This document shows, piece by piece, positions 1 to 64,000 of a stretch of 64,000 bases of DNA. The notes beneath the pieces are model-generated. The model was not told the origin of the DNA and ran no database searches. It saw only the letters and a list, made by a program, of their open reading frames with translations. The translations under genes and the position numbers were made by a program. This stretch comes from Halarchaeum rubridurum (GTDB taxonomy: Archaea; Halobacteriota; Halobacteria; Halobacteriales; Halobacteriaceae): NCBI RefSeq assembly GCF_014647115.1, contig NZ_BMOO01000003.1:310001-374000 (forward strand). Reading direction: 5' to 3'. Each line of letters begins with the position of its first letter. The first letter of the stretch is position 1.

Positions 1-275
1 GTTTCGTAGAAGGACGCATCGAGATCGAGTGATCGCGATGGAGGCAGTGGCTCGGGCTTGTAGTAGGACTGTCTCCCGTAGGAAACGAGCGTTCCCGGCG
101 CCGAGTCTTCCAGCTCGATGCCCTGCATGCACGTATCCACACTACACGCCGGGCAATCATGAATCTATAGATGGTAAATGCATAGTATCTGGCAGTAGCT
201 GGACACTGAATGCATCACGCACCACGGAATGAATATCGGGTTTCGACAGTGTCTTGTCGTCGACACATCACTAGT

Positions 276-304
276 CAGCCTCTACTGACCGGACGTAGAG
301 GCTG
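276..304. repeat. Perfect 10-bp hairpin
   Basis: Arms CAGCCTCTAC (276-285) and GTAGAGGCTG (295-304) are exact reverse complements with a 9-nt loop. There is no T-run after it on the plus strand, so a terminator role is only a guess. Confidence 0.5.
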
Positions 305-338
305 TTAACGACGCCGAACAACGTCGCGGCCGACCGTA

Positions 339-434
339 ATGTCTGACGAGGAAGTGAAGGAACTGATCTTCGTGGATTTCACTGTCTGCTTGGTGTTGGT
401 GCTTGGACACATCTTCAGCAAGCAGACGTTCTAA
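339..434 (+). CDS. Possible 31-residue membrane peptide
   Basis: ATG at 339 opens a frame ending at TAA 432-434. The product starts MSDEEVKELIF, then has one hydrophobic stretch (about residues 9-24, rich in V, L, F) and a short polar tail (SKQTF), so a single-pass membrane peptide is conceivable. No TATA box at the usual distance and no recognised family. It may be a chance frame or a fragment of a decayed gene. Confidence 0.2.
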   Translation: MSDEEVKELIFVDFTVCLVLVLGHIFSKQTF

Positions 435-660
435 CTAACTGGCTTTGTGAGGTACTGAGTTTGGACACATTCGGCTCTTCCGCTTCGCTTCCACCTTCAG
501 AGCGACGCGATCACACCACCTTCTGCGGATTCAACAGAGCACCTAGCTCAGAACTAGCTATTTCGAAATTGACTGAAATCAGATGGGGGGATGATGGCAC
601 GCGAGTTGCGGACGCCGTCCGTCCGGGTTTGAACGCGAGACTGAGCGACGACGGCCAGAT

Positions 661-690
661 ACATATATATCGACCAACCAGACTGTCGTA
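661..690 (+). promoter_or_regulatory. TATA box of the epimerase gene
   Basis: An AT run (ACATATATAT, 661-670) is centred about 25 nt before the ATG at 690. This is the normal spacing for an archaeal TATA box driving a leaderless transcript, and no Shine-Dalgarno sequence is needed or seen. Confidence 0.65.
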
Positions 691-1607
691 TGCAGGATCA
701 GCGGATTCTCGTCACCGGTGGCGCGGGCTTCATCGGGTCGAACCTCGCGAACCACCTCGCCACGGAGAACGACGTCGTCGCGCTCGACGACGGCTACCTT
801 GGGACGCCGGAGAACCTCGACGACGGCGTCGAGTACGTCGGCGCGAGCGTCCTCGACGACGACCTCCCGACGGACGTCGACGTCGTCTTTCACCTCGCCG
901 CCCTCTCCTCCTACGCGATGCACGAGGAGAACCCCCAGCGGGGCGCCCGCGTCAACGTCGAGGGGTTCGTCAACGTCGTCGAGCAAGCCGTCCAGGACGG
1001 CTGTGAAACGATCGTGTATGCCTCGACGTCCTCCATCTACGGCAATCGAACCGAGCCGAGCCCCGAGGACATGGACGTCCACGTCAACACGGGCTACGAG
1101 GCCTCAAAGCTCGCCCGCGAGAAGTACGCCGAGTACTACTCGAACTTCCACGACGTCACCTGCGCCGGCATGCGCTTCTTCTCGGTCTACCAGGGCTACG
1201 GCGGGAGCGAGGAGCACAAGGGCGAGTACGCGAACGTCATCGCGCAGTTCGCCGACGACATGGCGCACGGCGAGGCACCCGTACTGTACGGCGATGGCAC
1301 CCAAACCCGCGACTTCACGCACGTCTCCGACATCGTCCGCGGTCTCGAACTCGCCGCCGCGAACCGCCTCGACGGCGTCTACAACCTCGGCACCGGCGAG
1401 AGCTACTCCTTCAACACCCTCGTCGACATGCTCAACGACGAGCTCGGGACCGACATCGAACCCGAGTACGTCGAGAACCCAATCCCGGAGGACGTCTACG
1501 TCCACGACACCATGGCCGACAGCACCAAAATGATGGAGGCGACCGGCTGGGAACCCCGAATCTCCTTCCACGAGGGCATCGAGGAGGTCTGCGCGCAGTA
1601 CCAGTAG
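690..1607 (+). CDS. NAD-dependent sugar-nucleotide epimerase/dehydratase (UDP-glucose 4-epimerase type)
   Basis: This 305-residue cytoplasmic enzyme belongs to the extended short-chain dehydrogenase family that epimerises or dehydrates nucleotide sugars. Visible hallmarks are the Rossmann glycine motif TGGAGFIGS (residues 9-17), the serine-rich strand ASTSSIYG (about 111-118) and the catalytic pair Y136/K140 (YEASK). Length is normal for the family. The ATG at 690 is supported by the TATA box about 25 nt upstream. Substrate cannot be told from sequence; UDP-glucose/galactose or a uronate are the usual ones in haloarchaea, feeding S-layer glycan or exopolysaccharide synthesis. It stands alone, with a broken ATPase downstream, and probably belongs to the chromosome rather than the island. 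Confidence 0.85.
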   Translation: MQDQRILVTGGAGFIGSNLANHLATENDVVALDDGYLGTPENLDDGVEYVGASVLDDDLPTDVDVVFHLAALSSYAMHEENPQRGARVNVEGFVNVVEQAVQDGCETIVYASTSSIYGNRTEPSPEDMDVHVNTGYEASKLAREKYAEYYSNFHDVTCAGMRFFSVYQGYGGSEEHKGEYANVIAQFADDMAHGEAPVLYGDGTQTRDFTHVSDIVRGLELAAANRLDGVYNLGTGESYSFNTLVDMLNDELGTDIEPEYVENPIPEDVYVHDTMADSTKMMEATGWEPRISFHEGIEEVCAQYQ

Positions 1608-1736
1608 GTCGGACCCTCCAGTCCATCTCTCACTCTACTTCGTGACGGCGCCGACGAGCTCGCCGGACAGCCGGCTCGCGCCGTGAGCCACTCCTCCCGC
1701 ATCGACAGTCGCACGCGGAACCGCGTCGTGTACTCG

Positions 1737-2721
1737 ATGCTCGTTCTCTCTGGGTCCAGCGTAAGTACGATGGAGTCTGAAGTATTGGGACACGAGAGCC
1801 CGCTCTACGGGCGACGGACTGGTCAACTCGACGTACAACCTTCTCGTTCCAGCAGGCCCGCAACGTCATCACGTACGAACTGGCGGACGCGATTCGCTCC
1901 TACGCCGTGACTGGTGGGACGCCGATGCACCTCACGTTGTTCGACTACGCCACCTCGCTATCGGCGAACATTCGCACCCACATTCTGTCGCCGGCAGCGA
2001 TCCTCTACAACGAGCCCGAGTTCCTGTTGCGGACCGAGCTCCGCAACCCGGCTCGATACACGAGTATCCTGGAGGCCGTTGCGACGGGCCACACGACGCC
2101 GAACGAACTCTCCGGTGCGACGGGCATCGATTCCGGCCCGCTGTCGAAATACCTGCAGACGCTCCGTCGACTCCGGCTGCTTGACCGGACGGTTCCAGTC
2201 ACCGCGTCGCCGAAGCAGTCGAAACGCTCCCGATATCTCGTCGCGGATGAGTTCCTCCGCTTCTGGTTCCGGTTCGTCGAGCCGAACCGCTCCAGTATCG
2301 AAGAAGCCCCCAGATCGTCTTGGATGGAACGATCGAACCCGGACTCCCTGACCACGTCGCGACGACGTTCGAAGACGTCTGTGTGGAAGCGACGTGGGTG
2401 GCCATCCGTCGCGGCGAACTCGGCCCGTACTCGAAGGTCGGGCGTTGGTGGTACGGCGAAGACGAGATCGACGTCGTCGGTCTCGAGCCGAGCGACGACC
2501 GGCTCCTCCTTGCCGAGTGTAAGTGGACGACGGACCCCGTCGGTCTCGGGGTGGCTGAGTCGCTCCGTGAGAAGGCCGGGCGCGTGCGCTGGGGACCGAA
2601 CACCCGCGAGGAAGAATTTGCGCTCTTCTCGAAGAGCGGATTCGCCGACGGGCTCGCTGACGAACTTGATGACTCGTGGTCGCTGTTCAACCTTGAGGAA
2701 CTAGACGGGTTGCTCGCGTAG
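1737..2721 (+). pseudogene. Broken archaeal ATPase gene (P-loop ATPase with DUF234-type C-terminus)
   Basis: Three consecutive pieces in three frames together read like the C-terminal two thirds of a haloarchaeal ATPase of the PF01637/DUF234 type. Piece one (about 1737-1840) includes the conserved-looking stretch LGHESPLYGRRTGQ. Piece two (about 1840-2310) continues QQARNVITYELADAIRSYAV, then TGGTPMHLTLFDY, a winged-helix part and FLRFWFRFVEPNRSSIEEAP. Piece three (about 2310-2721) holds the nuclease-like end (WWYGEDEIDVVGL, LLAECKWTT). Two frameshifts join them, and the N-terminal Walker A part is absent. The product cannot be functional. Such genes are common at integration and insertion sites in haloarchaea. 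Confidence 0.75.
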
Positions 2722-3844
2722 CTCTCGGGTACGCCTTCGAGTGAGGCGGCTTCGAGGGTGTGGTCGAGGCAGTATTGGACGACGCCGCGGCCGCCATCGA
2801 CGTCGATGGGGGCGAGGTACTCGCCAGTCGCTTCCACAGCGCCGTCACCCCCAAACAGTCCCGTCACGGGAACAACTGCAGAACGTCGCGTCCACATATC
2901 CAAACACGACCCCATACGCCGTCTCGCTACCGATTACTGCGGTTTAGGTCCGTCCCAAGCCCCGCGTAATCCCCGCAAGAAGACGTGAAAATCTGGATTC
3001 GGTCGACAGACGGAGTGGCTCGAAGCGGTGCGCTGGGGGCGCTCGATGCCGCTGGCGGTCGATGCGGGCGCTTCGAGAGAGCGGGGGTCACGCCCGCTGC
3101 GCGTCCAAAATCGGTCGTAGTCTCTCGGTTTTCGATGCGCGAGAACCGGGTCGTTGGGGCGTCGTCGCGCTCGATGCGGGACGGGGTGTGCGCCGTCGAG
3201 TCGGCGTCCGCAACAGCTGTTCGTCCGCTGTCTCCTGGCGCTATGGGCGTCGAGGCAGCGGTTTAGGGCCGATATGGGGCCGCGCTCGTGGCGCGACGCC
3301 GTCAGCTTACGAGACGCGTTCGGCCGCGCCGCCCGTCGTCTTGGTCCCCTCGCCACCGACCTATCTCTCCCGTCTGCACCCTTTTTTGCGGGGATTCGGG
3401 CCGGTTTTGGTTCCGCGGGACCGCTCGGACGACGGCGTCGCGTCGCCGTCGTGGGTGTCGACGGGGATGGCTCTCACGGCGCTTGTCCCTCGCGCCGATG
3501 GTGGGTCTGCAGGGTCGCCTGGACGCGCTCGGGGCTCTCACGGTGCTCGTCCCTCGCGCCGATGGTGGGTCTGCAGGGTCGCCTGGACAGAGCGATAGGG
3601 CGACCGCCGACCTCCGTCACCCGTCGCTGTCGCGTGTGTCGTCCGGTACGCTGAGCGAGTCGGCTGTGCCTCGGCATCTCGGTCATCCGTCGGCTTCGGG
3701 TGGTGTGGGCCGTTCGGCTCTTGACGGTCGGGGGCTCTCACTGGCCGGGCTCGGATCGTGCAGACGACGCGACGTCTTCGGGGGTGTCCTCGTCGTGTCT
3801 CGTCGGGGGTGTCCTCGTCGTGTAACGCGAGACGAGGGGATGGG
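2722..3844. other. 1.1-kb gene-free region with strong strand skew
   Basis: No frame here shows a recognisable protein. The plus strand is markedly rich in G and T (runs such as GGGGTGTGCG), unlike coding DNA nearby. It contains the 64-bp-period duplication at 3469-3588 and a duplicated 'GGGGGTGTCCTCGTCGTGT' at about 3779-3822, just downstream of the coupling-ATPase stop codon. A short minus-strand stretch (about 2725-2880) has coding-like composition (ends LDHTLEAASLEGVPE) but no family was recognised. Confidence 0.5.
3469..3588. repeat. Tandem duplication, period 64 bp
   Basis: A 56-bp block starting GGCTCTCACGG and ending GTCGCCTGGAC occurs at 3469-3524 and again at 3533-3588 with only two base differences. 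A third, partial start (GGGGGCTCTCAC) appears near 3730. The block contains no inverted repeat that I can see. Confidence 0.85.
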
Positions 3845-6800
3845 TCAGTCCGTATCGAGGTAGGTGTCGCGGAGCCACTCGACGGGATAGATGGCGGTCA
3901 GCCCGGGGGTGTCGATGCGGAACTCGATGGGCGTCGTGGAGGCGGCGTAGGTCTTCTCGACGCGGACGGGACCTTCGGGGGGATCGTTCAGTGCCCGGAG
4001 GACGTCGTGGCCGGCGCTGTGCGTCATGACGATCCAGATGGCTTCGTCGGGGTCGCAGGCGGCCATCTTGTCGTAGTCCTCGGGGACGGCGCGCGCGACG
4101 TCGTGGTTGATGCGCTCGACTTCGACGGTGACGACGATGTCGCCGTCGTCGTTGAGGCCGGCGAGGTCGAGACGCTGGTTGCCTTCGAGGTCGTAGTAGG
4201 GGACGACCGTGGTGACGCGGGAGTCGGGGGCCGCGACGTATTCGCGTTCGAGATACTGGCGGGCGGCCTCGACGCCGAGGACGTGCTCGCTCGACTCCTC
4301 GAGGTCGCCTTTGCCGTGGCCGTAGTCGACGCCCTGTCGGTAGCTCTCGCCGATGGCGTCCCGGCCGTCGGGCGTGACGGAGTAGAGGCGGTGTGGGTGG
4401 TCGGTGTCGTGTCGGAGGAGGTCGGTGTCGAGGAGGGCGTGTACCGCGTCGTCGTCGATTCCGGTGTACTCCTGGAGGCGGATCATGCTGTCGGAGAGGA
4501 TGTCGTACTCCAGGGGGTCGTAGCGACCCTGTTGGGCGTTGTAGACGGCTTGGAGGAAGACGAGTTGGGTGTCCGTCCACTCGCTGGCGACGCGTTCTTC
4601 GGAAGTGAGCTTGAGGGTGAGCGCGCAGATCGGGATGTCGTCGCGCTCGGTGTCGTCGAGACTCGAACAGCACTCGATGGCGCGGACGAGGCCGTCGAAC
4701 GACGGGTCGTAGCGGTTGTCGCAGCGCCGACAGCGCAGTGCGTGACTCGCTGCTTCGTAGGCGACGGTTCGTGGGAGGCGTTTCGTGTGTGCGAGCGCGG
4801 TGTCGACGCGGACGGTCGCGGGCTCGGATTGCTGCGTTGTTGGGGCGCCGACGACGGTGGGGTCGCGGAGCGTGATGCCGGCGACGCGTTCGGTCCGGGC
4901 TTCGAGCTGGTCGATTTCGGCCGCGCACGCGGCGTCGGCGTGCGGGGAGAGCGGTGTGGGGCCGTCGGGGTCGCCCCGCGGGAGGGGGAGGGAGGCGACG
5001 AGGAAGGGGCGCGGCTCGGGCGCATCGAAGCTCGCGGGGAGGCTGACGAGCCACTGGCCGCGACGAAGCGCGCGGAGACGATTCGAAACGGCGTTCTCGT
5101 CCATCGCGTCCGTCGCGAAGCGCTCGCCGAGACGTCGGTCGACGGCGACGTTCCCCGTGACGACCGTGGAGACGTTGTTGAGGAGTTCGGCGTACACGTC
5201 GCGGTCGTGGTCGCGCAACTGGGCGGGGAACTGCGTGGCGAGCGTGACCGAACACCCGAAGCTTCGGGATTGGGAGAGGAGTTGCGTGAGGAGGTCGGAG
5301 ACGGCGACACTCGCGGCCTCCTCGACGTAGACGTTGACGAGGGGGTGCGTCGCGTCGGGCGCACGACGCGTGCGGCGACGGAGCGCCGTCCAGAGGTTCG
5401 AGAGGACGACGAGCGTGAGGGCGCGCTGTGCCTCACTGCGGAGGTCGCCCGTGTCGAAGATGACGACGGCGTCGTCGTCGAGGACGTCCACGAGGTCGAA
5501 GTGTGGGTCGTCCGCCTCGGGCGCGTGATTGAACACTCGGGTGAGACGCCGGTCGATGGGAATCTTCTCGATGCGGTTCACGACGCCCTGCATGATCTCG
5601 TCGAAGGAGCGAGTGGGCGTGGTGGCGACGCCGGCGAGGAGGCGTTCGAGGTCCGTATCCGAGACCGGGGGTGGCGTCTGGCGGTCCTGCATCCGCCTAA
5701 CGACGGCGTCGAAGTCGCGGTGCGTGAAGGCGTCTCTACCGTGCACGGGGTCGAACGTCGCCGTGAGGAGATACCGGATGATGTCGGGTGAGCGGACGGC
5801 GCGCTCGAAGCGCTCGCGGCCCATGACGTGCGTGAGAATCTCGACGTAGTGATCGACGGTGTCGGCGACGGCGGTCTCGCGTGGGACGCCCGCGGCGAGC
5901 TCGTCGCGAATATCGAAGAAGGCGAACGCGGGGAGGACGCGCGCGCAGTCGAAGTAGTAGACGTTCTCCAGCGTCCCGTACGTCGCGTAGTGTGCGCGGA
6001 GGTACTCCCGTGCCATCCCGTCGCCCTTCGGGTCGATGAGGATGTCCGCACCATCCGTCGCCGCGTGATTCGCGAGCATCGCGTTGATGAGCGCCGTCGA
6101 CTTCCCCGAGCCCGTCTTTCCGAACCACGCGACGTGCATCGGCTGGAGCGCCGGCGGGAGGACGACCGGGTCGACGTCCGCGACGCCGTCGTCGTTCAGC
6201 GGGACGCCGAGTGGGAGACCGGAGCCGCGATACCGCGCGAGTTGTTCGGCCGGTGGCGTCGGGAGCGTCGTCGCCTCGCCCGGTGTCGGTGCGACCGCAC
6301 GACTACCCGCGACGGTGAGCGCCGCCCCATCGAGGAGGCAGAAACTCCCGGCTTCGCTCGCGTCCACGACGAGTGCGTCCGGCTTCGGCCGGAGGCGACG
6401 CCACCACGAGCGTGTGGTGATCCGCCGCTCGCAGACCGCCTCGAAGAGCGCGCGGCCGCGCCGGCCGGTTCGCGTCGCCGCAGCCACCGTGTAGCAGGTG
6501 TGGCTCAGCCCGCCGAAGGCGTTCGCGAGCTCCTCACGTGTCGACGATGCCTCGTCGAAGATGGCGACGCGTGCCGTACAGGTGAAGGCGTGTCTGGCGT
6601 CCTTCTCGGCGAGTTCGTCGAGGCGCTGTTGGTCGCCCATCGAGCGCATCGCCGCGGGGTCCTCGGGCGCGCCGAACAGTGCCGTCGTCACCTGATCGCC
6701 GAGCGTGTCCTGGTGGGCCTCGATGCTCGCCCGGCGCGCTTCGGCCTCACGTGACCAGTCCGGGAGCGCCTGGAGGAGCGCCTGATAGACCATCGGGACC

Positions 6801-7324
6801 TCGCTCGCGGCCATCGTCTCGACGACCGCGGCGAGCGGGACGCGGCCGTGTTCGTCGTCGAGGAAGTCCCCGAACGGCGTCAGTTGGGTCTGCCAGTCGT
6901 CGCGGCGCTCGGGTCGCCCCTCGAACGCGACGCCCGTCACCGGTGCGTCGGTGTCGCCGAGTCCGCGGAGCCAGCCGGCCGTCCGCTGGACCGTCTCGAA
7001 CTCGTACGTGTCCGGGAAGAGGCCTCTGAGCGTGTGCGTCAGCGACTCGTGGAGCGCGGGGTCGTCGACACCGAGGTAGTAGTCGATGTGGGCGTCCGGA
7101 CCACCCGTCGAAACGACGAGAATCTCGATTATCGGCCGCGGCGGCGCTCGAAGCCGCCCGAGAACGCCGCTCGGCGTCGCGCCGCGTAGGCCGTGGAGGC
7201 GCTCGAACGCCGCCGTAACGATGATCGTCGAGAGCCGCTCGTCCGTTGGGCGCACACGGAGGTACGGTCGTGCGTCCGCGACCGGGACCGGGAGGTCGTC
7301 GCCGCTGTCGATGCGGGGACTCAT
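3845..7324 (-). CDS. VirD4/TraG-type conjugation coupling ATPase with C-terminal zinc ribbon
   Basis: This protein of about 1159 residues most likely acts as the DNA-pumping or coupling ATPase of a conjugation system at the membrane. Counting from the chosen ATG, Walker A is GKTGSGKST (about 402-410) and Walker B is NVYVEEA (about 664-670), followed by a sensor region (SVTLATQFP). A CxxC...CC cluster near 865-886 suggests a zinc ribbon. The last 280 residues add a winged-helix-like part and a hydrophilic domain with VTVEVERIN. The N-terminal 380 residues resemble the haloarchaeal conjugation ATPases. A GTG at 7354 is possible, but ATG 7324 leaves a short leader after the TATA-like box. It lies 35 kb from the VirB-like operon and is transcribed towards the left edge of the island. 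Confidence 0.75.
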   Translation of the reverse strand: MSPRIDSGDDLPVPVADARPYLRVRPTDERLSTIIVTAAFERLHGLRGATPSGVLGRLRAPPRPIIEILVVSTGGPDAHIDYYLGVDDPALHESLTHTLRGLFPDTYEFETVQRTAGWLRGLGDTDAPVTGVAFEGRPERRDDWQTQLTPFGDFLDDEHGRVPLAAVVETMAASEVPMVYQALLQALPDWSREAEARRASIEAHQDTLGDQVTTALFGAPEDPAAMRSMGDQQRLDELAEKDARHAFTCTARVAIFDEASSTREELANAFGGLSHTCYTVAAATRTGRRGRALFEAVCERRITTRSWWRRLRPKPDALVVDASEAGSFCLLDGAALTVAGSRAVAPTPGEATTLPTPPAEQLARYRGSGLPLGVPLNDDGVADVDPVVLPPALQPMHVAWFGKTGSGKSTALINAMLANHAATDGADILIDPKGDGMAREYLRAHYATYGTLENVYYFDCARVLPAFAFFDIRDELAAGVPRETAVADTVDHYVEILTHVMGRERFERAVRSPDIIRYLLTATFDPVHGRDAFTHRDFDAVVRRMQDRQTPPPVSDTDLERLLAGVATTPTRSFDEIMQGVVNRIEKIPIDRRLTRVFNHAPEADDPHFDLVDVLDDDAVVIFDTGDLRSEAQRALTLVVLSNLWTALRRRTRRAPDATHPLVNVYVEEAASVAVSDLLTQLLSQSRSFGCSVTLATQFPAQLRDHDRDVYAELLNNVSTVVTGNVAVDRRLGERFATDAMDENAVSNRLRALRRGQWLVSLPASFDAPEPRPFLVASLPLPRGDPDGPTPLSPHADAACAAEIDQLEARTERVAGITLRDPTVVGAPTTQQSEPATVRVDTALAHTKRLPRTVAYEAASHALRCRRCDNRYDPSFDGLVRAIECCSSLDDTERDDIPICALTLKLTSEERVASEWTDTQLVFLQAVYNAQQGRYDPLEYDILSDSMIRLQEYTGIDDDAVHALLDTDLLRHDTDHPHRLYSVTPDGRDAIGESYRQGVDYGHGKGDLEESSEHVLGVEAARQYLEREYVAAPDSRVTTVVPYYDLEGNQRLDLAGLNDDGDIVVTVEVERINHDVARAVPEDYDKMAACDPDEAIWIVMTHSAGHDVLRALNDPPEGPVRVEKTYAASTTPIEFRIDTPGLTAIYPVEWLRDTYLDTD

Positions 7325-7791
<467 letters not shown>

Positions 7792-7877
7792 TACAGTGCC
7801 GCACGGTTCTCAAACACGTTTGTCGCTCGACTCACAGGCCACCCCCTCCTTTATGTCTATCCAAAGTCTATACACCG

Positions 7878-8027
7878 ATGATGGATAGGTTTGAAATCGA
7901 AGGAAAAGAAGTCCTCGACGGAACCGCAAAACCGTCGGGAAATAGTGCCCACGTCATCGTCCCCAAACGCTGGCGCGGAGCCGACGTGAAAGTCGTCCGC
8001 GTCTCCGACCCCGACCCAGACGAATAG
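7878..8027 (+). CDS. Small tnpB-associated protein (DUF2080-like)
   Basis: A 49-residue protein starting MMDRFEIEGKEVLDG, with the stretch GNSAHVIVPKRWRG and an acidic tail (DPDPDE), ends three bases before the tnpB ATG. Short proteins with the KPSGNSAH(V)xVPKxWxG pattern are regularly encoded directly upstream of haloarchaeal tnpB genes (transposon-encoded DUF2080 family). The pattern resembles a swapped-hairpin AbrB-type DNA-binding fold, but the function is not established. Starts at ATG 7878 and 7881 are both possible. Probably co-transcribed with tnpB. Confidence 0.75.
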   Translation: MMDRFEIEGKEVLDGTAKPSGNSAHVIVPKRWRGADVKVVRVSDPDPDE

Positions 8028-8030
8028 CCT

Positions 8031-9260
8031 ATGCACTACAACTACAAGTATCGACTCACCCCGCCAGAAGCCCTCGAAGAGGAACTTCTGTTCCACGTCG
8101 ATACTTGTAGGCAACTCTACAACCACGTCCTCCACCTGCTCAACGAGACAGACGACATTCCCGCCCGCTACGAGGTACAGGAGCGACTCCCCGACCTCAA
8201 ATCGTGGTGGGACGACCTCGGAGAGGTCCACTCGAAAGTGTTGCAGATGGTCGTTAAGCGCGTCTACGACAACATATCCACGCTCAAAGCACAAAAGGAG
8301 AATGGACGCGCCGTGGGAATGCTCAAGTGGAAACCACCTCGGGAGTATCGGTCGCTCACCTACAACCAGTCCGGCTTCGAACTCAAGAATACGAGTGGTC
8401 GGCCCACGTTGTGGTTGAGCAAGATCGGCGAGATCCCGATCCACATCCACCGAGACATCCCCGAGAACGCGACCATCAAACAAGTCGAGGTCAAACGCGA
8501 AACCACTGGAGAGTGGTATGCCACGTTCGGTATCAACGTGGACGAGGATACACCAGAGAAGCCGGAGAACCCCGAGAGAGTTGTCGGAATCGACGTGGGA
8601 ATCCTCAAGTACGCACACGACACCGACGGGTACGCCATCAAAAGCCCCGACTTCAGAGAGGAACACGAACGACTCGAACGCGCTCAACGCGATCTCTCGC
8701 GGAAGGAACACGGCTCTGCGAATTGGGAAAAACAGCGGCAGGTCGTTGCCGAATGCCACGCCGACCTCAGGCGGAAGCGTCAGGACTTCCTTCACAAGTT
8801 GTCGAACTACTACGCCCGGGAGTACGACCTCGTGGCGGTTGAGGACTTGGACGCGAAGGGCTTGATCGAACTCCCGGGCAACTCGCGCAACCGGGCAGGA
8901 GCGGCTTGGGGGACGTTTCTGCGGATGCTCGAATACAAGTGCGAGCGCAAGGGGACGCACTTCGTCGCAGTTGACCCGAGAGGGACGACCAAAGAGTGCG
9001 CGTCCTGCGGCGTCAAGACGGATAAGCCGCTGTGGGTTCGTGAACACTCGTGTCCCTCGTGTGGGTTTGAGGCGGACAGGGACGCGAATGCGGCGTGGAA
9101 TATTCTTTCTCGCGGTCTCGAAGATGTAGGAGTGGGATACTCCGAATCAACGCCTGTGGAGACTGCGCTCCCTGTGGACACCGTTGTGTCTGCAAAGCGC
9201 GTCGTGGAAACAGGAAGCCCCACCCTCAAGGAGCGAACCGCGTCAGCGGTGAGCGAGTAG
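8031..9260 (+). CDS. tnpB: TnpB, RNA-guided RuvC-like nuclease
   Basis: This 409-residue protein has the full set of TnpB features. The RuvC acidic residues are D188 in VVGIDVGIL, E271 in LVAVEDL and D351 in ADRDANAAWNIL. A four-cysteine zinc finger (C323, C326, C341, C344; CASCG and CPSCG) sits between the last two. The N-terminal part is the OrfB helix-turn-helix and wedge-like region (MHYNYKYRLTPPEALE). TnpB proteins cut DNA guided by an RNA (omega RNA) read from the element's right end, and the 3' end of this gene overlaps such a hairpin. All catalytic residues are intact, so activity is plausible. The tail after residue 360 is longer than the minimal enzyme. Confidence 0.9.
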   Translation: MHYNYKYRLTPPEALEEELLFHVDTCRQLYNHVLHLLNETDDIPARYEVQERLPDLKSWWDDLGEVHSKVLQMVVKRVYDNISTLKAQKENGRAVGMLKWKPPREYRSLTYNQSGFELKNTSGRPTLWLSKIGEIPIHIHRDIPENATIKQVEVKRETTGEWYATFGINVDEDTPEKPENPERVVGIDVGILKYAHDTDGYAIKSPDFREEHERLERAQRDLSRKEHGSANWEKQRQVVAECHADLRRKRQDFLHKLSNYYAREYDLVAVEDLDAKGLIELPGNSRNRAGAAWGTFLRMLEYKCERKGTHFVAVDPRGTTKECASCGVKTDKPLWVREHSCPSCGFEADRDANAAWNILSRGLEDVGVGYSESTPVETALPVDTVVSAKRVVETGSPTLKERTASAVSE

Positions 9261-9270
9261 GGTGGGGTAG
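9218..9270 (+). ncRNA. Right-end hairpin / omega-RNA scaffold candidate
   Basis: Outer arms CCCCACCCT (9218-9226) and AGGGTGGGG (9259-9267) enclose CCTCAAGGAGC and an inner hairpin ACCGC/GCGGT (9237-9241 with 9246-9250). The tnpB stop codon (9258-9260) is inside. In characterised TnpB systems the omega RNA overlaps the tnpB 3' end and continues into flanking DNA as the guide, so guide sequence would start just after about 9270. Transcription itself cannot be seen here. Confidence 0.55.
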
Positions 9271-9271
9271 T

Positions 9272-9565
9272 TCACAAGCCGTATCGTTTGTGCGCTTCGT
9301 CGACAGTGACGATCTCCAGTACGCGCACCTCTTTCTCGTCCTCCAAGACGGTGTAGATGGCCGTGTAGGTCCGGGAAATATGCAGCCGGTAGCGGTCTCG
9401 TTCGCCGTCGATGGGGAGCCTCTCCTTGTCTCCACGGCCGCGTCCGGGGTACGGGTTGTCAGCGAGGTAGCCGAGATTCTCCGTACAGATTCGCTCGGTC
9501 TTCTCGTCGGCAGCGTCGAGGAATTCACGCGGTTGGTCGGCGAGCAGGACGTCGTACTCAGACAT
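9272..9565 (-). CDS. relE: RelE/ParE-family toxin
   Basis: This 97-residue basic protein starts MSEYDVLLADQPREFLDAA and has the RelE/ParE pattern: an N-terminal helix pair, then RLPIDGERDRYRLHISRTYTAIYTV and a short final strand. RelE-type toxins cleave mRNA on the ribosome, and ParE-type toxins poison gyrase; sequence does not decide between them, although the R...Y.L....Y..IY pattern fits RelE. Its start overlaps the 3' end of the antitoxin gene by 8 bp, so the two are translated from one message. The gene ends directly beside the TnpB right end. Confidence 0.8.
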   Translation of the reverse strand: MSEYDVLLADQPREFLDAADEKTERICTENLGYLADNPYPGRGRGDKERLPIDGERDRYRLHISRTYTAIYTVLEDEKEVRVLEIVTVDEAHKRYGL

Positions 9566-9752
9566 CCGAGAGAGACGTCAACTCGTCGCGATCCGCCTCC
9601 TCCAACTCCTGGAAGCGCTGCTCCAACTCCTGTCGCCGACGCTGCTGAGCCAGCTCTTTGAGAAGCTCGTCGTAGGTCTGGCCGGGCTCCTTGAGATCGT
9701 GGAGTTCTTTCCGCGTCTCCTCGGTCACCGGCAGGCGTTTGTCAGCGGACAT
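9558..9752 (-). CDS. relB: Antitoxin of the RelE-type pair
   Basis: A 64-residue, highly charged protein (MSADKRLPVTEETRKELHDL, then GQTYDELLKELAQQRRRQELE and an acidic end). The N-terminus looks like a ribbon-helix-helix or short DNA-binding segment with the T-x-E-T-R-K-x-L pattern common in haloarchaeal RelB/VapB-like antitoxins; the C-terminal helix would wrap the toxin. It comes first in the operon, overlaps relE by 8 bp, and has palindromes directly before its ATG, consistent with autoregulation. Confidence 0.7.
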   Translation of the reverse strand: MSADKRLPVTEETRKELHDLKEPGQTYDELLKELAQQRRRQELEQRFQELEEADRDELTSLSDV

Positions 9753-9753
9753 G

Positions 9754-9771
9754 GTCTGTACAGACGTACAG
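9754..9771 (-). promoter_or_regulatory. Palindromic operator candidate of relBE
   Basis: The perfect 12-bp palindrome GTCTGTACAGAC (9754-9765) ends two bases before the relB ATG. It overlaps a second inverted repeat, CTGTAC (9756-9761) with GTACAG (9766-9771). Overlapping palindromes at the antitoxin start are the classic site of toxin-antitoxin autorepression. Confidence 0.55.
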
Positions 9772-10523
9772 GACTGATAGGCTTAACAGTTCGGTGAGTG
9801 CCTCCCTCCGTCTGCGTAGAACGAGAGTCAGACAGGAGCAATCTTGCCTCAATGCTGGCAAGCGAGGGAGCACCCGGACACAACGGCGGTTCGCTGCCGG
9901 CGCGTCTTGTTCGGCCCATCGTCTCTCGACGACCGGCGTCTCTCCTCTCCGTCACCGCGGAGTGACGTCGCCGCCAAAGCACGGTGTACTCGCGGCGTCG
10001 CGGACTTCGAGTGCCTCGACGTCGTGCGCGAACGGCATCGACGACGGCTAGCGGTCATCGGGATATCTCGGTGGTCGCCGCGCCACTCGTGTCGTGTAGC
10101 CGGCTGACCGGTCTGTGGAGACGCCCCGAACGCCCCTCGACGGCTCGCGTGGCTCGTGCGGACGCTTGTTGTACAGCTGCGAGCATCGCCGCGTGGCTCG
10201 TGTCGATGGTCGTAGTCGCGCGCGGCCGTATTCGGCCGACGGCGGGCTCGGTCTGTCGACGCGCCAGCATCACGTGCAGTGTCGCCGTCTCGCTCCGCTC
10301 GTCGGGCGAAACTGGCGTGAAGCTGGCCGCCCGCGACGGCCGGGCCGCGCGCGCCACTTGACTATCGGGTTCGAGACCGAGCGCGTTGTCCGCGCCGCGT
10401 CGCGCCCTCGCGGGCGCTGAAGGCGCGAGCGGCGCGTGTGTGACTCAGTCGGTCGAAGAAGAAACCCGCGAGAGAAAGTCGCGGGTGTCGGGCGCGCTGT
10501 GGCGCCTGTGGAGTGTAACTCCA
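9772..10523. other. 750-bp gene-free region
   Basis: No frame has a recognisable product. The right end holds a perfect 8-bp hairpin (ACCCGCGA 10464-10471, TCGCGGGT 10479-10486) just upstream of the OB-fold gene, and the stretch at about 10124-10146 repeats the motif seen at 7428-7450. The rest is high-GC non-coding DNA. Confidence 0.5.
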
Positions 10524-11363
10524 ATGTCCAGTACAAACCTACTCGGTAAAGAAGGTGCGCGTGTAGCGAGCGACGACCGAACGCCCGATGTCTACGGGAA
10601 CTTCGAGGTGGTGGACGAGGCGGCGGAGCGAGAGCGGAACCTGCGCCCGACGGTGCAGATGGAGATCGCGGCGCGGGTGGACCAGAATCATCCGGAAACG
10701 CAGTACGCGGGGTTGACGCTGGAAGCGGAGGAGCGGGTGAAGGCGCGTGCGTGGGAGATCGAGCGAACGGCATCGAGGTACGACCGACGGCAGGACTCGG
10801 ATCGGGAGACGCGGACCCGGGAGTACGTGGCGCGACGGACGCCGAGTGAGGTGTGGCAGGTCGGGCGGCGTGATCCTCGGGAGGGGCTGTCTCAGGAGTC
10901 GTTGGCGGTGGTGAACCAGCAGGCGGCGCGACTCGACGGGCGGACGCGCGGATACTCGCGTGCGGCGATTTCGCGGATGCTCGCCGAACGCGTGCGGCGG
11001 GGGCAGGACGTCGTGGACGCGGTGATCGAGCTCGGGGAGGTGTTGCAGTACGGGGCGGGACAGCTCGTGCCGATCGGGGCGCTGGAGCGCGTGGAGCGTG
11101 AGGAGGTGAGCGTGGAGGGTCGTGTACGGGTGCTCTGGGAGCCGCGACATCCGGCGATCGCGCAGGTAGGGCTGTTAGAGGACGGGACGGGGACGGTGAA
11201 GCTGACGGTGTGGGCGAAGAGCCTGCAGCCGGTCGTGCGGGAGGGCGAGCGCGTACGTGTGCGCGGCGCCGCGCTCGGGTCGTACGACGGGCGCCCGACG
11301 CTCGCGGCGACCGGGTGGACGCGACTCGCCTTCCCAGAGCGCGGGCGGTGGTGGGAGCGATAA
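10524..11363 (+). CDS. OB-fold (RPA-like) DNA-binding protein of the mobile element
   Basis: The protein has 279 residues from ATG 10524. The first two thirds are charged and helical. The last 90 residues form a clear OB-fold: SVEGRVRVLWEPRHPAIAQV, then GLLEDGTGTVKLTVWAK and GERVRVRGAALGSYDGRPTL, the pattern of archaeal RPA/SSB-type single-strand-binding domains. Genes like this are carried by haloarchaeal plasmids and conjugative elements, where an SSB-like protein would protect transferred or replicating DNA; that role is inferred here. A hairpin precedes the gene and a T-run (11378-11383) follows it. The frame is open upstream to 10386, but ATG 10524 is preferred because composition changes there. 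Confidence 0.65.
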   Translation: MSSTNLLGKEGARVASDDRTPDVYGNFEVVDEAAERERNLRPTVQMEIAARVDQNHPETQYAGLTLEAEERVKARAWEIERTASRYDRRQDSDRETRTREYVARRTPSEVWQVGRRDPREGLSQESLAVVNQQAARLDGRTRGYSRAAISRMLAERVRRGQDVVDAVIELGEVLQYGAGQLVPIGALERVEREEVSVEGRVRVLWEPRHPAIAQVGLLEDGTGTVKLTVWAKSLQPVVREGERVRVRGAALGSYDGRPTLAATGWTRLAFPERGRWWER

Positions 11364-11377
11364 GGGACCTCCATCTC

Positions 11378-11383
11378 TTTTTT
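11378..11383 (+). terminator. T-run terminator candidate after the OB-fold gene
   Basis: Six consecutive T on the plus strand, 15 nt after the stop codon at 11361-11363. Oligo-T tracts alone can terminate archaeal transcription, and T-runs are rare in this GC-rich DNA. Confidence 0.5.
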
Positions 11384-11411
11384 CAGTGGCCTCTCCCTCC
11401 CCAGCCGTCGT

Positions 11412-11464
11412 CCGCGCGGAGCGCGGACGCCCCTCGCGCGTTCTCGACGCCACAAGTGGCGTCG
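11412..11464. repeat. Hairpins between OB-fold and SWIM genes
   Basis: CGACGCCAC (11445-11453) and GTGGCGTCG (11456-11464) form a perfect 9-bp stem with a 2-nt loop. Just before it, CCGCGC/GCGCGG (about 11413-11427) forms a second small stem. They lie in the 199-bp gap between two co-oriented genes and could act in RNA processing or termination. Confidence 0.5.
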
Positions 11465-11562
11465 ATTCATCGCGCGCCGCCGTGTCGACGGTGGGCTCAC
11501 TCTGTTCAAACGGTTTTCTCGCGCCCCAGGGGGCGAGGGCGCGACGCCGCGCCCACAGCATC

Positions 11563-12033
11563 ATGCACGTGGATCACCAGCCAGCGATCGACGCGACGCC
11601 GAACGGGCACGCGCTCGTCGTCGTCACCGAACAGTCGCTCACGACCGACGACGCGAGCGAGACCGTCTACTACCGCTGTCGCTTCTGCGGGCAGGAACGA
11701 CCCGGGCCCACGCACTTCGAGCGGGCGTGCGCGACGCCGTATCCGACGTCCCCGGTCCGTGACGGTGAGTACGACATCGACGACCCACGAACGCGGCGCG
11801 CGCTCACCGAGGCGATGGAGACGCGCTTCACCGAACAGGGGGCGTGCTACGAGGTCGAGAGCGAGAGCGGGGCGACCTACGAAGTGGACGTCGCGGATCG
11901 GACCTGTACGTGTCCCGACTGGGCGAAACGCGGTGCCTCACTCAGCGAGCAGGGCTGTAAGCACCTGCGGCGTGTCGACCTCGAAATCCTCGCGCGACGA
12001 CTCCCCCGCCCCGACGGCCGCTTCGCGCGGTAG
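11563..12033 (+). CDS. SWIM zinc-finger protein
   Basis: The protein has 156 residues from ATG 11563. The N-terminal half has CRFCGQE and a later FERAC that may bind metal. The C-terminal half carries the SWIM signature: TCTCPDW (C-x-C), a spacer and CKHLRRV (C-x-H). SWIM domains bind DNA or mediate protein contacts and are common in haloarchaeal plasmid proteins and near replication or recombination genes. No catalytic domain is present. It follows the OB-fold gene in the same direction and probably belongs to the same mobile-element module. The frame is open upstream, but the sequence there is the hairpin-rich gap and looks non-coding. Confidence 0.75.
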   Translation: MHVDHQPAIDATPNGHALVVVTEQSLTTDDASETVYYRCRFCGQERPGPTHFERACATPYPTSPVRDGEYDIDDPRTRRALTEAMETRFTEQGACYEVESESGATYEVDVADRTCTCPDWAKRGASLSEQGCKHLRRVDLEILARRLPRPDGRFAR

Positions 12034-12334
12034 GAGTCGGTTCGTCGACGTCGCTCCTTGACGACGGTGGAGAGGCGGATGTCTCGTACTGCTCGTGGAG
12101 GTGGCGTTCCCGTCTGCCCTCCCAGACGTAGTGAACCGCCTCGGGGTCAAGCCTCGAGGCACTCGCCTTGCTCATCTGTAGACGACGAGCATCGCCAAGT
12201 ACACGGCGAACGGCCCGAACAGGAATAGTCGTTGAGACTGGTCGTCTCAATGCATTCCCGAACGCTTCGTGGTCAGTAACGATTTCTCACCCCCTCGTTT
12301 TCACTATTTTCATCCCTAACGCTCTTCACATCTG
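12034..12334. other. Gap with a coding-like minus-strand remnant
   Basis: No complete gene is evident. The minus strand from about 12175 to 12060 reads like coding DNA (starting MSKASASRLDPEAVHYVWEG), then runs into the SWIM gene. I do not recognise the family, and it may be a truncated gene. An AT-rich stretch (CTATTTTCAT at about 12304-12313) lies 25-30 nt before the next gene and could be its TATA region. Confidence 0.4.
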
Positions 12335-12727
12335 ATGACGTATCTCCATGCAACGATGTCCATCGACCGAGACACCTTCGAGAACACGAGCGAAGACGAA
12401 CTCGCGGATCTTTCGGTTCCGGACCGAGTCCTCGGGTTTCTCGCTGCCAACGAGGATCGTGCGTTCAAGGCCCGCGAAATCGCCTCCCAGATCGACGTCG
12501 ATGAGGGCGCAGTCAGCACTGCGCTCTCACGGTTGAAGGATCGCGATCTCGTCGAACACAAGGCGACGTACTGGGCGATAACCGACGATGCCGAGCGACT
12601 CGACGGATACAGCGGATACGAACGAGCAACGGCGCTGTTCAACGATCAACTGGGTGTGGAGGACGAGGACTCTTGGCGCGAGCATGCACCGACAGACCCA
12701 CACCCGAGCGTTGAGGACGAACAGTGA
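12335..12727 (+). CDS. MarR-like winged-helix protein, probable antitoxin partner of PemK
   Basis: The 130-residue protein (123 if ATG 12356 is used) has a compact winged helix: LSVPDRVLGFLAANEDRAF, then KAREIASQIDVDEGAVSTAL (helix-turn-helix) and SRLKDRDLVEHKATYWAI (wing). The C-terminal tail is acidic (HPSVEDEQ). Such haloarchaeal MarR/HTH proteins are found directly upstream of MazF/PemK-like toxins. The ATG at 12335 is favoured by the AT-rich box 27 nt upstream. Its stop overlaps the GTG of the next gene (GTGA), indicating translational coupling. Confidence 0.7.
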   Translation: MTYLHATMSIDRDTFENTSEDELADLSVPDRVLGFLAANEDRAFKAREIASQIDVDEGAVSTALSRLKDRDLVEHKATYWAITDDAERLDGYSGYERATALFNDQLGVEDEDSWREHAPTDPHPSVEDEQ

Positions 12728-13077
12728 CCAACGAAGAGACACCAATCTTCGAACGGGGCGACGTTGTCTACGGTGATGACCCTTTCAACGGTGAGGAAGA
12801 CGCCCGGCCGTGGCTCATCCTCGCGAACCATGAGGACCGTCCGTTCCACGGCGAGCAGTATATCGCGCTCACGTTGACGTCGAAATCCTGGATGGAAGGC
12901 CTCATCGACATCCCTGGAGCGAGTTGGCTTCGTGGTGGGACACCCGATGAGAGTCGGATCGCTCCGTGGGGCGTCCAATCGATCGATCACGAGGACATCG
13001 ACTTCTGGCAGGGCCGTCTCGACAGTGATCTTGTTGACGAAGCGGTCGCTGCCCTCGTCGACGAGCTACAACTGTAG
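12724..13077 (+). CDS. PemK/MazF-like toxin
   Basis: A 117-residue protein with the SH3-like fold pattern of the MazF/PemK family: FERGDVVYGDDPFNGEEDARP near the start (G-D-V/I-V-x...RP), WLILANHEDRPFHGEQYIALTL in the core and a helix at the end (VDEAVAALVDELQL). MazF-type toxins are sequence-specific mRNA endonucleases. The start is GTG 12724, fixed by the 4-bp overlap with the upstream HTH gene. No promoter of its own is visible. Activity is inferred from family and operon only. Confidence 0.7.
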   Translation: MTNEETPIFERGDVVYGDDPFNGEEDARPWLILANHEDRPFHGEQYIALTLTSKSWMEGLIDIPGASWLRGGTPDESRIAPWGVQSIDHEDIDFWQGRLDSDLVDEAVAALVDELQL

Positions 13078-13113
13078 GCTCGAATGACAGAAGAGGTGCA
13101 TGGGACCTGCCTC

Positions 13114-13237
13114 GTCGTGTTTAGTTAAGCGAATTCCAGTCCACGTCGAACCAGTCGTTACGACCGCTGAGACGGGCGATTTCAGCCATGGACCGCAGGA
13201 TTGACCGCCTCGCTTTTCAGCCGTACCTAAACACGAC
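13114..13237. mobile_element. MITE-like element, 124 bp
   Basis: Exact 11-bp terminal inverted repeats, GTCGTGTTTAG (13114-13124) and CTAAACACGAC (13227-13237), bracket 102 bp without coding capacity. This is the size and structure of a miniature inverted-repeat element derived from a haloarchaeal IS. I see no clear target-site duplication. The right end sits against the truncated nuclease gene fragment that follows. Confidence 0.45.
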
Positions 13238-13452
13238 CCGCGTACGTCGGCGAGATCGGCCCGGAACTCGACGTGCGGACGTTCGGTGACGACGCGCTCG
13301 CGGAGGTCCGTGACGACATCAGCGGGACGATGACGCGCATCGAGTCGTCCGTGTTCGCCGAGTACGCGAGCGGGGCGCACTGTCGATGGTGCCGGCACAA
13401 CGGACTGCCCTGCGCGGCGAGCGCGGTCGTCGACACCGAACCAGACGCGTAG
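13231..13452 (+). pseudogene. C-terminal fragment of a PD-(D/E)XK / Cas4-like nuclease
   Basis: After an in-frame TAA at 13228 the frame reads through YVGEIGPELDVRTFGDDALA, ends AHCRWCRHNGLPCAASAVV-DTEPDA and stops at 13450-13452. The C-xx-C-x6-C spacing near the end matches the iron-sulphur C-terminus of Cas4/RecB-family PD-(D/E)XK nucleases. The N-terminal nuclease core is missing; the MITE-like element ends where the fragment starts, so insertion or deletion there probably removed it. Confidence 0.5.
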
Positions 13453-13529
13453 CACGAGACCCCATCTCGCTGGAGCCGGGCCACGGTGGCGCGATCACTC
13501 GACGTGTCCCACCTCCGGACCGGAAACGC

Positions 13530-13564
13530 CTATACCTTAGCGCGGGAACAACTCGGGGAGTCGA
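13530..13564 (+). promoter_or_regulatory. TATA box of the Mrr nuclease gene
   Basis: CCTATACCTTAG (about 13529-13540) lies 25-30 nt before ATG 13564. It supports that start over the upstream open frame. Confidence 0.55.
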
Positions 13565-14928
13565 TGCCAGTCTTAGACGAGCTCTCGGGGTTCGAGTTCG
13601 AGGACGTGATGGAGGACGTCTTCCGGAACCTCGGCTACGAGAACGTCCACCAGGCCGCCCGTACTGCCGACGAGGGTCGGGACGTCCTGATGGAGGAGGT
13701 CGTGGACGGCGAGCGCCGCGGGATCGTCGTCGAGTGCAAGCACACGGACTCGGTCGGCCGCCCCGTCGTGCAGAAACTCCACTCCGCGGTCGCCACCTAC
13801 GACTTCGACGGGCCGACCCGCGGCATCGTCGCCACGACCGGGCGGTTCACACGGCCCGCCCGCGAGTACGCCCAGCGCCTCCGAGAGAACGACGACCCGC
13901 ATCCCGTCGATCTGCTCGACGGGGAGGACTTGCGCGAGTTCGCCGACGAGATCGGCCTCGACCTCTACAACGGCCGCATCGAGATCCTCTGCAACGACAC
14001 CCTCCGCCCGTACGACCCCGCGACGTCGCTCGACGCGCCCGTCACCGCCGCGATGCGCGACATCGAGAACCTCGACGCGGGGGACCTCCCGGACCCCGAC
14101 GCGCGGGTGACGTTCCGGCCGACCGTCATCGTCACCGCGGAGACGGACGCGACGTTCGAGACGTCCGTCGGCGTCATCCACCGCGTGCACGAACGCAATC
14201 GCCTGGTCGTGCAGGCCGAGCGCGGCCACCCCGAACAACTGCCCCCACGAGTCGCGGAGCTCGTCACGAGCAACCGGCACGCGACCGTCGAACTCGACGA
14301 GGCGGGGTTCGGCGAGGTGTTCGACGAGGTCGAGACGCGCCGGTTCGGGGAGACCCAGACCGAGTACAAGGAGTGGGCGATGGACCGGCTCCGCGAGCAC
14401 CACACGACGACCGTCTCCTACACGGGCGACAACAACGTCACGTACACGAAGACCTGCGAGCCGAACCGCTCGGACGTCACCGTCCACGCCGTCGAGGCCG
14501 TCTACCTCCCCGACGTGCGCCAGACGACGGAACTCGGCGAGTACACCTACCCGTTGGAGTACTACGCGGCCGGGCCGTCGCGCGTGACGACTGAGGACGG
14601 CATCCACGCGTGCGTGCACTGTGAGACGACCGGCGACGGCGAGACGTACACGTACTGCGCGAACTGCGGGAGCATCAACTGCGCCGAGCACGTCCGGACC
14701 GAGCGTCTAGAGGGCACGCCCGTCTGTACGGGGTGTGCAGTCACCGAGCGGTTCATGCTCTCGACGAAGTACTTCTACGACGAGGACAATCGGGAGGCGT
14801 TCCGCGAGGAGTACGACGCGATGGCGTTCTACGAGAAGCTCGGCGAGAACGTCCCGCTCGCGGTCGGTGCCACGCTCGGTGTGCTCGTCCTCGTCGTCGG
14901 CTCGCTCGTCGCGGTTGGTGTTCTCTAA
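13564..14928 (+). CDS. Mrr-type restriction endonuclease with zinc ribbon and C-terminal membrane anchor
   Basis: The protein has 454 residues from ATG 13564. The N-terminal domain is a Mrr_cat PD-(D/E)XK nuclease: FEDVMEDVFRNLGYENV, D40 (EGRDVLM) and E57-x-K59 (IVVECKH) are the metal and catalytic residues. Residues 100-340 form a long linker or recognition region. Near 350-400 are several CxxC pairs (ACVHC, YCANC, CAEH, CTGC), suggesting a zinc ribbon. The last 17-20 residues (VGATLGVLVLVVGSLVAVGV) form a single hydrophobic helix ending at the C-terminus, a tail anchor. Mrr enzymes cut modified DNA (type IV restriction). A membrane tether is unusual and suggests sensing incoming DNA at the envelope; that is inference. 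Confidence 0.75.
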   Translation: MPVLDELSGFEFEDVMEDVFRNLGYENVHQAARTADEGRDVLMEEVVDGERRGIVVECKHTDSVGRPVVQKLHSAVATYDFDGPTRGIVATTGRFTRPAREYAQRLRENDDPHPVDLLDGEDLREFADEIGLDLYNGRIEILCNDTLRPYDPATSLDAPVTAAMRDIENLDAGDLPDPDARVTFRPTVIVTAETDATFETSVGVIHRVHERNRLVVQAERGHPEQLPPRVAELVTSNRHATVELDEAGFGEVFDEVETRRFGETQTEYKEWAMDRLREHHTTTVSYTGDNNVTYTKTCEPNRSDVTVHAVEAVYLPDVRQTTELGEYTYPLEYYAAGPSRVTTEDGIHACVHCETTGDGETYTYCANCGSINCAEHVRTERLEGTPVCTGCAVTERFMLSTKYFYDEDNREAFREEYDAMAFYEKLGENVPLAVGATLGVLVLVVGSLVAVGVL

Positions 14929-14933
14929 ATGGG

Positions 14934-15896
14934 ATGGCTCTGTCAAAGTCGTTATCCGCGAATCAGTTGGAGGTCCTCATTGACAGCGACATCGTCGAGT
15001 GCTACCGGTACCCGCCGAACGAGGACGCACGCGACCTCCCGTCGCAGTTCTACGGCCTCACCGAGCACGGCGTCAAGGTCCTCTACGAGTACAACTATCT
15101 CCGCGGGCTCCCGGTCGCTCGGGCGCTCTACGAGAACACGCGGCTCTCGGAGAAAGCACAACGACACCGCGACGCGCCGCGGCCGGAACTCCCGGACTCC
15201 GTCGCGGACGCGCTCTCGATAGAGGACACTGAGAGTGTTGACTTCGACCGTGTGGAGACGTACATTCGGGAGCGCAAGGACAACACTCACAGCGTCGACG
15301 ATCAGATCGCAGTGGCGGAAGCTTTCTCCGAGGCCGGAATCGGCCCGGACCACGAGGGGATCACGCGAAGCGAGATGCTCGACGTCCTCGATATCGAGCT
15401 GTCGTACCAGTCCAGAACGGTCTTGGACCACCTTGTCGATATCGGGATTCTCAGCCGGACTGCGCCACCGGGCCCGGACGTTTTTGCGATCAGCGAGCGG
15501 CGGGACGAGATCGTCAACGGACACGTGACCGAAGAGGCGGAAGAGAACGTCGAAGCGCTGATCGCACACATCGACGACGAGTTACAACCGATGGCCCTGT
15601 CCGAAGATGCGGCCGAGTTCGACGGGGTCGAGTCCGATATGTCCGCTCCGTCCGTCGCTTTAGCTGACGGCGCTGGACGGACCGTTCGCAGTATTCTCGC
15701 CGCCGAGTTCGGTGTGGAACCGGAGCAGGTCACAGGTCATCTTCAGACGGGCGACCCAGTGAGTCGACTCAACACGGCCGTCGAAGCGATTGAATCGTCC
15801 GAAGAGGTCACGAAATCGGAAGACTACGGACAGATCGTCTTCGTCCGGCCGGCCTATCGATACCGGCTAACCGAACGGACGATGTCGATGCTGTAG
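14934..15896 (+). CDS. Haloarchaeal winged-helix domain protein of unknown role
   Basis: The protein has 320 residues from ATG 14934, five bases after the mrr stop, so it is probably co-transcribed. It contains a winged-helix-like first part (LPSQFYGLTEHGVKVLYEYN, then the typical haloarchaeal LRGLPVARALYENTR). A second possible helix-turn-helix region lies near residues 140-180 (DVLDIELSYQSRTVLDHL-VDIGILSRT), and the C-terminal half is acidic and helical. No enzyme motif is visible. The N-terminus is short compared with similar haloarchaeal regulators and may be trimmed. It could regulate, or act together with, the Mrr nuclease. Confidence 0.5.
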   Translation: MALSKSLSANQLEVLIDSDIVECYRYPPNEDARDLPSQFYGLTEHGVKVLYEYNYLRGLPVARALYENTRLSEKAQRHRDAPRPELPDSVADALSIEDTESVDFDRVETYIRERKDNTHSVDDQIAVAEAFSEAGIGPDHEGITRSEMLDVLDIELSYQSRTVLDHLVDIGILSRTAPPGPDVFAISERRDEIVNGHVTEEAEENVEALIAHIDDELQPMALSEDAAEFDGVESDMSAPSVALADGAGRTVRSILAAEFGVEPEQVTGHLQTGDPVSRLNTAVEAIESSEEVTKSEDYGQIVFVRPAYRYRLTERTMSML

Positions 15897-15915
15897 GAGA
15901 CCAAAACGCGTCGCA

Positions 15916-16635
15916 TCAGAGGAATTCGGTCGTCTGCGGACCGTTCGTGATGTGGACTTCGAAGGGCTGGGTACTCGGGTCGTCCTGCGTGACGAGGTGC
16001 CAGTACGTCTCGGCCATCCGATCCGGGTCGAGGAACGTCTCGGGGTCGCGCTCCGGAGCGCGCTCTTCGGCGCCGGAGCCGCCGATCTGGCCGTCGATGA
16101 CGACGTGCGCGACGTGCACGCCCTCCCTGCCGTACTCCTGGGCGATGTCCATCGCCATGCCGCGCGCCGCGAACTTCGCCGCCGTGAATCCGATGGCACC
16201 GCCACGCGAGCGGACCGCGGACGTCGCGCCCGTGAAGATCACCGTCCCGCCCTCGTCGTCGAGCATGTCGCCGACGGCTTCCTGCGAGCAGACGAACGCC
16301 CCACGCCCATTCACGTCCCACGCGCGCTCGAACTCCTCGACGCTACTGTCCATCAGTCCCGTCCACGACGCCGCGCTCGCGTGATTCACGAGGACGTCGA
16401 CGGGACCGAACTCCTCCCGAACGGTCTCGAAGGCCTCACGGATTGCCTCGACGTCCGTGAGATCAACCGTGACCGCCAGCCCCTCGCCGGGGTCGGGCAG
16501 GTCGTCTGCGAGGTCTTCGATGTAGTCCGTCGAGCGCGCGAACAGCGCGACCCGACAGCCCTCCGCGGCGAACTTTTGGGCGAGCGACGCACCCAGTCCG
16601 GGACCGACACCGGCGACGACGGCAGTACGCGTCAT
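15916..16635 (-). CDS. SDR-family oxidoreductase with Phe in place of the catalytic Tyr
   Basis: This 239-residue classical short-chain dehydrogenase has the NAD(P) motif GVGPGLG (9-15), the NHAS strand motif (84-87) in place of NNAG, N109 and S139. The Y-x-x-x-K motif reads F150-T-A-A-K154, so the catalytic tyrosine is replaced by phenylalanine. That change is seen in some SDR subgroups but should impair ordinary alcohol/ketone chemistry. Substrate is unknown. The gene is convergent with the upstream HTH gene and has no partner. It may be a chromosomal remnant inside the island. Confidence 0.75.
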   Translation of the reverse strand: MTRTAVVAGVGPGLGASLAQKFAAEGCRVALFARSTDYIEDLADDLPDPGEGLAVTVDLTDVEAIREAFETVREEFGPVDVLVNHASAASWTGLMDSSVEEFERAWDVNGRGAFVCSQEAVGDMLDDEGGTVIFTGATSAVRSRGGAIGFTAAKFAARGMAMDIAQEYGREGVHVAHVVIDGQIGGSGAEERAPERDPETFLDPDRMAETYWHLVTQDDPSTQPFEVHITNGPQTTEFL

Positions 16636-17035
16636 GACCCCGACTTCGGTGTCTGGTCCGAAAGGCGTTCGGACGCCGGCGACCCGCGCTCAGAGCGATT
16701 CGAGCGCTCGGATGCCGTCGGGCGCGCGCCGCGCGTCCGTCCACGCGCCGTCCACGGATCGCCTGACGAGCCGTCCCTCGTTCGTCCCGGCGGAGACGGA
16801 CTCGCAGTCGTGCGTCCACGCGAGCACGACCTCCTCCGGGCCACCGGTAGGAGACGTCCGCGAACGACTCTCCCCGGTCGGTCGGGGCACGGTACCGCCG
16901 AGCCCCGGTGGCTCCGAGTCGAGAACCGGGGAGCATACGCGTGGATCGCCACCGGTACCGGCCTGAATGCGGGATGGGAAGCGACGCGCGGCGAGGGTTG
17001 AAAAGGGGGGTAGTTCATGAGATCGGATCAGACCG
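16636..17035. other. Gap with a decayed minus-strand gene end
   Basis: The minus strand from about 16880 to 16690 reads as coding in two frames joined by a likely indel: GESFADVSYRW, then PEEVVLAWTHDCESVSAGTN and GAWTDARRAPDGIRALESL-stop. I do not recognise the family. The rest of the gap shows nothing. Confidence 0.35.
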
Positions 17036-18125
17036 ATGTCGAGTACCCCACGGACGCTCACGCGGCCACGCGGCGACACGTACGACTCCGCCGCCACGCC
17101 GACGATACCAAGCGCACACGACACCGCGACCGAATCTACCGGTCGGCAGAACACGTCGTCGCAATCGGACACAGGAAAACCTGCCGAGCCGGCACTGCGG
17201 ACGGACGTCGTCACCGATTCCCTCTGCGAGCGCCTCACGGACACCGCGACGGAGCTCGAAGCGACGCTCGACGGAACGGTCCCCGAGAACCTCGAAGACG
17301 CGGTTGCGGGGTGGCGCGGACTTCACGGGCTCGATACGAACACTGTCTCCGGCTACCTGCCGCGGCTCGCGCGTCACGCGGTTCTCTCAATGTTCCTCAA
17401 GGCCGTCGTCTACGAGCGCGAGCATCGAGCCGGGAACCCTCCCACCGCTGACGACGCCGATCCGGGAGGCATTCCGGACGGCGGACCGTGAACTGGAGAC
17501 GCCCGCATTCGCGGAGACCGTCCTCGACGACATCGCGTTCCGTCTCGACGACCGGGCGCTCCAGCGCGTTCTCGACGCTCGTGATCGATTCCTCGACGCA
17601 CGGTATCCGGCGGTCGCCATCGGCCGACTCTTCGAAGCGGTCACGTCGACGGAGGCGCGCCAGCGACTCGGCCAGTTCTACACGCCGCGCTGGCTCCGCG
17701 ACCTCATGCGGACGTGGGTGCCCGGAGACGCATCGACGCTCCTCGATATCGGCGTCGGCGCGGGCAGTCTCTCGACGCCGTTCCACCCTCGCTTCGAGGT
17801 GAGCGCCGAACCGAACCGTATCGTCGGGATCGGGCGGAGCCGGAGGGCCCAGCGCTACGGGATCGCCTCCCGCGAGGAAGCCGCGGCATACCTCGCACAC
17901 GAGACGCTCGGTCCGCGGCTCCGCGAGTGTACCCGGATCGTGAACGGCCTCACGGGTCGTTCGGCGAACGACATCTTCGGGTCGCCCGACGACCTGACGT
18001 TCCGCTCCTCGATGACGCTCTTCGACGCGGTCGGGGACGACCCGGAGCCCTTCGAGACTGCGCTGGAACAGTACTACGACGGCGAGCCCGACCCGAAGAC
18101 GCTAGAACTGCTCTCCGAACCCTGA
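17036..18125 (+). pseudogene. Decayed adenine-specific DNA methyltransferase
   Basis: The first part (frame of ATG 17036, to about 17450) and the second part (to the stop at 18125) are in different frames, so there is at least one frameshift near 17440-17460. The second part contains the methyltransferase lead-in RLGQFYTPRWLRDLMRTW and motif I (TLLDIGVGAGSLS). It then passes straight from the 'IVGIGRSRRAQRYG' region to the far C-terminal part (NGLTGRSANDIFGSPDDLTF). The catalytic NPPY/F motif that should lie between is missing, pointing to an internal deletion. The family is the N6-adenine methyltransferases of restriction systems. The product cannot be active. Confidence 0.65.
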
Positions 18126-18195
18126 AACGCGTCCGTGGGACCGTCCTCACCTCCGGAACGTACGAGTGAATGGCCACCCTCCGTAATCCTTTTAG

Positions 18196-18217
18196 AGTAA
18201 TACCTCATAAGTATTAC
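18196..18217 (+). promoter_or_regulatory. Promoter with palindromic operator of the vapBC pair
   Basis: GTAATAC (18197-18203) and GTATTAC (18211-18217) are exact inverted repeats with a 7-nt spacer. The centre (CTCATAA) overlaps the TATA-like box 15-25 nt before ATG 18226. A repressor bound here would block TBP, as expected for autoregulation by the AbrB-type antitoxin. Confidence 0.6.
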
Positions 18218-18225
18218 CAGACTGA

Positions 18226-18489
18226 ATGCCTCGTGTAACCACGAAAGGGCAAGTGACGATCCCGAAGCGGGTTCGAGACGCGCTCGGAATCGAGCCCGGC
18301 GACGAAGTCGCGTTCGAACCGACGGACGACGGGTACGTCATTCAGAAGGAGGCCCCCACGACCGAGAGCGGGAACGACCCGTTCGAGACGTATCGCGGCG
18401 CCGCGGAGAGCGACGACACGATGCCGGAACGGATGCGGCGACTCCGGGGTGAGTATCCCCGGGACGTCGACGGGGAGGAGCAGACGTGA
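18226..18489 (+). CDS. vapB: AbrB/SpoVT-type antitoxin (VapB)
   Basis: This 87-residue protein has a textbook swapped-hairpin AbrB DNA-binding domain at its N-terminus (MPRVTTKGQVTIPKRVRDAL, then GIEPGDEVAFEPTDDGYVI). An acidic flexible C-terminus (MPERMRRLRGEYPRDV) would bind the toxin. It is leaderless behind the palindromic promoter and overlaps the toxin gene by 4 bp (GTGA). It neutralises VapC and, with it, probably represses the operon. Confidence 0.9.
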   Translation: MPRVTTKGQVTIPKRVRDALGIEPGDEVAFEPTDDGYVIQKEAPTTESGNDPFETYRGAAESDDTMPERMRRLRGEYPRDVDGEEQT

Positions 18490-18965
18490 CGGTCATCGCG
18501 GTCGATACGAACGCGCTCCTCGCTATCCTCTACGACGATGACGCTCACGCGGACCGGGCAGAAGAAGCGCTACGTGACGGCTACCAGCGCGGGCGGCTCG
18601 TCACGACGCCAATCGTGTACAGTGAACTCGCGGCGGACGGGCAGTTCGACGCGAGCGCCGATCTCGACAGGTTCCTCAGCGACATGAGCATCACCGTCGT
18701 CGATCCCTCCCGTGAGGCGATATTCCGTGCCGGTGACGCCTTCGATACCTACACCGCCCGCCGACCTGACGGACTCCAATGCCCCGAGTGCGGGACGGAA
18801 CGAACGGCGACCTGCCCGGACTGCGGGCACGACCTCACACCGCGTCAGCACGTCGCCGCCGATTTCGTCATCGGCGGCCACGCCCTCGTCGACGCCGACG
18901 AACTCGTCACCTTCGACCAGGCCTTCTACGAGTCCTACTTCTCGGGTCTCACCCTCACACCGTGA
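18486..18965 (+). CDS. vapC: VapC toxin, PIN-domain RNase with an inserted zinc ribbon
   Basis: This 159-residue PIN-domain protein has metal-binding acids D7 (VIAVDTNALL), E48 (VYSELAA) and D126 (VAADFVIGGHAL), with a last acidic site in VTFDQAFY. VapC toxins are RNases, often cutting tRNA or rRNA. Between the third and fourth structural segments sits a four-cysteine insertion (C99, C102, C110, C113; CPECG and CPDCG), a zinc ribbon not found in ordinary VapC. Start is GTG 18486, overlapping vapB. The insertion could add substrate recognition. Confidence 0.85.
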   Translation: MTVIAVDTNALLAILYDDDAHADRAEEALRDGYQRGRLVTTPIVYSELAADGQFDASADLDRFLSDMSITVVDPSREAIFRAGDAFDTYTARRPDGLQCPECGTERTATCPDCGHDLTPRQHVAADFVIGGHALVDADELVTFDQAFYESYFSGLTLTP

Positions 18966-18972
18966 CCTACCG

Positions 18973-21267
18973 CTACCTGCCGAATAATCGGGAGAGAAGG
19001 CCGCCCGAATCGTCGCCCCCGTCGGCTGTCGGCGTCTCGGACGAGGCGTCGGGAGCGGCGGTCCCGGTGTCCCCCGCGTCTTCGGAGGGGTCGTTCAGGA
19101 GGTCCCCGACCGAGTACCCGACCCACTCGGCGAACTCCTCGGGCGCGCCGATGTAGACGCTCGTCCCGGACTTATCAGACATGAATCGCTTGGAGAGGCG
19201 CTTCTCGTAGTCGTAGACCTCGTAGTCCTCGCGGTCGAAGTCCGCCGTGATCGCGCCGGGTTCGCGCTCGAACGTGACGCGGCCGCCCTCGATGTCGCGC
19301 TGCCACTTCAACCGCCCCGTGTCGTACGTCTTCTCCGCGGGCTCCTCGGCGGGGAAGTAGTTGGGTTCCTCGCGGCCGGCCTCGTCGTAGAACTCCCGGA
19401 CGATCCGCCGGACGTCCTCGACGGTACCGTTCCCCTCCGTCCACGGCTGCTCGGTGAGCATGCGTCGAGCGACGTAGCTGAAGATCGGGTTTCGACGGTC
19501 GAGCACCGCTGCGAGGTCGTCTTGGGCCTCGTGGAACCCGGGGTCCTCGGGGTTCGAGGGGAAGGAGACGTCCATGCTGAGGATCTTCATCCGGTTGCGG
19601 AACTCGGACTTCGGGAGCGCGTCGTTCGTCGTGAAGATCAGACAGGGCTGATCGACGCTCGCGGGCGTCCAGTCGCCCCAGTAGTTCCGGATCGGGCTCC
19701 AGTTCTGAATCTTGCGCTTCTCGGCGTCGATGATCGCGTACGGGAACGAGGTGTCCCACTGGCGGACGCCACGAATCTCGGCGACGCCGATGTCGTCGGC
19801 GTCCACGCCGGAGACGACGGTGTTGTCGGAGACGAGCCGGAGGATGTACTCGGTGAGTTTGTCCTTCCCGGCGTCGCTCTTCCCCTCGATGTAGAGGTGC
19901 TGGAGGACGTTGTCAAGCGTGCGCGACGGCGACGATAACGCCTCGGCGTACTGGTTGGCGAACGGGGCCCAAAAACCATAGAGGAACGCCTCGTACATCT
20001 GCGCCATCACGGCAGTCTCGGACTGCGTGTGGCCGTGGTCGCGGACGGTCTCGATGTAGGACTCGATGGTGTCGAGGCAGTGGTTCAGGACTTCGGGCGT
20101 GGGCTCGTCGGTGGCGACGAGGATCATCTCGTCGTCGTCGCCGACGACGATCTGTTCGGCCTCCGGGAGAACGGACATCGTCGGGATGTCCGTGGACTCC
20201 TTCACCTGGGTGTTGTACGCGCTGAGCGGCGCGGTGATGCTGTGGTCCTCGACGGTCGCGCCACGGTCGCGGAGGCTCGTGCCGAACTCGTCAGCGGTGT
20301 CTCTGTCCACCGTGGTCGTCCCCATGCGGACCTTCTCGTCGGGCGCGCGAACGCGAGGCCGGTCGAGCGTGTCCGTCAGCTCGGTCTCGTTGTCCGACTC
20401 GACGAGCCCTACGTCGGGCTCCTCGTCTCCGGCGTCCGCGGCGTTCTCGATGTCGGTACCGTCCTCGGCGTCCGCGTCGGGTTCGACGACGGCGCGGTCG
20501 GCGTGCTCTGGTTCCTCGACGAACGCGACCGTTTCGTCCGCCTCCTCGGGGTCGTCGACGACGGCCGTGATTCGGTCGGCGATCTCCGTGACGTCCTCGA
20601 CGGCGTCCTGATTGAGCGCCGCGGTGTCGCTGACGTCGAGGTCGCCCGCGCCGACCCAGTACTCGATCCGGTTCTCGCGCTCTTCGGGTGAGTCGGCGTC
20701 TTCGAGGGCCTCGACCAGTCCGTCGAGGAGCGTCTGATCGCTGTACCCCTCCCGGTACTCATCGATGAACGCCGCGAATTCCTGGTCGAGTTCCGTATCG
20801 ACGTCGGTCGTGAAGACCGAGATCTGGTTGGTGTGATACTCCCAGGAGTTCCGGGAGAGGTTCGCGGAGCCCTGTACGAGCTTCACGGTGTCGTCGGGCA
20901 TGACGATCCGGTAGATCTTCGAGTGGACCGTCTTCTGGTTCTTCAGGCGGACCGTGAGGCGGTCGTCTTTGCGGAGGCGGACGAGTTCGCGCGCCGTCGG
21001 GACCTCGTTCACGCGGTCGGCGTAGTCCTCAGCGTTCCCGATGAGGACGTCGAGCGAATCGATGTCGTAGTCGGTGAGCATCCGGACCATCAGGTCGGGC
21101 GTCTCCGCGTACGTCACCGCGTCGACGTGGCGGGCCCCCTCGAAGAGGTCGAGGAAGTCACTACGGTCTTTCACCATTGCGAGGCGGTATTCAGCCGCAC
21201 CCGACCCGTAGAACTCCGGCATGTCGGCGAACTCGGCGAACGAAATGTGCGCCGTCAGTTCATCCAT
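18973..21267 (-). CDS. PLD-type nuclease fused to a P-loop ATPase-like domain; candidate defence effector
   Basis: A 764-residue protein. Residues 1-175 form a phospholipase-D-like domain with one HxK motif (H115-S-K117 in VHSKIYRI) and GSANLSRNSW (133-142), as in PLD nucleases. Residues 200-340 are acidic and poorly structured. Residues 420-680 resemble an SF3/D5-like ATPase: IEGKSDAGKDKL (461-471) is a Walker-A-like loop with D469 instead of Ser/Thr, AIIDAEKR (511-518) a Walker-B-like strand and CLIFTTNDALPK (542-553) a sensor-1-like strand followed by an arginine (NRMKIL). The C-terminus ends LLSRLFGR. ATG 21267 has a TATA-like box about 28 nt upstream. The HNH nuclease gene lies directly upstream. 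Role in defence is inferred from domains and context. Confidence 0.6.
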   Translation of the reverse strand: MDELTAHISFAEFADMPEFYGSGAAEYRLAMVKDRSDFLDLFEGARHVDAVTYAETPDLMVRMLTDYDIDSLDVLIGNAEDYADRVNEVPTARELVRLRKDDRLTVRLKNQKTVHSKIYRIVMPDDTVKLVQGSANLSRNSWEYHTNQISVFTTDVDTELDQEFAAFIDEYREGYSDQTLLDGLVEALEDADSPEERENRIEYWVGAGDLDVSDTAALNQDAVEDVTEIADRITAVVDDPEEADETVAFVEEPEHADRAVVEPDADAEDGTDIENAADAGDEEPDVGLVESDNETELTDTLDRPRVRAPDEKVRMGTTTVDRDTADEFGTSLRDRGATVEDHSITAPLSAYNTQVKESTDIPTMSVLPEAEQIVVGDDDEMILVATDEPTPEVLNHCLDTIESYIETVRDHGHTQSETAVMAQMYEAFLYGFWAPFANQYAEALSSPSRTLDNVLQHLYIEGKSDAGKDKLTEYILRLVSDNTVVSGVDADDIGVAEIRGVRQWDTSFPYAIIDAEKRKIQNWSPIRNYWGDWTPASVDQPCLIFTTNDALPKSEFRNRMKILSMDVSFPSNPEDPGFHEAQDDLAAVLDRRNPIFSYVARRMLTEQPWTEGNGTVEDVRRIVREFYDEAGREEPNYFPAEEPAEKTYDTGRLKWQRDIEGGRVTFEREPGAITADFDREDYEVYDYEKRLSKRFMSDKSGTSVYIGAPEEFAEWVGYSVGDLLNDPSEDAGDTGTAAPDASSETPTADGGDDSGGLLSRLFGR

Positions 21268-21326
21268 ACGACACGTACCGAGCGGTGGCTCATAAGTTCG
21301 GGTGCCGCTGTCGGCCTACTGACGCC

Positions 21327-22370
21327 TCACAGCCACGAGAGGCCGGCGTTGAGCTCGTCGAGGAACGTCTCCCGAACGCGTGCCTCGGCCGGAAGCGAGA
21401 GCCGCTCGCCCTCGCGCTCGATGATCGTTTCCCTGAGGAACGGGTGGGCGGGGTCGAACGCCGGGCTGGTGCGGATGCGGTGGTCGCTGTCGATGGTGAA
21501 GAGCGCGGCGTCGAACGCGCGGTGGTGGAGCGAATTGAGGACGACGACGTTCTCGGGATGCTCGGCGAGGTCCGGGCGCTGGCTCCGCGGGAGGACGTGC
21601 GCGAGATCGAGCAGCGGCTCCTCGCCGATCCCCGTGAGGGCGCAGGCGTGGTCGTAGCGCTCGAACGTCGACGCGCGGAACGCGTCGCTGACGACGGTCT
21701 CGGTCGTCTCGTAGCGACGGACGCATCCGTCGGCGTCGAGGGACTCGCCGGTCGGCCACTGCGCGCGGTCGCCCGTCTGGACCCAGCGCTGCCAGACGTC
21801 CGGCGCCGCGCGATCGTCGTTCTGGCGGGCGCGCTCGTGGAGCCACGTCACGGGGACGGCCTCCGCGTTGAGGATCGAGAAGTGGAACCGGTAGTTCGGG
21901 ACCTGGGTGCCGTCGTCGGCGCGATACGCACGGATTTTGAGGTGGTCGGGAACGCAGAGCCCGCAGAACTCGACGACGCCGGACTCGGGTTTCCGGAAGA
22001 CGAGGACGGGCGGGACGTCCTCGCGCCGGCCCGCCGCAGCATCGTCGAAGGCGTGCTTGATCTTCCGGTTCTGTGCGGACTCGTCGTAGGGCTTCTCGGC
22101 TTTCGCGTCGCCCCAGTAGCTGACGTACCCGGCGTTGACGGCGAGCGTGTCCTCCCACGGATCGTCGTGCTGAGAGACCCCGCCGTCGTTCGAAACGAGG
22201 ACGAGCGCCGCCGGGGCGTCGGCACGATCCGCACCGAGGTCGCGGATCCCGCCGGTGTTCTTGATACCGCTATCGAGCGGGCCGCGGATCCAGCGGAGGA
22301 ACTGGTCGTCCGGATCGCGGTAGCTCCCGGTGTCGCGGTATTGCTGCCCGACCCGAAACGCGTGCTGCAT
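21327..22370 (-). CDS. HNH endonuclease, possible modification-dependent restriction enzyme
   Basis: A 347-residue protein. The C-terminal HNH nuclease spans about residues 238-290 (YDHACALTGIGEEPLLDLAH, H258, then HPENVVVLNSLHHRAFD with N274/H282-283). This is the layout of type IV restriction enzymes of the McrA kind. The N-terminal 200 residues (GLDSGIKNTG-type glycine turn, VLVFRKPESGVVEFCGLC, LKIRAYRADDG) look like a DNA-reader domain of the SRA or AspBHI-like sort, but I cannot assign it firmly. ATG 22370 is leaderless behind TATA (GTATAAAGG, about 22398-22406). The PLD-ATPase gene follows 60 bp downstream with its own TATA box. Confidence 0.65.
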   Translation of the reverse strand: MQHAFRVGQQYRDTGSYRDPDDQFLRWIRGPLDSGIKNTGGIRDLGADRADAPAALVLVSNDGGVSQHDDPWEDTLAVNAGYVSYWGDAKAEKPYDESAQNRKIKHAFDDAAAGRREDVPPVLVFRKPESGVVEFCGLCVPDHLKIRAYRADDGTQVPNYRFHFSILNAEAVPVTWLHERARQNDDRAAPDVWQRWVQTGDRAQWPTGESLDADGCVRRYETTETVVSDAFRASTFERYDHACALTGIGEEPLLDLAHVLPRSQRPDLAEHPENVVVLNSLHHRAFDAALFTIDSDHRIRTSPAFDPAHPFLRETIIEREGERLSLPAEARVRETFLDELNAGLSWL

Positions 22371-22825
22371 ACTACCACGCCGTTATCGCCCGTAGCGTAT
22401 AAAGGCCGGCGCGACGCGCACTACTCCGGGCACCTCAAGGAACCCCGTCGTCCGATATTCGCGCGGTGTTGTGCTCGTCGTCGAGAACGTCCCCGGCTAT
22501 TCTTAACCAACAGCTCCGCGAGAGATCAGCAATTGTTGGTTAATCGCGTGCAACCGCCATCTGATCGTAAACGACTGGAACATCTAGCGCTGTAACTTAT
22601 AGTCCAATTTACTACATTTAACGCAAGGTCCGAGATGCGAACGTGGTATACAATGGAGACGTGAAATTGTAACGGAGATATACTGGGCGAGCGAAAGTGT
22701 GAGACTCTGTAACGGGCGCCGGATATGTATGAATGAAGGAGGGGTGTTGCGGAGTGCAAATACCCACTGATTCCTTGATGTGTAGTGTCGGAACTCTTTT
22801 TCGCGTAGTTGACATTGGATAGTGT
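22371..22825. other. AT-rich gap with repeat copy 1
   Basis: After the promoter of the HNH gene and the first copy of the 82-bp direct repeat, 22561-22825 is unusually AT-rich for this DNA, with no recognisable gene. No antitoxin for the Doc-like protein is seen here. Confidence 0.5.
22479..22560 (+). repeat. 82-bp direct repeat with hairpin, copy 1
   Basis: Contains 10-bp inverted arms TTAACCAACA (22503-22512) and TGTTGGTTAA (22534-22543). The whole block matches 24079-24160 at about nine of ten positions without gaps, exactly 1600 bp apart. It starts inside the last codons of a coding-like frame (VENVPGYS-stop). Confidence 0.85.
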
Positions 22826-23335
22826 GTGATCGGCCCCGCCCGGAAGCCACGTATTCGGGACCTCTCCAGCATTGAGCCGGAGAACTTCAAGTTCCGAAAC
22901 ACGGAGTTCCTCAAGGGCGATACCGAATACGAACAGACGGGCCGCGAGTCATTCCGTGAACTCCGGCATCAGATTTGGAACGTCCGCAACGGCGACCTTC
23001 AGCGCGTTCTTGATGACTTCCCGACTGATGACCCACTAAATGAGCAGTGTGCGGGATGGATGCACGCCGTGGTCGGGAAGCACTTCTTCCCGGACGCGAA
23101 CCACCGGACTGCAATCGCGCTCCTGCGCAAACTACTTCGAGAGAACGATATTGCGTACGGCGTTTGGTCGATAGACCGTCTCCGTGAGGCGCGAAAGGAG
23201 TCACACAGAGTCCGACGCGAAATCGAACCGATACGACTTGATACGCTCTATCAGAAAGACGAACTCTACGGGGTGTGGAAACGATTCTTCGACGACGAAA
23301 TGGTGACTGTCGACGAGAGAATCTATGAGACGTAG
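22826..23335 (+). CDS. Fic/Doc-like protein
   Basis: A 169-residue protein with the motif HFFPDANHRTAIALLRKLL (about residues 91-109), a clear variant of the Fic/Doc active-site loop HxFx(D/N)(A/G)NxRT. The histidine is the catalytic base; Doc toxins phosphorylate EF-Tu and Fic proteins AMPylate targets. The preceding helices (FRELRHQIWNVRNGDLQRVL and MHAVVGKHFF) fit the fold. An in-frame TAG at 22820 leaves GTG 22826 as the first start. No Phd-like antitoxin gene is adjacent upstream, but a small minus-strand gene abuts the stop codon. It is inside the 1.6-kb segment bounded by the direct repeats. Confidence 0.7.
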   Translation: MIGPARKPRIRDLSSIEPENFKFRNTEFLKGDTEYEQTGRESFRELRHQIWNVRNGDLQRVLDDFPTDDPLNEQCAGWMHAVVGKHFFPDANHRTAIALLRKLLRENDIAYGVWSIDRLREARKESHRVRREIEPIRLDTLYQKDELYGVWKRFFDDEMVTVDERIYET

Positions 23336-23434
23336 CTACTCGTCTTCGTCCGAACTGTCCGCGAGCGCCGCGTAGAGCTCCTGGTTCTCGCGTACGTCTT
23401 CGGCCATGTCTTGTTCAGACTCCCAATTCATCAT
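23336..23434 (-). CDS. Possible 32-residue acidic protein
   Basis: ATG 23434 (or 23431) opens a frame (MMNWESEQDMAEDVRENQEL, tail ADSSDEDE) that stops at 23336-23338, one base from the Doc-like stop. A TATA-like CCTAAGTT centred near 23459 lies 25 nt before the ATG, ideal for a leaderless message. The strong acidity and helix-forming sequence are like haloarchaeal small proteins. It may be an antitoxin-like partner of the Doc-like protein, but it is convergent with it, so this is a guess. Confidence 0.45.
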   Translation of the reverse strand: MMNWESEQDMAEDVRENQELYAALADSSDEDE

Positions 23435-23489
23435 ACAACACATTCCGCGACCCACGAACTTAGGCATTCGGGTCTGATACTAGTCGATC

Positions 23490-23765
23490 GAACTGCACAC
23501 CCTTCAGGAGCGCTACGCGGAGACGTACCGCGACAGCAAGCGGACTGATTCGCGACTGGTGATGCGGCTCTTCGAGCAACCCTACCACACCACGACCGAC
23601 GTCGAGGAGATGCTCAACGTCTCCGAACCGACTGTCTATCGCGCGACTCACTCCCTCGAAGAGGACGCCATCCTGGAGAATGTCACTAGCAAGGAGAGCC
23701 ACCGAGAGTACTGGGCGAGCGAAATTTTCGAGATACTGGAGCGGCCGCCGACTACGCACGAGTGA
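23490..23765 (+). pseudogene. C-terminal fragment of a Fic-family protein
   Basis: The frame reads LHTLQERYAETYRDSKRTDS, then RLFEQPYHTTTDVEEMLNVS, EPTVYRATHSLEEDAILENV and YWASEIFEILERP before a stop at 23763-23765. This is the winged-helix C-terminus that follows the Fic domain in many Fic proteins. The catalytic Fic domain is missing, so this is a relic. Confidence 0.6.
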
Positions 23766-23772
23766 GGCTGTC

Positions 23773-23857
23773 TCACGTATTGAGGAACTGCTCCCGGGCG
23801 TCCGTGTCAGCGGGGAGCGAGATCTGCTCACCGTCGCGCTCGACGATCGTTTCCTCG
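23773..23857 (-). pseudogene. Relic of a second HNH nuclease gene (3' end)
   Basis: The minus strand reads ETIVERDGEQISLPADTDAR, then EQFLNT and a stop. This matches the C-terminus of the intact HNH protein (ETIIEREGERLSLPAEARVR) at protein and DNA level. Only the last 27 codons remain. Confidence 0.65.
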
Positions 23858-23879
23858 ATCGACGCGTGATACGGTCAAT

Positions 23880-24106
23880 ACGTCGTCTACCGCCATATCT
23901 ACGAGCCCACTCGGACAAACACAACGTGGTGAGGAATACCCTTGTCGGGTGCTCCGCGAGACCTACCTCGACTTCGACGCCGCAGAGAGCCTGCACCAGG
24001 ACTGGACCAAAGCGTACGCTGCGGGTGATCTCTTGTGAGTCGGCAGGATCAGTGCGAGCAGGCGCTCCGTGACGCGATCGTCGAGAACGTCCACGACCAT
24101 TCTTAA
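23880..24106 (+). pseudogene. Two short coding remnants before repeat copy 2
   Basis: One frame ends LRETYLDFDAAESLHQDWTK and AYAAGDLL, stopping at 24036-24038. A second starts at GTG 24035 with a 4-bp overlap and reads SRQDQCEQALRDAIVENVHD to a stop at 24104-24106. The overlap suggests two former operon genes of unknown family, both truncated. The second enters repeat copy 2. Confidence 0.4.
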
Positions 24107-24160
24107 CCAACAACTCCGCGAGAGTTCAGCAATTGTTGGTTAAAGGAATGCAACCGCCAT
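24079..24160 (+). repeat. 82-bp direct repeat with hairpin, copy 2
   Basis: Same block as 22479-22560, with arms TTAACCAACA (24103-24112) and TGTTGGTTAA (24134-24143). It is followed by six T (24160-24165), which could terminate plus-strand transcription. Copies 1 and 2 bracket the Doc-like gene and the Fic and HNH relics. Confidence 0.85.
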
Positions 24161-24217
24161 TTTTTGGCCGCCCCTGACGGGTGCGGGGCGGCCCGGAGAG
24201 CCGTCCCGGACACGACC

Positions 24218-25147
24218 ATGAGTAGCCGTATCTACGAGCGACAGTTTGACGAGGACGACGGACAGACACTACCGACCGACCCAGGCTGCCCGGAGTGTGG
24301 GGGCGACACCGTGACCGACGGCGGGGAAACCGCGTGCGTCGAATGCGGCCTCGTCGTCGAGGAGTATCGGATCGACCACCGGGGTCGACGCGACGGGTTC
24401 GACGAGGAGGCGACCATCGAGCGGACGGGCCCACCCCTTACGGAGGCGCGACACGACCGGGGGCTCTCCAGCGAGATCGGGTGGCAGCGGGACGCCCACG
24501 GGAACACGCTCACGTCGCGCAAACGCCGTCAGATCGCGCGTCTCCGCACCCAACAACGCCGTGGCCGCTTCGCCTCACGAGCCGAGCGGGACCTCGCGCA
24601 CGCCTTCGGCGAAATCGCGCGTCTCGTGGCCGCCGTCGACCTCTCGCGTGCCGTCCGCGAGTCCGCGTGCGCCCTCTATCGACGTGCACAGAACGAGAAC
24701 CTGATTCGGGGGCGCTCGATCGAGGGTGTGGCGGCCGCGGCCGTCTACGCCGCGTGTCGACAGGACGGCGTCGTCCTCTCCCCGACGGACCTCGCGGCCG
24801 TCTCCAGTTGTACGGTGCGGGAGGTACGTCGCACGTACGGCGTGTTGAACACCGAACTCGCACTGGCGACACCCATCGTCGACGCCGCGGGCTTCCTCCC
24901 ACGCATCGCGGCCGCCTGTGACGTCTCTGCCGACGTCCAGCAGCGAGCGCGCGAGCTCGTCGAGAAAGCGCGGGAGGCCGGCTACGTGAACGGCCGGAGT
25001 CAGGCGGGCGTCGCCGCCGGCTGTCTCTACCTCGCCAGCATCGAGGCTGGACGACGGGTGACGCAGGCCCGCCTCGCCAACGCCGCGGACGTCTCCACCG
25101 CGACGCTCCGCAGTCGTCTCAAAGAGATTCGCGATCTCGAAGCGTGA
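24218..25147 (+). CDS. tfb: Transcription initiation factor IIB (TFB), accessory copy
   Basis: A 309-residue TFB. The N-terminal zinc ribbon has C24, C27, C40 and C43 (CPECG...CVECG). It is followed by the B-finger/linker (GLSSEIGWQRDAHGNTLTSR) and two cyclin-like repeats (about 110-195 and 205-305) ending in a helix-turn-helix TQARLANAADVSTATLRSRL. TFB bridges TBP and RNA polymerase at promoters. Haloarchaea carry several TFBs that specialise in different promoters, and plasmid- or island-borne copies are common. The frame is open to 24164, but ATG 24218 begins the conserved protein. A duplicate of its last 42 codons lies 1084 bp downstream. Confidence 0.9.
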   Translation: MSSRIYERQFDEDDGQTLPTDPGCPECGGDTVTDGGETACVECGLVVEEYRIDHRGRRDGFDEEATIERTGPPLTEARHDRGLSSEIGWQRDAHGNTLTSRKRRQIARLRTQQRRGRFASRAERDLAHAFGEIARLVAAVDLSRAVRESACALYRRAQNENLIRGRSIEGVAAAAVYAACRQDGVVLSPTDLAAVSSCTVREVRRTYGVLNTELALATPIVDAAGFLPRIAAACDVSADVQQRARELVEKAREAGYVNGRSQAGVAAGCLYLASIEAGRRVTQARLANAADVSTATLRSRLKEIRDLEA

Positions 25148-25218
25148 GTGCGGTGACGCCAGGAGCGCGACGACGGCACCTTCAGCTGACCCGCTCTTCC
25201 TGACGGCCGTCGAGCCAC

Positions 25219-25680
25219 CTATGGAGTGAACGGGTTGCGGGCCGTGTGGACGGGTTCGATCCCCATATGTCGGAAAATCCCATCCATCTTCCGCTCTAAG
25301 GTGTAGACCGCGACACGATTGGTTTCAAGCGAGTTCAGATACGCGATGAGTGCGCCATCGGCAAACTCGATGTGATCATACTGCTCCATCAGACTCCGCG
25401 CCATCTCGACGACTTCCTCAGAGGGATGCCGGTAGTCGATCCGTGGGGACTTCCACGCCTCGAATCGGTCTCGGAGCGGTTGTATCCCGCCGTCGTCCTT
25501 GATGTGGTCGAAGGTCTCCTGCTGGATGTTCGTGATGACTCGGACCTCCGGGAGGTCGCCGCGGACGATCTTCCCGACGATCTCGTTCGCGCGCTCGATC
25601 TCGTCATCGTCGACATCGAGATACCGTGGGTCGCCAGCGGGATAGAGGAGGGACGTGTCGGCCGCGGCGACCGCCCTCAT
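25219..25680 (-). CDS. PIN-domain protein, probable toxin
   Basis: A 153-residue PIN-like RNase: D8 in AAADTSLLYPAGDPRYL, a middle helical part, then the acidic centre HIEFADGALIAYLNSLETNR and the last strand VAVYTLERKMDGIF. It is longer than most VapC toxins. It starts at ATG 25680, which overlaps the upstream HTH gene's stop by 4 bp (ATGA), the usual coupling in toxin-antitoxin operons. The two genes lie between the TFB gene and a duplicated TFB 3' end, so the module looks inserted. Confidence 0.65.
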   Translation of the reverse strand: MRAVAAADTSLLYPAGDPRYLDVDDDEIERANEIVGKIVRGDLPEVRVITNIQQETFDHIKDDGGIQPLRDRFEAWKSPRIDYRHPSEEVVEMARSLMEQYDHIEFADGALIAYLNSLETNRVAVYTLERKMDGIFRHMGIEPVHTARNPFTP

Positions 25681-25949
25681 TCTTGGTAGTACGGCGGCAG
25701 TTCGACCTCCTCGTCACTCGTCCGCCAGTAGAGGTACATCCCGGCGGACTTCCGACGTCGGACGTCCCCGGTCGCTCGGAGGTCCTCAAGGAGCTCGCGG
25801 GCGCGCTCCTGCGAGCAGCCAAGCACTATCTTCACGTCGCTCGTCGTCACCGCCGGCCCCTCAACGACCTCGAACACGCCGAGGACGTCCTCGCGGGAAA
25901 CATCGTCGGGATACCGCACATCCTCCGGCCAGTCCTCGGATTCGCTCAT
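25677..25949 (-). CDS. Winged-helix protein, probable antitoxin of the PIN toxin
   Basis: The protein has 90 residues from ATG 25949. It reads WPEDVRYPDDVSREDVLGVF, then VVEGPAVTTSDVKIVLGCSQ-ERARELLEDL (helix-turn-helix) and a wing (RRRKSAGMYLYW) with an acidic end (SDEEVELPPYYQE). This is the usual haloarchaeal HTH partner encoded directly upstream of PIN-domain genes. A start at 25973 would add eight basic residues and is less likely. The operon promoter is not obvious. Confidence 0.6.
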   Translation of the reverse strand: MSESEDWPEDVRYPDDVSREDVLGVFEVVEGPAVTTSDVKIVLGCSQERARELLEDLRATGDVRRRKSAGMYLYWRTSDEEVELPPYYQE

Positions 25950-26117
25950 ACCCGCGCTTCGCCTGCGACACACTTCACCCCTTCCCCGACGCTACGGCAG
26001 AGAGAAAACGATTCCGTTGATCTCGTCGATCCGGGCTTGACGCGAGGGAAGGCCGCTACACGCTGCCGAGGTTCTACCGGAACTGCCAGGACTTATCTCC
26101 GTTCTCCATCGTATGTC

Positions 26118-26246
26118 GCCGGCATCAAGGCGGCGCAGCGGATGACGCAGGCCCGCCTCGCCGACGCGGCGGGCGTCTCGACTGCGACGCTCCGCAGTCG
26201 TGTCGAAGAGAGTCGCGATCTCGAAGCGTGAGTGCGGTGACGCGGC
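26118..26246 (+). pseudogene. Duplicated 3' end of the TFB gene
   Basis: The sequence encodes AGIKAAQRMTQARLADAAGV and STATLRSRVEESRDLEA-stop. It continues into the same 3' flank (GTGAGTGCGGTGACGC) as the intact TFB gene. It aligns without gaps to 25034-25162, with clear identity. Only the last third of the second cyclin repeat is present. Confidence 0.8.
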
Positions 26247-26276
26247 CTTCGTTGACCCCTCGCGATCGTCGTCGGA

Positions 26277-26350
26277 ACAGATGAAACGCGGTGTGTGTCC
26301 CCTCGACTTGCGCCCCATCCAGAGGCCACTGGACAGATGAAACGCGGTGT
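26277..26350. repeat. 18-bp direct repeat, two copies
   Basis: ACAGATGAAACGCGGTGT occurs at 26277-26294 and 26333-26350 (period 56). It lies in the 250-bp gap before the DUF932-like gene. Two copies are too few and too short to be a CRISPR. Confidence 0.8.
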
Positions 26351-26452
26351 CACGACGCTCTCGAACATCCCCCTCACGGTGGGCGCTGTCCCGCTGTCTG
26401 TTCACGCAACAGCACGTCTCGACATCGTCCGAGCGTGATCGCCATTTGTCGG

Positions 26453-26477
26453 CGCGCCTGCGAAGGGCGCAGGCGCG
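26453..26477. repeat. Perfect 9-bp hairpin upstream of the DUF932-like gene
   Basis: CGCGCCTGC (26453-26461) and GCAGGCGCG (26469-26477) with a 7-nt loop, ending 22 nt before ATG 26500. It occupies the place where promoter or 5' leader elements would lie. Confidence 0.55.
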
Positions 26478-26499
26478 TAGAAATGGGCCTGTACGAATC

Positions 26500-27654
26500 A
26501 TGGACCAATCAGCAACGACGACGACGGTGTTCGCGGGGATCGACGGCCGAGCAGACGCGGCGCTTCCGGAGTGGTACGCGGCGCAGCACGGCGAGGATGA
26601 GGTCGTCTCGTTCGCGGAGGCGATCCGGCGTCTCCCGCGAGCGGTCGCCTCGACGGTGGCGTTCCAGAACCCCTACTCGGGGGAGTGGGTGGAGACCGAG
26701 CGCTTCAGCGCGCTCGTCGATCCGGAGCGCCTCGCCGCCCACGCCCGCGGCGTCGACGTCGATCCACTCTTTCACGTCCCGACGGACTCCTACGCGATCA
26801 TCAACCCCCACGACGTCTACACGCCCCTCGAAGCCGTCGTCGCCGAGGAGACGATCGACGGCCGGCCGCTCGGCGACGTGGTCTTCGGCGCGATCAGGCA
26901 GTACCGCGGCGGCGGCGAGGTCCATATGGACGTCCTCTTCGACGGCCTCTCCGTCACCCTCCCGGGGCGTTCGGAGCCGATTGCGGTCGGGTTCTCCTCG
27001 GGCTACGACTTCTTCGGTGGGCACGCCGTCTACGTCGAGGGGTTCGCACAGGACTCGTACTGCGCGAACTCGATACGCGCACTGACGGATCGCCGCACGG
27101 TCAAGCACGTCGGGGACGTGGGGTCCTTCGAGACCTGGTGGGAGCGCCTCCTCGGCCAACTCCAGGTCGTCGCCGACGACCTCGCCGCCTTCATCCAGGA
27201 TGCCCAGGCAATCACGCTCGACCTCCGCGAGGTGCCCTTCGACGTCGTCGAGTTCTACACCCTCCTCGACTTTCCCGACTACCTCGCAGAGCGCGCCGCC
27301 AGTGACGCCCGGGCCGAAGCCGACGACCCCTTCGAGCTCGACATGTGGACGCTCCACTCCGGCGCCACCCACGCTCTCACCCACTTCTACACCGGTAAGG
27401 AGGGCGCGGCACTCGACCGGTACGTCCGGGTCGCCAACGACATCCTCTTCAACCCCGCGGGCACCCTCGACCGACTCACCCAAACGTACCGCCAGCAGGT
27501 GCGTGCAGAGACGGCTGACGATGGGCAAACCGGCCTCGACGGCCACGCCGCGCTCGCCCACATCGAACGCGTTGAGCGCGACCTCGGTGCGAAGGTCGCG
27601 CAGTTCGAGACTCGGGAAGCTGCGCTTCGGGAACGGTTCTCAACCAGTAGTTGA
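26500..27654 (+). CDS. DUF932-like plasmid/phage-type protein
   Basis: A 384-residue protein that I assign tentatively to the DUF932 (TIGR03299-like) group of plasmid and phage proteins. It has SYAIINPHDVYTPLEAVVAE (like the conserved 'Y.IVQN.E.F' strand), RGGGEVHMDVLFDG, the glycine-rich GFSSGYDFFGG and CANSIRALTDRRTVKHVGDV, followed by a helical C-terminal half. Function of the family is unknown; members accompany mobile elements and defence loci. ATG 26500 was chosen because coding character begins there. It ends 128 bp before the leader-distal end of the CRISPR array, in the opposite direction to array transcription. Confidence 0.5.
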   Translation: MDQSATTTTVFAGIDGRADAALPEWYAAQHGEDEVVSFAEAIRRLPRAVASTVAFQNPYSGEWVETERFSALVDPERLAAHARGVDVDPLFHVPTDSYAIINPHDVYTPLEAVVAEETIDGRPLGDVVFGAIRQYRGGGEVHMDVLFDGLSVTLPGRSEPIAVGFSSGYDFFGGHAVYVEGFAQDSYCANSIRALTDRRTVKHVGDVGSFETWWERLLGQLQVVADDLAAFIQDAQAITLDLREVPFDVVEFYTLLDFPDYLAERAASDARAEADDPFELDMWTLHSGATHALTHFYTGKEGAALDRYVRVANDILFNPAGTLDRLTQTYRQQVRAETADDGQTGLDGHAALAHIERVERDLGAKVAQFETREAALRERFSTSS

Positions 27655-27782
27655 GAGGACGGCCAACAGCCACGGTACAAGCTCCGTCGCAATTTCCTCG
27701 TTCTCTTGTGGCCCTGTGGGAAGGCCGACAATCGAATCAAGTACGGCGTCGACGTCACCGTCAGCGGCGACTCGCCCGTCCC

Positions 27783-30700
27783 GCTTCAACCCCACAAGGG
27801 TACGTCTGAAACACCGTCGACGCGGACGTCTCGCTCTGCTCGGTCTGCGCTTCAACCCCACAAGGGTACGTCTGAAACGACGTCGCTGAACGCCGTGTCA
27901 CCGGCACCCTCGGCTTCAACCCCACAAGGGTACGTCTGAAACGTGATCGGTCACGTCCACTCCTCCTCGTCGAGCAGGCTTCAACCCCACAAGGGTACGT
28001 CTGAAACGACGCACGCTCTCCCGTCCGTCGTGCCGCCTCCTCGCTTCAACCCCACAAGGGTACGTCTGAAACACGTCGCGTGAGAGTGACGAGAGCGCGC
28101 CGAGTGCTTCAACCCCACAAGGGTACGTCTGAAACGCGTCCAGCCAGATAACCAGTCCCGGCCAGGCAGAGCTTCAACCCCACAAGGGTACGTCTGAAAC
28201 CGCCGCGTTCGGCCGCATACCGCATGGCTTTGCGCTTCAACCCCACAAGGGTACGTCTGAAACAGGTGGGCTGTATTAGATTCTATCGTATTCGTCAGGC
28301 TTCAACCCCACAAGGGTACGTCTGAAACCGTCGGACCTTGCCCGCCCGAGCCACGGGACACGTCCGCTTCAACCCCACAAGGGTACGTCTGAAACGAGGT
28401 GGATGCACGCACACTTGACCCCGTTGGCCCCGCTTCAACCCCACAAGGGTACGTCTGAAACACATCGTTGTGTGGGTCGTGACGGGGTCACCGACTTGCT
28501 TCAACCCCACAAGGGTACGTCTGAAACGCCTACTTCTTGACGACTATCGCCGCCGACCGCGTCGCTTCAACCCCACAAGGGTACGTCTGAAACCTCGCGG
28601 ATGACTACACGGAGGAGATGGAGGTCTACGCTTCAACCCCACAAGGGTACGTCTGAAACCCTGAGTGGGGGTCGTTCATCGAGCGGAGTGAGCGCGCTTC
28701 AACCCCACAAGGGTACGTCTGAAACAAACCGAGCAGCAGGGCGCGGACGTCCTTGAAGTGGCTTCAACCCCACAAGGGTACGTCTGAAACTTCACGATGC
28801 AGTCGGGGGAGACGTTGACGAGTTCCGCTTCAACCCCACAAGGGTACGTCTGAAACCGAGAGCCGTGGTGAGGTTCCGCATATCCATTTCGTGCTTCAAC
28901 CCCACAAGGGTACGTCTGAAACCGTTCCCGATTCTCGACCTGCTCGGCGGCAGTACGGGGCTTCAACCCCACAAGGGTACGTCTGAAACGCCGCGACTAC
29001 GACCGCTGGGTCGCTGACCTCGAAGCTTCAACCCCACAAGGGTACGTCTGAAACGGCATCCTTCTCGGCGTGCCCCTACGCCTCTTCCACGCTTCAACCC
29101 CACAAGGGTACGTCTGAAACCGTCTCGGCGGCATCCTCGGCGTCACTCCGCGAGGAGCTTCAACCCCACAAGGGTACGTCTGAAACTCCGCGTCATCGAG
29201 ATTCTCGCGGACGACGGCGCTGCTTCAACCCCACAAGGGTACGTCTGAAACTCTCGCGGAAGCTAACGATGTGATCGTACATTGTGGTGCTTCAACCCCA
29301 CAAGGGTACGTCTGAAACACTCCCCATTCATTCCGGACTCGGAGCTCGACGCGGCGCTTCAACCCCACAAGGGTACGTCTGAAACACGGCCTTCAAGGGC
29401 GCGAAGTCGTTGCCGTGGACGCTTCAACCCCACAAGGGTACGTCTGAAACTATAGGTTGTGTAAATATTGTTGTGACAGAGATAGAGCTTCAACCCCACA
29501 AGGGTACGTCTGAAACCAGATGCGCCCCGAGTAGCTGAGCGCGACCCCGACGCTTCAACCCCACAAGGGTACGTCTGAAACGCATCAATCGCCCCGCTCT
29601 CAGTCGAGTTGATAAACGACGGCTTCAACCCCACAAGGGTACGTCTGAAACGCGGGCGCACGCATCACCCCATACCCCAACTCGTGGCTTCAACCCCACA
29701 AGGGTACGTCTGAAACGAACTTCACTCACGGACGCAACGGCGTTGTAGCCGCGCTTCAACCCCACAAGGGTACGTCTGAAACTGAGTCTTGAGGGTGTTT
29801 CGGACGCGACGCCGCGCTTCAACCCCACAAGGGTACGTCTGAAACGCCGTGTACGTACTTCAGCCTCGCGGGTAATCATGAGCTTCAACCCCACAAGGGT
29901 ACGTCTGAAACCGACTGGTAGTCCGTTGTCAGCGAGTGATCAACGTGCTTCAACCCCACAAGGGTACGTCTGAAACGAGCACCCATCGGAGTCGACCGCG
30001 TGGATTCTCAAGGCTTCAACCCCACAAGGGTACGTCTGAAACCGTCCAAGAGGAGGGCACTGCCCTTCGGCTTGTTCAGCTTCAACCCCACAAGGGTACG
30101 TCTGAAACCGGCAAGTTGAGGAGGCTGAGCAGCAAGCCTCGCAGGCTTCAACCCCACAAGGGTACGTCTGAAACTCGCCGACGCGCGTTAACGAGAGATT
30201 GACGTCGACGCTTCAACCCCACAAGGGTACGTCTGAAACGCGCTGGGGCGGACTCACGGCGCGCAACGAGCACGGAGCTTCAACCCCACAAGGGTACGTC
30301 TGAAACTGGACCTATCGAATAACAATCACAGGATCGGTGAGCTTCAACCCCACAAGGGTACGTCTGAAACCCGGCCTCAACGCGACTGTGACGGCCGTGA
30401 CGGAGCTTCAACCCCACAAGGGTACGTCTGAAACAGCCGGATGATCCCCAGAGTCTAACGGAGCTCTGGCTTCAACCCCACAAGGGTACGTCTGAAACCG
30501 ACGACAGCCGTCGGCCTGCAGCTCGGAGCCGTCGAGCTTCAACCCCACAAGGGTACGTCTGAAACTCGACCCAAGACGTCCCAAACCACTCACACCGCAA
30601 GCTTCAACCCCACAAGGGTACGTCTGAAACCCGGCGCTCGTCGAGAAGCGCGCGGCGGGCGAGTTGCTTCAACCCCACAAGGGTACGTCTGAAACCGTCG

Positions 30701-32860
30701 CTCGTTGAGGCGTGCCTGGCGGCCGTCGACGCTTCAACCCCACAAGGGTACGTCTGAAACCGACGTGCCAGGTCTCGCCGTCGACGTCCCACGACCGCTT
30801 CAACCCCACAAGGGTACGTCTGAAACCCGCTTCGTGGCTCGGGTGATTCTCCATGACTGACAGCTTCAACCCCACAAGGGTACGTCTGAAACCACGTCGG
30901 GCGGCACGTGCAGCTACGCGTCCGTTCTGCTTCAACCCCACAAGGGTACGTCTGAAACTGATTCGATACCTCTTGGTCAGATACGTACTTATCGCTTCAA
31001 CCCCACAAGGGTACGTCTGAAACCTCGGCGCCGAGGAGGGGGACGGGGAGAGCTAGCAGCTTCAACCCCACAAGGGTACGTCTGAAACGACGCGCTCGAC
31101 GCGCTCGACGAGGACGTCGAGCAGGCTTCAACCCCACAAGGGTACGTCTGAAACCCCCCACTGGTCTACGTAATCCTCCTCGAAGTTGCTTCAACCCCAC
31201 AAGGGTACGTCTGAAACGTTCGAGAGCCACGTCCCCTCGCGCTCGACGCGGTCGCTTCAACCCCACAAGGGTACGTCTGAAACGCCTAAACCTGCGCGAG
31301 AGCCGCCAAGAACGCGAGGCTTCAACCCCACAAGGGTACGTCTGAAACCACCTCCGCCGACCCACCATCACCAACGAGATACACGCTTCAACCCCACAAG
31401 GGTACGTCTGAAACGCGGTAGCCAGCCCGTCGCGGCCAGACTCCCGACCAAGCTTCAACCCCACAAGGGTACGTCTGAAACTGCACGCCGTGAGTCCGCC
31501 CCAGCGCCGATTTCGTCGCTTCAACCCCACAAGGGTACGTCTGAAACCACCCGGCGTAGAGCTTCTTCGCGCGCCCCGGATCGCTTCAACCCCACAAGGG
31601 TACGTCTGAAACACCGCCAGCCCCCACATGATCATCCCTGCCGGGTTCCTGCTTCAACCCCACAAGGGTACGTCTGAAACACCGAGGCGTCACTCCACAA
31701 CCTGACTGCAACCCGGCTTCAACCCCACAAGGGTACGTCTGAAACCCCGGCCTCAACGCGACTGTGACGGCCGTGACGGAGCTTCAACCCCACAAGGGTA
31801 CGTCTGAAACGTCAGCGGTTCCACTTCGAGTGGCGGCTCTCCGAGCTTCAACCCCACAAGGGTACGTCTGAAACGAACGAAGACGGCGGACGCCGAGGTC
31901 CGTAGCCTATGCTTCAACCCCACAAGGGTACGTCTGAAACTATCAAACTACCGCCACAAAAGACCGCGTAGCAAGAGGCTTCAACCCCACAAGGGTACGT
32001 CTGAAACGACGTCCTCCGCGACGTCCTCGCTCTCGACGTCGTCGCTTCAACCCCACAAGGGTACGTCTGAAACCCGATGCGTCCGTCCTTGATGCGCTCG
32101 CGCAGTTCGTGCTTCAACCCCACAAGGGTACGTCTGAAACCGATGCCGGAGCACCGGAAGAAGGTCGAGAAAGCCGCTTCAACCCCACAAGGGTACGTCT
32201 GAAACACGGCTACACCGTCAAGGAGCGGATCGCGCTCTCGCTTCAACCCCACAAGGGTACGTCTGAAACCACGGTGCGAGGTACGTCTTGCTCCCGATGT
32301 ACGGGCTTCAACCCCACAAGGGTACGTCTGAAACACACTCAAGACGGCGACGCTCGACGAGCTGGAGGAGGCTTCAACCCCACAAGGGTACGTCTGAAAC
32401 CTCGTCCGCCTCCCGGACGATGCTGACGAGATTATCGCTTCAACCCCACAAGGGTACGTCTGAAACGCGCATGCTCGGGTAGCCGACGACGCCCGACCAG
32501 TGGCTTCAACCCCACAAGGGTACGTCTGAAACCGCAGGTCGGGAGGACCGCAGGGACGACCGAGTGAGGCTTCAACCCCACAAGGGTACGTCTGAAACGA
32601 GGAGCCGGATGATCCCCAGAGTCTAACGGAGCTCTGGCTTCAACCCCACAAGGGTACGTCTGAAACCACCCTGGAGGCCGCTTCGGTTCCCGTAGGAGAG
32701 GCTTCAACCCCACAAGGGTACGTCTGAAACTAATGACTGCATCAAGTGGGTGCCGACGAACCGAGTGCTTCAACCCCACAAGGGTACGTCTGAAACCAAC
32801 CGTGACAACACGCCAGTTGGGTGAGTCGGCGCTTCAACCCCACAAGGGTACGTCTGAAAC
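27783..32860 (-). CRISPR. CRISPR array, 78 repeats and 77 spacers, type I-B
   Basis: A 30-bp repeat, on the plus strand starting GCTTCAACCCC and ending GTACGTCTGAAAC, occurs 78 times by my count. First copy is 27783-27812 and last 32831-32860. Spacers are about 32-40 nt (mean near 36). Repeats appear identical throughout, including both ends. On the minus strand the repeat reads GTTTCAGACG...TTGAAGC, the orientation of haloarchaeal type I-B crRNAs. With cas2 and the AT-rich leader on the right, transcription runs right to left and the newest spacers are on the right. Numbering spacers from the left, spacer 40 matches 61, 41 matches 74, and 38 overlaps 57 in reverse. Confidence 0.98.
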
Positions 32861-32961
32861 CATGGCGATTTTGCTCACCATATCACTTCTACCAGCGGTA
32901 TACACTTCATCATTTCCGTCGACCCTCAATCCCCCCGAACCCCCTGGGGGGTCGACATCAG
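32861..32961 (-). promoter_or_regulatory. CRISPR leader with palindromic block
   Basis: About 100 bp between the cas2 stop and the first (newest) repeat. The part next to the array is AT-rich with TATA-like sequence (GTGTATACC on the minus strand, about 32897-32905) for pre-crRNA transcription. The distal part, 32918-32956, is a G/C-rich palindrome (GTCGACC and GGTCGAC outer arms, CCCCC/GGGGGG inside). Leader sequences direct Cas1-Cas2 integration at the adjacent repeat. Confidence 0.75.
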
Positions 32962-33222
32962 CTAGAGGAACCGACTATCTTCGGCCGGATCATCCCCGTA
33001 CACGGTACGGTTCAATAGCCGGTCCGAAGAGAGTTCGTAGACCATGACTGATTCTCCCTCCTGAAGGATATCTTCAATCTCCCCTTTCAGTGTCGCTAGA
33101 TCTCCCTCCGAAATTTCCCCTTCCAGTACTGAGTTCTGGACGTGAATAAGATAGCGGCGACAGAGCTTTAGCATCAGGTGGGTCCTATCAGCCTCCATGT
33201 CGTAGACGACGATGACGTACAT
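32962..33222 (-). CDS. cas2: CRISPR adaptation protein Cas2
   Basis: This 86-residue protein is ferredoxin-like, starting MYVIVVYDMEADRTHLMLKL with the conserved D8 after the first strand and the usual second half (SVMVYELSSDRLLNRTVYGD). Cas2 bridges two Cas1 dimers in the spacer-integration complex. It directly follows cas1 (its ATG at 33222 abuts the cas1 stop) and is the last gene of the operon before the leader. Confidence 0.95.
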   Translation of the reverse strand: MYVIVVYDMEADRTHLMLKLCRRYLIHVQNSVLEGEISEGDLATLKGEIEDILQEGESVMVYELSSDRLLNRTVYGDDPAEDSRFL

Positions 33223-34215
33223 CTACCACCATCGCTTGAACGAATCATAGGATTCGCCGGTTAACAAGTGCTTTTTGAGCTTGTATGCCTCCAAGCGAAG
33301 CAGATACTGATAGCTCACCTTCCGGTTCAGCGTCGGGTGCTCGACTGTTCGCTCGAGTGTCTCTTCAAACTCCTTCAGAAACGTCGTTCGTCCTTCCTCG
33401 TTAAGTAGACAGGAGCCAACCTCGTCTCGGAAATCGTCCCGGTTGATCTGCTTACGGTTGACCAGTCTGAACAGCAGCCGATCCGTTAACACTGGTTTGA
33501 ACAGGTCGGCGATATCCAGCGAAAGGGAGTAGCGCCGTTCTCCCGGCTCGTGGAGATAGCTGATGGTCGGGTCAAGTGCGGTAGCACGGATTGCGGAGAC
33601 ACAGTTTGCGTACACCATACTGTTCCCGAACGAAATGAGCGCGTTCACCGGATTCGGTGGTGGGTTGTACTCTCGGCCGTCGAACGCGAACGAGTCGGGA
33701 AGAACCGCCTTGAACGTCTGGTAGTACGCTCTCCGGGCCGTTGCTTCCACACCCATGAGCTCGGAGATATCGCCAGCGTCATCGATACGCGCAGCCGCGT
33801 TGTCCAATTCGTCGATTACGCCCTCAAGCTCGTACTCCCGACTGTTGTAGTACGTGACGTTCGTCCGCATGTTGTGGATACTCCCACGGACGAACGAGGC
33901 AGCGAGAGACTGCCGTTGCTCGGGATCGTCGTACGCCCGGACCTGCTTGACGACAGTTCGACCGCTCGTCTGGCCGCGTTCGGGCATCAGTGACCCTGCA
34001 TAGCGATCGTTCCATCCGAAGACATGGACAGCAACGCCGTGGTCGTTGAGAAACGACATCAGCCGCGTGTTGTAGTCGATCTGTCCGTGCAGATAGATCG
34101 CCTCAGCGTGTTCGACGGGGATATGTTTTTTCTCGCCGTCATCGGTCTCTAGCCGAACTGTATCCTCGCTCCGTTCGATGCGGCCGTCCGAAAAGATGTG
34201 GTAGTTTTTGTCCAT
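33223..34215 (-). CDS. cas1: CRISPR integrase Cas1
   Basis: The protein has 330 residues from ATG 34215, two bases after the cas4 stop. The type I-B Cas1 pattern is clear: N-terminal beta domain (NYHIFSDGRIERSEDTVRLE), then a helical catalytic domain with E in VEATARRAYYQTFK, H in YLHEPGERRYSLSLD, and D in LDIADLFKPVLTDR, the three metal-binding positions of Cas1. It inserts new spacers at the leader-repeat junction. An open frame extends 11 codons upstream into cas4 but lacks conservation. Confidence 0.95.
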   Translation of the reverse strand: MDKNYHIFSDGRIERSEDTVRLETDDGEKKHIPVEHAEAIYLHGQIDYNTRLMSFLNDHGVAVHVFGWNDRYAGSLMPERGQTSGRTVVKQVRAYDDPEQRQSLAASFVRGSIHNMRTNVTYYNSREYELEGVIDELDNAAARIDDAGDISELMGVEATARRAYYQTFKAVLPDSFAFDGREYNPPPNPVNALISFGNSMVYANCVSAIRATALDPTISYLHEPGERRYSLSLDIADLFKPVLTDRLLFRLVNRKQINRDDFRDEVGSCLLNEEGRTTFLKEFEETLERTVEHPTLNRKVSYQYLLRLEAYKLKKHLLTGESYDSFKRWW

Positions 34216-34217
34216 GG

Positions 34218-34763
34218 TCAGACCCAACAGAAGTCGTGATAGGCACACGACTCGCAGTACGGTTTCTCAGTGGCTTCCGGCGGGCTGTCCGCGGTCACGA
34301 CCGCGTGAATCCCTCGTATTGCCGACTCAACTTTGTCGCATCGGTCGTCGTCGAGGGAAACGTCCTCACGTCGACGCTCAGTCGGGTGTGCCAACACGCC
34401 CTCACGTTCGACGCCTAATACCCGGTCGAGGTACCAGAGGTAGTACGAGAGCTGCATTCGTGCTGGCTCTGTCAACGTCGATGAGGGTTTTACCTCCACC
34501 ACCCGACCGTCTTCAAGTAGGTCGAGAGCGATCATCCCGAGTCGAAGGTTCTCTTGTGAACGTTCGCCGTAGGAGGACTCATCGACGCGGGTCCCTCGGG
34601 CAACGCTTGCGTTCTCCCGGTCGATTTCGACGTTCCGGCTCTCGAACCAGAGCTCGCGTTCACAGACATAGTAGTACTGCACCATCACGCCAGTGACGCG
34701 AAACGGGTTGTCGACAGCGTCGCCTTGTGCCGTGGCCACCAGCCGAGAGACGGGATCGCTCAC
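34218..34763 (-). CDS. cas4: CRISPR-associated Cas4 nuclease
   Basis: The 181-residue protein is a RecB-like PD-(D/E)XK nuclease with an iron-sulphur cluster. First cysteine is in GVMVQYYYVCERELWF, the active-site strand is VVEVKPS (E-x-K), and the C-terminal cysteines are in KPYCESCAYHDFCWV. Cas4 trims prespacers and helps select the PAM during adaptation. Its start overlaps the cas3 stop by 4 bp and it is followed immediately by cas1, the normal I-B order. Confidence 0.93.
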   Translation of the reverse strand: MSDPVSRLVATAQGDAVDNPFRVTGVMVQYYYVCERELWFESRNVEIDRENASVARGTRVDESSYGERSQENLRLGMIALDLLEDGRVVEVKPSSTLTEPARMQLSYYLWYLDRVLGVEREGVLAHPTERRREDVSLDDDRCDKVESAIRGIHAVVTADSPPEATEKPYCESCAYHDFCWV

Positions 34764-37447
34764 AGTAGACGTGCCTCCACGCTCGTGTCAGGGATGACGA
34801 CGCCATCGGTGGCGTCGAAGTAGCCGTCATGCCGTCCCGGGCGCCCGTCGAGCACCAGCCGGTCGGTGTCGGGGAACAGCGGCTCGCATGCAGCGAGCTT
34901 CTCCATCGTGTCGTCGTCGCCGGGGTAGACGGGAACGGAGACCTGCCAGTCCGCGGTCGACTCGACGAGGTCGTCCAGGTCGTCCCACCGGTACTCGCTG
35001 AACGCTCGCCGGATCTCTTCGACGGTCTCGCGCTCATCGGCCGTTCTCGTCACGATCACGTCGACGGCGGGCCGCTCGTCGATAAGTGAGAGTCGCCCGA
35101 GCTGTTCAGCTTCTGCCCGCTCAAGGTACTCCACGTACTCGTCGGCACCGACGTCACGCCCATCGAGCAGGTCGAAGTAGTGTTCGACGGCGCCTCGAGT
35201 AACGTCTGGCTCGGGCATCGGGCCACCGTCGTAGACCGTTGCCAGCGCTTGGCCAGTCAATTTGGTGAGGCTTTCTCCTCGACCGTAGACCGCGCTTGCA
35301 GGCGTGGTCTCACGGTTCGGCGGCGGTGCGAGCTGCCAGATCGTCACGCGCCCACGGTTGCGGTCGTATGACCGGTTACACCGACCCGCAGCCTGCACGA
35401 GACTGTCCATCGGCGCGAAATCACGGATGACCTCGTCGAAGCTCACATCGACGCCCGCCTCGACCAGCTGGGTGGAGACGAACAACACTGGTTCACCCGC
35501 CTCGGTGAGGTCGGACGCCACGTCGATGAGGTGGCGTCGGTCACACGGCCGGTGGCGTGTCGTGAGGTGGACCAACAGCGGTTGTCCCGAGCGTCGTCGA
35601 CGGGTCGCCTCGGTACGTGTTCGCTCGGCCGGTATCGATTCAGTCGATTCATCCGCGACGTCAAGCAGTTCGTCGTACACCTCATTGACGTCCACTGGTG
35701 TTGCTCGGTCGGCAACTGACTTGGCGAGCTCACGCGCGCTGTCGATCGTGTTGCAGATCGCCAACACCGAATCGCCGTCCTCGGCCCGGGTCGCGACCAG
35801 GTCGCCGGCTCGGTCGTAGGAGAGTGCTGCTGACTCCGCGCCGTCGTCGATCGTGTCGCTCTCTTCACTGTCCTGCCCGGGAAGGATTGCGGTCGCGGAC
35901 GGGTGAAGCACGAAGTCGAGCCGGTCCAGCTCGTCGTAGTACGGGTCAGGATCCGCGACAAGGGAGAACGGCTCTCTGTCGCCCGCAGACAGGAGTTCGG
36001 GCTGGGTGGCTGTCATGGCGATTACCGACGCACCGTACTCTTCGGTCAACAGCTTGACCAGCCGGTCCACAAGTGGCCACCACTCAAGCGGCAGCGCCTG
36101 CGGTTCGTCGAGAACCACCACGCTCCCGTACAGCGAAGGGAGCTTCATCGAGCGGGCGTTTGTCGGCCCGGCCAGACTCTCGAACATCTGGACGAACGTC
36201 GTCACGACCATCCCCGACCGCCAGCTCTCGCCGAGGAGGGCGGCGACGTTCTCGACGGCGTCGTCAGCGACTGATTCGGGCTCATCCGGCGGCGAGACGA
36301 GGGTATCCGCAAGGTGGTGGTCGACGGTGAGCTGTTCGCCTCTCTCACCGGCCCCGAACAGCTCACGGCTCTGTTCAGCCACCTGATCGATAATAGACGT
36401 GTACGGAAGTGCATAGACAAGGCGCCCCTCGTTCGGGTTTGACGCCATCTCACTCCCCTCGAGCACTGTTAGGGCGGCGTCCAGCCCCGTGAGTGTCTTC
36501 CCCATGCCTGTCGGGAGCGTCAGCGTCGCGACGTTCCGATCGTCATCGACGAACTCTTTGGCGCGAGCGTGAACCTCCTGTCGAGCGTCCTCGCGCCGCT
36601 CGTTCATCCGTTCCGTGGGCGGGTCCAGCTCTGCCTCAGCGTTCTCAGTCTGGAGTTCGTCGATGTACGCGTCGATTTCTAGCCGCCCAGGGGTCGGCGA
36701 CCGGTAGGCCTCCCGGCCGATTTCGATTCCGGTCGATAGGTGCGTCGCGCTCGCCTTGTCGGCGAAGACGAGCGCACTCCAGACCTGTAGTACTGACTCG
36801 TAAAAGCCGGGAGGAAGTTTCTCCGGTGCGGGGCGAAGTCGCCGGCCGCTACAGACGGCTTCCGCGACCCACGAGAGCTCGATAGCCGCATCGGAATCGG
36901 CGAGCCGTTCGTGGAACGTTTCCCAGTCTCCAGCACCACCCGTCGCTCGGTCCACGAGTTCCTCGGCGAGTTCAGGAACCGTCTCGTCGATGTGTGCTGC
37001 CTGTTCGAGCGCGTCGGACCGGTAGAGTGTCTGGATCCGTCCGGACTGCTCGACGCTCGCTCGGTGTACGTAGTCGGCGGTATCGGGGAGGCGTCCGTGG
37101 TGTCTCGCGACGGCCAGAAAGCCGACGAGCTGATCGGCGCCGTCGAACCCGCGTGCCTCCAACGCGTAGTGGGCGAGTAGCGCCGATATCGGGGCGTGGT
37201 GTTTCGGTCCAGCTGGCTGTGCGTCGTCCGAGAGGAGATGCTCGCGGAACCACGCGGTCAGCTTTCCGAAATCGTGGACTCGTGTCACCACCTCCGCCAA
37301 CTCGGAGAGCGAGTTCCCCTCCGGCGTCTCGGCGTCGTCGGGGACGAGCCATCCGACCCGCTCGCGGACGTCGTCGAGATGTTCTTCGAGTGGGATCCGT
37401 TCCCCGTCCGGTCCGATATGTGACGGTCGGACGGTGAAATCGACCAT
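34760..37447 (-). CDS. cas3: CRISPR effector nuclease-helicase Cas3 (HD plus SF2 helicase)
   Basis: An 895-residue protein with both Cas3 domains. The HD nuclease has H58-D59 (TRVHDFGKLT), KHHAP (82-86) and ARHHG (114-118). The superfamily 2 helicase has Walker A LPTGMGKT (311-318), the DEAD-box equivalent DEPQ (447-450), MTATQP, and a C-terminal helicase half with STQLVEAGVDVSFD and QAAGRCNR. Cas3 is recruited by Cascade to unwind and shred target DNA. All key residues are present. Starts 19 bp after the cas5 stop and overlaps cas4 by 4 bp. Confidence 0.97.
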   Translation of the reverse strand: MVDFTVRPSHIGPDGERIPLEEHLDDVRERVGWLVPDDAETPEGNSLSELAEVVTRVHDFGKLTAWFREHLLSDDAQPAGPKHHAPISALLAHYALEARGFDGADQLVGFLAVARHHGRLPDTADYVHRASVEQSGRIQTLYRSDALEQAAHIDETVPELAEELVDRATGGAGDWETFHERLADSDAAIELSWVAEAVCSGRRLRPAPEKLPPGFYESVLQVWSALVFADKASATHLSTGIEIGREAYRSPTPGRLEIDAYIDELQTENAEAELDPPTERMNERREDARQEVHARAKEFVDDDRNVATLTLPTGMGKTLTGLDAALTVLEGSEMASNPNEGRLVYALPYTSIIDQVAEQSRELFGAGERGEQLTVDHHLADTLVSPPDEPESVADDAVENVAALLGESWRSGMVVTTFVQMFESLAGPTNARSMKLPSLYGSVVVLDEPQALPLEWWPLVDRLVKLLTEEYGASVIAMTATQPELLSAGDREPFSLVADPDPYYDELDRLDFVLHPSATAILPGQDSEESDTIDDGAESAALSYDRAGDLVATRAEDGDSVLAICNTIDSARELAKSVADRATPVDVNEVYDELLDVADESTESIPAERTRTEATRRRRSGQPLLVHLTTRHRPCDRRHLIDVASDLTEAGEPVLFVSTQLVEAGVDVSFDEVIRDFAPMDSLVQAAGRCNRSYDRNRGRVTIWQLAPPPNRETTPASAVYGRGESLTKLTGQALATVYDGGPMPEPDVTRGAVEHYFDLLDGRDVGADEYVEYLERAEAEQLGRLSLIDERPAVDVIVTRTADERETVEEIRRAFSEYRWDDLDDLVESTADWQVSVPVYPGDDDTMEKLAACEPLFPDTDRLVLDGRPGRHDGYFDATDGVVIPDTSVEARLL

Positions 37448-37466
37448 GACTACGCCCCCTCGCGGC

Positions 37467-38261
37467 TCACGAGAACATCACCCGTCGACCGTCGACCTCG
37501 TGGGTCTGGACGTCCTGTACACGGAGTGATTCTGCTCCAGTTGCGTACGCAATCGACTGGAACGCCGTCGCCGTCCGACCACCTTCGTCGGCCGCCATGA
37601 ACGCCGGTGAGCGTTCGACTTTGACCGCCGTTTCAGGGGTGAGTTCGACACTATCGACGGCTTCGAGCACCGCCGAATCGACATCGGTAGTCTCGCGCTC
37701 GTGTGGCGTTACCTCGAACTCGCCGAGATACGTGACCTCTGCAAGATGCTCCGAGAGGCCGAGACTTGGCGGGTAGTAGGACGTCCCATCGCGGAGTCGG
37801 TCCTGCAGTCGGCCTCGGAGATCGTCGTTCGCGAGCTGAAGATCGACACGGTAGGCTGGTTCGACCAGCACCTCGTAGTTGTGTTGCTGGCGGAGCTCTG
37901 ACGGGTCCGGCATCGAGATTCGTGCATGTCCGCGGCTGGGCATCGTCGTCATGTGCTCTTTGGCCGTCGAGAGCGTGTTCATCGGCATATTTATCGTTCG
38001 GAGCTCGTCGATCGGCTCCACCGCGACAGCCGACACATCCGGGCCGAACGCCTCGTAGTAGCTGTCTCGTCCCAGGCCGAGAATCGCGGCGACGAGGCCG
38101 GCGACGGTCGTCCGGGGAATGATCCGATACGTCTGTTTGACGATGTTCCCCTCGACCCGTCGGAAGTGCCCCCACTCCCCACGGAGTTCGAACGAGAGAC
38201 ACGTCTCCGGGAGCCCGTCGCCCTCGTCGGTCCAGCTCTCAAGTGACTCTTCGGTCATCAC
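37467..38261 (-). CDS. cas5: Cascade subunit Cas5 (type I-B)
   Basis: The 264-residue protein has an N-terminal RRM-like half (CLSFELRGEWGHFRRVEGNI) leading into the conserved helix PRTTVAGLVAAILGLGRD of I-B Cas5. It caps the 5' handle of the crRNA at the foot of Cascade. ATG 38261 overlaps the cas7 stop by 4 bp. A second Met follows directly, so the start is uncertain by one residue. Confidence 0.92.
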   Translation of the reverse strand: MMTEESLESWTDEGDGLPETCLSFELRGEWGHFRRVEGNIVKQTYRIIPRTTVAGLVAAILGLGRDSYYEAFGPDVSAVAVEPIDELRTINMPMNTLSTAKEHMTTMPSRGHARISMPDPSELRQQHNYEVLVEPAYRVDLQLANDDLRGRLQDRLRDGTSYYPPSLGLSEHLAEVTYLGEFEVTPHERETTDVDSAVLEAVDSVELTPETAVKVERSPAFMAADEGGRTATAFQSIAYATGAESLRVQDVQTHEVDGRRVMFS

Positions 38262-39376
38262 TCGGGCATCGTCGCGGCAGCCTCATCGTAGACGTCGACG
38301 ACCTCGACCGCGTCGCCGACAGCCTCGCGGAGCGCGTCGTAGAAGCCGTGTTCGTTGGGCTCATCGCCCGCAGTGTAGACCTCATCGCCGACAGTCACGT
38401 CGAGCACGTCGCTGGCGACGACACGCACACGGGCGATACGGTCGGCGTGGCGGCCCAGTCGGGAGACGAGCTCAGTCCCATCGAGCGTGAACTCTCGGAC
38501 GTTTCGGAGTTCGTCCACGGGGGCCGAGTGCTCTTCGTCGATGTCGAGGTCACGGGTGAGCCCACCGAGGTGGAAGCTCTCGTCCTCGTACTCCACACGG
38601 AGGTAGAGTCGTGGCTCTTGGCCGACCTTGCTCCGGCTGATGGTCTGATTCTTGATCGCGCGCCACGGGAGGGTGTCGAGACGCTCGACGTCCGCCTCAG
38701 AGAGTTTCGTGTCGGCGGCACCATTCTCGTCGACCAATCCGTGAAACGCGATAAAGCCGTACTGAATACGGTGGTCGTCAAGGTCGAACCCACCCTGATC
38801 TTTCCCCTCACCGGTCGCGATAACGCTCGTGAGACTGTTGTACTCCTCGTTCTCGGTTACAGGGTGAAGCGTCTTCGCGGGCGAGAACTGGACCGGCCCG
38901 GTAAAGTGGTCCGGAAGGTAGTCCTCGAACCCCTCGTAATTTCTCTTCATATCGACGCTCATCGTCGCACCGAAGTAGCGCACGTCGGCACTGGCGTCAA
39001 GGAATGTGCCGAATACTTCCTCGCGGAGTTCGGCTGCCTCGTCGTCGTCCAGATTGTCGAGATCCCAGTCGTCGGGATCCAGTTCGCGCATCCGGTCGGC
39101 AAGCAGGTCTTCACGCGAGGACTGCTTGCCCGCCTCGTTTTTGACGTTCCGCACGTAGACGCCGTGGCCGTCGTCGTCTAGCTGGTCGCGGAGGTAGCGC
39201 TTTAGCCGGACGTCGGTCACGATCGCCTGCTGGGTCTCGGGATCGATTCGCGGCCGGTTCGCCCCGCTCAGGGGGTTCCCGTTCGGGTTGGCGTCGACGG
39301 CGTCGTAGCAGAAGACGATCTCGGATCGGTTCGTTACCGGGTCGTAGCTGTCGTCAGCGTATGTGTCGTCGGTCAT
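38258..39376 (-). CDS. cas7: Cascade backbone subunit Cas7 (Csh2, type I-B)
   Basis: The 372-residue protein has the typical I-B Cas7 opening: FCYDAVDANPNGNPLSGANR, then RIDPETQQAIVTDVRLKRYL. An RRM core follows (FGATMSVDMKRNYEG, TGPVQFSPAKTLHPV). Several copies polymerise along the spacer part of the crRNA. Overlaps cas8b and cas5 by 4 bp each, so expression of the Cascade genes is coupled. Confidence 0.95.
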   Translation of the reverse strand: MTDDTYADDSYDPVTNRSEIVFCYDAVDANPNGNPLSGANRPRIDPETQQAIVTDVRLKRYLRDQLDDDGHGVYVRNVKNEAGKQSSREDLLADRMRELDPDDWDLDNLDDDEAAELREEVFGTFLDASADVRYFGATMSVDMKRNYEGFEDYLPDHFTGPVQFSPAKTLHPVTENEEYNSLTSVIATGEGKDQGGFDLDDHRIQYGFIAFHGLVDENGAADTKLSEADVERLDTLPWRAIKNQTISRSKVGQEPRLYLRVEYEDESFHLGGLTRDLDIDEEHSAPVDELRNVREFTLDGTELVSRLGRHADRIARVRVVASDVLDVTVGDEVYTAGDEPNEHGFYDALREAVGDAVEVVDVYDEAAATMPE

Positions 39377-41523
39377 GCTTCTTCCTCCTCGGCTGCGGGC
39401 TGGCCATCGGCCTGTTCGTCGTCGCTGCTCGCCCAGTTGTTCATCCCGTAGGCAACCCCGAGCGAGTAGTAGAATCGAAGGTCCGTCGTGTCGAGTTCCC
39501 AGTCGCCGTCGATATCGATCTGGGGGAGCGTCGTCACCAGCCGATCGACAACCTCGCTGTACATCGTCCCCGCCATATTGTTCTCCCGGGAGTAGACGAT
39601 GTTCTTGTCGAGCACGTCGCTGGCAAGGCGCTTCAGCTTCGACTCTGTGACAGCCTTGATCGGGTACTGGTCGATTAGGGTCGTCGAGCGGCCCTCACTG
39701 ACTTGCTGGTAGCCGGTTACTTGACCAACCAGTGCGCCGAGGAGGAAACTGCCACGTCGTTCCGGCTGGTCCTCCGCGAGCGCCGGCGTCTGTTCAAGGA
39801 ACTGTTCGAGCTTCATCTCCCGAGCCGCGGCGACGTTCCCGCCGTCAGCCCGGGCTGGTGTATCCTGTTGCATATCGTCTGTATGGTTGTGTGTCAACTG
39901 CCGCGGCTCTGCGACCGGCTCGTACGCGTCGCGTCCGGTGAGAAGCCCCGCTTCGGCGAGCGCACAGAGCTGTGCGTACTGTGCGGAGACACGGAAGCTC
40001 GGGAACTCCTCGCCCTCGTCCTCGAGCAGGCGTTCCACGTACTCTGTGAGCACCGTCTCGACATCGAGCGGTTCACCCGAGAGCACAGCCACGAGCGCAC
40101 GGATCCGGTAGTCGTCGGCGCTGGCGTCGTCGTCATCGGCCGGCGCGAACGTCTGTTCGAAGTACCAGCCGGTTGCGAGGATGCTCAGCAATGCCGACTC
40201 CTCCGGAACGAAGATGTCCCAGTTGTCCGGTGTCGGGAACGCGGCTCGAAGCCCCGGATTGGGGTAGTCGGCGTCACCTTCCGCGTCGTACAGCCACGAC
40301 TGGAGCACTCGCTGGTGGGCTCTAGTGAGCTCGACGGGCGAGAATAGCGTCCCGTCCATGCTGTCGCCGAACACGTCGAAGCGCTTCGTCTGGTGTTCCA
40401 TCACTGCGGCGACGTAGAACCGGAAACGGTCTCCCATTTCCTGCAGTCGCGGGATGTCCTGATAGCTTCGATAGGCGCTCTCCAGCGGACTCATCTCTCC
40501 GGCGTGTACCAGGTCGTAGAGGAGTCCGTAGAGGTCCCTCGCGTCTGCCGGACCGAGCCGCCCGAAGAAGTACGGGAGGTAGTAAACGTTCGCTCCCATC
40601 GTGTAGTAGTCGCAGGCGTCGACGAACGTACTCGCGTTCATCAGCGTCACTGCAACGTCTTCCGAGACTGGGTGTGTCCGCCACGCCTCGTCTGGATCGA
40701 ACCCGGGGAACTTCTCGAGCTGCTTGCCGAGGAAGTAGTTCAGCGGATCCTCCGCTGTCCCGACAGTCGGGCCTCGATTGCCGGTCACGAGATCGGTTGC
40801 CTCGCCGATGGAGTCCGTGGCCTCTCCCTTCGAGACGAGCTTCGATCGCTTGCGCGCTCGCATTGCTTCGTTGAACACGGTACTCGCCTCACCCGGGAGG
40901 AGATACTCGCCGTCAGGCTCGGATTTGACTGCGACGGTCGTGAGCGCCGTCGTCTTGCCGTCGAGCTGTTCGTCGACGGCTGTCTCGATGCGTTCTCTAA
41001 GTCTCTCACTCTCGCCGAGCTCGGCGAGCGCGTCGACGATCCATCCGTCTTCGTGATCAGCGGCAGCCTCTTGGATCACGTCGTCGGCCGCCCACGCGGT
41101 GAGCCGTTCGTGGAGGTACTCAGCGACCTTTTCGGGCTCTTTGTTCTTGCCCGTTCGGTGGGTGACACTGTGGTCGAACCCTTTTGCGGCGTTATACCAT
41201 GAGTGGGCGACTGCCTCGACTTTTTCTTCACCGTAGCTCTCGACACCAATCGGTTGGTCGGGGTCGAGGCGGGGCTTGTCCCCACTCAGATCGACGCGGA
41301 GATAGAGTAGGCTCTCGGGCTCGTCGAACAGGTCGGTCGATTTCTCCGGCGTCAGGTAGGCTGCGTACTCGCCACCTCCAGCGGTTGCGAGCGTGTATAG
41401 ACGCCCGTAGACGTACTGGAGATCGCGGAGCGAGGTGATCGGTCGATCAGGCAGCTCGCCCGCTAGCTTCTCGTCGTCGCTGTAACGCTTCTCGAACGTC
41501 GACGGCTCGGGGAGCAGACTCAT
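39373..41523 (-). CDS. cas8b: Cascade large subunit Cas8b (Csh1)
   Basis: This 716-residue protein is assigned from position (between cas6 and cas7), length and haloarchaeal Csh1 features such as MSLLPEPSTFEKRYSDDEKL, DVFGDSMDGTLFSPVELTRA and the helical C-terminus (NMAGTMYSEVVDRLVTTLPQ, LRFYYSLGVAYGMNNW). Cas8b recognises the PAM and holds the non-target strand. Cas8b is poorly conserved in sequence, so no single motif proves it; gene order is strong support. Overlaps both neighbours by 4 bp. Confidence 0.9.
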   Translation of the reverse strand: MSLLPEPSTFEKRYSDDEKLAGELPDRPITSLRDLQYVYGRLYTLATAGGGEYAAYLTPEKSTDLFDEPESLLYLRVDLSGDKPRLDPDQPIGVESYGEEKVEAVAHSWYNAAKGFDHSVTHRTGKNKEPEKVAEYLHERLTAWAADDVIQEAAADHEDGWIVDALAELGESERLRERIETAVDEQLDGKTTALTTVAVKSEPDGEYLLPGEASTVFNEAMRARKRSKLVSKGEATDSIGEATDLVTGNRGPTVGTAEDPLNYFLGKQLEKFPGFDPDEAWRTHPVSEDVAVTLMNASTFVDACDYYTMGANVYYLPYFFGRLGPADARDLYGLLYDLVHAGEMSPLESAYRSYQDIPRLQEMGDRFRFYVAAVMEHQTKRFDVFGDSMDGTLFSPVELTRAHQRVLQSWLYDAEGDADYPNPGLRAAFPTPDNWDIFVPEESALLSILATGWYFEQTFAPADDDDASADDYRIRALVAVLSGEPLDVETVLTEYVERLLEDEGEEFPSFRVSAQYAQLCALAEAGLLTGRDAYEPVAEPRQLTHNHTDDMQQDTPARADGGNVAAAREMKLEQFLEQTPALAEDQPERRGSFLLGALVGQVTGYQQVSEGRSTTLIDQYPIKAVTESKLKRLASDVLDKNIVYSRENNMAGTMYSEVVDRLVTTLPQIDIDGDWELDTTDLRFYYSLGVAYGMNNWASSDDEQADGQPAAEEEEA

Positions 41524-42326
41524 CCGTGGACCTCCGTTGCGGGTTCGCCGTACGGGTCGCGTTTCTCGACCAGATTACAGAAGCCCAGCCCTAGCGCGTT
41601 TCGTTCCCCAAGCCCGCAGTCCAGTGCGAGGTTGAGGTGGCGTCGATGGTCGTCGTCTCTGACGGTGTAGTTGAACTGCCACTTCGAGAGCACGAAGGTT
41701 AGCTCCTGGTCTACGGTTACCTGAAGCGGGACAGCGAACGTCTTCAGTAGCTCGTAACCCTCGAAGAGGTCGCCCTCAGTGTCGCTTGGGTCCGGAAGGT
41801 ATTCTGGGCTGAACAGATCGTGTTTCTGGTCGAGATTCGCTTCGAGCTGCTCTCGCAGTGGCTCGATTGTATGTTCTGGCTGCCAATACACCGCCTCTTC
41901 GCCGGGGTTCTCAATCCCATAGTCGTCACAACGCCATGGCGGGATTCGTACGAGGAGTCCAGTACCAGTCTCAATCGTCCCGCTGCTCCCTGGTTCACCG
42001 ACATCCGGTGACAGTGACGTGAGATCGTCAATGTGGAACGGCATCTGGCCGATATTGAGCTCGCGATTGGCAGTCAGGTTTTCCGCAACATCGGCCAGTA
42101 GTTGCTCTTGGGGGGCCGAAATCAGCAGAGTTCGCTCGTCTCCTTCCTGCATATCTCCCGGCGGGAAGGGGTTACTGTAATTGAATCCGGGTGGGCGGTT
42201 TTCGTCATGGTACTGTTCGTACTCCGTGTCCTGCAACGCTCGCCAGATCCGACCTCGGAGCTTGTGGTGATACGTGTTGTCGTATGCGGCATCAGCGCGC
42301 GCGTGTAGCCGTGCTAGTAGTCTCAC
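41520..42326 (-). CDS. cas6: crRNA-processing endonuclease Cas6
   Basis: The 268-residue protein shows the Cas6 hallmark, a glycine-rich loop near the C-terminus (LDCGLGERNALGLGFCNLV), and an N-terminal RRM-like fold with a possible catalytic histidine in AYDNTYHHKLRGRIW. Cas6 cuts the pre-crRNA inside each repeat, leaving the 8-nt 5' handle typical of I-B. First gene of the operon. The start is GTG 42326, with TATA-like sequence (about 42338-42347, minus strand) close upstream. Confidence 0.9.
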   Translation of the reverse strand: MRLLARLHARADAAYDNTYHHKLRGRIWRALQDTEYEQYHDENRPPGFNYSNPFPPGDMQEGDERTLLISAPQEQLLADVAENLTANRELNIGQMPFHIDDLTSLSPDVGEPGSSGTIETGTGLLVRIPPWRCDDYGIENPGEEAVYWQPEHTIEPLREQLEANLDQKHDLFSPEYLPDPSDTEGDLFEGYELLKTFAVPLQVTVDQELTFVLSKWQFNYTVRDDDHRRHLNLALDCGLGERNALGLGFCNLVEKRDPYGEPATEVHG

Positions 42327-42850
42327 AGTGTTATGTTGATTTAGGTACTGATCCTATGGTAGTTATTCTTTTCCCCTGATGAGAAGTAAATACCAGCACC
42401 CACCTCACCAAAGCTCATATGAAACTTGTGACAGAATTGACACTATACTGATAGCTTCAACCGCAGTTGAATTCATCTGATACGGGTTGGATGTATAGCC
42501 TCAAACACCATACTTCCTGGACATTTACACACCTATCGCAGTTGTTTTCGTGCAGTAATTGCATGTATAGGGTCTGGAGTAGGTATCGGGAATAGCTACC
42601 CCTCCGAGGCAATCATTATATTTTGATTGTCTGGTTGAGTCCGTTTGAAAAGTGGGCAAGTCTGCGAGCAGCTGAACCAATTAACTCAACGACCAACTCG
42701 TTCCCAAACTGGCTTAACTAGACAGTTCCGGCCACGCAGATGTGTACTACTAGAAACAGTTATCTACGCCTGCCTTCCTGTAAGAACGGTTGTAGATGCC
42801 CGTAATCGGCGGACGGCGGTGCCGTTCGTCGCAGCCGGGTAGTGCTACGA
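42327..42850. other. AT-rich divergent promoter region between cas and conjugation operons
   Basis: About 520 bp without a gene and far more AT-rich than the flanks. Two operons start here in opposite directions: cas6 to the left and the pilin-like gene to the right. It contains a TTCAAC/GTTGAA inverted repeat (42456-42461 with 42466-42471) preceded by AGC, so nine bases match the left end of the CRISPR repeat. Confidence 0.55.
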
Positions 42851-43261
42851 ATGCTCATGAACGCAGACGACGGTGCAGCTATCGCGGAACCGACGCGGGA
42901 ACGGTATGGGCGGACACGGGTACTGGCGGTCGGGGTGGCGACGATGGCGCTGGGCCTCGTCGCCGTCGAGCCGGTGGCGGCGGCGGAGATCGGCGCGGCG
43001 TTCTGCCAGACGGAGATGGCGGCGACGATCAAGAACCTCTTCACGATCATCCAGTACGGCGGGCCGCTCGTCGGTGGCGTGACGGCACTCGGCGCGACGG
43101 TCGCTATTCCCACCGTCCGGCGCGCGGACCTTAAAAAGGAGCTGAAGGAGGTGCGGAATCAGGGGCTCATCTGGGGTGTGATCGTCGCGCCGCTCGGGAC
43201 GGCGATCCTCCAGTTCGTGCTGAACGACGTCGTGTCGGGTGGCGTGAGTTGCGGCTTCTGA
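42851..43261 (+). CDS. Small membrane protein, VirB2/TrbC-like pilin candidate
   Basis: The protein has 136 residues from ATG 42851 (ATG 42857 and GTG 42842 also possible). A charged N-terminus is followed by a signal-like helix (VLAVGVATMALGLVAVEPVAAAEI) with an AAA cleavage-type site. Two further hydrophobic segments follow (IIQYGGPLVGGVTALGATV; LIWGVIVAPLGTAILQFVL) with a basic loop between. This two-helix mature form is what VirB2/TrbC pilins look like, and it is the first gene of an operon with VirB6- and VirB4-like genes. Sequence alone does not prove a pilin. The next gene overlaps its stop. Confidence 0.6.
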   Translation: MLMNADDGAAIAEPTRERYGRTRVLAVGVATMALGLVAVEPVAAAEIGAAFCQTEMAATIKNLFTIIQYGGPLVGGVTALGATVAIPTVRRADLKKELKEVRNQGLIWGVIVAPLGTAILQFVLNDVVSGGVSCGF

Positions 43262-44934
43262 ATGCGCGCTCGGGGTCACTGCTCGCGCTCTGTCTCGTCG
43301 GCCTGGCCGTGAGCACGACGCAGTCGCTCGCGCAGCCACCGACGGAACCGGAGCACGGGCTCGACGCCGAGACGTTCGGGACGCTCTGGTCGGGTGACGC
43401 GGACAGCGAGACGAACGCGAGCGACGCGGCCGCACTCGCGCACATTGTGGCGCTGACCGACGTTCCCTTCGACAGTCCGCCGAGCGCCGTCGAGCAGTGG
43501 AACCGCGGTGATCACGCCGAGTATCCGCGCACGAACTCGGAGACCGTCATCGTGCCTCACGGCGTCGGGCAAGTCGACCGGAGGAACATCAAGGACGCGT
43601 TCGTCTCGATCTTCGCCGTACAGCCCTCGACGCGCGCACTCCGGTCCGACGACGACCACCCGCTGTACGTCGGTGCACGAGGGCAGGTACTCGCCGTCGT
43701 CGATTATCGCGTCCGCGAGATGGGCTACGACATCGTTCGGGGCCACGACGTCCCGTGGCGTCTCTGTGAGGACCGCGTCGTCGCGGTTCGTCTCCTCGTC
43801 GACGGCGAGGAAGTGGATCGCGCGTATCGGACGTCACGGCCGACGCTGTCGTTCGCGGGTCTCGCTGGTGAGACCGGTACGGAACACACGCTCACGGTCG
43901 AGGCGCTCCTCCGGACGACGCTCTCGGACGACATCAGACACCCACACTGCCGGCACGCGCCGGTTTCGGCGTGGCCGGACGGCGGGTTCGCGTCGGGTGC
44001 GACCGCGGACGACGACCTCACGACCGAGTGGCTCGTCGTCCGGGATTCGGTCGTCGTCACGACCTACGACCCCGCGGTGCCGGTCTCTCGTGCGGTTCGT
44101 TCGGACGGCGAGGAGTCGATAGCGATCACCACGACGCGGCCGTGGCTCACGGCGTCACTCGGCGAGACGACCGTGCAGAGTCGGTGGCGGCTCTACACGG
44201 CGCGCGACCCGCGGTGGGATCGCCTCGACGTACTCGGCGACTCGAGCCACGCGAGTTTGGCGTCGCCCGCACAACCCCTCCAGATCTACGCCTTCCCGAG
44301 TCGGAGCACGCCGCGTCTCCCGACCGCACGTGAGGTCGGCACGACGCTGGTGGAGCCCCCAACGCTCCCCGAGCACCTCGATCTCCCGGTGGCGACCGAG
44401 CCGTATCCGCGCCACCCGACCGTCGTCGCGCACGTGAGCACGCCGAGCGACGCCGACGTCTTCGTCACGGGCCTCGTCCGTGGTTCGAACGCGACGATCG
44501 ACCCGACGGAGGTCGAGGAAGTCGCGGTCCACGACACGGCATTGACGCTCGCCGTCGACGACGCGAATGCGGCGTCGGTGACGCTCACGGCGACGCTTCG
44601 GGACGCGACGACAGGCGAGCCGATACGGACCGATGATGTTGGGACGCTCTCAGTCGCGGGTCAGGACGTCGAGACGAACGCCTCGGGCGTGGCGACGGTG
44701 ACGATCCCGCGGCCGCCGGGTGCTGTCACGGCGCGTTTCGACCCCGCGCCGTGGTGGACGGCCGACACCGCGTTCGCCGCGAGCAGTGACACCGTCTACG
44801 TCCGGGGGACGAAGCTCTCGCTCATGGCGACGCTCTTCGAACTCGCACTGCCCGCGGGTGCGTTCCTCTTCGCGGCGTTCGTCGTGGATCGTGCGACTGG
44901 CCTGCGCGTGTGGCCGCCGTGGCGGGGGCTCTGA
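43249..44934 (+). CDS. Secreted, membrane-anchored surface protein of the conjugation operon
   Basis: A 561-residue protein of no recognised family. It has an N-terminal signal peptide (GSLLALCLVGLAVSTTQSLAQ), a large extracellular part rich in beta-sheet, Thr and Asp, and one C-terminal transmembrane helix (about 520-545, MATLFELALPAGAFLFAAFV) with a short basic tail. An Ig-like segment appears near 455-505 (SVTLTATLRDATTGEPI, ETNASGVATVTIPRPPG). The only in-frame start that keeps the signal peptide is TTG 43249, overlapping the pilin-like gene by 13 bp. It may act in mating-pair contact; this is inferred from topology and operon. Confidence 0.6.
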   Translation: MRLLNARSGSLLALCLVGLAVSTTQSLAQPPTEPEHGLDAETFGTLWSGDADSETNASDAAALAHIVALTDVPFDSPPSAVEQWNRGDHAEYPRTNSETVIVPHGVGQVDRRNIKDAFVSIFAVQPSTRALRSDDDHPLYVGARGQVLAVVDYRVREMGYDIVRGHDVPWRLCEDRVVAVRLLVDGEEVDRAYRTSRPTLSFAGLAGETGTEHTLTVEALLRTTLSDDIRHPHCRHAPVSAWPDGGFASGATADDDLTTEWLVVRDSVVVTTYDPAVPVSRAVRSDGEESIAITTTRPWLTASLGETTVQSRWRLYTARDPRWDRLDVLGDSSHASLASPAQPLQIYAFPSRSTPRLPTAREVGTTLVEPPTLPEHLDLPVATEPYPRHPTVVAHVSTPSDADVFVTGLVRGSNATIDPTEVEEVAVHDTALTLAVDDANAASVTLTATLRDATTGEPIRTDDVGTLSVAGQDVETNASGVATVTIPRPPGAVTARFDPAPWWTADTAFAASSDTVYVRGTKLSLMATLFELALPAGAFLFAAFVVDRATGLRVWPPWRGL

Positions 44935-44950
44935 ATGCCCACGGTGAGCG

Positions 44951-46177
44951 ATGAGTAGCTTTTGGGACGCGTTCGTCGACGCGGCGCTCGAACTGCTCCG
45001 CGTCTTCTTCGCCCCGGTCGGGGCGCTCGTCGAGACGTACGGGAACGCGATCGTCGGCCTCGTCGTCTCGACGCCGTACCCCGATCAGGTGTTCGGGCCG
45101 CCGACGAACGGCGCGTGGCCGAACGTCTACGACTACTACTGGGCGACGGTCGTCCCGCTCGCACTCGCCCTCTACGGGGTGATGGTCGGCCTCGTGATCT
45201 TCCTGGAGTCGACGAGCCATCTCTTCGGGAGCTATCACCGCGCGAAACTGAAGCGCCGCGCGTTCACGGGCCTGCTCGGCGTCCTCTCGTGGTGGTGGAT
45301 GGCGGCGTTCTCGCTGCGCCTCCTCGACGCCCTCGCGGGGTTCATCGTGCCCGACCTCTCGGAGATCGCGCTTCTCGAATCGGCGTCGTTGGCGACGCTC
45401 GGCGTCCTCGGGCTCGTGCTCACGCAGTCGGTCGACCTCGTGTTGTTCGTGGTGCTCGTGTTGCTCTACACGATGCGGCAGGTCGGCCTCTACCTCTTCG
45501 TGTTGCTGATGCCGCTGTTGATCGTGTTCTGGATCCCGGGCGTCGGTCCGTTCGTCCTCGTCTCACGATTCATGACGCGACTCGCGGGGTTCTACGTCCC
45601 GCTGTTGTTCATGACGGTGCCGGTCGCGCTCCTCTTACGCCTCGGGGAGTTGCTCGGGACGAGCCTCGATCCGTCGCTCGACGCCATCGGCGTCTGGCTC
45701 CTCGGGCTGGTGATCCCGTTCGCCGCGGTCCTCTCGCCGCTCGTGTTGTTCTGGCAGGCGGGGGCGTTTTTCGTCCTCGTCGAGCGGATGGGGCGCTCCG
45801 TCTCCGCCGAGCGGGCGCGTGGGCGCTTCGAGCACGTGCAGAGCACTGCGGGGACCGTCGCGCACAGCGGGCGGAACTTCTCCCGCGGTGTCCGTGGGGA
45901 GCCCGCGATCACCCGGGACAACCAGCAATTGCTCGACGCGAGTCGCTCGGCGGCACATCGGGCGGGGACGCGCGTCACGAACGCCCGCACGACCCTCCAG
46001 TCGGTCTTCCGGACCGAAGAGAGTGCGAACGCGACGGAGGCGTCGGAGGCGAAGCGACCAGTATCGGATCGGAGCACGGAGTTCGACGCGTTACGCGACC
46101 GGGGTGCGCGAAACGCGCCGTCGAAGCGCGACCGGCGCGACGACGACGATGACGACACCCCACGATATATCCAATGA
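44951..46177 (+). CDS. Polytopic membrane protein, VirB6/TrbL-like
   Basis: A 408-residue protein with about seven or eight hydrophobic helices between residues 1 and 290 (for example VVPLALALYGVMVGLVIFLE, FVVLVLLYTMRQVGLYLFVL, VWLLGLVIPFAAVLSPLVLF). A long hydrophilic, acidic C-terminus ends DDDDDDTPRYIQ. This is the topology of VirB6/TrbL channel proteins. Its stop overlaps the next gene by 4 bp. The assignment rests on topology and neighbours. Confidence 0.6.
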   Translation: MSSFWDAFVDAALELLRVFFAPVGALVETYGNAIVGLVVSTPYPDQVFGPPTNGAWPNVYDYYWATVVPLALALYGVMVGLVIFLESTSHLFGSYHRAKLKRRAFTGLLGVLSWWWMAAFSLRLLDALAGFIVPDLSEIALLESASLATLGVLGLVLTQSVDLVLFVVLVLLYTMRQVGLYLFVLLMPLLIVFWIPGVGPFVLVSRFMTRLAGFYVPLLFMTVPVALLLRLGELLGTSLDPSLDAIGVWLLGLVIPFAAVLSPLVLFWQAGAFFVLVERMGRSVSAERARGRFEHVQSTAGTVAHSGRNFSRGVRGEPAITRDNQQLLDASRSAAHRAGTRVTNARTTLQSVFRTEESANATEASEAKRPVSDRSTEFDALRDRGARNAPSKRDRRDDDDDDTPRYIQ

Positions 46178-47184
46178 GCACCGGAGACACGACGAAACGA
46201 ATCCCGAAATCGCTCGGGACGGAGGCACAGTTGTTCGGCACGTACACCCTGGGGGACGTCGCTATCGGGCTCCTACCCGGTGTGGTCGTCCTCCTCGTCC
46301 TGCAGGTCGTCGTCGACCCAGCGACGACCGTCGCGCGGTATCGCGTCCAGTCAGTGACGCTCCCGCTCGTGGCGTGCGCGATCGGCGTTGGCGCGCTGTT
46401 CGTCTACCTCACACCGCCGTACACGACGAGCATCGATTGGCTGACGACGTTCGCCGGCTTCCACGGTCGCGGCCGCGAACACGACTACGAGAGCGCGAAG
46501 ACGCTGACGGGACTCGAAGAAGCCCATCTCGACGACGACGTGCTCGAACGGCGCGACGGCGCGCTCGTCGGGATGGTGCAGGTGACGCCGCCGTCGATGG
46601 CGTTGGCGACCGACGAGGAGTGGCGAGCGACCGCGGCGGCCTTCCAGAGCGTTCTGGATACCGTCGTCGAGTTCCCGATCCAGCTCTTCTCGACGACGCA
46701 GGAGTTCCCCACCGCGGACTACGTCGCGCATTACGAGCGCCGCCTCGACGACCCGGACGTGAAGGCGAACCCGCGCCTCGCCGCGCTCATCGAACACTAC
46801 GTCGCGTGGTACACCAAGGAACTCGCGGCCCGACGGATGACGATCCGTGATCACTACGTCGTCGTCCCGATCACCCCCGAGGAGGTCCAGTTCGAACACG
46901 AGAGCCTCCTCCAGCAACTCGCCGCGATTCCCGTCGTCGGCGTCCTCCTGCGCGCGTGGTTCGCCCCACCGCTCGTCGACGAATACACGACGATGGTGGC
47001 GGCACTCGACGAACGGCTGCGTCACGTCGAGCGCGGCCTCCACGAGATCGAGGGCTGTACTGCGGCGCGCGTCCCGGCCGACGAGATGCTCTCGGTCGTG
47101 GCGTCGTTCTGGCACGGCGAACCACGGGCGGACGGGATGGCCGCACGACTCCGCACGCGGCCGCTCGTCGGAGGCCGGCGATGA
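46174..47184 (+). CDS. VirB3/PrgI-like membrane segment plus VirB4 N-terminal-like domain
   Basis: A 336-residue protein. Residues 1-85 resemble PrgI/VirB3: RIPKSLGTEAQLFGTYTLGD followed by two membrane helices (VAIGLLPGVVVLLVLQVVV; LPLVACAIGVGALFVYL). The rest resembles the N-terminal domain of VirB4 ATPases (GALVGMVQVTPPSMALATDE, FPIQLFSTTQEFP, YTKELAARRMTIRDHYVVVP). In many bacteria VirB3 and VirB4 are fused; here the VirB4 N-terminal part travels with VirB3 and the ATPase motor is the next gene. Overlaps both neighbours by 4 bp (ATGA). Confidence 0.65.
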   Translation: MSTGDTTKRIPKSLGTEAQLFGTYTLGDVAIGLLPGVVVLLVLQVVVDPATTVARYRVQSVTLPLVACAIGVGALFVYLTPPYTTSIDWLTTFAGFHGRGREHDYESAKTLTGLEEAHLDDDVLERRDGALVGMVQVTPPSMALATDEEWRATAAAFQSVLDTVVEFPIQLFSTTQEFPTADYVAHYERRLDDPDVKANPRLAALIEHYVAWYTKELAARRMTIRDHYVVVPITPEEVQFEHESLLQQLAAIPVVGVLLRAWFAPPLVDEYTTMVAALDERLRHVERGLHEIEGCTAARVPADEMLSVVASFWHGEPRADGMAARLRTRPLVGGRR

Positions 47185-49244
47185 GCCTCGCTCGTCGCCT
47201 CCGGGGCCTCCTCCCGCTCGGGGGGATTGACGAGACCGACGCCGCGGAGCAAGACGACACCACGGAGGGGGACGACACCGCGGCGGGAACCGACGCGACG
47301 CCGGAGGTGCGTGTCGCGTACACGCCTTCGGAGGCACCACTCTCCGACCCCGCGGAGACGCATCGCGGGCTCGTCGCGCCCGACCGCGTCGACGAGCATC
47401 CGAGCGCCGTCCGGACGGGCGCGCGCTGGCGGCGGACGCTCTGGGTCGCCGAGTATCCCGACGAACCCCTCGATGGGCTCTTCGAGACGCTCTACGCGAC
47501 CGGCGACACCCGCGAGACCGACGTCGCCATCCATCTCGATCCGCGCGACACGCGACGGACGCTGAGCGACCTCGAAAACCGGATCGAGGACCTCGAAGCC
47601 GACCACGAGTACCTCGTCGAGAAGCATCGCGCGGGCGCTCGCGGCGTCCGCAAGGACCTCGAGGATTACCAGACGCTCTACGACGTCCTCCGGAACACGC
47701 CGACGCGCGCCTTCGACGTCTCGATGTATCTGAGCGCGCGTGGCGACACGCGAAACGGCGTCGATATCGAGAGCGTGAGCAAGACCGCACGCCAAGCACC
47801 CGCGAACCTCACTCCGGTCACGCCGCGGTGGTCGCAACGCGACGCGCTCGCGTCCTGTAGCCCGCTCGGTCGTGACGTGCTGAACGAGTCGCTCGACACC
47901 CGAACGCCGATGCTCGCCGGTGCCGTTGGCGCGATGTTCCCGTTCGTCGCCGGGACGTTCGCCGAGCCAGGAATCGAGTACGGGACGTACGCGCTCAACG
48001 AGAGCCCGCTCGTCCTCGATCGGTTCAGCCGCTCGACGGGGTACTGCATGATGACGATCGGGAAACTCGGCGCGGGGAAGTCCTTCTCGACGAAACTCCA
48101 GATCGTCCGCCAGGCGATGTACGACGACGAGACGATCGTCGTCATGCTCGACCCGATGGAGGGCTTCGCGGGCGTGAACGACGCCCTCGGCGGCGAGCGC
48201 ATCGTCGTCGGTGGGCGACGTGGTCTCAATCCCCTGGAGTTGCAGTCGACGCCCGCGGACGTGTTGGCGAGCGTTCCCGACCTCGACCCGTGGGCCGAGC
48301 AGATCGCGTGGGTGATGAGTTTCTTCGAGACGTTCTTCGCGGGCGTCGCGGACAGCCCACTCGGCGACCGCAAACAGACCCTCCGACGTGCCGTTCAGGA
48401 CGCCTACGAACGACAGGGCATCACGCGCGATCCGGCGACGCACGACCGGCCCTCACCGACGGTACGGACGGTCATCGACGTCCTCGAAGCCCTCCTCGGT
48501 GACCCGGGCACCTTCGGGTACGCGACCGACGGCGAGCAGGAGAGCGTCCGTCAGGACGCCCGCTCGCTCCTGAAGGACCTGCGTCCCTCCTTCCGCCTCG
48601 ATGGGGACTTCGCGAACCTCACGAAGCCCACGGGGTTCGACCTCGATTCGCCCGTGCTCTACCTCGACCTCCATCAGGAGGAAGGCGCGCAGGGCCGCGT
48701 CGAGACGGGGTTGATGATGCAGGTGTTGTTCAACGCCGTCTACGAGCGCGCGAAAGCCACCACGAAGAAGGTCCTCTTCGTCATCGACGAGGCGCACTAC
48801 CTGATGGGCGACGCGTCGTCGCTGGGCTTCCTCGAAACCGCGGTGCGCCACAGCCGCCACTACGACCTCTCCGTGCACTTCGTCACGCAGACGGGCGGGG
48901 AGTTCGCGCTCACGCCGGAGGCGAAGACGATCGCCGACCTCTGCTCGCTCGTCCAGATTCATCGGGTCTCCGAGGAGGCGGAGAAACTCGCCACGTGGTT
49001 CGGGCTGAGCGAACGCGAAGCCAACTGGGTGCGGACGGCGAAAGCCGGGAACGAGGCCGACGGCTACTCCGAAGCCTTGCTCGGTATCGACGAGGAAGGC
49101 TGGTTCCCACTGCGGGTACGCGCGAGCGCGTACGAGGCGGCGGTCGTCGACGGCCACACTCCGGACGACGCCGACGAAGACACGAGCGGACGTGTTGCGG
49201 CCGACACGGCCGAGCGCGTCCCCGTGGAGGGACGCCGTGAGTGA
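47181..49244 (+). CDS. virB4: VirB4-type conjugation ATPase
   Basis: The protein has 687 residues from ATG 47181, which overlaps the previous stop (ATGA). After a variable N-terminus and a coiled segment (TLSDLENRIEDLEADHEYLV) comes the motor domain: Walker A GKLGAGKS (294-301), Walker B VLFVIDEAHYLMG, and a sensor HFVTQTGGEFALT with the downstream 'SLVQIHRVSEEAEKLATWFG' part. VirB4 energises pilus assembly and DNA transfer. All ATPase motifs are intact. It is the clearest marker that this operon is a type IV secretion system. Confidence 0.88.
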   Translation: MSLARRLRGLLPLGGIDETDAAEQDDTTEGDDTAAGTDATPEVRVAYTPSEAPLSDPAETHRGLVAPDRVDEHPSAVRTGARWRRTLWVAEYPDEPLDGLFETLYATGDTRETDVAIHLDPRDTRRTLSDLENRIEDLEADHEYLVEKHRAGARGVRKDLEDYQTLYDVLRNTPTRAFDVSMYLSARGDTRNGVDIESVSKTARQAPANLTPVTPRWSQRDALASCSPLGRDVLNESLDTRTPMLAGAVGAMFPFVAGTFAEPGIEYGTYALNESPLVLDRFSRSTGYCMMTIGKLGAGKSFSTKLQIVRQAMYDDETIVVMLDPMEGFAGVNDALGGERIVVGGRRGLNPLELQSTPADVLASVPDLDPWAEQIAWVMSFFETFFAGVADSPLGDRKQTLRRAVQDAYERQGITRDPATHDRPSPTVRTVIDVLEALLGDPGTFGYATDGEQESVRQDARSLLKDLRPSFRLDGDFANLTKPTGFDLDSPVLYLDLHQEEGAQGRVETGLMMQVLFNAVYERAKATTKKVLFVIDEAHYLMGDASSLGFLETAVRHSRHYDLSVHFVTQTGGEFALTPEAKTIADLCSLVQIHRVSEEAEKLATWFGLSEREANWVRTAKAGNEADGYSEALLGIDEEGWFPLRVRASAYEAAVVDGHTPDDADEDTSGRVAADTAERVPVEGRRE

Positions 49245-50385
49245 CGCGACGATCCCCGACGCCCTCACCGCGTGTGCGCAGTGGGTCTGCTGGGCGGAAC
49301 GCGAGCGCGACGGGAAGGCGACGAAGGTCCCGCTCGCTCCACACACGGGGGCGTACGCGTCGGTGCGTGAGCCGAGCACGTGGGCGTCCTTCGAGGTCGC
49401 ACAGCGTGCCGCGCGGAGTGCCGCCGTCGACGGCGTAGGGTTCGTCTTCACGGACGACGACGCGTTCGTCGGCGTGGACCTCGACGACTGCCGCGACCCC
49501 GAGACCGGCCGCCCGGCGTCGTGGGCGCGCGCTATCGTCGACGACCTCGACTCCTACACGGAGGTGAGTCCCTCCGGAACCGGCTTCCACGTCTACGTCC
49601 GCGGGACGCTCCCCGATGGCGGGAATCGCTCCGGGAGCATCGAGTGCTACGCGACGGCGCGCTTCTTCACCGTCACCGGCGACTGGGTCGGGGGCACGCC
49701 GACCGACGTCCGCGAACGAACGGACGCCCTCGCGGCGATCCACGCCGAGCACGTCGCCGCGCCGCCGATGGACGAGAGCGACACGCCGTCGGGGTCCGGC
49801 CACGCCGACGACGACCTCCTGGCGAAGGCCCGGCGCGCGAAGAACGGCGAGAAGTTCGCCCGACTCTGGCGGGGCGACACGAGCGGCTACGACAGCCACT
49901 CCGAGGCCGATATGGCGCTCTGTTTCACGCTCGCGTTCTGGACGCGCCGCGACGTCGCGCAGATGGACCGGCTCTTCAGGCGCTCCGGGCTCTATCGAGC
50001 GAAGTGGGACGAGCGCCACTACGCCGACGGCCGGACGTACGGCGAGCAGACGGTCGCGCGTGCAGCGCGGGGAATATCCGACGTCTACGAGCCGTCGGCG
50101 TCCACCACCGACACGTCGGACAGTGGTGGCGTGGAACGCGACCCGGCCCGGGCGAGCGAGCACGTGACGGCGACGGGCGACACCAGACGTGCGACACTCG
50201 TCGACGTCGAGGCCTCCATCGCGGACCTCCGACGGGAAGTGGCGACGCTCACGGCCCACCACGACCACCTCTACGAGTCCCTGGAAGCGGAACGACGCCG
50301 GCACGAACGGACTCGACGCCGACTGCACGCGCTCGAACATCGCAGGGACGAAGGCAAGCGCTCGTGGCTCTCACGGTTCTTCTGA
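49237..50385 (+). CDS. Primase-polymerase (AEP) domain protein
   Basis: The protein has 382 residues from GTG 49237, overlapping virB4 by 8 bp. The N-terminal domain resembles NrS-1/PrimPol-type archaeo-eukaryotic primases: GFVFTDDDAFVGVDLDDCRD (acidic pair D81/D83) and SPSGTGFHVYVRG (H118). It continues with the TARFFTVTGD strand, and the domain ends with a helical bundle (DMALCFTLAFWTRRDVAQMD). The last 80 residues are a coiled coil (SIADLRREVATLTAHHDHLY). It may prime replication or the complementary strand after transfer. No helicase domain is attached. Confidence 0.7.
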   Translation: MSDATIPDALTACAQWVCWAERERDGKATKVPLAPHTGAYASVREPSTWASFEVAQRAARSAAVDGVGFVFTDDDAFVGVDLDDCRDPETGRPASWARAIVDDLDSYTEVSPSGTGFHVYVRGTLPDGGNRSGSIECYATARFFTVTGDWVGGTPTDVRERTDALAAIHAEHVAAPPMDESDTPSGSGHADDDLLAKARRAKNGEKFARLWRGDTSGYDSHSEADMALCFTLAFWTRRDVAQMDRLFRRSGLYRAKWDERHYADGRTYGEQTVARAARGISDVYEPSASTTDTSDSGGVERDPARASEHVTATGDTRRATLVDVEASIADLRREVATLTAHHDHLYESLEAERRRHERTRRRLHALEHRRDEGKRSWLSRFF

Positions 50386-50460
50386 CCGGAGGCCAATCCC
50401 CGCTCAACCGGCCCACCGACCGTCAGCACGGAGGCCCCTCGCACGCAGACGGCGCACGGA

Positions 50461-51177
50461 TCACCGGCCGCGTGACGTCCGGATGAGCCGGAGTGCGTTC
50501 TGCCAGAACCCGAGGCTATACGCGGCCAATCCGAGAGCCATGACGAGCAACTCGGCTCGGAGCGTCGCCAGGTTGTACAACTCGGCACCGGTGAGTAGCG
50601 CGATCGTCCCGGCTACGAACGCCGTCGAGTACCGCGTGTCCGTCGTCACGAACTTCAGTGCGAGCCCGACTGCCGTGTAGAGTAGCACGAAGAGGGTCCA
50701 GCTCGCGATCGCGACCTCTCCGAGCGGGAGGGAGAGCGTCCCGGTGGACACCAGCGCGGTGAGCGCGCTCACGCCGAACAGGAACACGAAGAGCATAGCG
50801 AGCTTCACGGCGAGCTTCGTCGCGAGCCCGAGTCCGGGAAGCGACAGTGTCCGGTTCCGGACCGCGTACCGGAGCTTGTCGTAGACGACCGGGGCCGCGA
50901 AGCCCTCGATGTACGTGGCCGGAAGCCCGGCGAACACGATCAAGAGCAGCGGATGCGTGCGTTCGAGGTGGAGCACGCTGAGCGCGATTCCGAGGCCGGC
51001 ACCGGCGCTCAGCGCGGCTTGGACGCCGCTTATCGATCGACCGACTCCCGGGCGGAGCGCGCCGACCGGGGAGTTCGGATTCCCGAGCACACTCGCCGTC
51101 AAGAGGAAGCTCCCGAGAGCGAGACAGCCCAGGCCGACCTTCGGGACGAAATCGACGGCGAGAGAGAGGAGGCTCAC
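50461..51177 (-). CDS. Multi-pass membrane protein
   Basis: A 238-residue protein with about six or seven hydrophobic helices (VGLGCLALGSFLLTASVLG, LGIALSVLHL, LAVKLAMLFVFLFGVSALTA, IASWTLFVLLYTAVGLALKF, TAFVAGTIALLTGAEL, LVMALGLAAYSLGFW) and a short basic tail (TSRGR). No family is recognised. It overlaps the next upstream gene, also a membrane protein, by 4 bp, so the two form an operon. It is convergent with the primase gene and probably lies at the chromosomal side of the island boundary. Confidence 0.65.
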   Translation of the reverse strand: MSLLSLAVDFVPKVGLGCLALGSFLLTASVLGNPNSPVGALRPGVGRSISGVQAALSAGAGLGIALSVLHLERTHPLLLIVFAGLPATYIEGFAAPVVYDKLRYAVRNRTLSLPGLGLATKLAVKLAMLFVFLFGVSALTALVSTGTLSLPLGEVAIASWTLFVLLYTAVGLALKFVTTDTRYSTAFVAGTIALLTGAELYNLATLRAELLVMALGLAAYSLGFWQNALRLIRTSRGR

Positions 51178-51512
51178 GACTCCGGCGCGATCCGAAGGTG
51201 GTCGACGACCTCGGAAAGGAAGCCGGACGCGAATACGAAGACGAAGGTCGCCGTCGAGACGTCCGTGAGGTCGAAGCCGAACACCTCACGCGGTATCGGA
51301 GTCGCGGTGTACACGACGTGCAGGCACCACAGGGAAAACGGTGTGAGGACGAACGCGAAGAGAGCCACCGTCGCCTGCGCCGACGGCTCTTCGAGACTCG
51401 CACCGAGCACGAGGGCGAGCGCCGAGGCCATGAACAGCCACGTTCCGAGGACGTAGTAGACCCCGAACGTGTCGAAGAGGGTTACGACAGCGTCACCGAT
51501 GGCGTCGAGCAT
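51174..51512 (-). CDS. Small membrane protein
   Basis: A 112-residue protein with three hydrophobic helices (YYVLGTWLFMASALALVLGA, ATVALFAFVLTPFSLWCLHV, TATFVFVFASGFLSEVV). Acidic residues follow the first helix. It is the first gene of a two-gene operon with the 238-residue membrane protein. No family or function is recognised. Confidence 0.6.
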   Translation of the reverse strand: MLDAIGDAVVTLFDTFGVYYVLGTWLFMASALALVLGASLEEPSAQATVALFAFVLTPFSLWCLHVVYTATPIPREVFGFDLTDVSTATFVFVFASGFLSEVVDHLRIAPES

Positions 51513-51686
51513 TCGGTAGGGCGTACCTGGCTAGTTCCGTTAAAACTACCGCCACCGTGGTCTTCGTCGAGCCGCGTCTGGTTGCTCGGGCGAGCGAGCG
51601 CGACGAGACGCCCGCACCGTCACGACCGACCCGGTCGGGCCGCCCGCGCGGTTTCGGGTGGGTCCGCTCCGTTCGGGCCGCCCGCG

Positions 51687-52340
51687 TCACCGGAACAGTT
51701 CGCGGACCATCCCCGCCCACGCGCCGGGCGCGTTCCGCCGGGAGTGCGCCAGGGCGTAGCGGAGGCTGTCCGCGGCGGCCTCGTGGACGCCGTGGCCGTG
51801 GCCGACGAGGATGCGCTCGGGTCGGAGGCCGCGGAGCGTCGAGGGCGGGGTGAGTCGGAGCATCGGGTGGACGCCGAGGCGCTCGTCGGCGCCGCGGAAG
51901 AACGGCGCGGTGCCGACGGCCTCGGGGACGACGAGCGTCTCGCCGTCGAAGAGCGCGGCCTCGTGCCAGCCGGGGACGCTCAGCGTCCGCAGGAGGCCGT
52001 AGTCGGTGCCGGGAAGCGAGCCGCTGAAGGACTCGGTGGGTGCGTCGACCTCGCGGGTGAGGAAGGACGGGCGGTAGACGGGGACGTCGTGGCGGTTCGC
52101 CACGGCGGCGGCGTCGCGCTCGTGACGGTCGAGCAGGAGGACGACGCCCGCGACGCTGCCGAATTCGGTGGCGAGGTCGTCGATGCCGGGCGCGTCGAGC
52201 GGGTCGACGAGGAAGACGCCCGCGTCGGTGTCGAGGACGTGACTGACTCGCTGCATCGCCTCGTCGGGGTGGGCGAGCCAGCTCGTCCCGCCCTCGAATC
52301 GGTTCGTCTCCTCGTAGGCGTCGTCGGCCTCGTTCGGCAT
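51687..52340 (-). CDS. Haloarchaeal MBL-fold-like protein
   Basis: A 217-residue protein starting MPNEADDAYEETNRFEGGTS. It resembles a degenerate metallo-beta-lactamase fold: AGVFLVDPLDAPGIDDLATE, VVLLLDRHERDAAAVANRHD (like the HxHxDH loop but altered), PGWHEAALFDGETLVVPEAV and ERILVGHGHGVHE. Some metal ligands are present (D-R-H-E-R-D, GHGHG), but the canonical HxHxDH is not. A hydrolase-like role is possible. Probably a single chromosomal gene. Confidence 0.6.
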   Translation of the reverse strand: MPNEADDAYEETNRFEGGTSWLAHPDEAMQRVSHVLDTDAGVFLVDPLDAPGIDDLATEFGSVAGVVLLLDRHERDAAAVANRHDVPVYRPSFLTREVDAPTESFSGSLPGTDYGLLRTLSVPGWHEAALFDGETLVVPEAVGTAPFFRGADERLGVHPMLRLTPPSTLRGLRPERILVGHGHGVHEAAADSLRYALAHSRRNAPGAWAGMVRELFR

Positions 52341-52471
52341 ACGCGCGACTTCGGCGGGCGCTCACAAGAGCGTTCGCCCGGTACTCGCGTCGTGAGGCGG
52401 ACGCCGAGACCGAGGGCGAGGACGCCGACGACGGCGGCGGGTTTTTCGTGGCGTCGTCCGTGGGCCCCGAC

Positions 52472-54727
52472 ATGGGACTCGACGAAGACGCGCTCGACTA
52501 CCACGAACGGGAACCACCTGGAAAGGTGGCGATTGCGACGACGAAGCCGACGAACACGCAGCGGGACCTCTCGCTCGCGTACTCGCCGGGCGTCGCCGTG
52601 CCCTGTCGGGAGATCGACGCGAACCCCGCTGACGCGTACAAGTACACGGCGAAGGGGAACCTGGTGGGTGTAGTGTCGAACGGGTCGGCGGTGCTGGGCC
52701 TCGGCGACATCGGCGCGCAGGCCTCCAAGCCCGTCATGGAGGGCAAGGGCGTGCTCTTCAAGCGCTTCGCGGACATCGACGTCTTCGACATCGAGCTCGA
52801 TCAGGACGATACCGACGCGTTCGTGCAGAGCGTAGCGGCGATGGAGCCGACCTTCGGCGGCGTCAATCTGGAGGACATCAAGGCCCCCGAGTGCTTCGAA
52901 ATCGAGGAGCGATTGCGCGAGGAGATGGACATCCCGGTCTTCCACGACGACCAGCACGGGACCGCCATCATCAGCGGCGCCGGCCTCCTCAACGCCCTCG
53001 ACATCGTCGGCAAGGACGTCGAGGATATCGAAGTTGCGTTCTCCGGTGCGGGGGCGGCCGCGGTCTCCTGCGCGAAGTTCTACGCGTCGCTCGGCGTCCC
53101 GCGCGAGCAGATCACGATGTGCGACATCGACGGCGTCCTCTCACAGGAGCGCGCGGACGCGGGCGACCTCAGCCGGCACGCCGAGCCGTTCGCGCAGGGC
53201 GTCGAACCGGGCGACCTCGCGGACGCGATAGAGGGCGCGGACGTCCTCGTCGGGCTCTCGGTCGGCGGAATCGTCAGCCAGGAGATGATCCGCTCGATGG
53301 CGGACGAGCCAATCGTCTTCGCGATGGCGAATCCCGACCCGGAGATCGGCTACGAGGAGGCCAAAGCGGCCCGCGACGACCGGGTCATCATGGCGACCGG
53401 GCGCTCGGACTACCCGAACATGGTGAACAACGTGCTCGGGTTCCCGTTCATCTTCCGCGGCGCCCTCGACGTCCGCGCCACCGAGATCAACGAGGACATG
53501 AAGGTCGCCGCCGCGGAGGCCTTGGCCGAGCTCGCCCGCGAGGACGTCCCGGACCAGGTGGTGAAGGCCTACGGCGACCAGCCCCTGCAGTTCGGCCCCG
53601 AGTACATCCTGCCGAAGCCGCTCGACCCGCGGGTGCTCTTCGAGGTCGCGCCCGCCGTCGCCGACGCCGCCATGGCGTCCGGCGTCGCGCGCGAGTCGCT
53701 CGACCTCGCGGCGTACCGCGAGCGCTTAGAGGCACGTCTCGGCAAGAGCCGCGAGATGATGCGCGTCGTCCTCAACAAGGCCAAGAGCGACCCGAAACGC
53801 GTCGCCCTCGGCGACGGCGACCAGGAGAAGATGGTGCGTGCGGCCTACCAACTGCAGGACCAGGGTATCGCGGAGCCCGTCCTCCTCGGCGACCGGGAGA
53901 CGGTCGCGGCCATCACGGACGACCTCGCGCTCGACTTCGACCCCGAGGTCGTCGACCCCGAGGCCACCGAAAACGAGGCGTACGCCGAGCGCCTCCACGA
54001 ACTCCGCAAACGCAAGGGCGTGACGCGGAGCGAAGCCGCCGACCTCGTCTCCCGGGATTCGGCGTACTACGGGAGCGTGATGGTCGAGCAGGGCGACGCG
54101 GACGCCCTCCTCACCGGCCTCACCCACCACCACCCGACGGCGCTTCGCCCGCCGCTGCAGGTCGTCGGCACCGCGCCCGACGCGGAGTACGTCGCCGGCG
54201 TCTACATGCTGACGTTCAAGAACCGCGTCATCTTCTGCGCGGACGCGACCGTCAACCTCGACCCGACGGCCGAACAGCTCGCGGAGATCACCCACCACGT
54301 CGCCGAGACCGCACGGAGCTTCGACGTCGACCCCCGCGTCGCGCTCCTCTCCTACTCGGACTTCGGCAGCGTCGAGAACGAGGGCACCGCGAAACCCCGC
54401 GAAGCCGTCGAGTTGCTCCACGACGACCCGAGCGCGGACTTCCCGGTTGACGGCGAGATGCAGGCCGACACCGCCGTCGTCGCGGACATCCTCGAAGACA
54501 CGTACGGCTTCGCGGAACTCGACGGCCCGGCGAACTGCCTCGTCTTCCCGAACCTTGAGGCCGGCAACATCGGCTACAAACTCCTCCAGCGCCTCGGTGG
54601 CGCCGACGCCATCGGCCCGATGCTCGCCGGGATGGACGAGCCGGTCCACGTCATCCAGCGCGGCGACGAGGTCAAGGACATCGTCAACCTCGCGGCCGTC
54701 GCCGTCGTCGACGCCCAAGAGAAGTAA
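52472..54727 (+). CDS. maeB: NADP-dependent malic enzyme with C-terminal phosphotransacetylase-like domain
   Basis: The protein has 751 residues from ATG 52472. The malic-enzyme half (about 1-420) has [17 protein letters not shown], the substrate loop [12 protein letters not shown] and the nucleotide-binding motif [14 protein letters not shown]. The second half (about 430-750) is a phosphate acetyltransferase-like domain ([58 protein letters not shown]). It decarboxylates malate to pyruvate; the C-terminal part is usually regulatory (acetyl-CoA binding). Architecture and length are those of MaeB-type enzymes. A housekeeping gene. Confidence 0.92.
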
Positions 54728-54965
54728 GCGAGGGCAGTACGGTCGTGGCCCGGTCGTCGTCGCGGTATGCGGTCACGGCCTGGTACGCTGGGTCGCGGTT
54801 CAGTCACCGTGGGGTCGCGGGTCGACTCGGCGTCGCGGTGTACGGTCACACGGTTCGGCCGCGGCCACCGAGCCGTTCCGCGAGCGCGGCGCGCTCGCGG
54901 GCCTTTTTAGTGAAGGTTTTTGCGGTGAGAGGGCGCGCGTAGCGCGACCCGAACGGCAAAAAAGT
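54728..54965. other. Intergenic region, convergent genes
   Basis: 238 bp between convergent maeB and menB. High GC, no gene and no clear hairpin. A short T-run on the plus strand (CCTTTTTAG, about 54902-54910) could terminate maeB. Confidence 0.45.
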
Positions 54966-55871
54966 TCAGTAGTACCAGGCGTCGTCGTCGAAGTCGGGGT
55001 CGCGGCCTTCGAGGAAGGCGTCGCGGCCCTCGGCGGCTTCGTCGGTCATGTAGCCGAGGCGGGTGGCTTCGCCGGCGAAGACCTGCTGGCCGACCATGCC
55101 GTCGTCGGTGGCGTTGAAGCCGTACTTGAGCATCCGCATCGCCATCGGGGACTTCCCGCACATCCGCTCCGCCCACTCCAGGGCCGTCTCCTCCAGTTCG
55201 TCGTGCGGGACGGCCTCGTTCGCCATCCCCATGTCGACGGCCTCCTCGGCGCTGTAGGTCTTCCCGAGGAAGAAGACTTCCCGCGCTTTCTTCTGGCCGA
55301 CCTGCTTGGCGAGGTAGGCGGAGCCGAAGCCGGCGTCGAAGGAGGCGACGTCGGGGTCGGTCTGGAGGAACTTCGCGTGCTCAGCCGAGGCGAGCGTCAA
55401 ATCGCAGACGACGTGGAGGGAGTGGCCGCCGCCGACGGCCCAGCCGGGGACGACGGCGACGACGGGTTTCGGCATGAAGCGGATGGCGCGCTGGACTTCG
55501 AGGATGTGGAGGCGGCCGGCTTCGGCCTCGTCGACGTCCTCGCCCTCCCCCTCCTCGCGGTACTCGTATCCCTCCTTGCCGCGGACGGACTGGTCGCCGC
55601 CGGCGCAGAAGGCCCAGCCGCCGTCCTTCGGGCTCGGGCCGTTGCCGGTGAGGATGACGCAGCCGACGTCCGACTGGCGCTTGGCGTGATCAAGCGCGGT
55701 AGCGAGCTCGTCCACCGTCCCCGGACGGAAGGCGTTGCGCACGGCGGGGCGGTCGAAGGCGATACGGAGCGCGCCGACGTCCCGCGCACGGTGGTAGGTG
55801 AGGTCGTCGAAGTCGAATTCCGATACCTCCTCCCAGCGCTCGGGGTCGAAGGTCTCCGAGACGGTGTCCAT
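54966..55871 (-). CDS. menB: 1,4-dihydroxy-2-naphthoyl-CoA synthase
   Basis: A 301-residue crotonase-fold enzyme of menaquinone synthesis, closing the ring of o-succinylbenzoyl-CoA. Family features are the oxyanion-hole loop with GNGPSPKDGGWAFCAGGDQS, the MenB-specific insertion around VRGKEGYEY, AVVPGWAVGGGHSLHVVCDL, and TDPDVASFDAGFGSAYLAKQ with the catalytic aspartate. The C-terminus (DFDDDAWYY) is typical. Starts behind a TATA-like CCTTTAGC about 27 nt upstream. Membrane quinones in haloarchaea are menaquinones, so this is a core gene. Confidence 0.93.
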   Translation of the reverse strand: MDTVSETFDPERWEEVSEFDFDDLTYHRARDVGALRIAFDRPAVRNAFRPGTVDELATALDHAKRQSDVGCVILTGNGPSPKDGGWAFCAGGDQSVRGKEGYEYREEGEGEDVDEAEAGRLHILEVQRAIRFMPKPVVAVVPGWAVGGGHSLHVVCDLTLASAEHAKFLQTDPDVASFDAGFGSAYLAKQVGQKKAREVFFLGKTYSAEEAVDMGMANEAVPHDELEETALEWAERMCGKSPMAMRMLKYGFNATDDGMVGQQVFAGEATRLGYMTDEAAEGRDAFLEGRDPDFDDDAWYY

Positions 55872-55908
55872 ACCGTGTGGTCGGGCCGGGCCGCGCTAAA
55901 GGCTTCCC

Positions 55909-56313
55909 TCAGCGCCGCGGGTCGTCGCCGTCGGCCGTCGCGCTCGCGGTGTCGGGCGAGTCGGCCACGTCCCTCCCGAGAGTATCGAGGACCGGGAGGA
56001 TGGTCGTGTCGGGGGCGTCCACGGGGCTGTCGGGGCCGGTGACCCATGCCGTGAGGTAGACGACGCAGGCGGCGACGACGGCGAGCGGGAGTTGGAAGGT
56101 GACGGCACCGTAGACGACCGTGACGGCCATCGTCGCGCGGACGAGCGTACGCCGGTCGGTCCCGCCGTAGTAGACGATGGCGGCGAGCGCCAGCGCCGCG
56201 AGCAGGACGCCGACGCCGAGGAGCACCTGCTGGACGATGAGCATGCTGTACACGAGTGCGAGGACGCCGACGAGCACGACGAGGCCCGCGGCGACGCGAT
56301 GAGTGGAGGGCAT
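55909..56313 (-). CDS. Small membrane protein
   Basis: A 134-residue protein with four hydrophobic helices in the first 90 residues (VAAGLVVLVGVLALVYSMLI, VLLGVGVLLAALALAAIVYY, ATMAVTVVYGAVTFQLPLAV, VAACVVYLTAWV) and an acidic hydrophilic tail (TASATADGDDPRR). No family was recognised. It sits 38 bp upstream of menB in the same direction and may be co-transcribed with it. Confidence 0.6.
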   Translation of the reverse strand: MPSTHRVAAGLVVLVGVLALVYSMLIVQQVLLGVGVLLAALALAAIVYYGGTDRRTLVRATMAVTVVYGAVTFQLPLAVVAACVVYLTAWVTGPDSPVDAPDTTILPVLDTLGRDVADSPDTASATADGDDPRR

Positions 56314-56401
56314 CGTCCGGTGGTGTCGCGCCCGGGCGCAAAACCGTTATCGGTCGCGTGGACGTGGAGGGCGGCTGCTCGCGCGGCGCGTCGGTAGCCG
56401 T

Positions 56402-56833
56402 TCAGCCGCGCCGGTTGAGGATGCGCTCGATGATTGCGCCCGTCGAGAGCAGTTCGTCGTCGTATCGGTGCTCGCGGGCCGACGCGCGGCGGACGGCGCA
56501 GTCGAGACCGCGCTCCGTCAGTTGCGCCTCGATGGCGTCGGCGTCGTGGTGTTGGTCGTAGCCGAGCGCGATGACCGACGGCTCGATGTCCTCGATGGGC
56601 GCGAAGATGTCGTCGGGGTGGCCGACGCGCGCCTCGTCGACGGGGGCGAGCGCGGCAACCATGTCGCGGCGCTGGCGGTTCGGGAGGATCGGCTGCGCCT
56701 TGTGCGTCACGTTCTCGCGGCGGGCGACGATGACGTGGAGTTCGTCGCCCATCGCCTTCGCCTCGCGGAGGTAGTGGACGTGACCGGGGTGGAGGAGGTC
56801 GAAGGTGCCCTGCGCGACGACGCGCGCCGTCAT
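56402..56833 (-). CDS. ribL: FAD synthetase, archaeal RibL type
   Basis: The 143-residue nucleotidyltransferase has the HIGH-like motif [18 protein letters not shown] near the N-terminus and the second conserved motif [20 protein letters not shown] near the end (in place of the ISSTxIR type). RibL adenylates FMN to FAD in archaea that lack the bacterial RibF. Length matches. Overlaps the upstream JAMM protease gene by 4 bp. Confidence 0.88.
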
Positions 56834-57324
56834 CGACGCCCCTCCTCTTCGAGTTCGGCGTCGATGTCCGCCTGCGTGAAGTCGAAGAAGTCCTCGGGGT
56901 CGGGGAGCGAGACGTCGTAGACGTCGAGCGTCGCCGGTTCGCCCTCGCGGTCGAACGCGCGCCAGCAGTCGCGCTCGTAGGGCGCGCCGAGAATCACGTG
57001 GACGTTGCCCTTCGTGAACATCTGCCGGTCCTGGTCGCTCGGACGGAGGACGCCGTTCGGGTGCGAGTGGACCGTCCCGACCGTGTGGCTGTCGTTGGGC
57101 ACGAGGTCGGATTGGAGGGTGGCCTGCACGGGGCTGGACGTCGTCTTCGGGATGAAGAGGACGTCCGTGATCAGGTCGCCCGTCCCGTCGATGTCGTACT
57201 CCGCGGCCGGCGTCCCCCGGAGCACGCCGAGGTACTCGTTCGGGTGGGAGTCCTCGGCCGCCTCGAGGGCGAAGTCGAGCGTCTCCCCGGCGATGCCGAC
57301 CACCGGCCGCGAGCGGAACGCCAT
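56830..57324 (-). CDS. JAMM/MPN+ metalloprotease (desampylase-like)
   Basis: A 164-residue protein with a complete JAMM zinc-protease motif: E in [11 protein letters not shown], then [14 protein letters not shown] (H-x-H-x7-S-x2-D). In haloarchaea such enzymes remove ubiquitin-like SAMP proteins from conjugates. Whether this is the desampylase or a paralogue cannot be told. Co-transcribed with ribL (4-bp overlap); TATA-like GTTTAGC lies about 27 nt before ATG 57324. Confidence 0.82.
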
Positions 57325-57445
57325 ACGTCGTCGTGGTCGCCCGCGCGTGCTAAACCTTTCGAGGGCGGGACAGGGCGGCGCCGCCCAGGGGCGCGCACGA
57401 CGGCGGCCCCGGATCCCGCGATCGGCGGAAGCGGCGTCGAGCTAC

Positions 57446-57460
57446 CTATAAAGCCTTAAA
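57446..57460 (+). promoter_or_regulatory. TATA boxes of the DHH gene
   Basis: CTATAAAG (57446-57453) and CTTAAA (57455-57460) lie 25-39 nt before ATG 57485. The second has ideal spacing for a leaderless message. Confidence 0.6.
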
Positions 57461-57484
57461 GGCGGCGGTGACGAAACCGAACTC

Positions 57485-59374
57485 ATGACTGACGGTTCTT
57501 CCGACGACGACGCCACGCCCGTCGTCTATCGGCTCGCCCCCGAGTGTACCGTCGAGGCCATCGACGTGGGCGAGCGCTACACCGCGACCGTGAACGGCGT
57601 GGTCGACTACGGCGTCTTCGTCGATCTCTCAGAGAACGTCTCCGGGCTCCTCCACGAGTCCGTCCTCCCCGCGGAGGCCGACTACGAGGTCGGCGACGAC
57701 CTCGTCGTCGCGCTCACGGAGATACGCGAAAACGGCGACCTCGGTTTCGAGCTCTACGAGGGCGACGACTACACGGTCGAGGAGCGCGCGTTCGCCTACG
57801 ACCGCGCCGCCGCGGGCGCGCTCACCGGCCGCGTCGGCGACGTCGTCCACGTCGAGGGCGAAATCGTCCAGATCAAACAGACCGGCGGCCCGACGGTGTT
57901 CCGCCTCCGCGACGAGAGCGGCACCGTCCCCTGCACGGCCTTCGAGGAGGCGGGCGTTCGCGCCTACCCCGAGATCGAGATCGGCGACGTCGTCCACGTG
58001 ACGGGCGAGGTCGAGGAGCGCGAGGGCGCGGTCCAAGTCGAGATCGACGCGCTCGAAACGCTCGACGAAGGGACGGCCGAACACGTCCGCGCTCGCCTCG
58101 ACGCCTCCACCGCGGAGCGCGCGACGCCCGCGGACGTCGACCCGCTCGTCGACTGGCCGGCGATGCGCGAACTCTACCCGGACCTCGAGCGGGTCGCCCG
58201 TCGCCTCCGCCGGACGGTGCTGGAGTCGCGCCCGATCCGGATGCGCCACCACGCCGACGGCGACGGGATGTGCGCGAGCGTCCCGGTCCAGCTCGCCCTT
58301 GAGCGCTTCATCGAGCGCACCCACGAGGACCCCGACGCGAAGCGCCACCTCCTCAAGCGCCTCCCGAGCAAGGCGCCCTACTACGAGATGGAGGACGCGA
58401 CGCGCGACCTCAACTTCGCCCTCGAGGACCAGACGCGCCACGGGCAGAAGCTCCCGCTCCTACTCATGCTCGACAACGGCTCCACGGAGGAGGACACGCC
58501 CGCCTACGAGACGCTGAGCCACTACGACATCCCCATCCTCGTCGTCGACCATCACCACCCGGACCACGACGCCGTCGACCCGCTCGTCGACGAGCACGTC
58601 AACCCCTACCTCCACGGCGAGGACTACCGCGTGACGACGGGCATGATGTGCGTCGAGCTCGCGCGGATGATCGCGCCCTCCATCGCGGACGACCTCGACC
58701 ACGTCCCCGCGGTCGCCGGGCTCTCGGACCGCTCGAAGGCCGAAGCGATGAGCGACTACCTCGACCTCGCCCGCGAGGCCGGCTACGACGAGGAGTTCCT
58801 CCACGACGTCAGCGAGGCGCTCGACTACGAGGCCTTCTGGCTCCGCTACAGCGCCGGTCGCAACCTCATCAACGACGTGCTGAACGTCGGCGGCGACGAG
58901 GAGCGCCAGCGCGACCTCGTCCCGTGGCTCGCCGAACGCGCCGAGCGCGACGTCGAACTCCAACTCGACGCCGCACTCCCCCACGTCGAACACGAGACCG
59001 TCGATTCGGGCGCGCACCTCTACCGCATCGACGTCGAGAACTACGCGCACCGCTTCACCTACCCCGCACCCGGGAAGACGACGGGCGAGATTCACGACCG
59101 GAAGGTCGAGGAGACGGGCGAACCGGTAATCACCATCGGCTACGGCCCCGATTTCGCCGTCCTCCGCTCTGACGGTGTGCGCATGGACATCCCGCAGATG
59201 GTCACCGAGCTCAACGAGGAGTTCCCGGGTGCCGGCGTCTCCGGTGGCGGCCACCTCGTCGTCGGCTCCATCCGCTTCGTCAACGGGATGCGCGAGGAGG
59301 TCCTCGACGCCCTCGTCTCGAAGATGGCGGACGCCGAAATCGACGAGGAACTGCACAGCACGCTGACGCGATAG
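57485..59374 (+). CDS. DHH-family RecJ-like phosphoesterase/exonuclease with S1 and OB domains
   Basis: A 629-residue protein. Domains in order: an S1 RNA-binding domain (about 20-95, GERYTATVNGVVDYGVFVDL), an OB-fold (about 110-195, VVHVEGEIVQIKQTGGPTVF), the DHH domain with HADGDGM (about 258-264) and VVDHHHPDHD, and a DHHA1-type end (GAGVSGGGHLVVGSIRF). It is the archaeal RecJ-like family found beside replication and repair functions, acting on single-stranded DNA or RNA. The metal-binding residues are present. Start supported by the TATA boxes. Confidence 0.85.
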   Translation: MTDGSSDDDATPVVYRLAPECTVEAIDVGERYTATVNGVVDYGVFVDLSENVSGLLHESVLPAEADYEVGDDLVVALTEIRENGDLGFELYEGDDYTVEERAFAYDRAAAGALTGRVGDVVHVEGEIVQIKQTGGPTVFRLRDESGTVPCTAFEEAGVRAYPEIEIGDVVHVTGEVEEREGAVQVEIDALETLDEGTAEHVRARLDASTAERATPADVDPLVDWPAMRELYPDLERVARRLRRTVLESRPIRMRHHADGDGMCASVPVQLALERFIERTHEDPDAKRHLLKRLPSKAPYYEMEDATRDLNFALEDQTRHGQKLPLLLMLDNGSTEEDTPAYETLSHYDIPILVVDHHHPDHDAVDPLVDEHVNPYLHGEDYRVTTGMMCVELARMIAPSIADDLDHVPAVAGLSDRSKAEAMSDYLDLAREAGYDEEFLHDVSEALDYEAFWLRYSAGRNLINDVLNVGGDEERQRDLVPWLAERAERDVELQLDAALPHVEHETVDSGAHLYRIDVENYAHRFTYPAPGKTTGEIHDRKVEETGEPVITIGYGPDFAVLRSDGVRMDIPQMVTELNEEFPGAGVSGGGHLVVGSIRFVNGMREEVLDALVSKMADAEIDEELHSTLTR

Positions 59375-61177
59375 CTACTCCCACTCCTCGCCGCGCCAGC
59401 CGAGCGTCTCGGTGCCGGAGTCGTCACCGTCGGTCCCGGCATCGACGGCGGCGAACGATATTTCTCGTCGCAGGTACAGACACGCACCACAGAGCCCGCA
59501 GAGCGCCGCGAGCGCCAGACCGACGGGGAGCGTCCAGACGCCGCCGCGCCAGTCCGCGCGGAAGAGCCGCGCGTAGTAGCGCCCGATCTCGGGGTCGGCG
59601 ATGACGAGGTCGGTCTCGCGGTTCGCGTTCACGGCGTTCGCGTTCCAGTTGACGCTCCCGACGAGGACGCGCGCGCCGTCCGCGATTGCGCCCTTCACGT
59701 GCAGGTGGCCGTAGCGCCCGCGGGGGTCGACGAGTTTCGCGCGGAGGTCGAGGCCGTCGCGTCGCGCGCGCTCGTTCAGTCGCGCGGCGCGGGCGGCGTT
59801 CTCCTCGCGGGCGTACCACGCGCTACTCAGGAGCACGCGGACGCGGACGCCGCGCTCGGCGGCCGCGAGCGTCGCGTTCCAGAGCGCGGTGTCGGGGTCG
59901 AAGTCCATCTGCTCGACGGCGAGCGTCTCGGTGGCGTTCTCGACGAAGCCGACGAGCGCGCGCTTCGAGGTGTCGGGTGAGACGACGAGCGAGACGCGCT
60001 CGGCGCTCGTGCTCAACGCCGGGAACGCAGCCGGATACGTCCCGTTCGCGGTGCTCGGCGGCTGGAACGTCGCGTTCGAGCGGTACGCGTCCCATCCGAC
60101 GCCGTCGAGCCACCCGCTGTCTGCGCGGTGGACCGCGGCGAGGGCGTCGGCGAGCGCGGGGTCGCGGACGACCGCGCCCCACCCGCGGGTCGCGCGGCCG
60201 CCGACGCCGCTCGGGTCCCAGTTCTCCGAGGTGACGAGCGCCGCGTCGTCGACGACGGCGTACTTCGCGTGATGGAACGGATAGCGCGCGTGCGGGCCGT
60301 CGATGACCGTCACGGTGACGTTCGGCGTCGCGGCGAGCGAGTCGAGGAGCGCGGCCTCGCGCGCGGAGACGCCACCGACGGGCCCGCCCTCGACGAGGAC
60401 GCGAACGCGCACGCCTCGCGCGGCGGCGTCGCGGAGCGCCGCGGCGACGCGCGCCGAGGTGAACGTGTAGCCGCCGAGGAGCACGCGGCGCTCGGCCGCC
60501 TCAAGGGTGTCCGTGACGACGCCGGGGGCGTCCGGGAGCGCGAACACGGTCGTCGGGGCGTCCGTCACCGACCGCACGTCGAACGCCGTCCGGCCGGGGG
60601 AGCGCCACACGCCTCGCGCGTAGACCTCGCCCTCGGGGGCGTCGGCGTAGCTCGCGGCGTCCACGACCTGTCCGTCGCAGACGAGGACGAGGCGCTCGCC
60701 GGCGTTGGCGAGCGACGGGAGCTCGCTCTCGATCACGCGGCCGTCGACGAGCGCCCGCGTCCGATTCGGGGCGGTACTGAGCGTCACCCGTCCACGAACC
60801 GTGACGTCGGGCAGACGGACGCTCCCCTCGTCATCCGCGAGCGCACACCGTCCGAGCGGCGTCTCGTCCGGGAACGCGAGCGTGACGAACTCGCCGGCGT
60901 CCTCCTGGCGAACGGGGTTCGGGTAGAGCGCGACGACGCGCGGGGTGCCCGTGGCGGGCCCCGGTGCGGAGGCGGGAGCCACCGTGCTCGGTTCCATCGC
61001 GTTCGTGGCGTTCGTGACATCCGCGGTGGCCGTCGTGTTCGTCACGCTCGTCGTGGCCGTGTCGTCCGCCGCCGCTACGACCCCGGTCGTCGAAACCGAA
61101 CAGAGGAACAAGAGCGCACAGGCGAGTCGCGCGGCGCGGCGTGTCCGTGGCGTCACGCGCCGGTATCGGCCCGTCAT
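59375..61177 (-). CDS. Secreted PLD-type phosphodiesterase with lamin-tail-like domain and C-terminal anchor
   Basis: The protein has 600 residues from ATG 61177. It has an N-terminal signal peptide (AARLACALLFLCSVSTTGVV) followed by a Thr-rich linker. A lamin-tail-like beta domain follows (PRVVALYPNPVRQEDAGEFV, LVLVCDGQVVDAASYADAPE). Two phospholipase-D half-sites come next: HHAKYAVVDDAALVTSENW and HLHVKGAIADGARVLVGSVN-WN. A last membrane helix (WTLPVGLALAALCGLCGACL) precedes an acidic tail. It is probably a cell-surface nuclease or phosphodiesterase. Both HxK motifs are intact. TATA-like GCTAAAGC lies about 30 nt before the ATG; the frame opens earlier (61207) but would cover the TATA. Confidence 0.8.
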   Translation of the reverse strand: MTGRYRRVTPRTRRAARLACALLFLCSVSTTGVVAAADDTATTSVTNTTATADVTNATNAMEPSTVAPASAPGPATGTPRVVALYPNPVRQEDAGEFVTLAFPDETPLGRCALADDEGSVRLPDVTVRGRVTLSTAPNRTRALVDGRVIESELPSLANAGERLVLVCDGQVVDAASYADAPEGEVYARGVWRSPGRTAFDVRSVTDAPTTVFALPDAPGVVTDTLEAAERRVLLGGYTFTSARVAAALRDAAARGVRVRVLVEGGPVGGVSAREAALLDSLAATPNVTVTVIDGPHARYPFHHAKYAVVDDAALVTSENWDPSGVGGRATRGWGAVVRDPALADALAAVHRADSGWLDGVGWDAYRSNATFQPPSTANGTYPAAFPALSTSAERVSLVVSPDTSKRALVGFVENATETLAVEQMDFDPDTALWNATLAAAERGVRVRVLLSSAWYAREENAARAARLNERARRDGLDLRAKLVDPRGRYGHLHVKGAIADGARVLVGSVNWNANAVNANRETDLVIADPEIGRYYARLFRADWRGGVWTLPVGLALAALCGLCGACLYLRREISFAAVDAGTDGDDSGTETLGWRGEEWE

Positions 61178-61238
61178 CGCAGAAGAACCCCCGGACGCGG
61201 TCGGCACGCTTTAGCGACCGGCGTCCCGAGGGCGGCGT

Positions 61239-61484
61239 ATGGTCGCGTTCACGCTGATCGAGAGCGTCCGCATGGGCGGCTACGCGCTGGCGACGCTCGG
61301 GATGTTGCTCGTCTTCCTCGAGTTCTTCCAGCAGCCGAGCTACGTGAGTTACGATCCGGAGTTCGAGAACTACAACGTCGATATCTCGCCGCAGTCGGTG
61401 CGCGAGCACACGTGGATCGGCCGGCTCGGCGCGCTCTTCGCCGCGGCCGGGTTCGCCGTCGAGTTCCTCGCGTTCTTCCTCTAG
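61239..61484 (+). CDS. Small haloarchaeal membrane protein
   Basis: An 81-residue protein with two hydrophobic segments (GYALATLGMLLVFLEFF near 14-30; IGRLGALFAAAGFAVEFLAFFL at the end) and a polar middle (YDPEFENYNVDISPQSVREH). It resembles small conserved haloarchaeal proteins without known function. Divergent from the secreted PLD gene. Its stop overlaps the end of the HEAT-repeat gene on the other strand by 4 bp. Confidence 0.7.
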   Translation: MVAFTLIESVRMGGYALATLGMLLVFLEFFQQPSYVSYDPEFENYNVDISPQSVREHTWIGRLGALFAAAGFAVEFLAFFL

Positions 61485-62854
61485 TCGAGCGCCGCCGCGG
61501 CCTTCTCGGTCTCGGACTGCACGAGGAACGAGCGCGTCTCGGCGTGCTCGGCCGCGGTTTCGAGGGCGCGTGCGGTGCCGATCTGATAGAGCGCCCACGC
61601 GGCGCTCGCGCGTACGCCCTCGCTCTCCGCCTCGTCGGCGAGGACGTCGCCGAGCGGGGCGATGGCGCGCGTGTCACCGAGGAGGCCGAGGGCGCGCGCG
61701 GCCGCGCTCCGCACGTCCTCGCGCTCCGCGACGAGCCACTGGGCGACGTCCTCGGTGTGCTCGGTCGCGCCGAGCTCGCCCACCGCCCGCAGCGCCGTCT
61801 TCTGGAGCTGTGGGTTCGAGTCGGAGTCGATGTAGTCCGCGACGCCCTCGACGGCGTCGGGGTGACCGGTCTTCCCGAGCGCCTCGACGGCCGTGAGGTT
61901 GCGCCGCTGGGCCTTCTCCTTCAGGACGTCGATGGCCTCGGGGTTGCCCATGCGGACGAACGACTCCAGGCAGTGTTTCTGCATGTACTCGGAGTCGCCG
62001 AAGTGCTCCATGCAGAGCGCGACCATCTCGACGTTGTCGCGCTTCGCCCACTCCTTCACGGCGGACCACTCCGGCGGGTAGTCCTTGTGTTTGCCGAGGA
62101 CGTCGTAGAACCCCTCGTACTGGAGTTTCGCGCGCGAGGAGAGGTCGGCGAACGCCTGCGAGTCGTCGATGCCCGACTGGAGGTCGTCCGCGAGGGCGAG
62201 GAGCGCGGCGATGGTCTCCTCGTCGTCGTCGGCGTCGAGGCCCGCGTCCTCCACGGCCGCGACGGTCGCGTCGAGCGCCTCGATGTCGTCGCCCGCGAGG
62301 TCCGCGTCGAGCGTGTCGGCGGCGTCGGCCACGAACGCCCCGATGGCGTCCGCGACCTGCTCGTCGCCCGTCTCCGTCCAGCGCGTGCTCTCGACGGTCG
62401 ACTTCGCGGTCTCTATCTCGTCCACGACGTCCGCGGCGTACGGGCCGCGTTGCTCCTCGAGTTCGTCCTGGAGGTCCTGGAGCTCGTTCGTCAACTCCTC
62501 CGCGAAGTCGAGGAGTTCCTCGACCTCCTCGTCCTCGTCGAGTTCCTCCTCGTCCGGCTGGAACTCCTCGGGGTCCGTGAAGTCGGCGTCCTCGATGTCC
62601 GCCTCGATGTCGTCGAGGGTCGCCTCGACGCCGTCGAGGTCGGCTTCGGTCTCGGCGGCCTCGAGGGCGTCCTCGGCCTCGCCGAGGCGCGCACGGAGCG
62701 CCTCGTAGCGCTCGCGCTCCTCCGGGCGGGGCTCCTCGTCTTCGCCCGCCGTCGAGGAGTCGTCCGCGTCGGGTTCCTCGGCCGGCGCGTTCTCGGACTC
62801 GTCGGGGGCCGGTTCGTCCGCGGCGTCGGCCGGCTCGTCGTCCCCGTCACTCAT
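61481..62854 (-). CDS. HEAT-repeat protein with acidic coiled N-terminus
   Basis: A 457-residue protein. Residues 1-250 are extremely acidic and helical (PEERERYEALRARLGEAEDA, DEDEEVEELLDFAEELTNEL), a likely coiled coil. The C-terminal 200 residues carry HEAT/PBS-lyase-type repeats (HCLESFVRMGNPEAIDVLKE, TAVEALGKTGHPDAVEGVAD, KTALRAVGELGATEHTEDVA, AAARALGLLGDTRAIAPLGD, ASAAWALYQIGTARALETAA). Such repeats mediate protein contacts. The frame is open further upstream, but that part overlaps pssA on the same strand in another frame and has no natural composition, so ATG 62854 is the start. Confidence 0.8.
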   Translation of the reverse strand: MSDGDDEPADAADEPAPDESENAPAEEPDADDSSTAGEDEEPRPEERERYEALRARLGEAEDALEAAETEADLDGVEATLDDIEADIEDADFTDPEEFQPDEEELDEDEEVEELLDFAEELTNELQDLQDELEEQRGPYAADVVDEIETAKSTVESTRWTETGDEQVADAIGAFVADAADTLDADLAGDDIEALDATVAAVEDAGLDADDDEETIAALLALADDLQSGIDDSQAFADLSSRAKLQYEGFYDVLGKHKDYPPEWSAVKEWAKRDNVEMVALCMEHFGDSEYMQKHCLESFVRMGNPEAIDVLKEKAQRRNLTAVEALGKTGHPDAVEGVADYIDSDSNPQLQKTALRAVGELGATEHTEDVAQWLVAEREDVRSAAARALGLLGDTRAIAPLGDVLADEAESEGVRASAAWALYQIGTARALETAAEHAETRSFLVQSETEKAAAALD

Positions 62855-62880
62855 ACCCGGGAGTTCCGCCAGCGCGCCTA

Positions 62881-63606
62881 TCAGCGTTTCCCTTCGCCGA
62901 CCCGGTAGAACCACGGCCCGAGGACGGCGTAGGCGAGCGCGAACGCGAGGAGCGCGCGCGGGAAGAGTCGGCCGAGGGCACCCGGCGCGAGGACGGCGAG
63001 CGCCTGCACCGCGCCCATCACGAGCGCGTCGCGCACGCGGAGGTCGGGGTACGGGAGGCACGTCACCATCGCGGCGGCGAGCACCGCGCCGAAGCCGACG
63101 ACGAGGGCGGGGTCGGTGACGCCGGCCAGTACCGCCGCAGCGAGGAGCGTCCCCGCGAGCGTCGTCGGGACGCCCTCGGTGTGGCCATTTCCGACGTCGT
63201 CGGCGGTGTAGAGGCCGAGGCGGACGACACCGGCCGCGACGAAACACGCGCCGACGGCGACCGCGGCGAGGAACGACGGTCCCTGCCAGGCGGCGTGCGC
63301 GACGGCGGCGAGGAGGGCGGCGGGCGCGACGCAAAAGGAGGCGACGTCCGCGAGCGAGTCGAGGTACGGCCCGACGGTCGAGCCGCCGTAGCGCCGCGCG
63401 AGGATGCCGTCGACGGCGTCGACCATCGCGGCGAGGAGGAGAACGCGTGCGGCGAGCGCGGGCGAGACGGCCGCGGCGACGACGGCGCAGAAGCCGAGCG
63501 CCGCGTTCGCCACCGTGGCGACGTCCGCGACGCCGAGTCGCCCCGCGAACCGGGGGCGAATGTCGCGCAGACGCGCGCGACGGCCGTCGTCGGACCCGGG
63601 AGGCAT
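62881..63606 (-). CDS. pssA: CDP-alcohol phosphatidyltransferase (archaetidylserine synthase type)
   Basis: The protein has 241 residues from ATG 63606. It is a polytopic membrane enzyme with the CDP-alcohol transferase motif D-x2-D-G-x2-A-R...G-x3-D-x3-D in MVDAVDGILARRYGGSTVGP and YLDSLADVASF. About six hydrophobic helices follow. PssA makes archaetidylserine, the precursor of archaetidylethanolamine, and in haloarchaea is needed for archaeosortase-dependent protein sorting. TATA (GATATAAAC on the minus strand, about 63638-63646) lies upstream. GTG 63624 is an alternative start. Confidence 0.8.
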   Translation of the reverse strand: MPPGSDDGRRARLRDIRPRFAGRLGVADVATVANAALGFCAVVAAAVSPALAARVLLLAAMVDAVDGILARRYGGSTVGPYLDSLADVASFCVAPAALLAAVAHAAWQGPSFLAAVAVGACFVAAGVVRLGLYTADDVGNGHTEGVPTTLAGTLLAAAVLAGVTDPALVVGFGAVLAAAMVTCLPYPDLRVRDALVMGAVQALAVLAPGALGRLFPRALLAFALAYAVLGPWFYRVGEGKR

Positions 63607-63803
63607 ACCCCACGCGACGACCACCGCGTCCTTACGTGTTTATATCCGGCCGAGGTGGGATGGACCGGACGTCGCGGTGATCGCGCGGCGTCGTGTACGG
63701 AGCGAGGCGTCGCGCCAAGCTCGGAGACTGGCGTCGCACACGCGTCTCCGTCACAGCGCCGCCGCTAAGCGCGTCGCGCGTCGAAAGAAACGTGAGTGAG
63801 TCG

Positions 63804-64000
63804 TTACTCCTCGTCGTCGGTGTCCACGGCGGAGGTCTCCTCCTCCTCGTAGACCTCCTCGGGGTGGGCTTCGAGCGTGGCCTTCTCCACTTCGACCCGG
63901 CGGAGCGGGTAGATGGTGTTGGCCTCGCTGTAGATGGCGCTGGAGAGACGCCCCTCGATGACGGAGTCGATGAGACCCTCGAAGGTGCGCTCCTCCGCGG
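63804..64000 (-). CDS. rps3ae: 30S ribosomal protein S3Ae (eS1), C-terminal part
   Basis: The gene runs off the right edge. The last 64 codons read EERTFEGLIDSVIEGRLSSA, then IYSEANTIYPLRRVEVEKAT and LEAHPEEVYEEEETSAVDTD-DEE before TAA (63804-63806 on the plus strand). This is the characteristic C-terminus of haloarchaeal ribosomal protein S3Ae, including the acidic tail. A core chromosomal gene. Confidence 0.85.
   Translation of the reverse strand, partial: AEERTFEGLIDSVIEGRLSSAIYSEANTIYPLRRVEVEKATLEAHPEEVYEEEETSAVDTDDEE

What the first reader, a model, noticed from the sequence alone, without database searches (positions are those of the whole stretch)
30371..32636. Two older spacers were captured again with the same PAM-side end but a different length
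Numbered from the left (oldest), spacer 40 (30371-30404, 34 nt) and spacer 61 (31746-31780, 35 nt) are the same sequence apart from one extra base. Spacer 41 (30435-30468, 34 nt) and spacer 74 (32599-32636, 38 nt) are the same apart from four extra bases. In crRNA orientation (minus strand) both pairs share the 5', PAM-proximal end exactly and differ only at the 3' end. Copying of array segments would give identical lengths and neighbours. Different lengths anchored at one end fit separate acquisitions from the same PAM with a loose ruler. Two neighbouring old spacers each having a newer twin suggests repeated contact with one virus or plasmid lineage.
Basis: partly seen in the sequence, partly recalled or inferred. 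Interest (0 to 1): 0.7.

Follow-up and report, generated by a model that had tools for sequence, protein, structure and literature searches.

The report
Two CRISPR spacers re-captured, different lengths
A salt-loving archaeon's CRISPR array holds two older invader-derived memories that it later took again from exactly the same start point but cut to a different length, and its second, unrelated CRISPR system sampled one of the same targets, which points to repeated attacks by a small group of invaders.

Summary
The type I-B array (78 identical repeats, 77 spacers, 27783-32860) contains twins 40/61 (34/35 nt) and 41/74 (34/38 nt). Each pair shares its crRNA-5' end; protospacers of other spacers in this array place a TTC PAM at that end. 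The twins differ only at the PAM-distal end. Spacer 74's extra GAGG is not repeat sequence, so 74 cannot be a plain copy of unit 41. A spacer in the genome's second CRISPR system (type I-D) overlaps the 40/61 target by 29 nt and reads on past it, showing that spacer 61's extra base matches the target. A true unit duplication elsewhere in this genome looks different: adjacent and equal in length. Independent re-acquisition with a loose PAM-distal ruler, already described for type I systems, is the best explanation (0.87). No protospacer of either pair was found. Neighbouring spacers 38 and 57 (exactly) and 35 and 59 (approximately) encode pieces of a BLv25-like spindle-shaped halovirus, so recurrent contact with that lineage is supported for the region. 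That 40 and 41 come from it, or from one genome, is not shown. It is a clean instance of a known phenomenon, strengthened by cross-system recapture.

The parts
27783..32860 (-). Type I-B CRISPR array, 78 identical 30-bp repeats, 77 spacers; crRNA sense is the minus strand, leader to the right
30371..30404 (-). Spacer 40 (older twin, 34 nt)
31746..31780 (-). Spacer 61 (newer twin of 40, 35 nt; extra base at the PAM-distal end, confirmed as target sequence by I-D spacer a2-6)
30435..30468 (-). Spacer 41 (older twin, 34 nt)
32599..32636 (-). Spacer 74 (newer twin of 41, 38 nt; four extra bases, GAGG on +, not repeat sequence)
30240..30276 (-). Spacer 38, overlaps the target of 57 on the other strand; encodes AGADSRRATST of a BLv25-like ATPase
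31482..31517 (-). Spacer 57, encodes DEIGAGADSRRA of a BLv25-like ATPase; one synonymous difference from 38
30043..30078 (-). Spacer 35, encodes NKPKGSALLLD, in frame just upstream of the 38/57 site of the ATPase (8 of 11 residues as in BLv25)
31613..31650 (-). Spacer 59, encodes RNPAGMIMWGLA, resembling BLv25 ORF4
28857..28892 (-). Spacer 17, TTC protospacer in the HRTV-29 portal gene (4 mismatches); PAM evidence
32270..32304 (-). Spacer 69, TTC protospacer (1 mismatch) in a methyltransferase-like gene of two haloarchaeal genomes; PAM evidence
32861..32961 (-). Leader-side interval between the newest repeat and the cas2-sized ORF (leader inferred from position)
32962..33222 (-). cas2-sized ORF (86 aa) directly downstream of cas1; called cas2 from position and length, not profile-tested
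33223..34248 (-). cas1 (type I-B)
34218..34763 (-). cas4
34760..37447 (-). cas3 (HD + helicase)
37467..42326 (-). cas5b, cas7/csh2, cas8b/csh1, cas6

Best explanation
The twins are independent re-acquisitions. The I-B adaptation machinery captured a fragment at a TTC PAM, fixing one end exactly; the opposite end was trimmed imprecisely (34 against 35 and 38 nt). Later, when the same or a nearly identical element returned, the same PAM was used again and the other end was trimmed elsewhere. The cell already carried a crRNA with full identity to the target when the second copy was captured, so the re-capture was probably fed by interference or priming (inferred). The type I-D system of the same cell sampled one of the same targets. 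Shown: shared PAM-side end, distal length difference, that 74 is not a plain copy of unit 41, target sequence beyond spacer 40. Inferred: the priming route and the identity of the invader.
For: Shared crRNA-5' ends and distal differences; TTC at that end for spacers 69 and 17; GAGG of 74 is not repeat sequence; I-D spacer a2-6 reads the 40/61 target onward as G-CTGCAACTC, so the extra base of 61 agrees with the target; a real duplication in this genome (a3-21/22) is adjacent and equal in length; PAM-distal cut inaccuracy is the main cause of odd lengths in type I-F (PMC5059440); capture continues in immune H. hispanica cells (PMC3936756); adjacent spacers 38 and 57 show return of variants of one gene.
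Against: The protospacers of both pairs are unknown, so the PAM at these two sites and the continuation GAGG of 74 are not directly seen. For 40/61 the extra base also equals the neighbouring repeat base, so the agreement with a2-6 is one base only. Reacquisitions are rare in a database survey (8 among 24,090 spacers, PMC11472070).
Confidence: 0.87

Rival explanations
1. Single-unit copying inside the array (recombination between repeats) followed by a small indel at one spacer edge.
For: Unit duplication occurs in this genome (a3-21/22) and dominates repeated spacers in a survey (695 of 805, PMC11472070). For 40/61 the extra C abuts a C-ending repeat, so slippage in a C run could make it.
Against: Two separate single-unit moves over 21 and 33 units, each followed by an indel exactly at the PAM-distal edge, are needed; a copy of 41 cannot gain GAGG (74 would have to be the parent and 41 later deleted); a2-6 shows that the extra base of 61 agrees with the target.
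Confidence: 0.08
2. Assembly or sequencing error: lengths or positions of the units are wrong.
For: The genome is a 25-contig draft; a one-base difference in a C run (40/61) is a common kind of error.
Against: All 78 repeats are identical and the array is clean; a four-base non-homopolymer difference with different neighbours is not a usual error; a separate array supports the base in spacer 61.
Confidence: 0.04
3. Re-capture from the array's own DNA (a spacer taken from the CRISPR locus) rather than from an invader.
For: Spacer 61 equals spacer 40 plus the last repeat base, as it would if cut from the array.
Against: Impossible for 74 (GAGG is not in unit 41). On the array the base triplet next to the shared end is repeat, not TTC, so no PAM would be present. 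The a2-6 continuation fits an invader.
Confidence: 0.01

Closest known systems
Variable PAM-distal trimming in type I adaptation (Staals 2016, PMC5059440, type I-F; Li 2017 on I-B spacer size, title cited in PMC7694759, text not readable here)
   Same: One end fixed at the PAM, the other end scattered; odd lengths come from the PAM-distal cut
   Different: Those are laboratory populations; here the two lengths sit in one natural array, separated in time by 20 or more captures
Spacer reacquisition as classed by SpacerPlacer (PMC11472070)
   Same: The same target captured again by an array that already holds it
   Different: Survey reports 8 cases among 24,090 spacers; here 2 among 77, with length differences that separate them from copies; definitions differ
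Primed and continued adaptation of the Haloarcula hispanica I-B system (PMC3936756)
   Same: Type I-B, TTC PAM, new spacers taken by cells that already carry a matching spacer
   Different: Priming itself cannot be shown from a finished array
Spindle-shaped haloviruses His1 and Halorubrum BLv25
   Same: Peptides of spacers 38 and 57 exact, 35 and 59 in part, in ATPase ORF1 and ORF4 of BLv25
   Different: DNA identity is too low for BLv25 to be the protospacer source; peptides of 40/61 and 41/74 are not significantly placed in it

Membership tests
Type I-B CRISPR-Cas (haloarchaeal) | cas8b/csh1, cas7/csh2, cas5b, cas3, cas6, cas4, cas1b beside the array | tested here: met
   NCBIfam and PADLOC profiles; the cas2-sized ORF was not profiled
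Type I-B CRISPR-Cas (haloarchaeal) | TTC PAM at the crRNA-5' side of protospacers | tested here: met
   Spacers 69 and 17 have TTC, spacer 76 (5 mismatches) has TTG; only two independent sites
Independent re-acquisition at one PAM | Exactly shared PAM-side end with a different distal end | tested here: met
Independent re-acquisition at one PAM | Extra bases are target sequence, not repeat | tested here: met
   For 61 by I-D spacer a2-6. For 74 only that the bases are not repeat; the target itself is unseen
Independent re-acquisition at one PAM | Protospacer with PAM present in an invader genome | tested here: inconclusive
   No protospacer of either pair found
Array-unit duplication | Equal length and, usually, adjacency or shared neighbours | tested here: not met
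   contrast a3-21/22
Primed or interference-driven adaptation | Dependence of the new capture on Cascade, Cas3 and a pre-existing spacer | not testable with these tools
   Needs a living system
Targets are spindle-shaped haloviruses | Protospacers of 40/61 and 41/74 lie in such a virus | tested here: inconclusive
   Neighbours 35, 38, 57, 59 match BLv25 proteins; the pairs do not significantly

The most novel reading that the evidence does not exclude
Recapture at the very same PAM is preferred over capture elsewhere in the same invader: an existing perfect spacer steers new acquisition back to its own or other hot PAM sites, and the effect reaches across two CRISPR systems of one cell (I-B and I-D). 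From overlaps that do not share a PAM (2 among about 16,300 spacer pairs) the sampled target pool is about 400 kb; that predicts 0.23 same-PAM pairs in the I-B array, and 2 are seen (P about 0.02, own arithmetic).
Probability: 0.15. Interest if true: 0.6.

Novelty: new member of a known kind. Interest (0 to 1): 0.4.

Why it matters
Arrays are read as diaries in which each entry is one encounter. Twins with one fixed and one loose end are natural evidence that a cell already carrying a matching spacer met the same invader again and captured the same site again, which bears on how complete CRISPR immunity is in nature. The overlap between two unrelated CRISPR systems in one cell gives an internal control that array copying cannot explain, and combining overlapping spacers yields a longer target sequence (44 nt for 40/61/a2-6) with which to look for the unsequenced invader.

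Tried and rejected
(1) Self-targeting: the 41/74 sequence occurs in this genome only in the array. The own-genome match to 40/61 turned out to be a spacer of a second array, not a provirus. (2) A GTC (type I-D) PAM for spacer a2-6: withdrawn after re-orienting the I-D repeat (it ends in ATTGAAAC, and the degenerate terminal repeats lie away from the cas genes); its PAM flank is unknown. (3) An 11-mer shared by 41/74 and I-D spacer a2-13: chance level in a gapped test. (4) Placing 40/61 and 41/74 in BLv25 ORF6 next to the a2-9 site: attractive by eye, not significant (shuffled-peptide p 0.12-0.28 and about 0.05, chosen after looking). (5) Weak genome BLAST hits to the pairs: the ten loci looked at showed no shared gene or frame, taken as chance. 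(6) Spacer 51 gave many hits that look like low-complexity matches. (7) Li 2017 on I-B spacer size could not be read; only its title is used, via PMC7694759.

Full report
Observation. The array was parsed by script: 78 repeats without a single substitution and 77 spacers. Over the shared 34 nt both pairs are identical; 61 has one extra base and 74 has four, all at the left end on the plus strand. The repeat reads GTTTCAGACG...GTTGAAGC on the minus strand, a cas2-sized ORF and cas1 lie to the right, and the targets of two other spacers indicate the PAM: spacer 69 (one mismatch, homologous methyltransferase-like gene in two genomes) and spacer 17 (four mismatches, portal gene of HRTV-29) both have TTC next to the crRNA-5' end; spacer 76 (five mismatches, HRTV-4 terminase) has TTG. 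The shared end is therefore the PAM end and the variable end is PAM-distal. This matches the TTC PAM measured in Haloarcula hispanica I-B (PMC3936756).

Independent capture or copy. If unit 41 had simply been copied to position 74, the four extra bases would have to come from the end of the repeat (GAAAC); they are GAGG. For 40/61 the array alone is ambiguous, because the extra C of spacer 61 equals the last base of the repeat. That ambiguity is reduced by a second CRISPR locus in the same genome. A BLAST of the pair sequences against the 26 genomes of the family found a 94% match in this genome's contig C2 at 13.9 kb. It proved to be spacer 6 of another array with a different repeat. That array and two more share the repeat of a complete type I-D system at C2:458-468 kb (cas6d, cas10d, csc2, csc1, cas3', cas4, cas1d, cas2). 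Spacer a2-6 shares 29 nt with the 40/61 target and reads on: after ...GGCCGG the target continues G-CTGCAACTC (crRNA sense of 40/61). The 35th base of spacer 61 is that G. With the I-D repeat in its canonical orientation a2-6 targets the opposite strand. So the same target was captured three times by two unrelated adaptation machineries.

What a real duplication looks like here. Among all 181 spacers of the genome the only other perfect repeat is a3-21/a3-22 in the I-D system: adjacent and identical over 37 nt. The I-B twins are 21 and 33 units apart, with different neighbours and different lengths. In a survey of CRISPRCasdb most repeated spacers were duplications (695 of 805) and only 8 among 24,090 spacers were classed as reacquisitions (PMC11472070). 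Two in one array of 77 is unusual, with the caveat that the survey's definition differs.

What the target is. Spacers 38 and 57 overlap by 26 nt on opposite strands with one synonymous difference. Read as coding DNA they join to FDEIGAGADSRRATSTE (the first residue assumes a TTC PAM, the last a PAM base); tblastn found 88% identity over these 17 residues in ORF1 of Halorubrum spindle-shaped virus BLv25. ORF1 carries a P-loop-like GKTT motif, is related to His1 ORF16 and to genes in 28 of 392 haloarchaeal genomes. Restricted to annotated BLv25 proteins, with 2,544 shuffled peptides as control (best control score 38), the matches of I-B spacers 57 (59), 38 (52) and 59 (45) and of I-D spacers a2-9 (53, ORF6), a2-13 (46, capsid ORF2), a4-20 (41, capsid) and a4-6 (40, ORF9) exceed every control; spacer 35 (38, equal to the best control) lies in frame immediately upstream of the 38/57 site. 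In a wider six-frame search over 22 viral and proviral stretches only 57 and 38 exceeded the controls, so the others are weaker evidence. Both CRISPR systems thus appear to record repeated contact with variants of this virus group, and spindle-virus spacers sit beside the twins (35 and 38 near 40 and 41; 57 and 59 near 61). The twins themselves could not be assigned. Their peptides (ELQPGLNATVTAVTE and EEPDDPQSLTELW in the likeliest frames) are not significantly placed in BLv25. Exact, degenerate and mismatch-tolerant searches of phage records, plasmids, IMG/VR, GTDB genomes and 384-392 haloarchaeal genomes found nothing credible beyond the arrays. That 40 and 41 come from one genome is a reasonable guess, not a result.

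Mechanism. [quoted passage not shown] in I-B of H. hispanica capture continues after a cell is immune (PMC3936756). The older twin was present when the newer was taken, so a crRNA with full identity to the target was available. Interference-fed or primed capture is the natural route, but this is inferred. A rough count asks whether hot sites are needed. If PAM sites were used evenly, two same-PAM pairs among 77 spacers imply about 1,460 sites, or 47 kb of target (95% interval about 13-390 kb). The two overlaps that do not share a PAM imply about 400 kb, which predicts 0.23 same-PAM pairs; seeing two has P about 0.02 (own arithmetic). This hints at preferred sites and is no more than a hint.

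Verdict. The phenomenon (loose distal ruler, re-acquisition) is known; the value lies in the natural, time-separated pair of cases and the cross-system recapture. The lineage claim is supported for the surrounding spacers, not for the pairs.

Noticed in passing
Own genome C2:458334-468303 (L119:8335-18304); arrays at C2:13547-14979, 454018-457410 and 468419-471.3 kb: A complete type I-D system with three arrays (104 spacers) accompanies the I-B system. Cas10d is split: the C-terminal part (profile 817-946 of csc3) is a separate 146-aa ORF overlapping the end of the 835-aa ORF, where other I-D systems are described as making Cas11d from inside cas10d.
   Followed up: partly
I-D spacers of C2 arrays, L125-L127: I-D spacers are biased: A at the PAM-adjacent base in 42 of 103 (19 expected) and G at the fifth base from the distal end in 63 of 103 (34 expected). 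The first bias recurs in two related genomes (18 of 42, 6.8 expected); the second does not clearly.
   Followed up: partly
window 32467-32502 (spacer 72); own genome C1:600208-600243 (L037): Spacer 72 matches a chromosomal gene of the same genome perfectly (a TatC-like protein by its look, not profile-tested); the flank is GCG, not TTC, so it is probably harmless to the cell.
   Followed up: partly
Own genome C2 array a3, spacers 21 and 22: Two adjacent identical 37-nt I-D spacers, a plain unit duplication.
   Followed up: yes
window 32270-32304 (spacer 69); L039, L040: Protospacer with TTC in a DNA methyltransferase-like gene (DPPY motif) present in two genomes of different families, probably mobile.
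   Followed up: partly
window 28857-28892 and 32731-32766 (spacers 17, 76): Diverged matches to the portal gene of HRTV-29 and the terminase gene of HRTV-4.
   Followed up: partly
GenBank OQ850971.1 (L056): BLv25 is filed under Caudoviricetes, yet its ORF1, ORF2, ORF4, ORF7 and ORF8 match His1 (Halspiviridae), so the taxonomy line looks wrong.
   Followed up: partly
Own genome C2 spacers a2-13 and a4-20: Two I-D spacers encode variants of the same stretch of a BLv25-like capsid protein (LWGIIPVIVVLA, ALWGILPVLLV), another hint of repeated contact with variants of one virus group.
   Followed up: partly
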